From Calocera cornea HHB12733 (Eukaryota > Basidiomycota > Dacrymycetes > Dacrymycetales > Dacrymycetaceae), in NCBI GenBank assembly GCA_001632435.1, contig KV423979.1, forward strand, positions 101,111-164,831: a stretch of DNA of 63,721 nucleotides, in the 5' to 3' direction. The notes under the pieces are model-generated. The model was not told the origin of the DNA. It saw nothing but the letters and a program-made list of their open reading frames with translations, and did not search any database. Numbering within the stretch: the stretch's first letter is position 1; each line of letters opens with the position of its first letter. Positions 1 through 63,721 of the stretch are shown here, one piece after another. Made by a program: the position numbers and the translations under genes.

Positions 1-340
1 ATCCTAGTCTACTATATATAGGAATTCGGAGTGCACCGCTATCCCAAACATGTCGGGAGTGTTGTCTAGCCTTCCTGTGCCCTTGTATAGCCTATTCCGA
101 TCCTGCACTGCCCATTCCGCTTGTTGGAACAGCATTCCAGTGATGCATCGCCTTGGGGCGGCGCAGAGGTTGCGCATGGCTATGCAAGAGTGGGAATGGA
201 CTGGAATACCTGGAGAACCTTCGGAATAGGAGCCTGGGCATTGCCTGAGGCTGGGACATCTTGTCCTGTCCCATTCCGTTCCGTATTGAGCTATTCCATG
301 GGGTTTCAAGGTGTCGCGGAGTCCGGAATATTGGAATAGG
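1..340. repeat. Cluster of GGAAT/ATTCC pentamers
   Basis: The first 340 bases hold at least eleven GGAAT or ATTCC pentamers, for example near 21, 95, 111, 132, 192, 203, 222, 271, 292, 326 and 334. They are on both strands and irregularly spaced. Well under one would be expected by chance. No gene was recognised here. The stretch may be part of a mobile-element end or a degenerate satellite. Confidence 0.45.
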
Positions 341-1099
341 CTTCGGAGTTGCTGTAGTGCCCTGACAGCCTGGCCACTGTCTGCACCTCGGGCGTGCTTC
401 GCATCGGGCAATGGCCACCGCGTCCCGCTCGATGAGGCTCTCTACAGCCAACTGCTCAGCTGGTATCAGCGAATGCATCCCGAACTCGGGATGCATCATT
501 CTGGCGACTCGTCTGCGCGTTGGGGGAGTCGATTCTTGGCAGACAAGGCGACCTTCTACCCTTTGGTCACGGTCGACGGTAACAGGATGCGCACAGCTCA
601 TGAGGACAAGCCGAGCAAGTCGGATTCTCTGGTGCTCTTCCGCTTCCAACCTCGCGTTCAATGGGTTGGCGAGCTGCGCGCGGTGTTCGAGCACACCCAG
701 TCTGGACTGGCTGATCCTCTGACCTTTGCTGTGGTTGCCTGGCTTGTGCCGCTCCAAGACACTCCGGAGCACGCTGAACTGTACAAGGACTTCCCCGAAC
801 TGGAAGTCGACTTCTGGCAGCGCGGGCGTTACCAAGGCGAAAACGACTTTGGGCCGGACAGTCTGATTCTCGCCCAGGACATCTGCGGAATGGCTGCACG
901 CTGCGAGATGACAGTCGAGGACACGCCCATGTGGATCACCACTGGGCTGAGCAAGGTGTGTCCTGTTCCCAACCAGCGTCCATTCACTCTACCAACGTAC
1001 TTCTACAATAGAATGGAATGTCGCTCTAACTACGATAACTTAAGGTACGTTTTTTGGATTTTTTTTCCTTTTTTTACGCGCACTGAACGAACTTTGTAG
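311..1099 (+). CDS. Transposon-associated hypothetical protein, probably partial
   Basis: An open frame runs through this stretch. From about residue 30 it reads like a real protein, with segments such as QWVGELRAVFEHTQ, FAVVAWLVPL and DSLILAQDICGMAARCEM. Alternating aromatic and hydrophobic segments of this style are common in the C-terminal part of proteins that accompany Agaricomycete DNA transposons, where a short beta-rich domain follows the transposase. This is recognised from general pattern, not from a search. The true start may lie upstream of the window or in an unrecognised exon. After about 955 the reading degrades into low-complexity T-rich sequence, so an intron or the real end may be near there. 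No catalytic motif is visible. Confidence 0.35.
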   Translation: MSRSPEYWNRLRSCCSALTAWPLSAPRACFASGNGHRVPLDEALYSQLLSWYQRMHPELGMHHSGDSSARWGSRFLADKATFYPLVTVDGNRMRTAHEDKPSKSDSLVLFRFQPRVQWVGELRAVFEHTQSGLADPLTFAVVAWLVPLQDTPEHAELYKDFPELEVDFWQRGRYQGENDFGPDSLILAQDICGMAARCEMTVEDTPMWITTGLSKVCPVPNQRPFTLPTYFYNRMECRSNYDNLRYVFWIFFPFFTRTERTL

Positions 1100-1221
1100 A
1101 ATCACACTGTATCTAACTAGTAATGAAGTAAGTGCTCATCCCTTCCAGAAAGACAATGGACTGACCTTTGGAAATCCATCTCCCAGACTCCCTATCGACC
1201 AACACTATCACCCTACCCCTT

Positions 1222-2979
1222 CTATTCGAGGGTAGGGGCCGAAGAACCACCCACGATGTCGTCGCATACCTGCTTCGGCACCAACGGCGGGTAGTCAACG
1301 CCATCATGCCAGCGTTTGACCTTGGGAAGCTCGTCCTTCTTCCAAGAAGGATCGAGCATGAAGAGGTACGGCTGTCGCATCGGCATGAGCTCTGAAACTC
1401 GGCCAAGATCAACGCGCTTCGTTGGGCCGTGCCTTCCGTGGCTCGTGCCTTCCTCGGCAATCTTCCTTGCCCTGTCGGCCAGGAGCTTCTTCTGCCATTC
1501 CCAGAACTGGCAAAGTGGTGAGCACCTCTTTACTTGACAGTGCAGCACTCACTTTGATGTGCATCCAGGCTGGGCGCCGCTCCTCCCACACCTTCAACAG
1601 AGGATCGTCGCGATCTTTCATCGTTATCTCCCCGGCGTCGTACAAGCGCGTCCTCCACGCCGGAGTCATGTTTCCTGCCTCGTCGTCGCCGGACCACTCC
1701 TCCCCGGTCCAGTCGTGATGCAGGAGCTGCCCCTTTGCAGCGGGGTCAAGGCCATGATGTTCGATGAACGGATCCAGCGCGTCGTCGAGATGCCCACGGC
1801 GCTGCGGACCAGGTGAGTACGGCTTCCAGCGCCAGCGTTCTCGGTACTGACCGTTTCGCGTCTCTGTGCACGCCTAGCCCTGATGCTGTCGAGTAGCAGA
1901 GCGGTACCGCCATCGCCAGCGGCCTGCTGCTGCTTTTTGTAGATCTTCTGCAGGTGCGGCCAGCTCCTGGCAGCGAGCTCACGCACGACGGCCTCCTTGA
2001 CCCAGCGAGCACGGCGATCGGCAGGTATCGCGCCGGGGTTATCCTACGCATAAGATGAGTAGGGTGATACGTGTTGGCTGACAAGACGTCGCGCTCACCC
2101 TCTCGTCCTCTACAACGCGCTCTGCAGCATGACCCTGGATCCGCCGATTGACTGGGTCGTTGGCCCCCTTGTGGAAGTCGGGCACGAAACGCTCGGTCGG
2201 GCGCCCGTCGGCGCTGGGGGGAGAAGGGGCAAGCAAGGGGCCGCCCACGCTGGGCATCGTCTCTCCCTTCTTGTAGCCAATGAGGCGGTACATCTTCTCG
2301 CGCACTGCAGCCTGCAGGACAGGTGAGTCCCGCCCTTCCTTGCGCTGATTTTCTGACACTTACCTGCAGGTGAAGCTTGGCCTTGTTATCGATCTCGTCC
2401 TGGATCTCGACCTCCTCGCGCTGGTCGTCCTGGGCAGCACTCTCGAGGTCGCCGTCCCCATCTCCTTCGTTCTGTTCGATCTTCCTGGGCCTCTTGCGGC
2501 GTTTCTTCTCAGGATCCCTGTGCTTGACATGCTGGAGCTCGACTTCTTGCTCGGCCACGCGCTTCTCGAGCCGGTCGACTCGCTGATCGACTTCGGGACT
2601 GCCGGACTGGGCGCGATAGCTGGACTCAGGCGGAAGGGGAGGCAAGGGGCCGCGCGGCGAGACGTCCGGCGTCCTCATGTATGAGGACATCGTGCTGGCA
2701 CTTCCAGGTGTGGATCTGGAGGTGCACGGAACGAAGAGGAAGAGGAGGATTCCCAGGTGAGTAGGGTGATAGTGTTGGTTGACAAGAAGTGACTGACGGT
2801 GTGCTTCCACTAGGCCTTTCGTGCAGCCCGTGCAAGGCCAAGATCGGTGCGAAGTAACGCGCCTGCTCTTCTTGGCTCAACTGGTCTCTGATCGCCCAAA
2901 AGTCGGCCCCCGCCTTGATGGCATCGAGGAGAGCAAGGTGAGGAGAGATAGACGGAGATTGGCTGGGCGAGGATGACAT
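1222..2979 (-). CDS. Hypothetical multi-exon protein with coiled-coil N-terminal half
   Basis: Five or six exons can be chained. Exon 1 starts MSSSPSQSPSISPH and continues with a short helical segment (DAIKAGADFWAIRDQLSQEE). Exon 2 holds a predicted coiled coil (VDQRVDRLEKRVAEQEVEL) and a basic KKRRKRPRK stretch that could be a nuclear signal. Later exons read AAVREKMYRLIGYKKGE, RELAARSWPHLQKIYKKQ, MTPAWRTRLYDAGEITMK and FWEWQKKLLADRARKIAEE, ending SSAPTLE. Introns of about 45-58 bp with GT/AG ends join these frames. I do not recognise the family. The coiled coil followed by a basic, helical region resembles lineage-specific Agaricomycete proteins that are often multi-copy near transposons. 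Two introns share a 30-bp sequence and an inverted copy lies at the stop codon (see findings). Confidence 0.6.
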
Positions 2980-3559
2980 GACGAGGAGGATGGAGAAGGG
3001 GAAGAGGGAGATGTATGCGCTGGGATGCGCGAGGATTGTTATAGGAGTGGGAAGGTGGGCTGATGTTTTCTTCACTGCGCCCGAGCATAGTAGAGTTTAT
3101 CGGAAATTTACTACATTGGGAAAAGGGATCGGCGATCGTATGCGCGCGCGCGTCATAGCCTACCTGCAGCCAAGAAAGCTGGTACATCATATAATGAATT
3201 AGCTAGCTAAATACATTTAGTTTGATTCTATCTATTCTGTCTACTTGGTGAAGGTGAGGCCTGATGGTGTAAACTACCTTTACATTGGATAGCGCAGAGC
3301 GAATGTGCTAGCCAAGGTCAGGTGACCTTGGCTCACCTGAAAATGGGTCTGCAAAGTCGGACCCAAAACGCGGTGACTAGTGTGGCAAGCTTGTCCACCC
3401 GCCTTCCCCGCCGTGCTCGGCAGGGTGCTGTAGCGCGTCCAATTGCACCCGTGCCGTCCCTGGCTTCGCACCCGGCATACTCAGCGGATCGGTGGTCAAC
3501 GCCTCCTATACCGACGACACATCTTTTCGTCCTGTCCTTCAACAGGGGCAGCGAGCAAC
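2980..3559. other. Intergenic region, divergent promoters; nested palindromes
   Basis: No gene was recognised. The region separates the minus-strand hypothetical gene from the plus-strand antiporter and so should hold both promoters. The only structure seen is a pair of overlapping dyads at 3311-3340, annotated separately. Confidence 0.5.
3311..3340. promoter_or_regulatory. Two overlapping inverted repeats upstream of the antiporter
   Basis: GCCAAGGTCA at 3311-3320 and TGACCTTGGC at 3323-3332 form a perfect 10-bp dyad with a 2-nt centre. TCAGGTGA at 3318-3325 and TCACCTGA at 3333-3340 form a second perfect 8-bp dyad that overlaps it. The site lies about 220 bp upstream of the antiporter start codon. 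CAGGTG/CACCTG hexamers are E-box-like. A role as a dimeric transcription-factor site is inferred. Confidence 0.4.
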
Positions 3560-6500
3560 ATGGCGGACAACAGCAATGACCCGCCGATGACTCCTGAGCC
3601 TCACCAACCAGCTCCCATTCTTATCCCTTCGGGAGAGACAGCTACACAGAGCGGCTGGAGACACGCGCAGGGAGTCGCCCATCGGCCCCAGACGAGTGGA
3701 CAAAGTTGGGAGGTGCCGCAGTCTGCCAGCACGTCATACTTTCCTCCTTACTCTCCGAGGCACTCTTATCAACCGCGTACAACCTCCCCTGGAAGACCCA
3801 CCGGAAGAAGCACGAGTGGTGCCGGACGTGGCTCACGCAGTCTGTCGACCTCTGCACCCAACGTCCGGCCTCGCAGGATGAACAGAAGCGCGAGTGTTGC
3901 AACCGCGAGTTCAAGACTCAGCAGAGATGAGAGGGAATATACCGATGAGGATGAGCAGGATGGTGTTCTCGAGGACGATCGCGATCTACCGGCCGGAAAC
4001 GCAGGCGACGACAACTCGCCAGATGAAGCGGAACAATTGGAGGAGCAGATTGCAAGCCATTTGGAAGAGGATCCCGTCACACTCAAGGAACGTCAGAGCC
4101 TTATCAACGTCGAGCATCCCTTTGGTCTACCCATCTGGAAGCCCGCTCTGTACAAGAAGAGCCGCACTGTCACACGCAATGCAGAGACTGCGATCCACAA
4201 CGTCCCGAGTCACGAACGCCACATCACACCTGGCAACATCTTTTGGACTGTGGCTTTTGGCTGGTGGCTCTCCCTAATATGCATGGGTGTCGCTGCAGTC
4301 ATATCGGCCGTTCCGTTTGGCGGCCGACGTTACGCATGGATCGTCTGGGGTTTGGGCTGGTACATCTTCTGGCCCTTCGGAAAATACGTCGAAGGCGACT
4401 TACCGGAGGATGTCGAGACGGAGCGCGAGTGGAGCAGGGTTCGAGATGAGGAGAACGCCGCACAGGAAGCGAGAGAAAGGAGCGGATCTGAGTCTGGTGG
4501 GACGATCAAAGCTGCCCAGACTCCAACAGTCGACGAGAGTGAGGAGGAAGGCGAGGTCGACTACGAGTCAACACCTGAGCCACAATCCTCCGCCAGTGAA
4601 CAGCAGGATCCCTTTGTCGATCCTACTCCTTCAGCGGTGCCATCAGCATCCTCTTCGAATTGGACTCCACTACCCAGCGAGCGCACTCGCCTCTTGCCGC
4701 ATACTGAGACCCGCGACTCTCAATCAACAGTCATGCCTGGTTTGGGAAATGGCAAGTCGACAGGAGCCAAGATGTACGACACAATCCCGGATCGTGCCCC
4801 TCCCGTCACGTATCCTCCTACTGCTCAGCCCGGCGAGTTCCTTGGCCGCCTCCTGTATTGGATTCTCTACCCGCTCGTTATCGCTCCTGTTCAGCTTATC
4901 ATCTGCCTCCTCTGCTTCGGCATGGTGCTGCCAATCCCCATGGCCAAGCTCAACTGGGCGCTCGTCAAACTTCTGATGACAAGACCACTCTCAATTCGCT
5001 TCTGCTCTCCTCCGGCCGTGATGGTTACAACGCAGAATGGTGGTGACGAAATACAAGCAACCGTCAAGAGGACCAGACTGCATGCCGGTCAGGCGGCCCC
5101 TTCTGGCGCGCCTCGTTCCACTGTCCTGCTGTGCACGTACCGTGCTGCAGGTTTGCAGTACTACAAGTACACCATCGGTGGAGTTAACATCATATTTGTT
5201 AACCTACTCCCATTCGTCTTTTTCGTCATCTTCGATGCATTCGTGCTCCTCCCGATGAAGGAACACCACCCGACGCCTTTCCTCAATATCATCGCCTCTC
5301 GACCTCTCATTTTCATTTTGGCCCTCCTCAGTGTCATCCCGTTGTCATACTTCATCGGCATGGCTGTGGCCAGCATCTCCGCTCAGTCCAGTATTGGAAT
5401 GGGCGCAGTCATCAACGCAACATTTGGCTCGATCATCGAGATTATCCTATATGGAATGGCCTTGAATCAAGGCAAGGGCTTGCTGGTAGAAGGCTCTATC
5501 GTCGGCAGTCTGCTGGCTGGGGTGCTACTCATGCCCGGCGCCAGTATGTGTTCAGGCGCGTTGCGAAGGAAGGAACAGAAATTCAATGCCAAGAGCGCCG
5601 GAGTCACGAGTACCATGCTAATCATGGCCATCATTGGTACCTTGACCCCAACCTTGTTCTATCAGACTTACGGCAATGTGAGGAGTTACTCCTTCTCAAA
5701 TGATCTCAGCCTGACTCTTGCCTGTAGTTCCGTCTATCCTGTGTTGGCTGCCCTGCAGAGCTACCTGGGAAAGAGCCGGATCAACCGTGGATGTGCAAAC
5801 AGTGCTTCTACGAGCACCCAGATCCCACGACAGACCCCTTCTATCAGGAGACCGTCAAGAGCTTGATGTACTTCTGTGCATCCATTCTTCTTTTCTCTTA
5901 CCTTATCGGCCTCTGGTTTTCGCTTCGGACGCATGCGACGCAGATCTGGCAAAACCCTCAGCAACTCATGCATCATCTGGAGGGGGGTGGTCAACCGGGG
6001 CAGCCCGGCCCACCAAACAGCGGCCGCGTGTTCTCAGTCTACAACAAATTGGTCAACCAACAACTTTCGAAGTCGCCACTGCCCACGCATAGAACCGTTT
6101 CTCGTAGGCCCAGCAATGCTACAACAATCGGGAGCAATTATGGAGGACAGCAGGATAGACCTGTTGGGCAGCAAGTGCCAAGCACTGTGAATACTCCACG
6201 CGCTGGACCACCTAATGCCTCTCCAATCGCCACTCGTCGGGTTTACTCGACATCCAATGGTATACCTGGCGCTGGATATGGTCCCCTCATTGATACAGTC
6301 AACCAAGCAGTCAAGTCTTCCTCGAATTATCAGACCCATCAGCCCCTTCCTCTACCTCCTAATCTGACGACTGATGACTTTACCCGTGCGGTTGCGGTGG
6401 CGACGGTCTCAGCTCTGCGACATCAGCAGGCAGTATCGCCTGCCCGTCCAAGGACAGCGATGGGACAGCATGAAGTCGCCGCAGAAGGTGGTCATGAAGC

Positions 6501-7237
6501 CCCATCGTGGAGCAGGACTGTCAGCGCGGTTGTGCTGCTTGCTTGCACGGCCCTCTATGCAGCGATCGCAGAGGTTCTTGTCGATGTCGTCGACGTCATT
6601 CTGGAAGGATCCGGAATTGACGAGAAGTTCCTTGGGCTGACTCTGTTTGCGCTGGTACCCAATACGACTGAATTCATGAACGCGATGTCGTTTGCAATGA
6701 ACGGAAATATTGCGCTTAGGCACGTCCTGCCTTGAATCTGTCTATATGTTGTCGTCCACTGACTAGGTTTCTTCAGTATGGAAATTGGCTCAGCATATGC
6801 GCTGCAAGTCTGCCTTCTACAGATCCCGGCTATGGTTGCGTTTTCGGCCTGGTACAATCCTCGCAGGGTCGGAGACAGCGCAGACACGTTTACATTGATC
6901 TTCCCCCGCTGGGATGTTATTGCAATCATCCTCTCCATCTTCCTTCTCACATACGTATACATTGAGGCGAAGAGCAATTACCATCGTGGAAGCACGCTGA
7001 TCCTGAGGTATGTTGCTGTTGAAATGACCGCGTCTATGCATAAGTGCTAACTGCCGTGCCAGTTACCTCGTTCTGATGGCCGGCTTCTATTTCGCTCCAA
7101 CTCGTCCGGTTGGGTCGCACTCAGGCAGTTCCGTCAAGTTTCCGATGAGCAGGACCGACAGTATGCTGTCGTCGATGGTCGAGCCATCCTGGATACAGCA
7201 GGCCGAAGCCCTGCTCTTGTCTCTCTGGAGCCGATGA
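3560..7237 (+). CDS. VNX1/CAX-family vacuolar cation/proton antiporter
   Basis: Membrane antiporter of the Ca2+/cation exchanger family, closest in layout to fungal vacuolar Vnx1-like proteins that move monovalent cations or Ca2+ into the vacuole in exchange for protons. Four exons: 3560-5677, 5728-6719, 6777-7007 and 7063-7237. The N-terminal 200 residues are disordered and rich in Ser, Pro and acidic residues. Hydrophobic segments follow (FWTVAFGWWLSLICMGV, IAPVQLIICLLCFGMVL). The two exchanger half-repeats are visible as GMGAVINATFGSIIEIILYG and the related FALVPNTTEFMNAMSFAMNGNIAL. Between them is a Cys-rich loop (CVGCP, MCKQC) followed by YEHPDPTTDPFYQETVKSL. Intron 2 (6720-6776) needs a GC donor; splicing there restores SMEIGSAYALQ. 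A distant upstream in-frame extension exists, but ATG at 3560 starts a typical N-terminus. Confidence 0.88.
6720..6776 (+). other. GC-AG intron in the antiporter gene
   Basis: The exon ends AG at 6719, the intron begins GCACGT and ends TTCAG at 6776. No GT donor nearby keeps the frame. Joining AG to T gives the Ser of IALSMEIGSAY, which is strongly conserved in this family. Confidence 0.75.
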
Positions 7238-7621
7238 GCCCCAAAGCGGATGCACCTTCAGCTTCCTTGCACTTTACCGTCCTCGTTTACTTTCCTGTGT
7301 ATATGTGCTCGACCTCGCACTTTCAACTCAAGCCACTATGGCTTGAACCTTTCTACGACTCGACGCATAAGTTACGGACCATGATCAAGCATGATTCCCC
7401 TTTCCTTTCTCGTTTTCGCACAAATACTTCTGTATCGGTTAGTTTTATTGGAACCGGAATGGTGTACAGTTTATATAACGATTCCTTTACACCCTTATTC
7501 CCTTCCCATACGCAAGTACCTAATACATACCTCACTAAGTTACCTCTGACAGAATATATATTGCATCCATCGATAATGAAGCAAGGTAGAGAAGAGCACA
7601 TCGTTCATGGGCTCGCACTTA

Positions 7622-8010
7622 GCGGAATTGAAACCATTGGCGGAGGCAGATAGGGCCCGGAAGTAGATCCTACAGCGGAGGCAAACCAATCAGCGGAGGA
7701 GGGTAAAGTCGCTAGGGGAAGTATATTCGATAGCGGAATCAAATAAGCCAACGGAGGCATATTGCAAGTCGGAGGCAAATAATAACCCGAAACAAATGAT
7801 GTGCGGAAGCATATCATCTCATCATCCCCGGAAGCAAATACTTTGGCGGAAGTAAACATAGAAGCGGAAACAGAGTATTGAGCGGGAGCAAAAATTCTAG
7901 CGGGAGCAAATAAAAGCGGGAGCAACAAATCTCTTACCGGGAGCAAAGTAGCCTCCAGCGGAAGCAGGACTGCTTGAGGGTGATACGGGAGCAAGCGGAA
8001 GCATATCTGA
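7622..8010 (+). repeat. Degenerate 18-nt repeat array 1 (core CGGARGCAAAT)
   Basis: About 20 degenerate units lie head to tail on the plus strand, each beginning CGGAAGC, CGGAGGC or CGGGAGC followed by AAAT and 6-8 variable bases. Successive perfect 18-nt spacings occur, for example CGGAAGTAAACATAGAAG, then CGGAAACAGAGTATTGAG, then CGGGAGCAAAAATTCTAG. The array begins about 385 bp after the antiporter stop codon. Related arrays are at 24180-24640 and 35495-36335. Confidence 0.75.
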
Positions 8011-8440
8011 ACTTTGCGCTCTGGTGCAGAGCGCAGAGCGACTGTCACGAAACTCGGAGGTTCCTCCGGCAAACTGTCCCGCGGGCCGCCGAGCGAAGGC
8101 ACGCAACCAATGGGAACCGGGTGCAAAGCAGGGTTATGGCCTCTAGACCCAGAACCTCTTGCTTCGCAAGGGGTATGCAACTCGCTGTGTGGTACGTACT
8201 TGGGGAAACGCAGTCAGTGCCGCACGTGTGATGGGCATGTTTCGATTTCGGCCGATCACGTTTCCCGAATAATGTGTGAGAAAGGGACCCTGACTCGTGA
8301 AACTTGCAACGGCCTGCGGCACCAAGCCGTCCTAAAAACCAGGGTCCCCCCAGGAGGGGTATTTCCTGCGTCAACCCCAATGTCCTTGAAGGGGGTGGGG
8401 TACAGCACAACTGTGTTGTACCCCCGGCTGTAGCCCCTTC
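8011..8440. other. Gene-free GC-rich spacer with a hairpin at its end
   Basis: No gene was recognised. At 8397-8424, GGGGTACAGCACA and TGTGTTGTACCCC form a 13-bp inverted repeat with one mismatch and a 2-nt loop, at the junction with the AT-rich island. It may mark the end of a decayed mobile element. Confidence 0.45.
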
Positions 8441-9400
8441 TCAGTCTAAATTAGCCCATTTTACATATTGTCCAAGTAGTCTTTATACTAAACAGAGCCT
8501 CACATATGCTCCTACAAGCTCCATTAGCAGTTCTAGTAATAGAAAACCCACTTATACCACTGCACAGCCGCAAAAATGGTGCTGTACCCCCTTTTCTGGG
8601 CCAAATCACCTTCTTTTTGCTTGTAAAATGCATGGGAACATGCCCTGGTATCTTCTTAATCATTCCACCAAGCCATAGAGTGGTTCAAGTTGGGGGAAGG
8701 TGCCGCTTTGCTGCTCATTTGGGGGTAGGGTTTAGCTGAGAATATAGTGTATCCTTATTCTATTTCTACAAACATTATGCCTCATTCAAATTGGCTGGAA
8801 ATTGGTGTACATACTGTCCATATAGTACCCAGTCTTCCATTCAAAATTTGTGTAATTTCATAAGTTGGAAAGTTTTGGGTATATGGCCAACATTAAAAGC
8901 AACAACAAATTGTACCCTTTACCATAGTATCATTTGTCTATTCATAAGCAATCACTTCCTACTTATATATCTTTCCCAATTTCTCAAATCTGCTTTATAT
9001 ATGTCTAAATATGATTCCTCTCAAGTAGCAAGTCAATCCATACAGCCATTAATATTATATTACTCATTTGCTATTCAGGGTACTATAGGGCCTAACAAGA
9101 CATACATACTCCAACTATAGCGGCATGTGCAACACATTTCTACCTAATCAAATCTATCTGGAAAAGACGTTTGGACCTCTGACTGATGAGATCCTATGCA
9201 ATAGCACTGATATAAGCATTGAAAGGCAGTACAGCAGGGGCTGCAGCAGTATATCAGCACATGTTTTGAGAAAATAGAGGCCTTCCCACGGTTAAATATC
9301 CTTTATTTTTTGCCTCAATCATAACAGAGGGGTCCTAAACACATTGCCAGTATCTAATATACAAGTAGAATAATAGAATTATGTGATTGCAGGGCTGCAG
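8441..9400. other. AT-rich island, probably decayed transposon
   Basis: This stretch has many stops in every frame and a visibly lower GC content (roughly a third) than the flanking gene-rich DNA. No protein family was recognised. A sharp compositional shift with no long open frame suits an old, mutated transposable element or other non-coding insert. Confidence 0.5.
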
Positions 9401-9702
9401 CAATGCTGCTTTTATTATAGGGGCCCTGCATTTCCGGCCCCTAGCCCATTTTTCCACTGGCTGACGGATCGCTGCAGCAGGGCCCTGTGGCTGTGACCTT
9501 CCCAGCCACATTAGGGTCATGTCGGGAAACCCCTCTCTAGGGTCCTTGACATTAGGACCGTGAGCTGGCCTGCGGTGCCTCCCCGCTACATACGCCCAAC
9601 CATACTTCACCTCAGCATTGCTCCCCAGCACGACCGCCCCGCTGACCACCCCAGCAACTGCTAAAAGCACATACAGCTTACGTGTCCAAACAATCTCACA
9701 AG
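9401..9702. other. Intergenic region upstream of HIS1
   Basis: GC-rich sequence with several GCTGCAGCA motifs (near 9240, 9391 and 9471). A 128-codon minus-strand open frame crosses it but shows no protein-like pattern. It should include the HIS1 promoter; no clear TATA box was seen. Confidence 0.4.
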
Positions 9703-10815
9703 ATGGAGTACTTTGAGTCAATAAAAGATCGCCTGCTATTCGCCATTCCTAAGAAGGGTGAGTCAACCCCATGCGACGCCGCTTGTACTCGCATGCTGAT
9801 ATACGCTCAGGACGTCTATACGAGAAATGCCTCGAGCTGCTGCACGGTACGACTATCTCTGATGTGAACAATGGAGGAAACTCAGGCAGCGTCATACAGG
9901 CGCCGACATTCAGTTCACACGCTCGCAGAGGCTTGATGTCTGCCTTGTGCGCAACTTCCCGATGGCTTTGTCAGTCCACTCGACCTCGACCTCTGCTTCC
10001 TGCTCATATTACATGCAGAGTCTTCCTTCCCGCAGCCGACATCCCACGTTTCGTCGGCGAGGGCAACGTCGACCTAGGTATCACTGGGCAGGATATGATC
10101 GCCGAGTCCGAAATGGGAGCGCTCGTGACAGAGGTTCTACCACTTGGGTTCGGCAAGTGCTCGCTTCAAGTGCAAGTCCCTGAAAAAGGCAATCTGCAAA
10201 CGGTCGATCAGCTAGCAGGCAAGAGGGTTGTCACAAGTTTTGAGGTTTTGGCCGGAAAGTACTTCAAGGGGCTGGATGACAGGTTGGGGACCACGACAAA
10301 GATTGAGTATGTCGGTGGGAGTGTGGAGGCTGCTTGTGCGTTGGGTCTGGCCGATGGAATCGTGGATTTGGTTGGTGCGTATCCTTGTCCGTGAAGTGCA
10401 CATATGCCCATGATGTACTGACAAGTGCTCAGAATCGGGGGAGACGATGCGTGCCGCAGGCTTGCACGCCATCTCTACGCTTCTCGCGTCGGAAGCAGTG
10501 CTTCTCAAGAGCACACAAACAAAGAAGGCAGACCACAATGCGCTCATCGACCGACTGACCAGCCGAATAGCGGGTGTCATCGCCGCAGGCAAATACGTGT
10601 TGTGCAACTACAATATCGAGCGCATACGGCTGAAGGATGCGACGTCTATCACCCCCGGGAGGCGGGCGGCTACTGTCAGCCCGTTAGAAGATGAGGGCTG
10701 GGTTGCTGTGAGCTCCATGGTCGAGAAGAAGGTGGTAGCGGAGATCATGGACCGATTGGAGGCGATTGGTGCCTGCGACATCTTGATCATCGCCTTGGAT
10801 AACTGCAGGGTATAG
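9703..10815 (+). CDS. HIS1: ATP phosphoribosyltransferase (histidine biosynthesis step 1)
   Basis: Joins ATP and PRPP to form phosphoribosyl-ATP, the committed and histidine-inhibited first step of histidine synthesis, in the cytosol. Five exons give MEYFESIKDRLLFAIPKKGRL, then HGADIQFTRSQRLDVCLVRN, then VFLPAADIPRFVGEGNVDLG and ITGQDMIAESE, the substrate-binding core. VVTSFEVLAGKYF and EYVGGSVEAACALGLADGIV follow. The C-terminal regulatory domain is present (EDEGWVAVSSMVEKK ... ILIIALDNCRV), so this is the long, feedback-regulated form. Length is about 300 residues, normal for the fungal enzyme. The ATG at 9703 fits; a GTG seven codons upstream is not used. Introns are short and canonical. 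Confidence 0.95.
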
Positions 10816-11020
10816 TTACAGAATGACACGTTAGAGGCCGAGATGGCCATCGTTCAGTCGATTCGCCCGGCGTGATCGCGCCTTTGTGTGTGAATAGGTA
10901 AACATAATAAAGCGTGCTCTACTACAGTACAATGCAACACGGGCAGAGTCCAGCCCTGGCACCATTAAACAGTACAACGAGATCACAAGTGCAGTAGCCA
11001 GTACACTCAGCTAGCGGTGG

Positions 11021-12467
11021 TCACTTCATTAGCTTCTCGTGCAGCTCTGCACCCTTCAGCTTGGCTCGCAAGAACGCCATCCGAGACTCGTATCGTTGCT
11101 TCACGTCGGCTCGGCTTTTCCGTACCTCCGCAAGAGCCTCTGTCAGCTTCGGATCGGGTTCGATGGCCGAAATAACAGCTCCTGCGGGGGCTGGAGTGTA
11201 CGAAAGGTTTGGAGCTGCTCTGGCCGGGGCGAAAGCGGTGGGTGGAGATGTTCCAGCGGCTCGATTTGAAGCAGCCTTCATGGCGGAGCGTAGCGGGAGA
11301 ACATCAATGAGCGAGTTCCGTTTGCGAGGTTTGATCGTTCCATTCGAATCAGCCTGGGGCAGAGCAGCCGCGCCATTCGGCCCAGACATGCTGACGATCC
11401 CCAAGCCAACTCCGATTTGCAAGCCCTCCAGCTGTTCCAATATGTTTGCCTCCCGCACGTCGAAACCTTCCAGCACCCGCATGCCCTCCATCTCAACCTC
11501 AGCCAACTCACTTCGCAGTTGAGCTGCCGACTTGTCCTCGTCATTATCAGGCAGCGTCTGTCGTAGGGTAGCTGTACTTGGGTATGATGTCGGCATATGC
11601 GCGTGGAATGCAGACGGTGGCGCAGGCCGTGAACGATGTGAGGGTGCAACAGAGGGTGCGCGAGAACGCAGAGAGGATATAGACAGGAGATCGGCAGATA
11701 TGTTGTTTGTTGGGGATAATGGTATGTTTTGGGTGGACAACGTGTTCGAGGAAGCGTTGCGTCCCGAGTTGGCCATCGTCACCGTGGAGTTCGAGCGAAA
11801 GGAGAAAACCGATGCGGAGGAGTCTCCATTTGGGAGAATCGATCCTGACCTGTTGGACAAACGAGAGCCCGTCCGGCGAAGGCTGTTCTTGAGGACCTTT
11901 AACGGCGAGGATGCCGGTTCGGGCTCGATTATTGATGGTGAAATGTCAGGAGTGAATGAGGGTATGGGTGATCTTGCGTATGATTGGGAATCTCTTGCTG
12001 TTCTTTGAGAGGCGGAAAGACGAGACGGCCCAGCCTGGCTGGCAGATCCATATCGCTCAAATATCTCTTGTCGGAGGATGCGGTATGCATCGTCGCTGCT
12101 CTGGGGTCAGTAATAGCCGATATTCACGAGACAGCATGCATACCTAATGAGCCCATCCGCGTGTGAGGTAGCGAGTTCGTTCAGCCTCGAGGCGAGGGTT
12201 CTCCTGGTGTAGAGCTTCAGTAGGCTTCGCGAGTGAGAAGCAAGAGTCTCACGTCACCGGATCTGCTGCTGCCGGCGGGGCTGGCCGAGCTGGTGGCCCG
12301 GGCTCGGGCGACGGTACCTCGACCCATCCGTCTGCGTTGGGTTGTGGAGACGTATTGGGAGAGTCCTTCTTTCGGAGCTTTCCATACCACTTTGAGGTGA
12401 TGACCTTTGTGTCGTGGTTCTTGGGCAATGGGGCAGACTCTGCGCGTCGAGAGGAGAAAAAGCCCAT
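11021..12467 (-). CDS. Hypothetical protein with possible N-myristoylation signal
   Basis: Three or four exons. Exon 1 starts MGFFSSRRAESAPLPKNHD and includes VITSKWYGKLRKKDS. A short exon reads LYTRRTLASRLNELATSHAD, followed by SSDDAYRILRQEIFERYGSA. The long last exon is Ser-rich and ends with a coiled coil (DPKLTEALAEVRKSRADVKQ) and LRAKLKGAELHEKLMK. The N-terminus (Gly2, Ser at position 6, then Arg) fits an N-myristoylation motif, which suggests membrane attachment. SDDAYRILRQEIFERYG looks like a short conserved helix. The family was not recognised; such proteins occur across Agaricomycetes without known function. The start was chosen because MGFFSSRR begins the protein-like pattern, although the frame is open further upstream. 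Confidence 0.6.
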
Positions 12468-12835
12468 GAGGAGCGGGCGATAAACATGCGCAAGTGAGAA
12501 ACGGGGAGCAAGAGAAGGTGAGGGAGAGAAGCAAGGGCAAGGGGAGGGGGGGCAGGGGGACTCCAGATGAGCGGACACTCTACTTTGTGTCAAAGGGCAT
12601 CAGCGGGTCAGGTGGCGAATAGGCGCGAACCCTCGACGCGTATCAATGAGCACATGCGCGACAGCCGTCATGGAACATTTCCATATTTCCTTTCATTACA
12701 CATCCGGACCGGGTATTTCCTACAATTACCTAACTGCTCGACCTGCAAGAAGCGAAGAAACTTATAAGTAAGGGGGTATCCATACATCCGTCATCACAAG
12801 ATCATGAATCATTCAGACTGGATCCTCCGACACTG
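12468..12835. other. Intergenic region
   Basis: Lies between the start of the preceding minus-strand gene and the stop of beta-tubulin on the same strand. It holds a G-rich run near 12541-12561 and no gene. Confidence 0.5.
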
Positions 12836-14509
12836 TTATTCCTCGATCACTTCTTCGGTCACCTCATCTTCGTACTCCTCTTCCGCAGTCGCCTCCTGGT
12901 ACTGCTGGTACTCGTTGATCAGGTCGATCACGTTGGACTCGGCCTCGGTGAACTCCATTTCGTCCATACCCTCGCCCGTGTACCAATGCAAGAACGCCTT
13001 GCGCTTGAACATGGCCGCGAACTGCTCCTGCGAGCGCTTGAAAACCTCCTGAATGGCAGTCTGCAGAATGAATTAGCTTCAGTCCCATACATCGAGAATG
13101 TGATAACGCCTTACAGTGTTGCCGAGGCATACACCGGCCTGCTTCTTGCCTACGGGTGGCACGGAGCACATGGTGACAGACACATTGTCAGGAATCCACT
13201 CGACAAAAGAGCTCGAGTTCTTCGCCTGGAGCTGCTGAACCGATGCCTCCACCTCGCGAGAAGAGAGCTTCCCACGATAGATGGTGGCGGCAGTGAGGTA
13301 CCTGCCGAGTCTCGGGTCACAAGCCACGAACAGATTGCGACGGTCGAAGAGCGACGCGGTAAGTTCTGGCACAGACATCGACTGGAACGATTGAGAACCG
13401 GGCGGAACGAGGGGAGCGTAGGCGGGAGCAAGGAAGTGAAGACGTGGGAAAGGAATGAGGTTGAGAGCCAGCTTGCGGAGATCACCGTTGAGCTCGCCGG
13501 GGAAGCGCAGGCTGGTGCTGATACCAGACATAACCTGAGCGATAAGCTGGACGACGTACGATTTAGCACACGCCTAGATAACGAAGGAAGAGCACGTACG
13601 TCGTTCAGATTTGTGAATGTAGGAGCGGGGTTCTTCAGCGTCCTGACAGCCGCATCGTATAGCGCCTCATTGTCCAGGCAGAACGTCAAGTCGCTGTTCT
13701 CGACAATCTGATGGAGAGACAGCATTGTGTTGTACGGCTCAACAACCGTATCAGACACCTTGGGGCTGGGCAGGATGGAGAAGGTAGCAAGCATCCGGTC
13801 GGGCGCTTCCTCCCGAAGCTTCGACAGAAGCAAGCTGCCCAAGCCAGCACCAGTACCTCCACCGAGTGAGTGGATGACTTGGAAACCCTGCAGGGAGTCG
13901 CATTTCTCAGACTGGTTGCGCACTTGATCCAGGATCTGGTCGATGAGCTCGGCTCCTTCGGTGTAATCTGTGAGGCAGATTGTCAGGTTCTTAGAATGAC
14001 CAAGGATAGTTATGTACGGCACTTACGGCCCTTCGCCCAGTTGTTTCCCGCGCCACTTTCCCCGGTGACGAAGGTATCCGGCCTGAAGAGCTGCCCGAGA
14101 GGACCGGCGCGAATGTTGTCGGTCACGGCAGGCTCCAGATCGATCTGCAGAGAGCGCGGCACGTATTTCCCATCGGAAGCCTCCGAAAAGTACACGCCAA
14201 CCTGGATGAACATCGTATTCAGGAATGAATTTCAATCTAGCTCGAGGAAGGAGTCACCCTAGCGATCTTTTGGTCATCGTCACCCCGATACATCTGTGAG
14301 AAGCGTGCATTAGACGAGTTTCACTTTCCAGGAGCAGAGAATAGCGTACTCCGTTGGAATCCAAGCCATGTTCAGCAAGTATCATCTGCCAGAAGGCAGA
14401 GCCGACTTGATTCCCCGCCTGGCCGACCTGCACGTGGGGGTGAGCAAGTCTGCAAGTCTGCCGGGCGAGGTATAATACCAACCTGGATGTTGATAATTTC
14501 CCTCGACAT
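12836..14509 (-). CDS. Beta-tubulin, divergent paralogue
   Basis: Microtubule subunit. The protein starts [18 protein letters not shown] and carries the GTP-binding loop as GGGTGAG (in [18 protein letters not shown]). [33 protein letters not shown] and [17 protein letters not shown] identify it as beta. The acidic tail is [15 protein letters not shown]. It differs from the usual single fungal beta-tubulin: the start is MSREII instead of MREI, GGGTGSG is GGGTGAG, and the segment normally VENSDETFCIDNEAL reads [15 protein letters not shown]. That places Leu at the position of Glu198, a benzimidazole contact. Several introns of about 50-60 bp. This is probably the second, divergent beta-tubulin of Agaricomycetes; the main copy would be elsewhere. 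It is divergently transcribed from the next gene with a spacer of about 290 bp. Confidence 0.92.
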
Positions 14510-14800
14510 TGTCTTAGCTGAAGCCGTTGTCAGACGTGCGCATATATACGCTGCTGAAGGGATGTACTGACCGATGTAATGCAATACGAAGGCAATGAGG
14601 CAAGACGGTGGACGGGAATGAGGCGCGTACAGCCGTCAACTCGGCCTGGTCTAGGAATGGGGTCTCGAGAAGGACGCGTTTGCCTCCGCTTCAACTCCTC
14701 CCGTGAGGCTACGTAGTCCGGGGGATTGCGGGCCCACGATTGCTTCATGAAAGGGTTCAACTCGTCATTGTGTCCTTTGACGCTCCTCGTGCACTCTGAG

Positions 14801-16739
14801 ATGGGCTTGGACGACATAAATCTGACTGAACAGGAGAAACGATTCTTGGGGATCGGGACTAGTTCCGGCACGGCGGCTGTCACTGTCAACAATACCGTTG
14901 TAGACCTGACCGAGGATGACGACGAGAGCGATCCAGAGGCTGCACAGAATGACATCGGCACCAGTGTACCTTGCGAGATCTGTCGCGAAGAGCTTGCTTT
15001 TTTGGATATCTCCCAACGGCAGCTGCACTATGACGCGCACTTTTCGGATCCTCCAGGCTAGTTTTGTATACTTGCTTCTTGGACCTCGTTCTCAACTGGT
15101 TACAGGAGCCAGTGACGCACCACAGTCCGATGCGGCACAGGCTTCAGCTGGTAATCGAAAGGCGATCTCTCCAAAAGAGAACATTTTCTGGTCCCCATCA
15201 TTCCATAACAATTCTTTTCCAAAATGTTATACTCCCGGTACGTTCGCGTCTCCGCCGTTGTACGTCATCCTTACCTTGGGCAAGGCATTGTTCCTTTAGT
15301 AAGACGAGCATTGCTGAAGAGCCACCACGCCGGATGGACGACGAAAGCGGCTCTGTGTCAAGAGGGAGTGTGCCATATCCGAACCGAGTGGTGTCCGTGT
15401 CATGCCTTATCAGGGACTATATATTGACAGGCGGTCTCAGTTGACAGATTTTGGGGTTGCGGGCCAGTGTTTCGTTTATACGCCTCGTGGCAGTAATTAA
15501 TATGCATGATAGATACCGCAATTTCATGATGGTGTGCACCGCATTGATGAATCAGACTGTCCAGCCATCATACGCCAAGCTTCTTAGACCGAACGGCGCC
15601 AGTCCTGGTGTGCGCCAATTGCAACACTGGCTGGAGGACGCATGGAACAGCGGTGGGCAACGACTACTTCTCCTTGGGACCTGGCTAACGTGCTTCACTC
15701 ACGAGGGTATGACAAAGAAGGTGCGGCCCATTTTAAGCACCATATAGTAGGGACCCGCAAGTGGATTGGAACTGCAGGTACGTTGTTTATTATGCTTGAA
15801 TATGCTCGATGTATCATTCTCGTGCAGACATCTGGGCGGTCCTATCGTTCCTTAGCGTCCCGTAAGTCTATCGCTCGCATCATTGCATATGACATTCACA
15901 GAGGCCAAGAGCACAATTGGTAGACTTTCGGAAGGATCATGATGGTGAGACTCTTGTCCACGGTTGCTGCGTTTGGTTCAACTGTCATTCCCAGCGCCCG
16001 CGGCTCTACAAGACTGGGTGAAGAAATACTTCAGTGAAGAAGAACGTTCGCGGGTTTCGACTTCCACGTCAGCCTTTGACGCACTGAACCAGTCTCCCGT
16101 GCTCGTCACGAAGAAGCTTCCGATCATTCTCCAGGTCCGGCTGACTGTGCCACTTCTTTCCCAGCGCTGATACGCGTTTGCGCAGCACGCCGGGCATTCG
16201 CGCACCATAATCGGATACGAGCAAGACAAGAAAGGCAACGTGAACCTTCTCCTGTTAGACCCGGGGAGGGGAGCAGTCAACTCCTGAAGCTCGACACCGA
16301 GGCTGACCTTCAAACAGAAATATTCCTGAAGAAGCCAGACGAGCATGCATCAGCGAAATATCAGCCCCGGAAGTGGCCCCGAAAGCAAGCGCGGCTGGAT
16401 TCATGCAGAAGATGATCAAGCGGGTAGCTAACGAAGATACATCCACAAGAGCCCTGAAAAGGGTGAAAGGGAGTGGTAGAAGAGCTGTGCCTGGCACGCA
16501 GAGAGATTTAGTGGACGAGAAGAACGCGGGGACCATCTTGTCGGCGTTCCGTGTCAACCTCAAGAGCCTGAGGTGAGAAGACCCTTTGATCATGCCGGTG
16601 GCTGTGCGGTCTTCTGAGCTCGAGGATTGCCCGCAGCCGAAAGGACGAGTATCAGGTGCTGTATTTCCCGCTGGAACCAGCGCTGAGTGCGGAGGAGAGG
16701 GAGAGGCGGAAGGTGGTATCGAGCGAGATAGGCTGTTAG
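14801..16739 (+). CDS. ZUP1/Mug105-like ubiquitin peptidase (family C78)
   Basis: Cysteine peptidase of the C78 fold. Family members with an N-terminal zinc finger cleave Lys63-linked ubiquitin chains and act in genome maintenance. The N-terminus has a Cys pair and His (VPCEICREELAFLDISQRQL, then HYDAHF), fitting a C2H2 finger. The peptidase region reads GWTTKAALCQEGVCHIRTEW, then DRFWGCGYRNFMM with the nucleophilic Cys, then HHIVGTRKWIGTADIWAVLS. The His and Asp follow in QHAGHSRTIIGYEQ and NLLLLDPGR. The C-terminal stretch is ILSAFRVNLKSLR and DEYQVLYFPLEPALSAEE. Two introns need GC donors (15057-15105 and 15463-15512). Between DPGR (about 16265) and the next protein-like block (about 16330) I could not place a canonical intron that keeps the frame, so that join is uncertain and a frameshift is possible. 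Confidence 0.82.
15057..15105 (+). other. GC-AG intron 1 of the C78 peptidase gene
   Basis: The exon ends CCAG and the intron begins GCTAGT and ends TTACAG. Reading through would hit a TAG at once. Splicing joins SDPP to GASDAPQ in frame. Confidence 0.6.
15463..15512 (+). other. GC-AG intron at the catalytic Cys codon region
   Basis: The intron begins GCCAGT and ends ATGATAG. It joins TGC GG to A TAC CGC to give CGYRN, the family's active-site motif. No GT donor gives the motif. Confidence 0.65.
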
Positions 16740-16990
16740 GCAGTAATGTATCGCAAGTTGCGGATATGAAGTGCTTGTTTTGCTGCAGCGCCGCACTCCT
16801 GCGAGACGCGCGTGGCGGAAGAGAGGGCGGTCATCACTCCCCCACGCACTGGAGACGCGCCTCGGCGCAAGCCTTTTCGTGCCCAAATTCAATTTCAGCT
16901 CCCTCTTTCCCTCCTCCTTCCCGCCCACATCCCGCCCGCCCGTCCGCCCTCGAGCCCTCGCATCCTCCCCCTCTCTCCCCTTCCACCTCG

Positions 16991-18699
16991 ATGGATCCCC
17001 AGCTCATACACCCAAGTACATCCAACGCACATCCTCCCACCTCGCCAGAACAGGACCCGGATGGCCACGGACTTCAACTCGCCGGTGGCGTCGACCCCTC
17101 AGATGTCTCGCCCACCTCAGGTCAAGCAGAACCAAAACCAAAGCCAAAACCAAAGAAGTCAGAACGGGACATGGGAAAGACCCTGCTACCCGTAGCCCGT
17201 GTGCAGAAGATACTCAAGGCAGACAAGGAGATGTCTACATGCGGGAAGGACGCGGTGGTACGCGCACTTGTTACCCTCAGACTCCAGCCGAAGGCTAATC
17301 ATGACGCAGTTTCTCATATCTGTCGCCGCGGTACGCGCTCTACCTCGCGGCGGTCACGCGTAGAGCGCTCATTCACATTGCTTTAGGAGGAGTTCATAAA
17401 GCGCTTGGCCCAAGCCGGCCACCAGCAAGCACAGCGAGACAAACGCTCGACGGTTCAGCAGCGTGACCTAGGTGCGCAACCATTGTCTCTCATACTACCC
17501 TGTTCTCACGCCTTCCCATCAGCCACCGCTGTCCGCACAACACAGCATGAGGAGTTGGCTTTCCTTGAAGGTGTGATTTGAGGTCCTCCTGGTATTCGTG
17601 ACCTCATATGAACGCTACCTCCTTTGTATGTGTAGACATTATACCGCCTGCAATGACATTGTCCCGTGCCCTCGAACTCGCAAGCCAATTTGACCCGAAC
17701 GACCTCTTCGCGGAGCCACCAACCACAACATCATCGCGTCCGGCCGATGCAAGGAAAAGAGAGCGGGGAAAGGGCGTTGAAGAAGAGAAGGCGGCTGAGG
17801 GGGAACCAGTAGAAGAGAAGGACAAGGAGAGGCTGAATGGAAAGGCAAAGGGACACGATGGAGACAAGGCCAAAGAGAAGGAAAGGGGCAAGGAGAGGAG
17901 AGGGACGGGAAGTACCCACGTCAATGGTGTCCTCTCCGAAAAGTCAAAGCCTTCCGATGTCTCGATTGAGTCGCCTCCACTCCAGCCTACCAACGGGTCC
18001 AGCCGCCGAGACTCGTCGCCGAGGTCATCTCCGCGATCTTATACTCACCACCACCATGCACCCTTCAACCCACCGCTTCAGCATCACCATCATGAAATAC
18101 GGTCCCATTCGCACTCCCATTCGCACTCTCACTCGCACGCGCTACCACAGACGCACCACCATCACCATGTTCATTCCCCTGTTCAGGCGCATGACTTTCC
18201 CCCTCAGCGTCTCTCACCTGTCACGAACGGAGCAGCATACAGCTATTCGCATCCCGGGCCCAGCCATCACTACCCAGCCCCGTCACCCGAACTGAACCAC
18301 GGCCCAGAGCCACGCCATTCACCTCGAGAATCTCGATATTCGCCCCACTCGCCAAGAGACCATTACTTTCCCCCGCCGCCTTCGGACATGGCCTATCATC
18401 ACCATCCCCTGCCACCGCTTCCAGCCCACTACCACGAGTTTCCACCTCCAAGTCACTATGACCCTCGTGGGCCTTCTCAGCCATACGGGCCATACTGGCA
18501 TGGTCCAGGGAGAGAGCCTTATGATCGGCTGGACTACGCAGATTCGAGAGACGCGAGGGAGCATAGGGAGCGCCACGATCGCGCATATGACGATCGCCGT
18601 GACGCTCCTTATCACTCTAGTTCGGCGCGATCTCGTCTCGACCACGATTCTCGTGACCCGCGCGACGATCCGTTCTCCCGTATGGACGAAGGGCGCTGA
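16991..18699 (+). CDS. Histone-fold protein, DPB3/POLE4/CHRAC-like, with His-rich tail
   Basis: Small histone-fold subunits of this family pair with a partner such as Dpb4 in DNA polymerase epsilon or ISWI-type remodelling complexes, in the nucleus. Five exons assemble into LPVARVQKILKADKEM, then CGKDAVFLISVAAEEFIKRL, AQAGHQQAQRDKRSTVQQRD and TTQHEELAFLEDIIPP, which covers the whole fold of about 95 residues. Exon 2 is only 21 bp (FLISVAA). The remaining 350 residues are disordered: a Lys/Glu-rich block, then a very His-rich region (SHSHSHSHSHSHALP, HHHHAP, HHHHHVH) and Pro/Arg/Asp-rich repeats. The usual family member is 100-250 residues, so the tail is exceptional and might bind metal or RNA. 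The start is the first ATG before an acidic, Pro-rich leader with a KPKPKPKK basic patch. Confidence 0.85.
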
Positions 18700-18815
18700 C
18701 TGTAGGAACCATCTGTAGATCACGACGTAGATGCCGGACATGTGCTATGAGAGTAGTGAGGTGTTCAGGCCACCTCTGCCGTCGCGTATTATACAACTGC
18801 CACCTAATTCGGATA

Positions 18816-19447
18816 TCACAGCTTGCTCTTTATTCTATCAGCCATGTCTTTGCCCGCGTTGTCATCCAGCTCCTCCCGCCTATCATATTCCGACCTAACC
18901 ATGGATTGATGATCCATCGGACCCGTTGTCCCCTTCGGCTGCACGGCGACATCACCGACTCGAGGTGCGGGGACGATATGGAAATGCACATGAGGTACAG
19001 CCTGACCATATCCTTGGTTGCAGACAACGTTGAGATCGTTATGTTGAGTTGCTAAAGGTGCTCCATGTTAGCGCAAGGCGACCTTCGCAGGACAGATTGT
19101 CGAGCCTTTTGTTATTGCACTGGCAACAGTCGACAGAGCCTCCCCTACCGCTCTGCTATAGTCAGGCGGCAAATCGGATAAGTTCGGGCAGTGTATTTTG
19201 GGCACAACAAGTGTGTGCCCGGCCCTGATAGGAAGGATGTCTACACAGTCAATCTGTGAGCAATGCCTCACACGAACGGAGTTGCAATCCAGCTCTCACC
19301 CAGAAACGCAATTACCATGTCGGTTTCGAAGACTTTAAAAGCAGATTGTTTGCTTGTGATAATACCGCAGAACGGGCAGTTGTCGTCCGCCAGCCATCTC
19401 TGAGATGTCTGCTTGTTGACAGCTTCATCGATCATAAAGGAGGTCAT
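18816..19447 (-). CDS. HIT-family nucleotide hydrolase
   Basis: The histidine-triad motif PHVHFHIVP is encoded near 18970-18995. HIT proteins hydrolyse the alpha-phosphate bond of nucleotide conjugates such as AMP-lysine or dinucleoside polyphosphates. Exon 1 has CPFCGIITSKQSAFKVFETD, where the CxxC pair is the zinc-binding start typical of Hint-type enzymes. Exon 2 has DILPIRAGHTLVVPKIHCPN, and the last exon contains QHNDLNVVCNQGYGQ, then the triad, ending DMADRIKSKL. Three exons, about 180 residues. The start at 19447 (MTSFMIDEAVNKQ) keeps the gene just clear of the ZNG1 stop, 62 bp upstream; an in-frame ATG further upstream would overlap that gene. It converges on the histone-fold gene. 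Confidence 0.88.
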
Positions 19448-19509
19448 CGGTAGGGACAAGGAGGGATGCGGGCCACGTTTCGCGGACGAGCGGCTGTGGT
19501 GACTCTCAC

Positions 19510-21037
19510 TTAGGAACTGATGATATTCAGATAGCGCTGTAAGCATTCTATCAATACATGCCCATCGCCTAACCCCCTGCCTATGAATGCTATCTTCCCA
19601 TTCGGTACAGTCATATCGTCTCCTTGCACCGCATTGATGTCGTAAATATTGCGAACCCCTTGCAGGACAAACGGCTTCCCATCAGAAGCAAAGAGGCCCT
19701 TGCACCGGAGAATCTCGAAATCAGCTGTAAGCTCTGACGCATCGGCACGCAGCAACACATTGTCCCATAGCAATGATCGGATGAACTCATCTAGTCTGTG
19801 AAACGATGCCGGGTGAATCACCTCGATCGTCTCGCACTTGAACCAGACCACGCACCTGCTCAGCTGATCGACTGTAAGAGACGGGAGCGCCAAAACGCAA
19901 GAGGATACATCATCAAGATGACCAGAGGGGTGAGGATGTGAATGTGACGGATCATGATCGTGATCGTCGTCACATGGCGCATCAGTTGAGACAAAGGCAG
20001 TCGGAATCATCGAAAATCGTTCGTATGCTCGGAGGCCCAATATTTGATCCAGGTTCACCATACCCATTTGAGTCGAAAAGCGAGGCACGGTAGGGTTGAT
20101 CTCACTGTTCTTGTGATCAGTATGGTTCATAGCAGGGTACACGAGAACCTACGCTATGAGCGCATCGAGAGAAGCGAGCTGTGACGGGGTGGCTAAGTCT
20201 GTTTTGTTGACCAGAACGACGTCTGCGCAGGCAAGTTGCCTGCCAATGCAAAAGTTGAGAGCAGATCGTCGATCGCAGATGGAGAGCTACCTTAACCCCT
20301 CGTTTATCCAGCCTTCCCGTCTTTCTTCTAGTTGCCTTGCGCCGAAAACGGAGTCGATCACGCATACAACACCGTCAAGGTAAATGTCGGAAGCCAGTTC
20401 TTCATTCTGCCAGAACATGGCGGCAATTGGCCCTGCAGGAATGCGTGAGTAACGCTGTTAAGCCTTAGGGGGGAAAAGAATACCTGGATCAGCCACACCT
20501 GTGGTTTCCAGAAGAATGTAATCGAACTTCCCCTTCTTCCTCATCAGCTTCTCAATGGCGGCTGCCCCGCTGTCTTTGACGGAACAGCATAAACAACCAT
20601 TTGCCAGCTCGAGGACTTCCTCTGTGAGCCCAGTATCTGATGACACGTTGATGGTGCGTGCTGTTAAGCCCTTTAGAGAAGCGAGCATTACTAGAAGACA
20701 TATGCAACCGACATTCGATGTCTGCCGTATCAGCGAACTCATTCATGATGACTGCAATTCGTCGCCCATGATTCTCGGTTAGGATATAATTGAGCAGCGT
20801 CGTCTTGCCAGCTCCACTACAACACCGCTCAGTAATTTGTACACATCGGGATGTGTGTACCGACAGATAACCAGTCAGGATTGTAAGAGGCACGCGTGAA
20901 TCACCGTCATCGCCAGTAGTACCAGGAGCTTCCAGCGGAGCTTCTACCAGCTCCCTATGAAGCACACGATTGAGTCAGCGCAGGGCCTTACGTCAGGGCC
21001 AGTCCACTGCATACGGGATTTCTTCATCTTGCTCCAT
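19510..21037 (-). CDS. ZNG1/CBWD-family zinc chaperone GTPase (CobW/P47K)
   Basis: GTPase that in eukaryotes delivers zinc to methionine aminopeptidase 1. The start [14 protein letters not shown] resembles the family's N-terminal ELVP-type targeting motif. It is recovered only if the first intron begins at GTATGC, because the longer read runs into a stop. The P-loop is in [20 protein letters not shown]. The CxCC metal site is in [13 protein letters not shown], and [14 protein letters not shown] is the Walker B region. [12 protein letters not shown] is the guanine-specificity motif. A His/Asp-rich linker ([18 protein letters not shown]) may bind metal. The C-terminal CobW domain reads [20 protein letters not shown] and ends [10 protein letters not shown]. 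Several short introns. It is divergently transcribed from the STYX-like gene across about 310 bp. Confidence 0.9.
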
Positions 21038-21349
21038 AATATATTCGGTCGCGATAATGAATGGTAGGATATGCTATCCGATAGCGCTCAGCAGCCGGCA
21101 GAGTGTTGTTTAGACTGGAAGAAGAGGAACAAGGACGGGGCGGGCCGAGGTGCGGAACGGGGCAGGCTGGAATGCGGCGCCTACCCGCGGCTGTGCCCTC
21201 AGATGTCAGCTTGCGCGCACGGCTCGCCACCCGCATATTATAAACCGTCACGTCGTCTGTGGGCAACGCTCATCCTCACCCCTTCACGTCGGACCTGTGC
21301 ATCCCTCTGTTGTCCCGTAATCGTTATCATCTGTTCACTAGACTCGGCT

Positions 21350-22299
21350 ATGTCCTACGTCGCACAGCAAGATATGCCCGCTCTGCCCGGCAAGGAATGG
21401 AGGTAAGCGCTCGCTCCGATCCGGCCTATCTTCATCGCGCTCATGTATGCGTCGCCGGAGAGATATGAGATGCGAAGAGAATGTCAAGAGATCATACCCG
21501 GACTTCTTCTCGGACCATTTCAGGTCTCCAAAGACCTTGACACGCTGCTCTCGCTCGGCGTAACTCATATGTGCGTCTTGGCCTCCGGTCACGTCTTGGT
21601 CATACGACTGATGCCGTCGTCAGTCTCTGCATTCGAGATCCGAAAGAAGCGTTTCTCGTCAAGGAACGCTTCCCCGACAGATTTCACTATATGGTGCTAG
21701 ATGTGGTGGATAATGACGAGCAGAACCTGATCAGTCTCTTCAATGGGTAAGCACTTCGGCGATCCGCGCATCGGTACGAACGGAAGCCAACCCATTTGAA
21801 TAGACCTAAGCAGTTTATCTACGATGCGATAAACAACGGTGGAACTGCGCTGGTACATTGTAATGGTGCGCACTTTGCATGTTTGTTTGTGGAAGTAGGC
21901 CAGCTGACAAGACGGCTACAGGCGGCATCAGCTTATCTCCCACATTCGTCATTCTCTTCATCATGCAACACAACTCCATGTCCTATACTGTCCGTATATG
22001 CATGTTCTTTCGAGCTGTGAGACTCATGAATGTCACAGGAAGCATTACACTACGTCCAGAACAAACGCTACTGCATATCACCGAACACCGGCTTCATGGC
22101 CCAGCTGAAGGAGTACGAGCCAATATATCGAGCGCAGAAAGCGATTCTGGCTATGCCGCCGCAGGCGGGGCGCACGATGAGCAATAGGAGGAAGCGAGAT
22201 GAAGACGAAGACGATGAGACGGAATGGAATTCAAGGCGGCCTCATGGCCCCATGGACAAGCCGGAAGACGATGATCAAACCATGGACGTTGCTGCCTGA
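21350..22299 (+). CDS. STYX-like dual-specificity pseudophosphatase
   Basis: Dual-specificity phosphatase fold. Human STYX is a catalytically dead member that binds phosphoproteins. Exons give MSYVAQQDMPALPGKEWR, then YEMRRECQEIIPGLLLGPFQ, LLSLGVTHIVCIRD and FHYMVLDVVDNDEQNLISLF. The signature loop reads VHCNGGISLSPTFVI. The catalytic Cys of HCx5R is kept, but the Arg that binds phosphate is Leu. EALHYVQNKRYCISPNTGF and LKEYEPIYRAQKAIL then match the STYX-type C-terminal half. The tail is acidic and basic (NRRKRDEDEDDETEW). Inactivity is inferred from the lost Arg; human STYX instead lost the Cys. Five or six exons. Confidence 0.85.
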
Positions 22300-22478
22300 C
22301 AATTCCCATTCACCCATGTATACCACTTTCGTCGGATTGCCCTGCGTCGGGATGCAATACCTGTATTGATACATTAAAGTGTAATAAAACGTGCAAGCCA
22401 TCTATAACACAATTGCAAAGAGTAATTCTATGAGAAGCGTCCTTCAGCCACCTAGGAGGTATAGGGGGAACACGCCAA

Positions 22479-23962
22479 TTATAGACTTTTGAGTCTGGCC
22501 TTCTCCTTTTCTTGTAGAACACGCTTGGCATGGACGTCTACACATGGTTGAGCACCGTGTCGTTACGACGGAATGTAAGAGCATACCCTTCCGCTTCACC
22601 CATGCTTCCAGCACTATGCCAGCAAAGACAACTCCTGCACCAGCCCACTGACCCGCGGTCAACCGGTGGTTGTAGACGAACACTGACAGAACCATCGTGA
22701 ACATCTTTCGGGTAAGAGTAATCGTTCTGGCAGCAGGGTAAGTCAACTTGGTTGCGGACGAGCATGCAAGGGACGTACACAAGGGTGAGCGATCCAAAGT
22801 GCTGCAGAGTCTCGAATATGAAGAGTTGTCCCAGAGCGCCAGTCAGAGCGTATTGCACCAAGGGCACTATAATCGAGGGGTGGGTGCGGATGAAGTCCAC
22901 TGCGGAGAAAAGCTCGGGTGTTGCGGAGTGCGAAGGATGAATGACCGGGATAAAGGGCAGGGGTAAAACGAGCAGCCCTGACGTCAAAACCGTGCTGAAC
23001 AGATTGAGGAAAAACATCATCTGTTGACCGTTCACCCGATAGCGGGAGAAGATTTCGTCCTGCGTCGAATTGGTCGCTCCATCGATGATGAGATTGATCA
23101 GAAGGAGGGTGAGGCCGTAGATGCTGGACTGAGAGGTGACCTTCCCAACCCTTGATTTACCGAACCCCATGAACATGGCAATGCCAGCTGTGACCGTTGC
23201 CACAACGACATATTTGTGCAGGGCAAACTTGCGACGATATAGGACCACATTCATGATCATAACCGGCACGAGCTTGCACGACTTCGCGAGCACCATGGTC
23301 GGGTAGGAGATGTGAGCCAGCGACGCGAATCCAAACGGTGCCGCAATCGTGATCAAGACGGAGCATTGCAAGTATCGAAGCAGGACTGCCTTTGCCGAGG
23401 GACGTATGGTTGATGCGTGTTCAATATGCTTCTTTACATGATGACCGTTCGTGGGTGCACCATCAGCGGGCAGACCATTGGCAGGCTGGCCCTGAGCAGC
23501 GTGGCCGTTGCTCGTTCCATTCGCTGGCTGACGCGGCCTAGACTCGTGCCGGAGAGGCGTAGATAGGCCCAGTGTTTGAGCGAGTGTGTCGCCATGCGAG
23601 CTCCGCAGCAGAAGATAGAGCAAGGCAGATATAGCGCTGGCAGCACTCTGACAAGTATTGATGAAAAGCGAAGATTCAAACTTGTCAGATCTTGAGGTGT
23701 CGGTGATTGACTGAAAGGGTACCGAGACTGGTCACGGTTTAGACGAAGAGGAAGAAACATATGGTCAGAAGCTTACGCCTCTCTTGAGCCACCGCCCAGA
23801 GCTAAGAGGAGAAGATGAGTGCCTGAAGGGAGGCGAGGAGGGTAATGACGGCTCACCAGGAACATTGAGTAGACCCCTGCCACGCACACGCCTAATCTGC
23901 CGAGTGGTGTGAGTATGACACAAGCATTCTATGCAGCAGAAGGCGCACCGAATGACTCCCAT
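22479..23962 (-). CDS. HUT1: HUT1-like UDP-galactose/ER nucleotide-sugar transporter (SLC35B)
   Basis: Multi-pass ER membrane transporter of the drug/metabolite superfamily that imports UDP-sugars or adenine nucleotides. The N-terminus [18 protein letters not shown] is made by joining ATGGGAGTCATTCG to the next exon across a short intron. WAVAQERLSVPFQSI follows, then [18 protein letters not shown]. After a low-complexity NG-rich loop ([16 protein letters not shown]) come family motifs: [74 protein letters not shown] and [14 protein letters not shown]. The end reads [20 protein letters not shown] and stops after ARLKSL; the Lys-rich tail fits ER retention. About 430 residues. The Gly/Asn-rich insert is unusual. 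Confidence 0.87.
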
Positions 23963-24179
23963 TCTCAGGTCACTAGCGCTGCGTGCAGCAGAGGATACAG
24001 AACGACAGCACGAGGCAAGGAGGGGCAACGCTGGGCAGAGGTGTAATGGCAGTGAGATTGGCGGGAGCCCAGGCTGCATATGCACGGCGCGACGCTTGCA
24101 CCGAACCAAGGGCGACGCGACGTGTCAGGGTCGCTCGGTCCGTTTACTCCCGTGTCTGCGTCAAGAAATTTCGACAAGG

Positions 24180-24640
24180 TTTAAGGGGACCCCGCACGGA
24201 AGTAAATTGAAATCCACGGAAGCATACTTCAGAGCGGAAACAGAGCACCAGGGGAAACAGGTTCAAACCGAGAAAACTCGCAAAGCGACGACAGCATGGG
24301 AAAAAAAGGTAAACCTTCAGGTGGAAGTAAATCCTGGGAGACAAGCAAACGACGGAGTCGCGGTAGGGCAAAACGGCTGGAGCGGAAGCAAGACTAGTGC
24401 AAGGGAAGTAGCACAACCAGCGGAGGAAAATCAAAGCGGAGGCAAAGAGTGGAAGTCAATGCAACAATAGAGGCAAATACTGTGACCGACACAAATAGAA
24501 TAGCGGAGGCAACTACTATACCGGATACAAATACATTGAGGGAAGCACATATAGCGACGGATGTATATGCCTCAGCAGATGCGGATATTATAGCGGGGCA
24601 TACTACAGGCAGACGACCACTACTTCCAGAGCAGAGGCTC
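24180..24640 (+). repeat. Degenerate 18-nt repeat array 2 (core CGGARGCAAAT)
   Basis: Units such as AGCGGAGGCAACTACTAT, CCGGATACAAATACATTG and AGGGAAGCACATATAGCG follow each other at 18-nt spacing. Read in frame they give a six-residue period (for example AEATTI then PDTNTL then REAHIA). The array sits between the HUT1 start and the DDB1 stop, with no gene in it. Units nearest HUT1 are the most degenerate. The rest of 23963-24763 holds no recognisable gene. Confidence 0.7.
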
Positions 24641-24763
24641 GTGCATAGACGTAAACAATACCTCAAATCACCTCTCATAGGAAATGCAGAGTCTAAATAC
24701 AAAATGTTCGAATATGATATACAGTGCCTAACTATATACTCTACAATGGTTTCCGAGTTCAAC

Positions 24764-27700
24764 TCAATGGAGTCGCTGCAGCTCTTCGAGAGTCTGCACC
24801 ATTTCCCCATACGGCATGCCTAGTCTCTCATACTGGTTCTTCCCCTCGAGGATCCGGCGGACCTCGTCCGAGCTCGGGTCGAGGTACAGGAACTGCTCCA
24901 CGAAGTCGCCGTCGATGAAGCCGATCGCTTGGGAGTGCTGAGTGAGCACGGAGGGGAGGCCAGGGGTCGCTTGCGGGGCGCGACGTCTGCAGAACAGGGT
25001 CAGTCGGTTTCGCGCGGGGGCATCTAGGGACTTACTTGGCATGCTCAATCTTTCCTGGGCCTTGGATGACAGAGCCGATGTTCCGCTCCAGATTGGAAAG
25101 CTTCATAGACAGCTCGTCATCCAGCGAGGCGACGATCCCAATCCTCCCAGTGTTCGTCGCAAACACGAGGTTCCCCTTCCCAGCACTGGCAGACGACGAG
25201 CTCAAACTCCCCTTCCGGAACCGATTGATCCCCTCGCCAAAGTACCACATCCCGTCGCGCTCCAGCTTGCCCTCCTTCCGCCAGGTGATGATGTTGTTGT
25301 TCAGCTCGGCGCCAATTACTCCCCCTTCGTCGATCGACTCGAGCGTCTGCATCCACAGGCTTGAGTAGTCGTGATACACTGTTTCGAGCTTGGCGCCCGT
25401 CCAGCGCAGGAGGCAGACCGCGCGCATCGCATCTCCCACAATGAGGGTGTTGCCCCGAGAGATGAGCGAGGAAGCGATATATGCTGATGACCACTTGGCA
25501 AGAGGCTGCAACCTGACGTCATCGTTGTCTCGTGATATTGAAAAGATTTGAACCTGCGGGATATTAGTTTCTTCACATCACATGACACGAAACGACTTAC
25601 AGTGCCATTGATCGCAGCCGCAAGGTTAGCGCCCACATTCGTCACAGCATACACGCAGCCGTTCACATCGTATGACACAACCAGCTTCAGCTTGCGATTC
25701 CGGACCTCCTCAAACATCAGAATGCGGCCCTTCGAGATATCCTCCTCGGCACCGGTACTCTCGTACGTGCCGACGACGAAGAAATCGGAGTCTTCTTCCT
25801 CAGTGGAATCGGGTATGGTCGTGACACACATCATTTGCTCGTCTGGGCGTGCTGTGAAGTTGTTGATATCTAGCGGAAAACACGTCACTATGAGCAGCTT
25901 TCGGTAGAGGAACAGGCATACGCTCAAAGGTAATGTCATCGAACAATTTGAAGCTCGAACTGTACGTCTCGCGATCGGTATCTCTGTTGTTGATCAACTC
26001 CTTCCGCTGACAGACTACCCCGTACGCCCGCAGGCCCTTATGGTAGGTGAGCCGGATAGGGGTGTCTAATCCGAGTGCGATCTATCGGGACCACTCAACG
26101 GGTGAAAGCTGATTGTAGAGGAACGTACTTACGGTGCGAACATCGATCTTCTGAGCTTCTTGTATGCGACCGATGAGCAAGCTTGATGCGGAAGCGAAGA
26201 TGAAAGAAGCTGGGAATTGAGGGCAGTGGAGTATAGAGCCAGCATGTATATCCTGAAGAACTATTAGCAAACAGCGAGGTTGAGAGCAGTCGGAATGCGT
26301 ACTCGTAGCTTGATCGGTGATGCTGTCAGGCGGTCATTCTTCAGGAACAAGAGCGCTGGCCGATCACCACACGCAAAAATGCTAGCCTCTTTCACCAGGT
26401 CCTTGCATGCAGTTAGAATCACTGGCTTCGTTCCCAGGCTGAAAGTCTTCTTGTCGGTTGCGCGAACAGCCGGCTGGCCCAAGACCAACTCGGTCTTCAG
26501 TGCATAACTCGAAATAGTGCCGTTCCCGAGTCCAACAAGGAGATGTGGCTTCTTGTTCGCACCGAACGTTGTCAGAATAGTCGATACAGGCAGATGATCT
26601 TCTGGTGCAATCGGCTCGGCAAGATGCATTTCTTCGAACTTATGCTCGGCATCACCAACGTAGAAGATCTTGACTGCGTTGGTGCCCCAAAATCCGACTG
26701 CAGCATAGTTCTTCAGCTCGTCCGAAAGTGTGGGATCAAGCGCAATGCAGGAGACCTCGGTCAAACCCCAGCTTGGTGGCGATCTCCAATCGCTGCACGG
26801 GGACGTGAGAGACTATCCGCCACGACCCATGTGATGTACTCACGTCGCAATGTTGAACTTCACAAAGTCAGGAATGAGGTGAACCATGAATCCTCCCTTC
26901 AAGCCAACAATGACTCTCTCTCCATTCACAGACCCAGCAACGATTTCTGCGCCGGCGCCCGGCACCCAAGAGTATTTCTGGGTCAAAGTGATAAGGTCGA
27001 TTGCAACCACACCACTGCTGGTCACCTGAACGACGATATCGTCTCCTTTGATGTTGCCCGCCGCTAGGGTTGGGCCGTTTCGGACAACACCGGTCTCTTT
27101 AAGGTCGATCTCTTCAAACTGCGGGTTCGCCTCGTCGCCAATCATCGAGTAGAGTACCGTGTGCTGAAGCGAGCTCACGAGGAGGTAGAAATCGTATCTA
27201 CAGATAACGAGTCAGGTTGATGCGCGAGGGAGGACAATTAGGGTACGCACTCAGCATCGTAATTCTTGCGCAGCGGGAAGATGGACCTCGTGTTCATGAC
27301 CTGGTCTACAATACCCAGCTCCTCGAAAGCCACACCACTCCTCACTACTCTCAAGCTGCCGGTGTTCATCTTGCCAGACGCTGTCACAATCTGCTGCTGA
27401 CCGATCTTCTCTGGGTCCGTGACAACAAAGTCAGAGATCGGCGCGATGTTGAGGTGCGTATCCACGACTGACACATATGATGGGCCACAAGTGGATGGGG
27501 TTGGTGTGGTGAGCAGGCTGATGACTTGGGAATCGCCGCACTTGGAAGTGATGTAGAAATAGGAGGACGATAGATGCGTTATGCTGCTTGGGGACGGCAC
27601 CTTTGGATAACATCAGAGTGCAATACGGCGGCACAGACATATTTCTTACCTCGCCCAGAGGGTCATATTGGATGGAGGTCACAGGTCCATCTGCTTGTCT

Positions 27701-28872
27701 CCGGAACAAGGCAAGCAGATACAGCTTCCCATACTCGTCTCCACACAACATTCTCTCCTCGTCGACCGCACATGTTCTACATATATCTGAGCATCTTCAA
27801 GCAAGGTGTTCATCCTTAGACTCACGCTACGATCCTTCCCCATGGCAGCCCAACCTTGCAGTCCTCTGTTCTCCCCGTGACCAACTTGTTCTTGCCCTTG
27901 CTCCGCTCATGCGTCGGGCTGTTTGCATTGCTGCTACTCCTCCGCTTGCCCTTCGGATCCGCGACCTCCTCTTTGACCGCGAACCATCTCGCTTGTCCCT
28001 CACCAAGAACCAGCACGCCAGCCTTCCCACCGGGCCTCACAGGCGGCACGGGGAGAATAGTGGTCGCCTCCCATTGATCGTCACCCTTCTCATCGTCGAG
28101 CGCGACGTCCGCGATGTGTGTGGTGGGCTCGGAGACGTCCATCGAGGCGATGGACTTACTGGAGCCGGGTTCGGGTACATGTGTCAGTGAGCGAGTGAGG
28201 AGATGTCGGTTGCCGTTGTGGTCTATGTGCAGGAGAGCAAGTGTCGGGGGTGCCGTGGGCGACGCCAGAGGCAGGAAGGCGAAGGACAACAGGTTCTGCT
28301 CACGTATCCTGGAGGCATGTTAGATAGACATTTGGGCGAGCGCAAGCCCCATACGCACCGGATATCGATATCCTTTCCCTTTCCGTCCTCGCCGAAGAGA
28401 GTCACCTTCAAGCTGCCGGTGTACGCAGATGTGACTGCGATACGGCCAGATGGATGCACGATCGAGCACTGGCAGTACTCCGCTATCCTTCCCGCACGGG
28501 CCTTGAGCGACGTGGAGTGAACGACTTCGAGATGCGGGATTGGGTCTGCACGATATGCCAGAGAAAGCAGATATGGATCGGGGTGATCGGTCGTGACAAG
28601 GATGAACGACGGCTTATCCTGTAGTCGGATGAGTATCGCAACGCGTCCAATATCTGGAGCATGCATACCTCGCGCTTGATCTCAGCAATGTTCGTGATTT
28701 GTCCCCAGATCTCCAGGTCGCATATTCGCTTCAACCCCTCCGGTGTGAGGTTGTACAGTTCGACACGGTTCACCTTTGCGACCGCCAGTGAAACGGTGCC
28801 CGACGCGGTGAACTCGCCACGAATCGAGTCGACCGCGGCGGTCGGCTGGTGATGCGTCACGACGTAGCGCAT
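24764..28872 (-). CDS. DDB1: DDB1 homologue (UV-damaged DNA-binding protein 1, CUL4 adaptor)
   Basis: Large beta-propeller protein that links CUL4 ubiquitin ligase to substrate receptors and DNA-damage recognition, in nucleus and cytosol. It starts MRYVVTHHQPTAAVDSIRGE, matching the family's YVVTAQKPTAV-type start, then VAKVNRVELYNLTPEGLKRI. Propeller segments include TGSLKVTLFGEDG, HLSSSYFYITSKCGDSQVIS, NIAPISDFVVTDPEKIGQQQ, ASGKMNTGSLRVVRSGVAFE, EIVAGSVNGERVIVGLKGG, TEVSCIALDP, KTFSLGTKPVILTACKD and GRIGIVASLDDELSMKLSNL. The C-terminal CPSF_A domain ends GPGKIEHAK and EQFLYLDPSSDEVRRILEGK before LEELQRLH. About ten exons, roughly 1,150 residues, normal for the family. Around 27900 a low-complexity basic insert (PKGKRRSSSNANSPTHERSK) interrupts the first propeller. 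A partial second copy of the 3' end lies at 30300-30450. Confidence 0.9.
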
Positions 28873-29041
28873 ATTGACAGGATGGCAGACTTGGGCGAGT
28901 CGTCCTTGGACTAGATCACGATGTCGTGGTGGGCCAGCGCTCAGTAAAGGCGGCGCTCGCACGACTTGCTGTTCGGGGACGTGTGGCGCTTAGAGCGCAA
29001 TCCGGGGAATGATTAGCCATCAGGGCCTCCACCGAGTTGGT

Positions 29042-29427
29042 ACGAGATGCGTGCTCTGTGCCCTGTGCCCTGACGCGCGTCGGGGGCAAATGTGTGCCCT
29101 CGCTGCCTAATATAGTAACAAGGGCACAAGGCTATGGGCTTGCGCCCATAGCCTTGCATGGTCTCGCACTCTTCATTTTATTTTAGATAATATTATCACC
29201 CTAACCCTAACACATCCCCAACCCTAACCTGAACACTAACCCTACCCTAACAGCTAACCTACTCGCTCCGCTCGCCCGCCCTAACCAATACCCTAACAGC
29301 ACGCATCCTAACCCAATGGCACCCTGGCAGAGCACGGCCGCGTTGACCCAATTTCCGCTTTAGGCAATACGGAGGCAGATTGCCTCCGACGCGCGTCAGG
29401 GCACAGGGCACAGAGCACGCATCTCGT
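29042..29427. mobile_element. Foldback/MITE-like element with telomere-like core
   Basis: Terminal inverted repeats of 48 bp (29042-29089 and 29380-29427) match with one mismatch and start ACGAGATGCGTGCTC. Between them is a perfect 12-bp hairpin (AAGGCTATGGGC, loop TTGC, GCCCATAGCCTT) at about 29130-29157. A block at 29198-29310 holds many CCCTAA hexamers. No open frame and no clear target-site duplication were found. It is probably a non-autonomous element. The CCCTAA content could come from capture of telomeric sequence or from chance in the element's ancestor. Confidence 0.7.
29198..29310. repeat. Interstitial telomere-like CCCTAA repeats
   Basis: CCCTAA occurs at least six times, interspersed with near-matches such as CCTAACC and AGCTAACC. 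TTAGGG is the usual basidiomycete telomere repeat. The block lies inside the foldback element, far from either end of the window, so it is interstitial. Confidence 0.65.
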
Positions 29428-30299
29428 CGGCACTCGCCTCCACCCGCGACATCAAAATGGACTAGAGTATCGCACCGTCTTTGCGTCGAGCTATCGAAAC
29501 ATGTAGCTATAGCACATCACACATTATAGACCCAGCAAGCCCCAGAAAGCTGCTGCGCAAGACGGTTGCCATTACGGTAATGGTCATAGGAGAATCACTT
29601 CAGCGGCCATGGCTCGTTGGTATTCTCGACTGCTCAACCCCGCCATGCACTCTCGTTGCATATATAGCTTGTGGCGAAGGAGGATCCGAAGGGCAGAGGA
29701 ACGGATAGCAGCACTCCAGACAGCCCGATGCATGCTAGGTTCAGATCTGTATTTACTGTACAATCATCCAGGCTAGTTTTCCGTACAGTGCTACATTCAG
29801 AATTCCTCTATGGATGAGAGACTCGGAGGGAATGCTCTACTTGGTCAGGTTGGCCTGAGCTCTTGCAGAGGACACCTGAAGGTGGTGATCGCGACTAATT
29901 TGTCAACGACTCATTCCGCCAAGATACGGCAGCTAAGGAATGTTCAGGAGCCGGGCCGTAGTGTGGAACAGGGAGAACTGTACAACACTTCTGTCCATAT
30001 CGCGGTGGTAAGACTCTGCAGTAGAACCGATGCGCGTGGCCTGCATACGCTGCGCCGAACGCAAGCGCTCAACGAGCCCAGCGTACCCTGAAGCATTCCC
30101 TCCCCCTCCTAATGCCTCGTCAGGCCGATGCGAGAGGCACCGTCGGGCTCTGGGTCAAGTACAAGTAGGAATGCGGGCCACGTGACGAGGAGCTACCAGC
30201 TCCAGAGCGATGTTCCAGCCAATAAGCCCGGATATGCTGCTCGCCGCCGGGGGTGGAGCAGGTCCCTCACACTTCAGATCCGTATAAGGAAGTTCTTGA

Positions 30300-30450
30300 G
30301 ATTCAGATATCGGAGCAATCGACTTTTCCACCGGGGTAAACTGGTGAAATCTGATGAGATGAAGTCTGCTCTCGAGGCGGAGAATCAGTACGAGCGACTG
30401 AGCATGCCGTATGGGGAGGTAGCGCAGACGCTCGACGAGGTACAATACAA
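30300..30450 (+). pseudogene. Relic of the DDB1 C-terminal exon
   Basis: The frame reads KSDEMKSALEAENQYERLSM, then PYGEVAQTLDEVQ, and stops soon after. The intact DDB1 C-terminus reads SSDEVRRILEGKNQYERLGM, then PYGEMVQTLEELQ. The remainder of DDB1 is missing, although upstream sequence in the same open frame may be decayed. It is inverted relative to the parent gene, whose start lies about 1.4 kb away. It looks like a partial duplication left by a rearrangement. Confidence 0.8.
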
Positions 30451-30668
30451 CACCTTGAGTTAGACTGTAACATAGAGACTATATCACAGTTGGATGCGTT
30501 CGGAAGGGTTGCGGTAGGGTGAGATAGAAGAAGTGAGAATCCCTGAACAAACACGTGCCGCTGTTGTCGCGCGTCTTCTCGCGCGCCCTGGTCCCTCCCG
30601 TCGACCTACCATCTCAGTGCGATACCCCCCTGCCAACGAGCGCATATACCAACAGCTCACCACCAGCA

Positions 30669-31856
30669 ATGAAGCGCCGTTCGCAAACGCAAGCGGCCAA
30701 GGGCTCCCTCATACCCCAGAGCACACCCTCCCGCTCACAGTCCCTGGCAAGCCTGCCGAGCCCACCGCCAAAGCCGACATCGATCACCACATCCAGGCCT
30801 GGGTCGAGGAGGAGCAAGCTTCTGGACTCGACCAACTTGTTGCGAACGTCTCTACCCGAGGAGCTGCTTCAGGGGGATGATGAGGTGGACTGGCGGGCGA
30901 GGGTCGGAGTGCTCGAGGCTGAGAACGTGAGGCTGCGTGCTGCCGAGGCGGAGAACGCCCGGCTGCGTGGCCTCGAAGCGGAGAATTCCCGGTTGCGTGG
31001 CCTCGAAGCGGAGAACGCCCGGCTGCGCGGCTTAGAAACCGAGAACACGAAGTTGCGCTCCCAGCTAGCCTCCGTCTCCTCCCGCCCGACCCAGCGCGCC
31101 TTCGACGATCTCAAAAAGGACTACGACGTGATCGAGTCGATCCTGGACGGAACGCAGAAGGAGAACGCGCACGCCGAGGAGCAGATCAAGTTTCTGCGGG
31201 AGCGGCAGCGCAAGCTCGAGGACGCCCTCGCGCGCTTTGTCGGGCCGAGCTGGGCCGAGCTCGCTGATGTGCCCCCGCTCAGCACGGGCCCTGCCAGCAG
31301 GAGGCAGAGCAAGCTCTACGGCGACGAGCATATCACCGTGCTACCCACGCTGGAGGAGACGAGCTTTGCGAGCTCGCGCGGGCCGCAGCAGGAGGACGAG
31401 GACATGGAACAGGAGCAGGAGCAGGAGCAGAAGTCGCTCAGCGTCACTCCGACCGTGCAGAGGCTCGCGACGAGCGCGACGAGCGGGCTGAGCAGGGGGA
31501 GCATCTCGGACACTCTTCTGGATCTGTATGACAACTCGTCTGTCGACCTGGAGGCTGAGGAGGGCGAGGCGGTGCGCTCCCGCCAGCCGAGCAGGGCATC
31601 CAACGCCAATGACCCCCTCACCGCGAGCATGCTGAGCCTCAAAGACCCACTCACGGCAAGCATGCTGGACGTCTCGACCTCCCACCGGCCGAGCAGGGTA
31701 GAGGAAGACCCCGCCTTCCAGCGGATGGAGTTCCGTGTGCGCGCGCTCGAGACGATCGTCAAGAGCTTCATGAGCCGGGCGGTGCCCGAGCACGCGGGCG
31801 AGCTGTCGATGGTCCGGGACGAGCTTGAGGTCGAGGGGTTCTTGAAGGAGCTGTAA
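30669..31856 (+). CDS. Coiled-coil protein with ten-residue LEAENARLRG repeats
   Basis: Single-exon hypothetical protein of about 395 residues from the ATG at 30669 (MKRRSQTQAAKGSLIPQSTP). The frame is open 38 codons further upstream, but the Ser/Pro/Arg-rich leader starting MKRR looks like the true start. After LRTSLPEELLQGDDEVDWRA comes a coiled coil built from near-identical ten-residue units (AEAENARLRG, LEAENSRLRG, LEAENARLRG, LETENTKLRS). A conserved-looking segment follows (FDDLKKDYDVIESILDGTQK, FLRERQRKLEDALARFVGPS), then an acidic Gln/Glu run and a Ser-rich region with two DPLTASML copies, then a final helix. The function is unknown; the layout suggests a cytoskeletal or spindle-associated scaffold, which is only inference. 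Confidence 0.65.
   Translation: MKRRSQTQAAKGSLIPQSTPSRSQSLASLPSPPPKPTSITTSRPGSRRSKLLDSTNLLRTSLPEELLQGDDEVDWRARVGVLEAENVRLRAAEAENARLRGLEAENSRLRGLEAENARLRGLETENTKLRSQLASVSSRPTQRAFDDLKKDYDVIESILDGTQKENAHAEEQIKFLRERQRKLEDALARFVGPSWAELADVPPLSTGPASRRQSKLYGDEHITVLPTLEETSFASSRGPQQEDEDMEQEQEQEQKSLSVTPTVQRLATSATSGLSRGSISDTLLDLYDNSSVDLEAEEGEAVRSRQPSRASNANDPLTASMLSLKDPLTASMLDVSTSHRPSRVEEDPAFQRMEFRVRALETIVKSFMSRAVPEHAGELSMVRDELEVEGFLKEL
30927..31050 (+). repeat. Tandem 30-bp coding repeats
   Basis: Four units of 30 bp encode the ten-residue coiled-coil repeats. Units 2 and 3 differ at only a few bases from unit 1 (pattern GAGGCGGAGAACGCCCGGCT), which points to recent expansion. Confidence 0.7.
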
Positions 31857-32033
31857 CTGGCGCGACGACCAAGCTATGTACGAACAATCGCACTGGCACC
31901 TTTCATCTTGCATCTTTTTCTCGACTGTGCACCACACCCACCATTGATCACACCTTCATGTATCATACCCCCTTCCGCATACCACACGAACTCTCATTCC
32001 TTCATTCCCTCATCCGATTTGGTGTAATTAATG

Positions 32034-33558
32034 TCATCTATTTCTCATGGCCCACAACGTCAAGGTCACTACTCCAGCGGTGACAGCCCCGACCGCCGCA
32101 CTCCCAACAGCGACAACGAGCTGATCGTCCTTCAGTCCTCGAGTCCGAAGTGTATTCCACGTCTCTACGAGAGTCGCTTTCCAATCTCTTTCCCCTGGCG
32201 GCTGCTCCGGTTCCACTGGCGGAGGCACGTCCGCTTGCACACCCACCTCTTCCCTCGGCAGCGGAGGCGGCAGCACCGTCTTCACCTCTGCCGGTCCACC
32301 CGCGACGACGACCCCCCTAAGCAGCTGTTCCATCTCCCCCAGCCTCGCGACCAGCCTTGTAACCTCCTCCTTCACCACCCCCTCCATCTCGCCCGTCATC
32401 TCCACCACGCGCTTCTCGAACGTCTCCGCGAGCCTCTTCCTCTTCCACGGCTCCACAAACAAAACGGCGCCCACAAATACGACCAAGTTGATCCCGAGGG
32501 CGACCAAGCTGCCGTACGTCGACGCGCCGCGGATCTTGTCGCTCCACACCTGCTCCTCGTGATACCGATGCAGGATGGTCTGCATGAGCTCCGTCTGGCC
32601 CCGCTCTACCTCCTCCTCGCTCTTCGCCACCAAGGCTTTGGCGGCGAGCTCGGACTGCTCGTTCGTGTGGTCCTGCCGGACGAGCTCGGTGAAGCGCGAG
32701 ACGTCCGGCTCGGTCCACATCGACTTGCGCTGCAGGAGGTCGTTCACCTCCCGCTGGCACGCGGAGCGCGTCGATACCGCTGCTTCGTACTGTCTCTTCG
32801 CCGCCCTGGAAGCCGCCTGCAGTCTAGCGATCCCCTCCTCTACCGCACGGCAAGAAGAATCAGCTTCCCTCCCATCTCATGAGGCAAGGAGCCGACGCAC
32901 CGCGGTCCCTAACAGCCCTCTTGAGCCCCTCGATCTCATCGTACCCCGTAAGCCGGTTCAGCGATCCGCCCAGACTCTCAAGCTTCGCCGAGGCGGTGGT
33001 GAAGAGCTGGTTGGCGCGTCGGTGCAGCTCGAGGCTGCGGGTGGGTGTCGGGGTGAGGGAGGTTGGCGGTTTGGGCGGCGGCGGTGCGGTGGAGGGGTTG
33101 GACGCGGAGGAGGGTTGGGAGGTGGAAGGGGAAGGGGAGAAGGCGGATGCGGAGGAGGCGGCTAGGAGCGCTGAGGCAGCTGCAGTGGCTGAAGGGTGAT
33201 CTACCCCTGTGGACGGGCCCGGAGTCGGGCTCGTGGACGAGGTCGGAGCAGCGCTGGAAGTCGGAGGAGGAGCCCGACCAGGCGCCGGAGAGGGAGATGT
33301 AGACGATGTGGGCGAAGCTGATGCAGGTGCCGGAGCGGAGGGGGCCGAGCCAGAGATCGACGCAGAGGAAGCGGACGTCGAGGTCGACGCCTTGCCCGAC
33401 GCCGGGGTATCAACCGATCGCTTGGGGACATCGTCGCTCGCATGCCGAACAGCACCAGCATGTATTCTGCCCGGCATCGGTATTCGACCTGGCCGTCTTC
33501 GTGCAGCGCCGATCCCCAGCAACGCCGTCCCGCGCTCGACCGCTCTGAGCCGCTCCAT
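32034..33558 (-). CDS. SHE9: SHE9/MDM33-like mitochondrial inner-membrane protein
   Basis: Needed for normal mitochondrial shape, probably through inner-membrane fission in the matrix-facing coiled coil. A start at 33558 gives MERLRAVERGTALLGIGAAR with further Arg residues and a short VRHAS element, a good mitochondrial presequence. A Ser/Pro/Ala-rich linker follows. The conserved core is LNRLTGYDEIEGLKRAVRDR, then REVNDLLQRKSMWTEPDVSR and FTELVRQDHTNEQSELAAK. RYHEEQVWSDKIRGASTYGS and a transmembrane segment (ALGINLVVFVGAVLFVEPW) follow, then a coiled coil. A second hydrophobic segment near the end (AVGSAAVGAVTAGVVTLTLW) completes the two-helix layout. One intron lies near 32845. The frame continues upstream without a stop, but that extension lacks protein-like pattern. 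Confidence 0.88.
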
Positions 33559-33913
33559 CCCCAGTGAAGCAAGTCCAATAAGTGCAGCAAAGAGCAGCAA
33601 AGGTAGGGACTTGGCCGAACGCGCACCCGACCCGGCAACGGCCAATGAGTGCAGTCAGTGGCTGTGCCCACGCGGCCCTGATTGCGATGAGCGCTGACGT
33701 GCCAAGTGAATCGCGGACTCGTTTCGGGTGAGCGCCTGTTACGCGTTCCACCCCTTGCCGGTGCGCCCTCCCTTCACCGAGCGGGCAGCGTTTGGGCGAT
33801 GCAGGCGACGGGGCGCAGATGCACGACGAGCAGCTCATGAGGGCGGGCAGAGCGAGCTTCCTTGTTCCACTACGGCCACGCAGGCGTGCGCACGATCTAC
33901 TGTGTACTACATC

Positions 33914-33941
33914 ACTTTACTTTACTTTACTTTACTTTACT
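33914..33941 (+). repeat. TTTAC microsatellite
   Basis: Five or more consecutive CTTTA/TTTAC units lie in the spacer just before the isochorismatase-fold gene. Confidence 0.8.
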
Positions 33942-33974
33942 CCACCTTCCAATAATACTCAGCCGTGAACCTTG

Positions 33975-34835
33975 ATGGTCGCGCAACTGGCCATCCCTTC
34001 CCCGCGGCTGGACGGGCCTTCCACCAGGTGCGCCTGCTCCTCTTTCATGTCTTTCCAATGTCAGGCTGACGCCCGGTCCAGCATAATCGAGACCACGCTC
34101 AACCTGCGCACGACCGCGTTCGTCTTCCTCAACTTCCAGCTCTCGCACCTCTCCCTCCTCCCCCGGGAGCAAGCCCACGCCCTACTCATGAGCGCATTCA
34201 TGCTACGCGACTCGCTCGACCAGCGCCAGCAGCGGCCCGTCGTCGTGCACGTCGTCTCCCTCCACGCGGGGGACGTGTCCTTCCCTACGAGCATGGCACC
34301 ACGGGAGGGAGAGCCGGTGCTCGCCAAGCCCGGGCTGAGCGCGTTCCACCACACTGGGCTGGAGCGGCACCTCCGCGAGCGGCGCGTGGAGCGTGTGTAC
34401 TTGTGCGGAGTAAGCGAGGGCGCAGAGATGGTCGCCACTGCCCTTGCGGCCAGGGATTTGGTGGGCGACAAGGTGTGGGTGGTGGAGGATGCGTGGGCAG
34501 AGGTGGACGCGGAGCAGGGTGAGGCTGGGCTGGACCTGCTCGCGGGGCTCGACATGCTCGTGGACGTGTCTGAGATCGGGGGCCTGCGCGAAGAGGTGGG
34601 GAACGACCCCGTGCGGGAGAAGGAGAGCGCTGTGCGCCGGGAGCTGGAGAGGAGGGAGCGGAAGAAGGAGGAGAGGGAGAGGAAGGAGACGAGGGTTGAA
34701 GGCGACAGGGTGGCGAGGCATAACGCGATCGTGCGCGCGGCCAGCCCCAGGGAGGCGGAGTTTGGAGAGAGGCCGCAGAGCAGGGGCGCGCTGCTGCTCA
34801 GGAGCAAGCGGTCGGCGCAACAGCTACGGGTGTGA
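33975..34835 (+). CDS. Isochorismatase-fold protein lacking catalytic Asp and Cys
   Basis: The cysteine-hydrolase fold is recognisable. TTAFVFLNFQLSHL stands where active enzymes have a strand ending in the catalytic Asp (FLxDxQ). PVVVHVVSLH follows, then EPVLAKPGLSAFHHTGLERH with the conserved Lys, and LRERRVERVYLCGVSEGAEM. In active members the last segment ends GVATDVCV with the nucleophilic Cys. Here the Cys position is Glu and the first Asp is Asn. KVWVVEDAWAEVD is the next strand. The C-terminal third is a charged helical extension (REKESAVRRELERRERKKEE) not found in the core family. A pseudoenzyme or binding role is inferred. The frame is open without introns from the ATG at 33975, but an in-frame stretch near 34025-34065 reads poorly and could be an intron. 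Confidence 0.6.
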   Translation: MVAQLAIPSPRLDGPSTRCACSSFMSFQCQADARSSIIETTLNLRTTAFVFLNFQLSHLSLLPREQAHALLMSAFMLRDSLDQRQQRPVVVHVVSLHAGDVSFPTSMAPREGEPVLAKPGLSAFHHTGLERHLRERRVERVYLCGVSEGAEMVATALAARDLVGDKVWVVEDAWAEVDAEQGEAGLDLLAGLDMLVDVSEIGGLREEVGNDPVREKESAVRRELERRERKKEERERKETRVEGDRVARHNAIVRAASPREAEFGERPQSRGALLLRSKRSAQQLRV

Positions 34836-35015
34836 GCGGACCTGAGAGGAGTCAGCAGGTAGGGCCGGGCGGGGGACAATGCTTGTTCTTGTTCTTGTAT
34901 CACACTTTCTGGCTGCACGAGTACTTTCATTATTATTATTCGCTCATCTCACGAAAACACGCACCGTCTTTGCCTCTTCTGTCGATTGATACCCGGCGCA
35001 GGCTTCAGCCAGACT

Positions 35016-35403
35016 TCAAACCGCAGTTTGCTCCTCCGTCGCAGACCACCAATCCCGCAACTTCCTCCTCTCCCCTTCCCACCTCAGCTGCTCCTCCCCC
35101 ACCCCAACCCCCGTCACCCCCTTATCCGCAAACCCATCCACCTGCCTCCTCCCCTGCCTGAGCAGGTACTCCACCGCGCTTATGTCCCTCCTCCCCACGC
35201 TCGCAGTGGTCGTGCGGAAGCGGAAGCGGTAGAAGCGGCGCCAGGAGGCGCGCTGCGCTGGGGGCTTGAGGTGGATCGTGCGGAGGGCGCTGTGCAGTTG
35301 TCAGTGACTGTGAGGGGAGAACCCAGAATGGACGAGGGGCGCACCGTCGGTAGAGGGCAAAGACTTGCCGCTGGAGGGGCGGATAGGTCGTCAGTGGTGG
35401 CAT
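35016..35403 (-). CDS. SDH6: SDHAF1/SDH6 succinate dehydrogenase assembly factor (LYR protein)
   Basis: Small mitochondrial LYR protein that helps insert iron-sulfur clusters into succinate dehydrogenase subunit B. The start MPPLTTYPPLQRQVFALYRR contains the LYR motif. After an intron of about 40-50 bp comes ALRTIHLKPPAQRASWRRFY and then RFRFRTTTASVGRRDISAVE, which matches the family pattern of Arg-Phe-rich helices and a RRDxxxxEYLLR block (EYLLRQGRRQV). About 100 residues, normal for SDHAF1-type proteins, with a C-terminal tail of DKGVTGVGVGEEQLRWEGER character. Confidence 0.82.
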
Positions 35404-35494
35404 GCGACAAGGCGAACGGCGAGGGAGTGCATAACGCCGATGCCCTGACCCGAGCCACTAAGTCCGACGCCGCTGTCGGTCCCGATATGATGTA

Positions 35495-35690
35495 CCTCCG
35501 CTTCCCCATTTGCCTCCGCGGCTTTCCTCCGCTCAGAATTTAGTCTCCCTCTAAAAGTATTCCCCGCCAAGCATTTGCTTCCGATGTTGTGTTTGCGTCC
35601 GTCGGATAATTTGTCCCTGCTCGCCTTTTTTCTTCCGCCCTACCTTGAATCGGATGCTTCGCTTGCCTCCTATCATAGCTTACCTGCGCC
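35495..35690 (-). repeat. 18-nt repeat array 3, left part, minus orientation
   Basis: Here the repeat core is on the minus strand: the plus strand shows ATTTGCCTCCGCGG, ATTTGCTTCCGATG, TTTGCGTCCGTCGG and similar blocks. Spacing is 18 nt where clear. It begins about 90 bp upstream of the SDH6 start codon. Confidence 0.65.
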
Positions 35691-35854
35691 CCTTTTCCCC
35701 TTAATACGACAGGCAGAACCCAGGAACCCCCATCCCACTCCACGTTTTATCTTTCCCTCCGGCTTCGCTCCGCGTACTGAGGGGGGTTGGCGGGGTGTAC
35801 ACAGAAGCAAATACAGGGAGCGGAGGTATAAGGTAAACGCCGACGCAAGCTAAC

Positions 35855-36335
35855 GCGGAAGCAAGTCCTTGAGCGGAGGCAAGCTCCAAATCGGAAGTAA
35901 AGAGCTCTGCGGAATCAAATTAAAGCGCGGGTGCAAATGAAAACAGGAAGTACATTGAGCAGCGGACTCGGATTAGACTACCGGAAGTGGAATCTGGGGA
36001 GGAAGTGAAGGATAGTACGGAAACAGCCAGTGAAGTGGAAGCAACTAGCTCAACAGAGATTAATAAAGAAGTAAGCGGAAGCAGATATTTGGGCGGAAGC
36101 AGATGTCAAACGGATGCAAATTGTATGACGGAAGTAGATACTAGAGCGGAAGCAACCTACGCACGGATACGAATTGCAAGCGGAGGCAGACACAACGACG
36201 GAGGCAAACACGCGAGCGGACTTGGTATAGGCGGGAGGCAAACGGGGATGGGAAAACATAGCGGAGGCAAATGGCAACGCGGAAGTCAATAGCCTGCCAA
36301 ACGGAAGCAAGTTGACCCCAAACGGAAGTAACGAC
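35855..36335 (+). repeat. 18-nt repeat array 3, right part, plus orientation
   Basis: About 25 units with cores such as GCGGAAGCAAGT, GCGGAGGCAAGC, GGCGGAAGCAGA and GCGGAGGCAAAT. Many pairs are spaced 18 nt, and the open frame across it has a six-residue period (SGSRYL then GGSRCQ then TDANCM then TEVDTR). Together with the left part it makes an inverted arrangement around a spacer of about 165 bp. Confidence 0.72.
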
Positions 36336-37469
36336 AGCCCAATTGTGGCTCGGGCGTCAGAGTCGAGGGGTAAGCCCTGCTTAGTACAGTCCTACTCACA
36401 ACACCATTCTCAACAAGCACAAGGGATTGCACCGAGCGTGCTCGGTCTTGTTCAGCCGGGATGCGACTACATGACGTGAGACTGCTGATGTATGCGGGTA
36501 CGAAGAGCGTGGAGAGCTGAACGCGGCAACCCTACCGGGCGTTATTATTGTCGCAAACGTGCGATGTATCGGCGGAGTTGCTGTCTGCTGGCGATCTTCC
36601 CCGCCGTATCGTCCGATTATTCTTTTGATAATGATCAAGTGACCAACGCGCCGAAACCACCCGTCTCAACACAATCGGTTACTGAGTAACGACTAACCGC
36701 TATCTCAGGCCACCTGACCCATCGTCGCCTTATCTGTTCGAGCACTTTCCAGCGGGACCTTGGCGACCATTGTATGTCATCCCCATACGGTCATACGGTC
36801 TATCCAGTCATATAAGGGTTATTGTCAGATCCCTGAGGTACATTCCGGATGCTCGGCCGGGGCCGTCTCTCCCAATGCTGCTGTCACGGCCCCACCCATT
36901 ACCGCACTTCACAAAATCGCGCATCCGTGATACCCTATCCTCGCCAGTGTCCCGCCGGGTATCCAGTGACCCATGCGCAGTAGCATTCAGTCACCCCGCA
37001 TACAGCGCTCGGCTAGATTAGATACGCTTACACTCGGTGTTTCTTAGCCTCTTTTAGCCTGCGCCTCATCGGCGATCCCACCTTTCTTCCCCACTCTTCT
37101 GAGGCATTTTCGTGCTTGTCCCGCTCCTCGCGGGCCCACCGGCCGGCACCACCCTCACCCTGCCTTACTTCGTAACGTCTGATGGCATAGGCGCCGGTGC
37201 CTCACGGCCTCCGCACGGTCGCCCCTCCTTCCTGCGCCCTCTGAGTCCCTCTGAGGGATTTGTGCTGTTGTCTCCTGACCTCATGCATCGCTCCAAGCAA
37301 GCGGCGAGGCGCGATAGAAGCTTCTTCCCGCTGATGCACCGCCGAATATCTCGCAAGACTTGCCTTTATTGGGAAGGGGAATAGCGGAGGAACCGCCGGA
37401 AGCCGCGGGTCCATACGAAAAGCAAGGTGCGCTCTGGAGCTGTCCTGAGCGCAGCCGACGCCTCTGGAA
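36336..37469. other. Gene-free region and upstream promoter of metallothionein 1
   Basis: No gene was recognised. TCTGAGGCATTTTCGT at 37098-37113 recurs upstream of the second metallothionein. The nearer promoter elements are listed separately. Confidence 0.5.
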
Positions 37470-37479
37470 GGTATATAAA
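37396..37479 (+). promoter_or_regulatory. Core promoter of metallothionein 1
   Basis: CCGGAAGCCGCGG at 37396-37408, a TGCGCTC heptamer matching the TGCRCNC metal-response consensus at 37428-37434, and a TATATAAA box at 37472-37479. The CCGG(A/G)AGCCGCGG element lies about 64 bp before the TATA box, the same as in the paralogue. The leader between TATA and ATG is rich in CAACCAAAC. Confidence 0.6.
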
Positions 37480-37569
37480 GGAGACGGTTGCCTCGTCTCT
37501 TTCCTCACCAAACACTTTCATCTCACCGCCCAACCAAACAAACAACCCAAACAACCCAAACCAATCCAA

Positions 37570-37785
37570 ATGGCCGTACGTGCTTCCCCATAAGACTGCG
37601 TAAACTGGATAGCTGACGCGGATTTCCTTTGGCAGGCTACCACCGTTGTCTTTGTCGATGCCCACTGCGGCGAGTCCCAGTGCAACTGCGGCGACTCTTG
37701 CGCCTGCGCCGTACGTTTATCCGCCGACTGGCCCTCTGAGACATATGCTGAACGTTATCTGTAGCCCGGCGAGTGCAAGTGCTAA
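37570..37785 (+). CDS. Metallothionein, copy 1 (33 codons, three exons)
   Basis: Small Cys-rich metal-binding protein that would buffer copper, zinc or cadmium in the cytosol. Exons are 37570-37575 (ATG GCC only), 37636-37710 and 37765-37785, with introns of 60 and 54 bp starting GTACGT and ending AG. The 33-residue product starts MAATTVVFVDAH and then has seven Cys in the order C-x4-C-x-C-x3-C-x-C-x4-C-x-C, ending GECKC. The three Cys-x-Cys pairs are the metallothionein hallmark. The Phe and His before the first Cys are unusual for metallothioneins. No single reading frame covers the gene, so an ORF scan misses it. The product of copy 2 differs at one residue. Confidence 0.85.
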
Positions 37786-38885
37786 ATGCACCACTATCGC
37801 CTGCCCTCCATAGGAGACGGATGCCGGTCAAGTTTGGCAGCTGGCGGAACGTAGAACTCGTGCACTGACGAGCACGTATCTGGGCATATGAATGTATACC
37901 ATGTTTGATCAATAAATGGGGTTGATGTGATCTTGGCGCATACACGCCTCATATGAGTGTTCCGTTATATTGTCTCGAGTGCACTTCCGGAATCGATGAG
38001 CGCTTGTTTGTACGAGATCGGCTGGCGAAATGTTCGCGATTCGCGCGCCTCCCACGCTTGTTCTCCCCGTTGGACAGGTTGGCTCGTGAAAATGCAGTTG
38101 CAGAAGCGCTGTCGTAGTAGCAATCCTAAGGCGGGTTATATGTAGTACGTCTGTGCCCAAGCTTCAGTTAATATAGACGACTGTCTGACTGGAAGGTTTC
38201 ATTAAACCCACACGCCCACTTTGCACGCGGGTGCCACACTGCATCAATGTCAACTGAAGTCAAGTCTCATCCATCGGACCTGTTCGCTTGAATGTAGATC
38301 CATGTTTCTGTTAGGAGACAGCGAGAGGGTATCAGTGCCCGGACGCGTAGAATCCTATTACCTTTGGATTTGTCTCGCACCGGTCCTCCCGAAAGAGAGA
38401 CGAGGGCTGGAGAACACGTCTGTGCCCCACTTCCACATCAAGCGCGAGCATTTGTTTTGGTCGTTTCTATGTTTGTAAGACACATTGCCAGACAAGGAAC
38501 AAGAACCGCCTGTATTATCCCCATGTCACTCATACACAGATAGCGCCTCCTCCTCGGTCTTGCACTGGACTAGATACAGCCTGTTACCTCTTTTGTCTCG
38601 TACCCCTTTCGGAATCCAATCGTCGTCTACTCATTAGATCTGAGGCAAAACAATTCTTATTGTCCGGCTCCTTGCGGGCAACTACCGGCTCCACACTGTA
38701 TCTTGGATCTTCCGTGCATCGCGAGCGCAGCTGGATTCTGAGGCATTTTCGTACCTTGTCCAGTTAATCGGCTATAATACGTTATGCATGTGGAGAGGGG
38801 CGATAGACGGTGTTCGAACCCTGACTCTTCGCCCAATATCGCGCACCACTTTCCTTTCGCGGCAGACGGAATTCCGGATGCCGCA
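37786..38885. other. Spacer between the metallothionein genes
   Basis: No gene was recognised. The first part is the 3' untranslated region of copy 1, with an AATAAA signal near 37912. TCTGAGGCATTTTCGT at 38737-38752 is the shared upstream block of copy 2. Confidence 0.5.
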
Positions 38886-38969
38886 CCGGGAGCCGCGGCT
38901 CTCGCCTCACCTCACGAGTCGCTTTGTTACAAGTCCATGCCTAACTACACGCTCTCCACAGGTATATAA
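38886..38969 (+). promoter_or_regulatory. Core promoter of metallothionein 2
   Basis: CCGGGAGCCGCGG at 38886-38898 and TATATAA at 38963-38969, 64-65 bp apart as in copy 1. A CCAACC/AAACC-rich leader leads to the ATG at 39058. Confidence 0.6.
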
Positions 38970-39057
38970 GGACGACTTTTGGCACGTCCATCGCCCCACC
39001 AAACTCTTCAAACTCACCGTCTAACCAACCGACCTAAACCAACCCAAACCAATTCCA

Positions 39058-39271
39058 ATGGCTGTGAGTCTTTCTGCGACGGAAAGATCAAAGCCAAACG
39101 GCTGACGCGTAATTGAACTAGGCCACCACCGTTGTCTTCGTTGACGCCCACTGCGGCGAGTCTCAGTGCAACTGCGGCGACTCTTGCGGCTGCGCCGTGA
39201 GTTTTCTCAGTCGACACTTCGTTGTCTTCTCACTAATGTTGTTATTATAGCCCGGCGAGTGCAAGTGCTAA
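39058..39271 (+). CDS. Metallothionein, copy 2 (33 codons, three exons)
   Basis: Tandem paralogue of the gene at 37570 with identical architecture: ATG GCT at 39058-39063, exon 2 at 39122-39196 and exon 3 at 39251-39271. The protein is the same except that the residue after the fourth Cys is Gly instead of Ala (SCGCA against SCACA). Third-position differences and diverged introns show the duplication is not brand new. The coding match is much higher than the intron match, which indicates purifying selection on the protein. Confidence 0.85.
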
Positions 39272-39455
39272 ATGCACTCTCTACCTCCATTCCATTCCGA
39301 TGAGATAGATGGACGTCAATATCTGGCACGTGAGGGAGAACCGCACTATGGGAACTTCAGAACGTGTAACTGGGCCTATCTCTGATCTAGCGTGTAATTG
39401 TTGAATGAAACGGGGTTGCTGGTGTTTTCGAAGCGTTCTTGCCGACGGGCTGTTT

Positions 39456-39968
39456 GTCAGGCAGCACGGGTCGATCAAGCATGAGTGCGCACTTGGCCGA
39501 GAACGGCCGAGATAGTTCCGACTGAGTTTGCGGCGGAAGCAATTGGATGGGCAGAGACATGTCAAGTGCGATGGAGCAGCGTACCAAACATATGACGGCG
39601 ACTTGGCGAAGTTGGTTCAGCGAACGGAAGCGTTGGTCTATGACCAGCTGCCTAGTACTTCCTGCCCTACTGGAGTCGCTGTTTCGAGTCTCGGGGTGGG
39701 AATCATATGGATTTCTCATTCTGGGTTCCCTGGATGACTAGTGAAGGGGGACCCTAAACAAAGAACTGGGCGGCGGGCCGGGGAGAGGCGAGACACCTCC
39801 TTTTGTTGCCATTGCCCTTGTCAACAGGTATGTTACCCTGCGTACTTTATAATGAGCTGTTCTAAGCTGTTCTATATAATAATTTCTCGTCAGAGATGCG
39901 GTTGCAGCCAAAAACGGAAGCAATTATGTGCGCTGGCTGCGCAAACTCCCGAGGCGGGCGAACCCTCC
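39456..39968 (+). repeat. Left arm of inverted-repeat element, copy 1
   Basis: The outer 114 bp (39456-39569) are found only in this copy, on both arms. From GATGGAGCAGCG at 39570 inward the sequence is shared with copy 2. Confidence 0.85.
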
Positions 39969-40625
39969 ATCCTCATCGGTTTTCTCACCGAGTGGTACAC
40001 TATATTATACGAAGACCAGTGGAAGATGGACAGCAAGGTTGGACAAGTAATCAAGCCGCGGTCTCGTCTTCTGCTTTGAGTTCGTTCCACGGCCGACATC
40101 TGTCACAACCACGCCTCACAAGCTGATACAGTATAACTTATGTCAGATTGCAAAGCACACAAGCAGATGTCTTTCAACCGCCCACTGGATTGACACTCCA
40201 TCTTGCCGCAATGAGCTGAAATGACAATGAAACCTTGTGCCTAAACCGGTTTCGTGGTTTGGCCTCTTTGACAACCTGGGTTCAAAACTTTCGTCGTTCG
40301 ACCGTCGACATCAGACAGAGACTATCCGCGCCGCCCCCTCGGGAACAGCTGAATGCAGTACTGGTACGCGCACCATGCTAGAGGGCTCTGAACAGCTTCT
40401 GAATCGCACAAGTGCGTGCCGATCGCGACTCGGTGAGTGCTGTGCATACATTGGCCCTGCCGGACCTGTGACGGGATTCGACTGTCTTCCAGTTGACCAG
40501 TCCCAACACAGATCCAACGGCGCGTGCAGACAGGCAGTTACAGTAGCGGGAGGATTGAGTGAACGAATTGTGCGGCATCTAGCCCGATGATTGGTGGGGC
40601 TTTCCGTAGCATGCAAGAAGCATAC

Positions 40626-41138
40626 GGAGGGTTCGCCCGCCTCGGGAGTTTGCGCAGCCAGCGCACATAATTGCTTCCGTTTTTGGCTGCAACCGCATCT
40701 CTGACGAGAAATTATTATATAGAACAGCTTAGAACAGCTCATTATAAAGTACGCAGGGTAACATACCTGTTGACAAGGGCAATGGCAACAAAAGGAGGTG
40801 TCTCGCCTCTCCCCGGCCCGCCGCCCAGTTCTTTGTTTAGGGTCCCCCTTCACTAGTCATCCAGGGAACCCAGAATGAGAAATCCATATGATTCCCACCC
40901 CGAGACTCGAAACAGCGACTCCAGTAGGGCAGGAAGTACTAGGCAGCTGGTCATAGACCAACGCTTCCGTTCGCTGAACCAACTTCGCCAAGTCGCCGTC
41001 ATATGTTTGGTACGCTGCTCCATCGCACTTGACATGTCTCTGCCCATCCAATTGCTTCCGCCGCAAACTCAGTCGGAACTATCTCGGCCGTTCTCGGCCA
41101 AGTGCGCACTCATGCTTGATCGACCCGTGCTGGCTGAC
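40626..41138 (-). repeat. Right arm of inverted-repeat element, copy 1
   Basis: Reverse complement of 39456-39968. It ends CCCGTGCTGGCTGAC. Confidence 0.85.
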
Positions 41139-41284
41139 AGCTCGTACATAGTTAGTTACACAGACACAGGGAATAATCTCTCGAGTCCGCCCAAGCGGCA
41201 TTCCTTTGCAACAGTCTTGACAGGCAGAAGGGGCGGAATATGACCAATTAGATTCTAACTCCTACACTACGCTATGCGGAACCA

Positions 41285-44200
41285 TCAGATGTTGTAGAAC
41301 GAGAAGCTGGGCGAACCAGGCTCCGCCGTATCTATCACATTGGCGGGATATCCCGGCTGGCCAGCCTTCGCCCGCGCTTCGTCAGCAAGTACTACCTCAG
41401 CCTTCTCCGACGACAGGGTACGCTGGAGATAGGAGATATTCGTTGTCAGCACGTCGATCTCCGAGAACGGCAGCGTCCGGTTGAACGCCGTCTTGGGCCC
41501 AAACTGCCCTATCCGTTTCTGAGCAAAGGATCAGTAGGTGACTACACGAGCAATGGGAGTGAGTCTACCTTGAAGGCTTGAACGAATGGCATCGCGCGCT
41601 TGTCCTTCATCAGACCCGCGGCGCCGAGCAGCTGTCGCACCTTGACATCATCGACAGTACCCGTGGACACGTCGAACGCATCCTTTACGACCGTCACGCA
41701 CGTCTCTTGCCACTGTGGGAAAGAGCTTGCGACGAAGATCCGCAGAGCCTTCGGCTTGGACGGGTCGACCACGGGGCCAGAACCCTTGCCTTTCCGCTTG
41801 CCGAGGGACATCTCGAAGTCACGAATGGTCTTGACGGTGTCCTTGAAGTATTCAGAAGACTGGATGATGATATGGTCAACGGGCTTGGAGGGCGCAGGCC
41901 AGAGGGCGAGCTGGACAGACTTGGGCTCCTTGAGCACCGTCGACCAGACGTGCTCGGCATAGTGCGGGGCGACGGGCTGAACGAGGAGGGCGGAGATGCG
42001 AATGAAGTACTCGATCAGGTCGGCGTGCATGCCCGCGTCGGCGGTCATCTCACGGTACGAGTCGCGAGCAGACTGGAGCTCGTAGAACCCGTACTTGAGC
42101 GCATCCTTGTAATTTGTCCTGCAACATCCATTAGAACACTGCTATGATAACAAGGGAAGGCGGTGCTTACTGTTCATACATCTTCTTTGTCACCTCGATC
42201 AGGCTGTTGATCTCATGCTCGAACACGTCGTCATGGAAAGTCTTCGGGCCGGAGCGGAGCGACGACTTTGTCTCGATCATCTCCTCGCACCACGACATGA
42301 GGGTGTGCAGGCGGAGGATAGCCGCGTTCGCCGTGGCCTCCTCAAAGTTGGCGTCCTCAATACCATCGCCCGAGTCGGCGAGGGCGACGCGGGTCGCGTC
42401 CGCACCGAACTTCTCGATGCTGTCGCGCATAGTGAGGCTGTTGCCCGTGCTCTTGCTCATCTTCTTCCCGTTGAGCATGAGATGGCCGTTGCAGCGCATG
42501 CTGAGGGGCCACTTCTCCTCGGGGAAGATGGCGGCGTGGTTGTAGATGCAGAAGGTGAGGTGGTTGTTGATCAGGTCCTTGCCGGAGGAGCGGATGTCCA
42601 TCGGGTACCAGTAGTTGAACTCGCGCTTCAGCGCCGCCATCTGCTCCTTGGTGATCGGGCACGGGTCGGGGTAGGGGCCGTCGCGCATGATGTGCTCCCA
42701 GACCTCGTCCGTCATCTGCTCCGCCTTGACGCCGAGCGGGCCAACTTCGTGCCCGTTGATGACGCCGCCTGCAGCTCATCAGCACAACACCCTCCAAATA
42801 GGGAGGAAGCACGCACCCTGCAGGAGGTACGCAACCGAGTAGTAGGCCATATAGATCGTCGAGTCACTGAGTGACTCCACGAGCCACTTCTTGTCCCAGG
42901 GCAGCTTCGACCCGAGCCCGTACGTGCGCGCGCACGCCCACTTGTTGAGCCAGCCCATGGTGCCCTCGAACGCGTGCCGCGTCTCGTCAAAGTACGTGTT
43001 CATGTTCGCGAGCAGCCTGCTCCCAGTCAGTACACGATCAGACCGGGGGCAAGGGGGGACAGAACGCACTTCTCCGCCTGTGCCTTCCACACCGGCTCGC
43101 CGTAGTCGATGTACCACTGATCAACTAGGGCGACTACGCACTCGTCCGCGCTCCTGCTGATGATGAGCCCCTCCGGCTCAGCATAGGCAAATGCCAGCCC
43201 GGCATCGATCATCCTCTCCCGAACTTTCTGTTTCGCCTCCTGCACAGGCTCGCCCTCAAACTCGCCCACGAGCATCGTGCCGCTGTAGAACCCTTCCTTG
43301 TACGCGAGCTCCTTAGCCTCCGCAAGCTGCTTGATGTCCTTCTGGCTCTGGATCTTGAGCTGCTTGCACAGCGCTGGCGCGGTCAGGTCGCCGTAGGTGG
43401 GTGTGCGGATTACGGGGATAGGGTCGAGCGCCGCCCAGGAGGGGTCGATGTGGTAGAACTCGGCCTTCTTGCGCAGGTCCATCAGCGTCGCGTAGTCGTC
43501 GGGCGAGTCGGAGGGCACGGAGGTGACGACGCCCGTGCCCTTGGTGGCGAGGACGTTCTCCATGGGGAGGACGAACACCTCCGGGTTGAGCCCGAAGGGC
43601 GCTTTGATGCGCGTGCCGATAAGCGCCGCGCCGTCCAGCTCTGCCAGCTGCGTGATCTCCGCCCGCGGGAGCGTGCAGCCTTGGAAGGCCATGTTGCGTG
43701 CGGCGCGGTAGGTGCACACGTACGCCTCGCTGTCGTTCGCCACGAACAGGCCGTACTTGATCGCCGTGCCCACAAAGCAGTTCGTTTGGCCGTACCTGCG
43801 CCACGTCAGCTCTTCCAATCTTGAACCATCCAAAGCGCGCTCACATTGTCTCCGGCCGCAGCGTCGCCGCAACGAGGAAGATCTTCCTCCCTCCCGCCTT
43901 CTCCTGGAGCACCTTTGCGCTCTCCGGCAGGTGCACAACCTCCATCTTGAGCGCGGTATACTCCTGCGGGCCGAGCGCCTCCCCACTCGCGCGATCATGG
44001 TCCATGCACGGCTGTCCGTCCTTGGGGCTGTAGATCGTGTACCGCTCGCCGAAGAGCACCTTTTGCTGTGCGTGAAGGGCGTTCATCTGCCAGCGGACGA
44101 AGCTGTCAAAGTACGGGTTCACGTCCGTCGTGATGAACGACCGGCGGTAGTCGATCCGCGCGCCGAAGGACTTGGCATCTTTCTGCACACACACAGATAC

Positions 44201-44912
44201 CACGCATAGGGTCAGTACCCATTCCTTCAAGCAGGCACGAGGAGAGACGCACGATAGCGATAGGCGGGAAGTACCCGAGCCAGTAATAGGGGTCCGCAAA
44301 CCGCTTGATCTCCTCCCTCGGCACGCCAATGCTCTCCATGATCTGGAACTGGTACGTGAGTCCAGTAGCCTTCGCAGCGACCTTTCCCTTCTTGGCCTTG
44401 TCAACCGCTCCAGGCGGGTTGGCCCCCGTCGGCGCGACAGCCGCCTCCTCCTCCTCGGTATCAGGCTTGAACCCAGCAAAGTCCTCTCCGAACAGCTCCA
44501 TCTCCCTGATAAGCTTGTCTGCCGCAGCCTTGATCGGCATGCCCGTGCAGTGGAACCCCATGGGGAAGAGCACCCTCTTCCCGAGCATGCGCTGGAACCC
44601 GGCGTTGAACTCGATCTTGGAGATGGTGAACGCGTGGCCGAGGTGGTACGACCCGTTCATGTACGCGAACGGAAAGGTGCCCATCCATTTTGGCTCGACC
44701 GTTTCTTGCCCGGGGGCGGGCAGCGTCGCTTCGAAGAGCCGCTCGGACTCCCAGAGCGCCTGGTACTTCTTCTCGAGGGCGACGAGGTAGTCGCGCTTGC
44801 CCGTCTGCGCAGGAAGTACGAGGTTAGCGGTGGCTCTGGCGCCCCTGGAGAGAGGGGGGGAGGAGGAGAGGCGGACCTTGGCAAGCTCTATAGGCCCGTT
44901 CGCGCTCGCCAT
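41285..44912 (-). CDS. Cytosolic leucyl-tRNA synthetase
   Basis: Charges tRNA-Leu with leucine and, in fungi, can also signal leucine to TORC1. About 1,080 residues in eight or so exons. It starts [13 protein letters not shown], then [20 protein letters not shown]. The HIGH-type motif is in [36 protein letters not shown] follows, then the large editing domain ([46 protein letters not shown]). [20 protein letters not shown] is next, and the KMSKS loop is in [20 protein letters not shown]. The anticodon-binding and C-terminal regions include [17 protein letters not shown] and end SPSFSFYNI. This is the archaeal/eukaryotic cytosolic type, not the mitochondrial one. It is divergently transcribed from the uL29m gene. 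Confidence 0.95.
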
Positions 44913-45018
44913 CTTCGGTCTAGCAGCAGGTATATGCGCGTGTCTAGCTCTTGTTGCAGGTTGTATTCCTCGGAAAGCAGCAGTTGCAAAGCGTGTACAG
45001 CGAAGTGTCCCCCGCAGG

Positions 45019-45043
45019 TATGTCGTCGTCGTCGTCGTCGAGT
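45019..45043 (+). repeat. GTC/TCG trinucleotide microsatellite
   Basis: About seven TCG units in a row, in the shared promoter between leucyl-tRNA synthetase and uL29m. Confidence 0.75.
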
Positions 45044-45302
45044 CTGGCCTGGCAAGAGGCCGAGGGTGCGAACGGTGCTGCTTTTGGGTGCTCTGTGTCT
45101 GCGTTGCACGCGCTGTTGCGGTGAGGGCCTGACTCGGGGCCGCACTTTTTGGTTCGCAAAGAAGCGCATTATTTGCTCCCGTGGACCGTGAGATTATGTA
45201 AGCGTGCATTCTTGCAGGGCAAAGTCCCTGAAGGTCTCGTGCAAAGCTCCATCCGTCCTCTGTCAGTCTTTGTGGGAGCGAGCGCGGTACACGACTTGGA
45301 AG

Positions 45303-46329
45303 ATGGCCTTCCTACGGCGGCTGCCCACCCTTCTGCCCTACCTTCCCAGCACATCATCCCTCCTCCTCGCCCGACCCCTCCCCCCGACTCTCTCCCGCAG
45401 CCTTCCCCGCCTCCCCCTCCTCTCCCGAACCTACGCCGCCGTCCCCCACCCCTCGACCTACGCCTCCCCCGCACCTCCGCCCAAGCGCCCCCCTCCCAAC
45501 GCGGACGGCACCCTCCGCCCGCACCTCGGCGTCGAGACCCGGCCGGACCACGGCCTGTACGGCTTTTTCCATAGGGATAGCGAGGGCAAGGCGGTTACGC
45601 TCGAGATGCAGGATGTGAGGACGGACTTCTCGGGTGCGTCGCTTTCCCCCTGAACTTGCGCGCTTGCAGGGTGCTGCTGCTTCTGGTGCTGCTTGAGATG
45701 CGTCAATCAGCGCGCAGCAGCACCCGGCAGCAGCCCCACGTATCGTGTCCGACCGCCCAGTACTCACACCTCACTGAACAGGCCGAAGCTGGAACGCCCC
45801 CGAGCTGCGGCGCAAGTCCTTCCTGGACCTGCACACGCTCTGGTACGTCCTCATCCGCGAGCGGAACGTGCTCCACACGCAGCTCGAGGAGTGGAAGAAG
45901 GTCGGCGGCATGCCAGAGCATTTCTCCAACATCGAGAAGCTCAATAAGAGGGTGCGTCTTTCTCCCCGCTTTGGAGCGACAGCGACCTCCTGCTGCTGCG
46001 GCCACCTGCTTGCTGCTTGCTGCTGGGCTGAGGATCACCTCGCTTCCCGGTCGTGACGCGTTGAAGCGCATATATGCTGACCCACCCGCTTCCTTCCGTA
46101 GTGCCGCAAATCCCTCGCGCGGATAAAATACGTCCTGAACGAGCGCAGGCTCGCATTCAAGCACGCCCGCCTGATAGAGATGAGGGTCGCAAAGAACAAC
46201 GTGCGTAACCAGGCGCGCTTGGCGAGGAAGGCGAAGAGGTTGGAGGAGGAGGCTGCTACTGCTGCCGCGGGGGGTGCCGGGCGGGCTGGGGCTGGAGCGG
46301 GGGTGCAACAGCCGCAGGCTGCGGTGTAA
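45303..46329 (+). CDS. Mitochondrial large-subunit ribosomal protein uL29m (MRPL47/MRPL4 family)
   Basis: Component of the mitochondrial 54S subunit near the exit tunnel. The start [20 protein letters not shown] and following Arg/Ser/Leu-rich residues to about 43 form a presequence. The family core reads [20 protein letters not shown], then [20 protein letters not shown] and [39 protein letters not shown] follows in the last exon, and then a Lys/Arg/Ala-rich tail. Three exons. Typical fungal members are 200-300 residues; this one is about 240. Confidence 0.9.
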
Positions 46330-46416
46330 CCCTAGAGCAGGGTCACGGTACACATTAATACGATCCCATTATCTCTCTGCGTCGCTTCCTTCACTCGGTC
46401 GGGGTGTCTGCATGGT

Positions 46417-47614
46417 CTATATGCTCCCCTTCCTCCACGCCCTCCAGACCCTCCAGCTAGTCCTCCAATCGTCCGCCCTGGCCCCCCCTACCCGCGGGTC
46501 TCCCCCGGCCGCCTTGAGCCTCTCCACATAAACCAGAGCTGGCACCTGCACCGTCAATCAGCACCTTCCCGCACCCCGGAGACACAGAGAAAGATGCACG
46601 TACAGCGCTAAGGAAGACAGGCAATTTCTCCCTCCCGACCTTCCCTCCCGCTCCCGCCTCCAGCACCTCCCTAGCCCGCCCCACCTCCTCCCCCACAGCC
46701 TCCGCAACCTCCCCGACCCGTTCCCGCCAGCTCTCTTCCCCGCCCTGCCACCCCCGGCCGAGTGGCCCCTCCCCCCCTCCCGCAGCTCTCAACGCGCCCG
46801 CCAAGCCTACAGCCTGCCCAACGTGCGACGCCGCGTGCCCCAGCCTATCCTCCGCTTTCGCCCCCTCGGGTGTGCCAGCGCTCGGCAGCGGCGGTAGGAT
46901 CCCTAGACAGAGGTAGAGAAGAGAGGAGCGCGTAGACTGGGCAAAGGAGCGCAGTTCTTGCACCGTTGGAACGGGGGGAAGGGGCTGCGAGTAGGCCGTT
47001 ATGAGCCGGTTGAGGTGATACGGCTGGAGGGCATGAAGTTGGTGGGCGCGCGAGAGGGCGAGGCAGACAGGATGTTGTGGAGGGGTTCCCTAAGGTGCAT
47101 GTTAGACTGGGCGTTTAGGGAGTTGCAGACAGGTAAGGACGCACAGCGATGATGGACTTGACGGCGTCACGCCACCAGGTGTAGCGCATCTCGCCTAGAA
47201 TCTCTTTTGACACTTTGCGCCTCACTTGGGCGATCTCGGCCTGCGCAGACGACGGTCAGCGTTGCATCCAGTGTAATACCATGGCACCAGCACCACCCCG
47301 CGTGCTCGATAGGTCGCGGGCGACAAGGACATCGCCTTGGGGGCGGGAGGGAACAGACGACGCACATGGAACGCATGCAGCGCATAGAACGCCGGCCTCG
47401 CGACGCCCGGGTAGAAGTAGCTCGTCAGGAACGCAGGGTAGTCTGTCTGCTTCGTGAGCGACAGGCAGTACTCGTCGGCCTGCTTCAGGCTCGCGGCTGC
47501 CTCTGACGGCGGGGACGGAGCAGCGCGCCGCGAGGGTGTTGAAGATATCCGCCGTCGGGCGGGGAGGTGCCGGGCTGCATGCAGTGCGCAGCTCGGGCCT
47601 GCTTGTGGGCGCAT
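46417..47614 (-). CDS. NDUFAF6-like squalene/phytoene synthase-fold protein
   Basis: Members of this branch assist assembly of mitochondrial complex I and use the isoprenoid-synthase fold without the Asp-rich metal sites of true phytoene synthases. The start MRPQAGPSCALHAARHLPAR, with RRR and Ser residues, suits mitochondrial import. The core reads ADEYCLSLTKQTDYPAFLTS, then YFYPGVARPAFYALHAFHVR, and EILGEMRYTWWRDAVKSII after an intron. SFAQSTRSSLLYLCLGIL and LGHAASHVGQAVGLAGALRA follow, and a Gly/Glu-rich stretch leads to LPVFLSAVPALVYVERLKAA. The end reads WRTSWRVWRAWRKGSI, recovered by splicing the last intron. Its start lies 100 bp from copy 2 of the inverted-repeat element. Confidence 0.8.
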
Positions 47615-47713
47615 GAATGCGGGAGAGGCCCAGGTGCGCTCAGATGCTGGGCACAGAATCGTGCAGTCTAGTGGCGGTGCCACCCATCGGCCCTTACGCG
47701 AGGGACGCTTATG

Positions 47714-48137
47714 TCCGGTGGATGTACCCATATGGGATGGAGCAGCGCATCAAACATATGACGGCGACTTGGCGAAGTTGGTTCAGCGAACGGAAGCGTT
47801 GGTCTATGACCGGCTGCCTAGTACTTCCTGCCCTACTGGAGTCGCTGTTTCGAGTCTCGGGGTGGGAATAATATGGATTTTTCATTCTGGGTCCCCTGGA
47901 TGACTAGTGAAGGGGGACCCTAAACAAAGAACTGGGCGGCGGGCCGGGGAGAGGCGAGACACCTCCTTTTGTCGCCATTGCCCTTGTCAAGACTATGTAT
48001 GCTACCCTGCGTACTCTCTCTAAGTTCTTGAACACACACATCATAACAATATCTTGTCACAGAGGCGGTTGCAGCCAAAAACGGAAGCAATTATGTGCGC
48101 TGGCTGCGCAAACTCCCGAGACGGGCGAACCCTCCAT
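47714..48137 (+). repeat. Left arm of inverted-repeat element, copy 2
   Basis: Shares GATGGAGCAGCG inward (from 47736) with copy 1. In the segment at about 47990-48065 it differs markedly from copy 1 but agrees with its own right arm. Confidence 0.82.
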
Positions 48138-48793
48138 CCTCATCCGTTTTCTCACCGAGTAGTACACTATATTATACGAAGATCAGCGGAAGATGGACAG
48201 CAAGGTTGGACAAGTAGTCAAGCCGCGGTCTCGTCTTCTGCTTTGAGTTCGTTCCACGGCCGACATCTGTCACAACCACGCCTCACAAGCTGATACAGTA
48301 TAACTTATGTCAGATTGCAAAGCACACAAGCAGATGTCTTTCAACCGCCCACTGGATTGACACTCCATCTTGCCGCAATGAGCTGAAATGACAATGAAGC
48401 CTTGTGCCTAAACCGGTTTCGTGGTTTGGCCTCTTTTGACAACCTGGGTTCAAAACTTTCGTCGTTCGACCGTCCACATCAGACAGAGACTATCCGCGCC
48501 GCCCCCTCGGGAACAGCTGAATGCAGTACTGGTACGCGCAGCATGCTAGAGGGCTCTGAACAGCTTCTGAATCGCACAAGTGCGTGCCGATCGCGACTCG
48601 GTGAGTGCTGTGCATATATTGCCCTGGCGGACCTGTGACGGGATTCGACTGTCTTCCAGTTGACCAGTTCCAACACAGATCCAACGGCGCGTGCAGACAG
48701 GCAGTTACAGTAGCGAGGTGATTGACTGAACGAATTGTGCGGCATCTAGCCCGATGATTGGTGGGGCTTTCCGTAGCATGCAAGAAGCATGAT

Positions 48794-49217
48794 ATGGAGG
48801 GTTCGCCCGTCTCGGGAGTTTGTGCAGCTAGCGCACACAATTGCTTCCGTTTTTGGCTGCAACCGCCTCTGTGACAAGATGTTGTTATGATGTGTGTGTT
48901 CAAGAACTTAGAGAGAGTACGCAGGGTAGCATACATACCATTGACAAGCCCAATGGCGACAAAAGGAGGTGTCTCGCCTCTCCCCGGCCCGCCGCCCAGT
49001 TCTTTGTTTAGGGTCCCCCTTCACTAGTCATCCAGGGGACCCAGAATGAGAAATCCATATTATTCCCACCCCGAGACTCGAAACAGCGACTCCAGTAGGG
49101 CAGGAAGTACTAGGCAGCCGGTCATAGACCAACGCTTCCGTTCGCTGAACCAACTTCGCCAAGTCGCCGTCATATGTTTGATGCGCTGCTCCATCCCATA
49201 TGGGTACATCCACCGGA
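48794..49217 (-). repeat. Right arm of inverted-repeat element, copy 2
   Basis: Reverse complement of 47714-48137 apart from a few substitutions, for example near 48945 and 49045. Confidence 0.82.
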
Positions 49218-49325
49218 AAAACTATCGGACATGCGGCATCGGCCCCAGGGTCCCACCAGCGCTCGTATCGGGCGACCACACCATTGTACATCACAGAGCC
49301 TCCCGCCAATATCCCTCCTTGCAGG

Positions 49326-50688
49326 ATGTCCCTGCCCATCATCCCTCTATCCGCAATACTCCCATCCTCTCCAAACCCGCTACGACTCGCCACAGTTCCG
49401 CGGCTACACGCTGCCTGTGTCGAGTACGGTTTTTTCTACCTCGACCTTACCGGCTTCGCGACGCCCGAGGAGACGGAGGAGCTGCGCGCGCTCGCACAGG
49501 AGTTCTTCGACCTCCCCAAGGAGGAGAAGGAGAAGATCTGGCTCGGGAATGGGGACTGGGCGCGAGGTGCGTTTCCCTTTATTCTCCCCTTTTCGCGGTA
49601 CTGATCAGCCGAGCAGGCTACCAGAAACTCAACGAGAACGTGACGCGTGGCAAGCCCGACGCGCACGAAGCACTCGACTTCTACGCCCCATCACCCTTCC
49701 CGCCATCACCGCCTGGCACTCCAGGGGTGGAGGGAGGTGTACGCCCCCTGAGCGGGGACAATCAGTGGCCGCCTGATCCCAGGTACAAGGAGCGGTTCGA
49801 GCGATGGGTCGGTAAGATGAAGCAGCTCGGGCTGATCGTAATGGAAGCGTACGTCACTCCCATCCCCCTACCAGCATCCAGTCCGTCGCTGACATTGTAC
49901 TATCTCAGGATGGCCCTCGGACTCCAGCTCAACTGGTCGGAGTGGGCCGACCTCCGGCGGCAGGTCGAGAACTCCTTCTGGGTGATGCGTGTCATCGGCT
50001 ACCCTCCTCTGCCAGCGGGCCACGACGGCTTCTCCTGCGGGGCACACAAGGACTATGGGTGCCTCACCTTCCTTTGGGCGGACAAGACGGAGGGCGCGCT
50101 GCAGGTGTTCGTACCTGAAGCTGCGTCGGCGAGCTCCGCACCTGTCGCAGTTGGAACTGCCTCCACTGATGTGCAAGCGGGGAACATGGACCTCGGCCCG
50201 TCTGTGGAGAACGGTGTGAGGGGCACGTGGATCTCTGCTGACCCAGTCGAGGGGTGCGTGGTGTGCAATATCGGCGAGATGTGGGAGGTGTGGACGCGCG
50301 GGCTGTACAAGAGCACGCTCCATCGGGTGCTGCATCGGACTGACAACTACCGGCGCGTGCTCCTTCTTTATCCTTGCTGTTGGGCAGGAGCTGACTCGAG
50401 TGCAGGATATCGTACGTGGCCATCAGGTATACTAGGGGCTATATTACTAATGTACTGTGCAGAATCCCATTCTTCTATGAACCCGCGTTCGATGCGCTCG
50501 TTGCTCCCCTCCCGGGCGTCGACCGACTGCTCACGTCCATCCGCGGGAACCCAGACACGTCGAGCGAGGCATACGCGCGCGCGCTTCTGGCTGAGAAGAC
50601 CGTGTACGAGCCGGTGGTGTATGGCGAGTTCCTGATGCGCAAGGTTGGGGGGAACTTCGATAAGACTGGCGGAGAGGGGAGGTATTGA
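49326..50688 (+). CDS. 2-oxoglutarate/Fe(II)-dependent oxygenase (isopenicillin N synthase-like)
   Basis: Non-haem iron oxygenase of the DIOX_N/2OG-FeII family; the substrate is unknown. The start MSLPIIPLSAILPSSPNPLR leads into the N-terminal domain (CVEYGFFYLDLTGF, then LRALAQEFFDLPKEEKEKIW and GYQKLNENVTRGKPDAHEAL). The catalytic domain has FWVMRVIGYPPLPAG, then CGAHKDYGCLTFLWAD with the HxD pair, and NIGEMWEVWTRGLYKSTLHR with the distal His. The substrate-binding Arg-x-Ser follows across the next intron (DNYR joined to an S-I-P-F-F segment). Five or so exons. The frame is open upstream of 49326, back into the inverted-repeat element, but that part is unlikely to be coding. It converges on the transporter gene. 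Confidence 0.87.
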
Positions 50689-50826
50689 GGCTGTCGGGGC
50701 AGAGAGTTTGGATGATGTAAAGTGTAACTGGACGGGAGGTAATGAGAATAGAATAACGGTCTATCATGCCTCTTCTGGGGGCGCCAACAAGCGCATGGTA
50801 GTGTACTCGTCCGACAACGCGTGAGT

Positions 50827-52935
50827 CTACAGCTGATACTTCCACCGCAAGTCTCTGTCTCCGAGCTTGCGTCTTGCATCAACATCGTCGGCCCCATCCT
50901 CCTTCTCCACCCCCTTCTCGCTCCGGTCACTCAGTACCACCTCCCTCCTCTTATTCTCCTTATCAAGCCAGAACCACAGCCAGCCCGCAACCAGCGATCC
51001 AAACACCAGATATGCCATCGCAACGATATGCGGGGTCCTGTACAGGTTCGCCGCCAGGTCCGGCCTGTACACCAGCACGCCGACGATCGCGCCCAGGTCG
51101 CCGATCGAGATCTGCAAAGCGACGGCGACGGCGCGCTTCGTCTGGCTGCTCACGTTCTCCGCGGGCCACGAGAGGAGGAGCGCGTTGCCCGTGTAGACGC
51201 CGGCGGTAGAGAGGTGCACGCCGAGGTACTGCGGGCCGGCCGTGGAAGTACTGATGAGGAGTATGTATCCTGTCGTACGCCGTCAGCCGGACCCCCAAGT
51301 CCAATCATCCGGAAAAGCAGAGGAATGGCGCACCAATGAACGACACTCCGGCGGCACCGATGATGAATGGGGCGCGGATGGAGGCTTTGTAGGACGCGTA
51401 GCACGCGAGCCAGATGGACGCTGCGGCGAGCGCGTAGGGCGGGACCGTCATCAGCTGTGCTTGCCAGGAGGCGAAGCCGAGCTCGGCGATGATCGTCGGC
51501 TACAAGTCATCATCAGTCATCGCCGTGTTCCGCCTTTCGTGCGACATACCATGAACAGGCTGATAGAGTAGAGCACGAATCTGAACGAGCATATCAGTTG
51601 AATCAGCTCAGGGGTCAAAAGACACTTACGCAAACCCATGGAACAGCAGCGCGTACCCCCAGACCGCATGATCTCCCAGCGCCTGCCTCACCCCGTCCCA
51701 GTTGAACGGCTCCACATCCGCCGCGTCGCTGTCGTTGCTGAGCCTCCTGAGCAGGTAGGCCCGCTCGGGCTCCGTGAGCTGTAGGTACAGTTAGAACGTC
51801 GGCAAGTTGGGGTACGGTGTCGCTGGGACGGCGCTTACGAATGTTGCGGAGCGAGGCCAGGTGGGGACGAGAAAGTACTGTATTCACTCAGCACTCAGCG
51901 CCCTCCCCGCCCGGAAGGGGGGCACTCACAGCAGCCAGCGAGACGACGACGGTCAGACACCCCTCAAGGATGAAGATCCAGCTCCAGCCCCTGCGTCCTC
52001 CGACCCCGTCCATCAGGCCGATGGCGTAGGCGAGCGCGCCGCCAAACGCGCCCGCTACGGCCGCGCCGCCAAAGAAGATCGCTACGCGGTAGTGCCGCAC
52101 CCGTCGAGGGTAGTACATCGAGAAGAGGAAGATGGAGCCGGGAAAGAGACCTGCTTCGGTCATCCCTAGGACTGGCGGGAGGGTGAGGACGTCCCGGACC
52201 CCGCTGAGGTGCGGAACGGAGGACTCACAGAAGCGTACGGCGAAAAGGCCGGTTTGGTCCGATACCAGGCCCTGGGCGACGGAGGTGATGCCCCACACTG
52301 CCGTCACGAACCACAGTGTCAATCACCTATATAGAGTCTGGAAAGGGCAGCATGCATACGCAGAGTGAGCGTCGGGAGCCAAACGCGCGGGTTGAACCGC
52401 TTCAGGATCATGTTGCATGGGATCTCGAAGAGGACGTAGCCGACGAAGTAGATCGCGAGCGAGGTATTGTAGTTCGCCCCCGGGACGTTGAGGTCCTGTT
52501 CAGGTCCTGGTGTGAGTGGACGTCGGAGGGTACGGGTAGGCGCCTTACTGTCGTGAGCCCATCTAGCCTGCAACGGAACGTTAGGATGCGCGCTGGCACT
52601 AGGATGGGGAGGGCTCACTTTGCATTGCCGATGTTTGAGCTTTGCGCAGAGGAATCAGCGCACCCGACAATCGACGCAGTGCGAGAAGACGCACCGGTCC
52701 AGGAAACTCAGGAGATAGAGGACAGTCAACACCGGCAGCAAGCTTCACCAGCATCATCAGTGCATGTCAACCGAAGGGGAGCAGACAGGGTACTGCACTT
52801 GAGATCGATCTTCCTGATAAGCTTCGCCTCGTCCACCAGTTCTCCCAAGGCTTCTACAGGAGCAGCGTCGACAGTAGCGGGAGATTCCTTGAGAGATGCC
52901 TCGTGGGAAGGAGCCTCAGGCACAGACGCGGCCAT
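50827..52935 (-). CDS. MFS transporter, anion:cation symporter (allantoate permease-like) family
   Basis: Plasma-membrane carrier with about 12 membrane segments, of the fungal Dal5/Tna1 group that takes up organic anions such as allantoate, nicotinate or pantothenate. The start MAASVPEAPSHEASLKESPA leads to a Lys/Asp-rich cytosolic leader (LVDEAKLIRKIDLK). TM segments include SLAIYFVGYVLFEIPCNMIL, FVTAVWGITSVAQGLV, MTEAGLFPGSIFLFSMYYP and VAIFFGGAAVAGAFGGALAY. GRRGWSWIFILEGCLTVVVS is the typical sixth-segment motif. The second half continues with ALLFHGFA, FVLYSISLFMPTIIAELGFA and VGVLVYRPDLAANLY, followed by AYLVFGSLVAGWLWFWLDKE. The C-terminus is charged (RDLRWKYQL). Roughly nine exons. 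Specificity cannot be read from sequence. Confidence 0.85.
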
Positions 52936-53392
52936 GGTGATGGGTTACGAGACACAGGCGAGAGCGAGAAGGCAGCGCGGTCCGTTCGAGGGCTAAATAG
53001 CCCCAGAAAGAACGGTGCATTCTCCCGCTTTGCCTGCCCATCGGTGCCCAGCACATGGTCGTCCAGCGAGAATCGCACGAGTGCGGTGTATTTCTGAGAG
53101 ATGCAGGTGACCAAACGAGATAGCGCCAGTGTAGCGGCAATAGTCCGTCGCTCATCGAGGGTTTGCGCCATAAAGAAGCGTGAACGCGCAAAGGACCGGG
53201 CGCGAACATGCGCGAGGGTGGGCGACGGAACCCTGACGGGGAAGCTGCAACCCTAACCCTGCTTCTTAGCTTGCACGTGGCCGTGGGTGGCGCAGCCTGC
53301 GCTCATCGACGGCCTGTCTCTTGGCTGCGATTGCATTGTGCAACCCTCTCCTCCTCCTCCTTTGCTTGCCTTGAAGTGCTCGGACAGACAGG
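52936..53392. other. Intergenic region, divergent promoters
   Basis: Lies between the transporter (minus) and the V-ATPase gene (plus). Short open frames on the minus strand show no family pattern. A CCCTAACCCT stretch near 53252 is too short to call a telomere-like repeat. Confidence 0.5.
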
Positions 53393-54641
53393 ATGGAGGC
53401 TTTGTTCTTCAACGTATGTCGCATGGGTACCATTATCAGGACGAGTTGCTGACAGCAGAGCGCAGGTCGACAGCGGCTTCCTCGAGGCCATCGTGCGCGG
53501 ATACCGAGCCGGCCTGCTCACAACGGGGCAGTACCATAACCTGACGCAGTGCGACACGCTCGAGGACTTCCGCATGCAGCTCTCCCAGACCGACTACGGC
53601 AACTTCCTCGCTAACGAGCCCACGCCCATCACCACCAGCACGATCCACGCCAAGGCGACGCAGGTGCTTGTAGACCAGTTCAACTACTTGAGGAGCAATG
53701 CTGTCGAGCCGCTGAGCACCTTCTTGGAGTACATGACGTGAGTCGACCCGACGTTTGGTCGCGAGCTTGAGCTGTGGGCTGATGATGATGTGACGAAGAT
53801 ATGCGTACATGATCGACAATGTCATCCTCCTGATTACCGGCACATTACACGAGCGAGACACTCACGAGCTGCTCGAGCGCTGTCATCCTCTGGGAGTGTT
53901 CGATACCATGCCGGCGCTTTGTGTAGCAACGAACGTGGAGGAGCTGTACCACAGCGTGCTGGTGGAGACGCCATTAGGTGCGTCTGCCTATCAGGTCTAG
54001 GCATCAGGCAGCTGCTGATGTTCGTCCCAGCTCCGTACTTCCGCGACTGCCTCTCCGCCTCCGATCTCGACGATCTCAACATCGAGCTGATTCGCAATAC
54101 GCTGTACAAGGCGTACCTGGAAGACTTCCACAAGTTCTGCAGCACGCTGCCCGACCCGACGCCGGAGGTGATGCACCAGATCCTCGCGTTCGAGGCCGAC
54201 CGACGAACGCTCAACATCACCATCAACTCGTTCCACTCCTCTCTGACCAAGGACCAGCGCGCGCGGCTCTTCCCGAGCATCGGCCGGCTCTTCCCCGAGG
54301 GGAATAACGCGCTTGCGCGGGCGGACGACCTCGAGGGCGTCAAGAACGCGTGCGAGTACATCGCGCAGTACCGCGCGTTTTTCGACACGGCCGCGAGCCA
54401 GAGCAACGGCAACGCGCCCGGTATGGAGGATACCGACGCTGCGCTGACACGACTCGAAAACGCCTTCTTCGCTCACGAGGTCCACCTCAACAAGCTCTCC
54501 TTCCTCCAGCAGTTCCAGTACGGTGTCTTCTACTCGTTTGTCAAGCTCAAGGAGCAGGAGATCAGGAGCTTGACCTGGATTGCAGAGTGCATCGCGCAGG
54601 AGGCCAAGGACCGCGTGGGCGATTTCGTGTCGATCTGGTGA
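53393..54641 (+). CDS. VMA6: V-type ATPase subunit d (VMA6/ATP6V0D)
   Basis: Cytosolic subunit that couples the central stalk of the V1 motor to the c-ring of V0. The first exon encodes MEALFFN, then [19 protein letters not shown] and [40 protein letters not shown] follows, then [20 protein letters not shown] and [20 protein letters not shown]. The last exon has [37 protein letters not shown] and [20 protein letters not shown], and ends [20 protein letters not shown] then GDFVSIW. About 355 residues in four or five exons, matching the family length. All landmarks are highly conserved. Confidence 0.95.
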
Positions 54642-54764
54642 GCGGCGGTGGTGGTGGGGGACGAAGAAGTAGATTATGTGTAAAGATACATTGCGGAACT
54701 GCTAATACATACGCATACCACCCTCGCTCTCGCACGGCAGCGTATGCAGTGTCCTGGGCAGGCC

Positions 54765-55409
54765 TCACCGCACACTCTTCCCCCGCTCGAATAGCGTCAT
54801 GACCCTCCACACCTTGTCCCCGCCCTTCTCCCAGTTCTGCACGACGCTCGCCTCCCCAGCCTCAAATTCGACCATCACGCCCTCCTCGCTCCACTCGCAC
54901 CAGATGCCAATGTTCCCCGCCTTGGGTCCTCCCCCGCCCCCCTTCCGCGCTGGCTCGCCGAGCGCGAGCACGAACTCCTTCCCCGTCGTACTCCGGGTGA
55001 TGGGGAATGGCGGCCTCGGAGGCGACCCAGCGCGGGGGATGAAGGTGTACGGCAGCCCCGCGAAAGGCTCGAACGCGGGCAGCTTCCCCTTCCCCTTCGC
55101 CGTCGGCTCGGCAGAGGGGTTGTAAACATCCACGCTCTCGAGCCGCAGCTGCTCGCCGTCCAGCTCGCTTACTGCCTGAGCGGACTTGGGCGGCTCGTAC
55201 CCCTCGAACGGGGCGAAGAGACAGGAGAGGCCGAGCGAGGGGTAGTTCAGGTAGACGCTGTCGGGGTAGGGCTTGATCGACGGCTGTGGGGGCGTGAGGA
55301 GGGACGCGTGCGAGGAGAGGGCGGTCAGGTGGGAGGCGTAGGTCGGGGAGGAGAGCGTGCTGCCCAGCCAGGCGTGCAGGTCTATTGGAGATGAGGTGCT
55401 GTCTGTCAT
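54765..55409 (-). CDS. Hypothetical single-exon protein
   Basis: About 215 residues from the ATG giving MTDSTSSPIDLHAWLGSTLS; the frame begins ten codons earlier with another ATG. Segments include PYPDSVYLNYPSLGLSCLFA, EGYEPPKSAQAVSELDGEQL, LRLESVDVYNPS and GLPYTFIPRAGSPPRPPFPI. GKEFVLALGEPARKGGGGGP and NIGIWCEWSEEGVMVEFEAG end the protein. The pattern looks like a beta-rich globular domain conserved in fungi, but I do not recognise a family and assign no function. It converges on VMA6 and sits next to the left end of the transposon. Confidence 0.6.
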   Translation of the reverse strand: MTDSTSSPIDLHAWLGSTLSSPTYASHLTALSSHASLLTPPQPSIKPYPDSVYLNYPSLGLSCLFAPFEGYEPPKSAQAVSELDGEQLRLESVDVYNPSAEPTAKGKGKLPAFEPFAGLPYTFIPRAGSPPRPPFPITRSTTGKEFVLALGEPARKGGGGGPKAGNIGIWCEWSEEGVMVEFEAGEASVVQNWEKGGDKVWRVMTLFERGKSVR

Positions 55410-55488
55410 GGTGGCATGTTGAGAGATGAGGAGAGGCACGAATGAGCGGTCCCTTGCGTATGGCTGATAATCCGGGACAAAAGGGATA

Positions 55489-55511
55489 CTGTACCGGCCA
55501 GTGAAGATGAA
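55489..55511 (+). repeat. Left terminal inverted repeat of the pogo-type transposon
   Basis: Preceded by TA. Matches 58125-58147 in reverse complement without mismatch. Confidence 0.92.
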
Positions 55512-55616
55512 AAGGTAACGGGTAACGGTGGCTATTTTTCAAGGTGTCGAATGAAAGATGTAACGGTGTCTGGATGGCATTTTTCAAGGGTCTGTGTGAA
55601 ACTGAAACTGCGTGAT

Positions 55617-57900
55617 CTATGCATTCTCCCTCCACCAGCTGCTATCATACAGATTTTGAGCTGCCTGCCGACGTGGCCTGCTGGCAGAAAGTGAGCCAGT
55701 ATCACCGTGCTGTGGCTCCTCTTCAGGCTGCGCCTCAATAATGTCCACCAAAGCCTCCTGTTCTTCGACCTCCACTGGTGCATCCTCTTCATCTAGCTCA
55801 GTGTCAATGTCCGTTGCAGGTATAACATCTTCCAGAACCACAGCAGCCAGGGTTGGTAGATCAGCTTGTGCCCGATGTGGAAGGATGTCCAGGAAAAGCG
55901 GAAGGTCCAGCTGTGGGAGAGCTAGTAGACGCTCTCGCATGCTCTCGCTTGCCAGACATTCATATGAGAACCGGACACCATCGACCTCGGAATGGCACAG
56001 ATACCATGCTTGCTGTACAATGGCGGGCTGATTGAGTTGTTGATATGCCTTGAGTAGCCAGCCCACAGTGCGGTTGCGCAGCCTGGGTAAAGATGTGTCA
56101 AGCATAACAGAGGATGGAGCGCAGCCTGACTGAAGCTGGCCAAGTGTTTCGTCTGCCACATCTGCTAGTGCAGACTGGCGGATACTTGTCTTCAGACGTC
56201 GTTGAAGCCCAACATCGGCAGGTTGCCAAACACCCGTACAGCTTGCTGGAATATAGTGGACAAGGACCCAAGGATGTGTCTCATGTATCCATGCCCGGAA
56301 TTCTTCACTTCGATGCACCGAGTAGACATCAATAATCCACAGGCAGGATGCATGCGAGGGACGGCTGTGGTTCTTGTTTTGTCGCTCAAAGTATGGTACC
56401 AAGAGAGTGTTGACAAACAGCTTCAGGGTGTGGAAGTTGGTCCAGTAGGTTGCAGAGTGCGAAAGCGTGAAAATATGGCCTTGCTCCACAGCCTCTTGCA
56501 GGAGCGGGTTTGAGTGGTCATTGCTGAAGGGGAGGGAGCGGTTGGTGCTTCCCTTCCAGATAGACTGGAAAGGAAGAAGTGTGCCATCCATTGCCAGGCT
56601 CGTCATGATGGTGCAGGCCCGCTTCTCCTCTTTACCAAGGACATCCACCTGGTGTGCGCCAATCGGTGCATATGAGCACTCTCCTCCATGTTGGAGGAGT
56701 AGCTGTGTTTCATCGGAATTGACAATACAGGCTGCTGGGATGTAGAAGTGCTGGAGTGCATAGGCTGCGCGCAAAGCAGCTTTATATGTTGAAGTACGCC
56801 AGTCTTCTGGAAGCTTGTGCGCAGCCTTGGTAGCACGTCGCAGAGTCCAGCCCAACTGCTCTCGCAAGAATCGTCGGACAAATCGTATAGATGCTCGGAA
56901 GGGTAGGCCAGTCTGCGCAACTCGCTGGGAGAACACAATGTTGCAACCATTTGCCAGGTGTCCAACAATGATTCCACGTGCAGTGAATGCAGAAATTGAG
57001 ATCCCTGCCTCTCGCAGTCGTAGAAGCTGGAGCTTGATAGACTCGACCACATCTGGGAAGGGTGCCTGCTGTGGTATTAGCTGATGAAGGATGCGCAGCC
57101 TATTCTCACCACTTACCAGAATGCGCTGTGAGCCAGCTTTGTTGTAAACAGGGGTATGACCATGTGATGCTGCTGCGAGCACTGCAGCAGTCCATCCAAC
57201 CCCGTCCGGCTGGTTAATCCACCGCCAGATAGTTGATGGTCTCAACTGCTGCGAGAAAACCTCTGGATTGACACGACACAGTGCTCGGTGTATTGCAGTG
57301 GGCGACCAGCCGACGGCCTTCTGTGCAGTCGTAATCTGCTGCCAAAGAAAGGGTGCCTGCCAGTTGATGCGCTTTGCCTTTGTCTCAATGCGGCGTCGTT
57401 TAGTGGGTGGTTGGGCAGCTGTTCTGAATGCTCGATGGGGACGGGATAGCTCTGCAATGTCGTTTGCTGGAATGGCAGGCTGCGCAATACAGATGACATC
57501 ACTGTCTTCGGACTCGGAGAATGGGCTATCCTCATCTTCAGAAAACAGGTAATCAAGAAACTAGTGCAGCCTATGAGTACGGCAGCTGTGGGGGAAGAAA
57601 GGATGCACGCACAGGATGGGTCTCATTGCCTGCCCTCAATCCAGCACGTTCCTCAGCCCTTCTCCTTCAATATCGCCTCACTCTCTCTTGTTGCTGCTCC
57701 TTTGCCAGCTGTGTACGTCTCACAGCAGCCTGCGCAGCCAACAGCCCCGCAGCCTCTCTCTCCTCCTGATATTCCTCCATCCGAGCATTTGCCTCCTGCA
57801 GAAAGGTTTCACGGGTGATTCGAGGGAAGTAGTCGAGCAGACCGCTGGGAGAGTAGCCTCGCTGGGAGAGTGTGGTAGTTGGATTGTGAGGGAGCCACAT
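55617..57900 (-). CDS. Pogo/CENP-B-type DDE transposase
   Basis: Cuts and pastes the surrounding element. The long last exon carries the DDE_1 catalytic core. The first Asp is in IVNSDETQLLLQHGG, then ACTIMTSLAMDGTLLPFQSI. The second Asp is in CLWIIDVYSVHRSEEFRAWI and the third in GVWQPADVGLQRRLK. Upstream are helix-turn-helix-like segments (INWQAPFLWQQITTAQKAVG, WSPTAIHRALCRVN, RPSTIWRWINQ). The N-terminal exon starts MWLPHNPTTTLSQRGYSPSG and has a coiled segment (FLQEANARMEEYQEEREAAG). An acidic C-terminal tail (TDIDTELDEEDAPVEVEEQE) ends SSWWRENA. Splicing between 57665 and about 57560 is inferred. No stop interrupts the catalytic region. Confidence 0.85.
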
Positions 57901-58124
57901 TGGAAACTCGGAGCAGATGATGCTGAGCTGAGGATTTGCGCAGCCTAAGCCAACCCTTTTATACACAGATACGAGCAAGATAGTGATTGCTGTTACTGAT
58001 TGCCGGCAGTCACGAGATTGCGCCCAGGATGTAAACAAGAGAAATGTAACGGTCATGACCAAGACCATTTCATTGCACCACATGAAAGATACATCCGTCA
58101 AGAATAGGGTCGCCGGGAGCATCG

Positions 58125-58147
58125 TTCATCTTCACTGGCCGGTACAG
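58125..58147 (-). repeat. Right terminal inverted repeat of the pogo-type transposon
   Basis: Followed by TA at 58148-58149. Confidence 0.92.
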
Positions 58148-58149
58148 TA

Positions 58150-58738
58150 TGCTGCGGCAAAGGGGGGGATTTGCTGCACTCGGGGGCCTTTTGCTGCGGC
58201 AAAGGACCCCTGCTGCAGCAAATGTGATTTGCTGCAGCAGCGCCCGTTATTCAGCAAGGTTTGTGTCCGGGCTTCATAGCCTCCTTATTTTGCTCCAGCC
58301 GCCAAACTACCTATGCCCAGCTATACCAGGGGTCCTCCTCCACCCTGGACCACCCGGTCGTCCCGGCCTCCCACTATCTCCTTGATGTACCTCACTTCCA
58401 TTGTTCAACATAGCCTTATTTACAGCATTCTATGTTACCACAATCCTACTGATAGAAAGAGTCAAACTGATACAGCGTGAGGTACGTGGGTGTCCGTGCG
58501 GTTACAAGCAACATGAAACAACAATGAGCCAATGGGGATGTAATGTCAGCGGGCCACCAGGAGGCATCCCCAATAGAGAAAAGAAAACAAGCAGTCGGAG
58601 AAAAACAACAGCCAATGCGGCGTACAAGCCATACAAGAACAGCAGGAGTGCCAGGTACACCCGGGGCACCATGATCCACGGCTTAACCAGGATCATCGCG
58701 ATCCACCCGTCCAGCTGCACCCCAAATCCCAGCCCCCC
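58150..58738. other. Gene-free region with TTGCTGCRGCAAA palindromes
   Basis: Just outside the transposon are repeated GCTGCGGCAAA/TTTGCTGC motifs at 58150-58260. They include a perfect 14-bp hairpin CTGCTGCAGCAAAT, loop GTG, ATTTGCTGCAGCAG at 58210-58240. No gene was recognised further on. Confidence 0.55.
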
Positions 58739-60084
58739 TCAGAAGTGGTCCCCGATGGCAGCCTCATCCTGGTGACGGTTATCCTCCTCTGCATGGTGCC
58801 GCCTCCTATCCATCCCAACCGCCGCGCTCGCCACTGACCTGAGCATCCGATCATAAATGTTGCAATCACCGCATATCTCCTCGAGGAAGTCCAAGGCCCT
58901 CTCGTAGGTGACGAACCGCAGCGCATTGTGCGACCTCTTGAACAGCTCTTCTATGTAGATCTCCTGGGCTTCTGCATCATTGGAACGGTTCTCGAAGAAT
59001 TCCTGTGCCCGCGCGGTGAGCAACTTCCTGCCCACCACATCCAGGGTACCCACCATCATCACAGGCGGCGGCTTGCGAACCACCGTCGGCGCCGGCGACT
59101 TGAACACAGGCACCCTTGCCTTGGGCTTCACCTCCGGCTTCACCTCCGGCTTCACCTCCGGCTTGGGCTTCACCTCCGGGACAACCTCTTCCTCCTGTTA
59201 CCAAAGTCAATACCGGTCCTGCATTCCACGATAGCACCAGCTCACCTTAACAACCGGCGACTTCAGGACCGACTTGCGAGCCTGGAACACCCGCACCCGT
59301 GAAGTGAGATCTCCCTTTCAGCCCCTGTAAGCCCGATAGACTCACTGCTTTCTGGGCCACGGATCCGCCCTCCGGCAATCCCGCTTCTGCCGCTGTGCGC
59401 TTCGCCGCGGTCGAGCTCAACCCAGAGGGCCCCGCGTGCTCTTCGGCGAAGGCCACCTTGGTTACACGTTCAGGCCCTTTCCCCTTTGCCAACTTCTTGG
59501 CTGCCTTCTCAGCGTCCAAACGGCGGCGGCGCTCTCTCGCCAGCCGAGCAAGCCGCTGTCCTTCACGGATTGTCTCGATCTCAACATAGGTCGGTGGGCC
59601 GTTAATGTTCTCTTCAGGGAAATCTTCGTCAGGTCCATCGCCCGGGGCGTAGACGACTTTCTTCAGCGGTATGCCTCTTCTATCTTTGCGTCGCTCCTCG
59701 ATCATCTTCCTATCAGCTGCAAGTTCGTGGTCAGTATATGCGCCCACCTCAACACAAGTAGTGTAGCCTACCGTAATGTTTGCAGTCCAGCCCGTTTCGT
59801 CCCTTGTAGCAGCACCCTGGACCTTGCGTCAGCGACCCAGGTGTACCCCTAGACGGCTGCCACTCACAGAAGTGTACGTTACCGTCCTTGGACTCGACAA
59901 CGGTGGGCACCCGGCGGTGCCCGCATACCTCTCCCTCCTCTGCATACTTCTCATCGTCCACCCACAGCTCCCCCTTTAAGTCCAGCACCAGCTGGGCCGT
60001 GTCCTCAGGTTCCGCCTGTCCGACCGTGCCTGGCGCAGCGACTTCCACAATCTCGTCGTCCTCTTCTTTCGTAAGGTGGGACAT
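58739..60084 (-). CDS. Unrecognised, probably transposon-associated protein with PEVK-like repeats
   Basis: Three or four exons. The start MSHLTKEEDDEIVEVAAPGT leads to LVLDLKGELWVDDEKYAEEG and GHRRVPTVVESKDGNVHFCE. A second part reads YTDHELAADRKMIEERRKDR and IPLKKVVYAPGDGPDEDFPE with a Lys-rich helical stretch. The last exon has KPKPEVKPEVKPEVKPKARV, then LLTARAQEFFENRSNDAEAQ, KRSHNALRFVTYERALDFLE and ICGDCNIYDRMLRSVASAA. No known domain was recognised. The mixed low-complexity and helical content resembles lineage-specific genes that travel with fungal transposons. A 12-bp tandem (CTTCACCTCCGG) encodes the PEVK units. Confidence 0.5.
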
Positions 60085-61468
60085 CTTGCGTAATGTTATT
60101 CGCCTGTTTGGGGATGGGCTGGTCGGGCCGGGTGGGGAGGTCGGGCAAGGTGGTGAGGTCAGGCGGGGTGGTCAGGTCGGGCGGGGTGGTCAGGTCGGGC
60201 GGGGTGGTCAGGTCGAGTCTTGCGTGTGGCTGCTCCCGGAGGTCACGGTCAACCAAGAGCTCCTCGGTATCCTGGTACACATGCATCAACGGGATGTCCA
60301 GTAGCAGGTGCACCGGGCGTACCAAGTATATGCGGCGTGGCAGGTATACCAGACCGATCTGGGAGGCGTGCTGATTCACCAGGCTGTGAGGCAGGCGAAC
60401 AACGATGTGCTGGACCAGTCCGATCAGCAGGATCCCCAGCTCCAGATGATCCGGGCGCACTACGTTGAGGCCGTACACTAGGAGCACTGAATGCTCGTTG
60501 TACTTGATGTCCTACTTCCAATATATCAGCGGGACTTCATGTGGGACCAGGACAAAGCGTGCTTACGGGGAGTCCAGTGGTGGTTGTAGAAGAAGCGATG
60601 TTGTTGCACTTCACGCGCACACTGGGTTTATATATGCTCGCGTTGGTAGCAATCCGTCACCGTCACGCGGAAGTTGCTGGAATGTGATTGTCAAAGGAGA
60701 GTGACATTCGCAAATTGACGTGACTCACCGGAATAACGATCCAACTCCTATTCGCTTCACCAAGCGCCCGAAATCCCAACAGTCTCCTCTCCGCCCAACC
60801 CCGATCTCCGCCGAATAGTACTCTGACCCTTCTGTCTGCAGCTGCGCGCCTCCCGTGATCGTCTTCCACCCCTTGGTGCATACATGCAAGTATTCTTGCC
60901 CATCACCACGGTGTATCCGTCGATCCATTCATTCCCGATCGTCCGTGTCGTCGCACATTGTGAGCGTGACAATGCCATGATTCTTCTGGAAGCTCGGGAT
61001 TAGCTGTGACTCAACCTACGAGGGATGATTTGCGCACCATAGCACCACGGCCATCAGGCGAAGCTCTGCCGATCGCCGTTAACGGTTTCCATCGTACCAG
61101 TGGGTTCCGAGTCAACACCATCCATCCCAGGCAACACTGGTGCACGCTGTCCTCCAACTGCGCGTTCTTGGAGATCCGGAAGAGGGTGGCGTATGGGGAG
61201 ATGAGGGGCACAGCGGCACGTTGGTGCTCCAGGGCCAACTGGGAGCGCATGGATGGCGCACCAGAGCGTCAGGTCCGTCGATCCAGGTAGTCCAGGAAGG
61301 GTGGGCATCAAGGAGAGACTTGCAGACGACGCGCGCATACATTCTTCGTACTTCCTTCTCGGCCACGTGCTCGGACCGTGGGCGCTTCCAGAAGAAGACA
61401 GAGACGCGTGTGCCCCGTCGGAGGAATAGCACAGCCCCTCGTCGCTTCCGGCGGCACTCGGCGGGCAT
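60005..61468 (-). CDS. Unrecognised, probably transposon-associated protein with DLTTPP repeats
   Basis: Several protein-like segments can be chained on the minus strand. These are FWKRPRSEHVAEKEVRRMYA (about 61395), ALPVGPGAPTCRCAPHLPIR, GGAQLQTEGSEYYSAEIGVG (about 60830) and GILLIGLVQHIVVRLPHSLV. The last is in a hydrophobic stretch that continues YLPRRIYLVRPVHLLLDIPL and then tandem DLTTPP units. Whether this is one gene or two is unclear. The tail of the last frame overlaps the start of the next minus-strand gene (60084) unless an intron or stop is missed. The family was not recognised. Confidence 0.35.
60139..60215. repeat. 18-bp tandem repeat encoding DLTTPP
   Basis: Four near-perfect copies of GGGTGGTCAGGTCGGGCG. 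Unrelated in sequence to the CGGARGCAAAT arrays, though it has the same period. Confidence 0.75.
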
Positions 61469-61595
61469 TTTCTTAAGGCCTGTTTCGGCGCCCCTTTCTC
61501 TCCCGCGAGGCGACGTCTCAAACGGTCTCTAGCATCACGGGCGGTCCCCTCTGCCCCTCGTTCACCTTGATCGCCTCCTCCCACTCATCGCCAAT

Positions 61596-63406
61596 ATGTC
61601 TGATCAGTTGACGGGGGGCACGGACCCGCAGCCAACCCTGATCAACGGGGTTACTGATCTCCTGGCACTCCAATCGCCCGAGGTGAGCCTGAGGACACCG
61701 CCTATCCAAGAGTCGATGCTGATTCTTCGTCCAGATTGTCTCAGCACTTCGCACCCTCGCTTGATCCAGCTTGGACACCGTGGCCCTCTGGAAGGACCAT
61801 CTCCAAGCACCTCTGGAGCGTTTTGCCAGGTGCGCATGCCTGTCACCCCGCTGCGGCCCATTCTGACTTCGTTCCAGTCACGCGTATCCTTTGACCGATG
61901 TTCCCTACGCCCTTATTGCAGCCATATCGGACAACACAAATCAAGATCCCGGTCAGCTCGGTGCTTCGCAAGCCACCGCCGCGTCTGTTCCCCCGGGTCC
62001 CGAAGGTGATGCAGCCACTGTCGAACGCCGTCAGGCAGGGCGATCTGCCACTCAGCCTCCGTGCGCAGGAGCTGCGGGGCTTCCAGGTCTGCTTGAGCCT
62101 TCAGCGTCATCTGGATCGTCCATTCCACCGGGGACCTCTGGGACAGAAGTGCCCGAGAGGCCATCAAATCCTCGACGCGTATGGCGGATGTCAGACTCAG
62201 CTCCTCCGCCGCCCAACGAGACTCTGTCTTATGCAAGCCCAAGCCCAACCAAGATGCCATCCGCCGATTGCGTTCCCAAGCTCAGTATATTTTCCCTCAA
62301 CGAATCCGTGTCTGTTTTGATCTCAAGCTTCTATACGGGTTTGGGTACGTCATGATCTGTTTCACGCCCGCTGCCAAGCCCAACCAAGATGCCATCCGCC
62401 GATTGCGTTCCCAAGCTCAGTATATTTTCCCTCAACGAATCCGTGTCTGTTTTGATCTCAAGCTTCTATACGGGTTTGGGTACGTCATGATCTGTTTCAC
62501 GCCCGCTGGTATTGTACTCACCTGCCGGTAGCGGCGCTGATAGCAGTTGTGTTCACTTGCGAAACATGGGAAGACCTTTTTTGGCGGCTCTTGGTGACCT
62601 GCCGGCTTTTTGTGTGGATCTCCTGGGACGACCATGCGGCAGACATCCCGACCATGTTACACTGCGTGACGTTCAGCACCCACACTGCGGAAGACATCCA
62701 GTGGGACGCACCTGTCCTGAACCCGAGCGGCCAGGAGGTGTTGCTGCCAAATCGGGGTTATCACTCCCATACCGCTGGATCATCTCCTACCTCTAGCCGC
62801 CGAACGCGATCGACGCAATCCACCGTCACGCAGGCGCTCCTCCATCCGTTATGGCACTTCTTGAAGCGGGTCATCCCCCGACCCCTCAATCCACAAGGGC
62901 ACATCATGATTGTGGAAGGAGTGGGGCCATCCCTTCCTCCCCCAGACGTGAGTGACAGGCCAGAGCTTGGCCGCTTGAAGCGCTGGGTCAGAGACGCGCG
63001 CACTCGCCTTTTCGGTCAGCGTCACGGCGACTTGCCCGAGTGGCTTGTGGAAATTCGAAACTGGATGGCGTGGAAGGTCTCCCTGGATGCTGCGTGGTGG
63101 CCGGACGTGACTACACCTTTCCCGAACGTGTGGGGAACTGCCCTCGCTAGTCAGACAAACTACCTGGCGAACAATTGCGCGGAGTTTGTGCTCTGGCTTG
63201 TGTTGGTCTCTTCCCTCCTTCTCATACTACTGGAATCACTGACCCTCGTCCTCCAGGTTATCCGGGCTTTTCTCTGTGCCTCCCGAATTTCTCAACCAAC
63301 CCGGAACATTCCACCTCGTGACTTGCAATATCAAGGACGCTTCACGCGTTTGTCAACACACGGGCGCCGAAAAGCGTCCCACCGGCGATCCATCCTTGGC
63401 AACTAA
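61596..63406 (+). CDS. Unrecognised multi-exon protein with hydrophobic segments, probably transposon-associated
   Basis: The start MSDQLTGGTDPQPTLINGVT is followed by frames joined by presumed short introns. These are SRSARCFASHRRV, then QAQYIFPQRIRVCFDLKLLY and GFGYVMICFTPA, and WEDLFWRLLVTCRLFVWISW. LLNPQG-type text leads to HIMIVEGVGPSLPPPDVSDR, WVRDARTRLFGQRHGDLPEW and EFVLWLVLVSSLLLILLESL, a clear membrane segment. A 45-residue block is present twice in tandem (62239-62508). Exon joins are not resolved. It is divergently transcribed from the minus-strand gene at 60005. No family was recognised. Confidence 0.4.
62239..62508 (+). repeat. Perfect 135-bp tandem duplication inside a coding exon
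   Basis: 62239-62373 and 62374-62508 are identical over 135 bp (45 codons), so the frame is preserved. Each unit encodes PNQDAIRRLRSQAQYIFPQR then IRVCFDLKLLYGFGYVMICF. Identity at every base indicates a very recent event or an assembly artefact. Confidence 0.9.
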
Positions 63407-63707
63407 AAAACGCGATGGAGTGCGCGATTTCCCGGCTGCCTGTCACCCACTCTGCCTCCTTTGTCTCCTGGTACTGTCGTGGCTGCGGATGAAATATCCC
63501 ACTAGCAGCCAACATCGATTTGTACAGCTGATGCGTAATGGTACATGGGCAACGCTACCATTGGTTCCTTACGATGAGCTGCATGTTCTCATGGACGCCG
63601 ACCTGGATTGGCAGCAAGAGAAATTGGCTCGCGCGGAGGCTCAGAACATCAAGAAGGGACAGGGCAAGGGCAAAGGGAAGGGCAAACGCCAGGGCCAGAG
63701 CAGGTGA
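63276..63707 (+). CDS. Unrecognised protein, possibly the last exon of the preceding gene
   Basis: The second half is protein-like (SSQHRFVQLMRNGTWATLPL, VPYDELHVLMDADLDWQQEK) and ends with a basic Gly/Lys/Gln-rich tail (KGQGKGKGKGKRQGQSR). The first half overlaps the preceding frame and is probably intronic or non-coding. It may be the 3' exon of the gene at 61596. Confidence 0.35.
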   Translation: MPPEFLNQPGTFHLVTCNIKDASRVCQHTGAEKRPTGDPSLATKKRDGVRDFPAACHPLCLLCLLVLSWLRMKYPTSSQHRFVQLMRNGTWATLPLVPYDELHVLMDADLDWQQEKLARAEAQNIKKGQGKGKGKGKRQGQSR

Positions 63708-63721
63708 GGCAACGAAGGGGC

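Follow-up and report, generated by a model that had tools for sequence, protein, structure and literature searches.

In fungi, the mating-type inversion of Hansenula polymorpha reportedly uses inverted repeats, and in fission yeast inverted-repeat boundaries are bound by TFIIIC. In comparison with the latter, what is known of the palindromes considered here is the sequence motifs. Switching in H. polymorpha (PMC4238957) resembles our case in that a chromosomal stretch is inverted in a fungus, whereas the loops described below carry no Pfam-recognisable gene. In the human Y palindrome P6, as described in PMC3723533, the arms share variants through conversion and inversions occur, rarely in P6; the arms here are 0.4-0.5 kb long and fungal, and exchange seemingly takes place also between palindromes, swapping loops and cores. 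The conserved intergenic inverted repeats of Caenorhabditis likewise keep their structure, gene conversion being named as a candidate mechanism by the authors (PMC1803023). Those repeats are flanked by paralogous gene pairs, whereas no such pairing was seen among the frames tested beside our P1 and P2, and only the distant pair Q6/Q7 is part of an inverted duplication of ABC-transporter frames. In yeast, template switching from one inverted-repeat arm to the other also yields arm homogenisation and spacer inversion; as described in PMC8604942 it concerns short non-identical repeats and multinucleotide mutations, whereas here blocks of ~60-400 bp and loops are concerned, also between copies. 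Two element types are close as well. The Tetris foldback element of Drosophila virilis combines long inverted repeats with the absence of a conserved ORF, is present in few complete copies, shows signs of within-copy homogenisation and has 8-10 bp target duplications (PMC4079207), and AfuSINE2 of Aspergillus fumigatus is a low-copy fungal element with a tRNA-like head, Pol III promoter features and target duplications (PMC5063351). In contrast to both, no convincing target duplications accompany the elements described here, whose cores stand in inverted pairs. In a limited literature search, mostly on mechanisms and element types, a description of the present family was not found.

The window analysed is a stretch of 63,721 nucleotides from the Dacrymycete Calocera cornea HHB12733, the final 63.7 kb of contig 66 in a draft genome of 32.1 Mb and 302 contigs with runs of N. 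An earlier note on this DNA had described two palindromes, here P1 and P2, and both were found where it had placed them (Table 1). The equal arm lengths that it had pointed out are real, but they are uninformative for any ungapped inverted repeat. The variants that it quoted as common to both arms of a copy were present in P1 and P2, and the stretch of ~75 bp by which the copies differ was a genuine two-state block, with types A and B. In a four-arm alignment of P1 and P2, both arms agreed at 43 ungapped columns separating the copies, some of which fall in the unlike outer segment that this alignment forces together, and 7 columns were private to one P2 arm. Inverted repeats with arms of at least 100 bp and a loop below 2 kb were surveyed over 153.7 kb, comprising the window, C16:1-50000 and C16:145001-185000 (C16, contig 16). 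Since P1, P2, P3 and P4 were the only ones detected, P1 and P2 are not chance structures.

Table 1. Positions of the palindromes, their parts and associated features (window coordinates unless prefixed by C16).
Feature	Position	Strand	Remarks
P1, whole palindrome	39455-41139		arms 514/514, one mismatch; loop 657 bp
P1 left arm (P1L)	39455-39968	+	outer type alpha 39455-39566, core, inner type A, tail
P1 loop, 657 bp	39969-40625	.	97.6% to P2 loop, ~60% to P3/P4 loops
P1 right arm (P1R)	40626-41139	-	identity to P1L 513/514
tRNA-like core of P1L	39597-39804	+	box A 39604-39615, box B 39681-39691, first T4 run 39801-39804
tRNA-like core of P1R	40790-40997	-	opposes P1L core across loop
Flank segment X, right of P1	41214-41387	-	70% homologous to C16:38774-38943, left of P4
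P2, whole palindrome	47714-49217		arms 424/424 at 97.6%; loop 656 bp
P2 left arm (P2L)	47714-48137	+	outer type beta, core, inner type B, tail
P2 loop, 656 bp	48138-48793	.
P2 right arm (P2R)	48794-49217	-	P3 homology runs on outward to 49280
tRNA-like core of P2L	47763-47970	+	box A 47770, box B 47847
tRNA-like core of P2R	48961-49168	-	box A 49161, box B 49084
Outer beta DNA common to P3L and P3R	49218-49280	-	past the limit given in the earlier note
P3	C16:18972-20416
S5, one truncated arm	C16:28978-29569
P4	C16:38943-40297
Q6 / Q7, distant inverted pair	C16:163452-163594 / C16:170803-170975
Large inverted duplication with ABC-transporter frames (L028, L029, L032)	C16:156512-163588 and C16:170840-177978		82-86%
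Tandem pair of short cysteine-rich genes	37469-37791 and 38960-39277	+	72% DNA identity over pair
V-ATPase subunit frame	53742-54638		100% match to Calocera cornea HHB12733 protein over 68% of query

Whole-genome DNA searches, the counts of which are lower bounds, gave as further members P3, P4, the lone arm S5 and the distant inverted pair Q6/Q7, all on contig 16. A 22-base word of the core occurred exactly 11 times genome-wide, always in family copies, with no other occurrence at up to 3 mismatches and 0 occurrences of the reversed control. The nine close arms found in the 32.1 Mb were confined to two contigs, on which the palindromes have different gene neighbourhoods. An inverted duplication of 7 kb, in which ABC-transporter frames are present, has Q6 and Q7 as its innermost portion; its 7.25-kb centre holds GDA1/CD39 and bZIP frames.

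The earlier note had claimed that the symmetry of each palindrome extends into DNA specific to that copy, 114 bp in P1 and 22 bp in P2, and had proposed hairpin replication or arm-to-arm conversion. The two outer segments are indeed unrelated to each other, but neither is private to its copy, an outcome that the note itself had named as speaking against its reading. The outer 22 bp of P2 recur in P3L and P3R within 147-bp matches at 99%, and P2R, P3L and P3R have ~60 bp of further outward DNA in common (outer identity 85% for P2R-P3L and 87% for P2R-P3R). The outer segment of P1 aligned locally with P4R, S5 and P4L better than 500 of 500 shuffles in each case, in results from the best 22 of 45 pairs compared and with shuffles that keep base composition only. 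These relatives are diverged: identity to P4 and S5 was 59-62% over the inner 40 columns, the 514-bp P1 arm matched P4R from base 37 on in a DNA search, and a 136-bp query of the outer segment alone matched only P1's own two arms. Two outer types were thus distinguished, alpha in P1, P4 and S5 and beta in P2 and P3, both present on both contigs and 25-44% identical over 40 columns (P1, P4 and S5 against P2R and P3). The assignment of P2L to beta rests on its inner 22 bp, its outer segment being 38% identical to that of P2R and fitting the multiple alignment poorly.

Considering that these flanking segments are members of the palindrome family, neither copying into copy-specific flanks nor a need for hairpin replication is supported. 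A hairpin or one-ended copying of the arm that runs outward into flanking DNA is rather unlikely as the general explanation, given that outer segments homologous to those of other copies are not simply local flank picked up, and that alpha and beta each occur on both contigs. Some of the ends do fit it. The symmetric alpha of P1 stops abruptly at 112 bp, beyond which the flanks of P1L and P1R have no detectable likeness (80 of 500 shuffles were as good), and the alpha of P4L ends at ~60 bp, abutting X-like DNA. Outward from P1R, the 112 bp of alpha are separated from X by up to 75 bp of DNA that is different or weakly similar. Because of these abrupt stops and the junction of P4L with X-like DNA, some outward copying past the core may have taken place.

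Segment X lies to the right of P1 and to the left of P4 (70% over 179 columns), though the loops of P1 and P4 are collinear, which suggests a flip of P1 against P4 with respect to this flank. P3 and P4 are inverted with respect to each other, at 97%. From these opposite orientations it follows that one or more flips have occurred, or else some rearrangement with the same effect, for instance an inverted duplication. A flip of the loop would account for them; alternatively, P3 and P4 could be an inverted duplication and X could be a segment that moved.

The pairing of arms was evaluated column by column. Between P1 and P2, all 33 informative columns paired the arms by copy (71 gapped and 20 uninformative columns were set aside), and the remaining four pairings of copies did so at 92 of 93. 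The comparison of P3 with P4 (70 gapped and 28 uninformative columns set aside) gave 19/19 outer columns by copy, 14/14 inner and tail columns by side of the loop (0/14 by copy) and one core column with a third pattern, neither copy nor side. The expectation that arms cluster by copy and not by side therefore held for P1 and P2, and failed in the inner and tail parts of P3 and P4. At the level of blocks, the core of P4L equals that of P2 and the core of P4R that of P3, the inner part of P3R equals that of P4L, and the tail of P3L equals that of P4R (each 100%, rounded), while within a copy the tails are 78% identical in P3 and likewise in P4 (rounded). The right inner part of P4 is of the other inner type than its left. 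The arms are thus mosaics with tract boundaries present: P3L switches in its inner stretch from type A to P4R-like sequence, and P4L joins a P2-like core to a P3R-like inner part. With the copy-wise pairing of P1 and P2 and the arm-type mosaic of P3L, the proposal that arms are copied from each other is well supported.

The 513/514 agreement of the P1 arms could also be an assembly collapse, in which similar arms were merged and one consensus was entered in both, as may be thought of in a draft of many contigs and runs of N. We consider this very unlikely as an explanation of the family, taking into account that the arms differ within P2 (97.6%), P3 (94%) and P4 (88%), that P3L is a mosaic, and that a collapse inside P1 cannot yield patterns that cross contigs.

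The loops follow another distribution than the outer types. Loop identity was 97.6% between P1 and P2, 98.7% between P3 and P4, and 59.7-61.0% between these pairs, so the likeness of loops holds inside a contig and that of outer types across contigs. The simplest reading is that the frames are old and that the loops were homogenised by conversion between neighbours, for which the cores would supply the homology.

We consider it probable that gene conversion, acting both from arm to arm and from copy to copy, together with flipping of cassettes, explains this small, local, non-coding palindrome family. Each palindrome would consist of a frame with the same outer type, alpha or beta, at either end, two inverted cores of ~220 bp and a loop cassette, and ordinary homologous recombination would work through the cores. 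Conversion from arm to arm would produce the like arms within a copy seen in P1, P2 and part of P3. Conversion from one copy to its neighbour would swap the loop and the inner parts while the frame stays, by which P1 and P2 would have come to one loop across alpha and beta frames, and likewise P3 and P4. Conversion restricted to the core would connect the contigs (P4L core with P2, P4R core with P3), and the inverted cores would permit the cassette flips that separate P3 from P4, and P1 from P4 relative to X. Because family members would overwrite, swap and flip each other's parts, matching arms are explained without a new mode of DNA copying. The sample comprises four palindromes plus the single arm S5 and does not fix the order of events, which we infer together with the recombination pathway. 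The uniformity of the core could also be due to selection, without conversion there.

A non-autonomous TIR or foldback DNA transposon, with alpha and beta as terminus subfamilies and with TIRs homogenised as in other foldback elements, would share with the family the long inverted repeats, a loop without Pfam match (in the P1 frames tested), the subfamily-like outer types and the differing gene neighbourhoods on the two contigs. We regard it as unlikely. Fixed shared termini are lacking, alpha extending for ~60, 112 or 180 bp and beta past 60 bp; X is shared although it lies beyond the arms; and the close arms found are few and restricted to two contigs. No transposase was found among 30 neighbouring and 5 loop or arm frames run against Pfam, and exact repeats of at least 6 bp lying no more than 25 bp from the ends used gave nothing at P1, only an internal palindrome at P2, a 7-mer and a 6-mer at P3 and a 6-mer at P4, none of which brackets the element convincingly.

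The core, of ~200-220 bp, is 97-100% identical across the nine close arms and resembles a tRNA gene. The box A consensus used was TRGCNNAGYNGG. All 11 cores contain an exact box A, and 10 of the 11 combine it with a box B at up to 2 mismatches, Q6 failing at box B. Sites with both an exact box A and such a box B numbered 10 in the sequence scanned and all lay within the palindrome family; the chance level, from a 3-Mb single-strand simulation that gave 2, is ~0.2 for both strands of that sequence. When one box A mismatch was allowed, 6 further sites appeared outside the family, which is the chance level (4-8 in six simulations). A T4 run begins 204 bases from the start of the core in 9/9 close arms, P2L having an earlier one too; Q7 has two (155 and 195), and none was present in the stretch of Q6 scanned. 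The P1 core aligned from its first base with the tRNA-Trp gene of the same genome, with a score of 46 against at most 40 in 4388 control windows. Taking the best score over 40 tRNAs (the set among the matches listed, with 63 of 562 first-look candidates scored), 600 sampled control windows reached 43, P1 46, Q6 44 (both with tRNA-Trp) and Q7 42 (with tRNA-Ile and tRNA-Glu; tRNA-Trp gave only 34). Against a longer tRNA-Trp locus, shuffles were as good in 1/300 for P1L, 18/300 for Q6 and 184/300 for Q7, and the flanks of the core had no detectable similarity to that locus. Read by eye, the core would not allow pairing of a tRNA D stem. Descent of the core from a tRNA gene is probable, the evidence for this being suggestive and not conclusive, and the core may still be bound by TFIIIC or serve as a Pol III template.

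An intact tRNA was not recognised by ARAGORN at usual stringency, with or without introns; a relaxed run gave 47, 22 and 54 weak candidates. A structured RNA was likewise rejected. The P1 core had a z of -1.06, with 30 of 200 shuffles folding as well (reverse strand, 0.84), Q7 had -1.91 and Q6 0.93, and the covariance models of Rfam 15 gave no match at gathering cut-offs anywhere in the window and none at E<=5 over 39400-41200. A coding arm was rejected too: the 122-aa arm frame had no homologue (7 candidates, none at E<=10) and no Pfam match, and the indels of Q6 and Q7 were not multiples of three in an alignment of 10 of the 11 cores, from which P4R was left out; P4R was included in the arm-type, segment-identity and column analyses.

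The box A and box B sites and the similarity of the P1 core to tRNA-Trp would also suit a tRNA-derived SINE family whose members came to lie in inverted pairs by chance. This is quite unlikely, given that 10 of the 11 cores are in inverted pairs and that the nine close arms have outer DNA in common with other copies and are thus not independent insertions. The weaker result against the longer tRNA-Trp locus, the best tRNA of Q7 not being tRNA-Trp, the unexceptional fold of the P1 core and the lack of convincing target duplications also speak against it. It is doubtful, though conceivable, that the core functions as a Pol III/TFIIIC element of tRNA origin which, in facing inverted pairs, would act as a recombination handle for cassette exchange, with non-coding loops swapped or flipped between alpha and beta frames and the cores uniform across contigs.

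With regard to the surroundings, P1 sits between convergent genes, a metallothionein-like one (+) and one for leucyl-tRNA synthetase (-), and this arrangement misfits a role as shared divergent promoter for the neighbours. Of the tandem cysteine-rich genes, which resemble metallothioneins, the second terminates immediately left of P1. A 529-aa open frame (49046-50635, +) begins within P2R and reads through, without a change of frame, to a 2OG-Fe(II) oxygenase domain; it is possibly a chance read-through of the arm. Elsewhere in the window there are a MITE-like unit at 29042-29427, with 48-bp terminal inverted repeats (98%) flanking contig-internal telomere-like CCCTAA repeats, 4.5 copies of a 30-base repeat at 30912-31046, whose unit length is divisible by three and which may encode a protein repeat, and a 135-bp tandem duplication of 2 copies at 100% (62239-62508). 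Near S5 and P4, C16:30919-32308 and C16:40844-42238 (L026 and L027) form an inverted paralogous pair at 69%, whose translations have a RING-like cysteine motif recognised by eye.

The case is also a cautionary one, as a symmetry that seems to enter copy-specific flanks may vanish after the remaining family is collected. Related mechanisms are already published, and the present family is a well-resolved fungal example in which short inverted repeats have undergone conversion and exchange and probably inversion. In a small space, a basidiomycete genome here preserves natural traces of such events, and the variants are numerous enough for exchange inside arms, from copy to copy and from contig to contig to be told apart. 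If the tRNA-like core were functional, Pol III/TFIIIC sites would be tied to stable inverted pairs and to local recombination.
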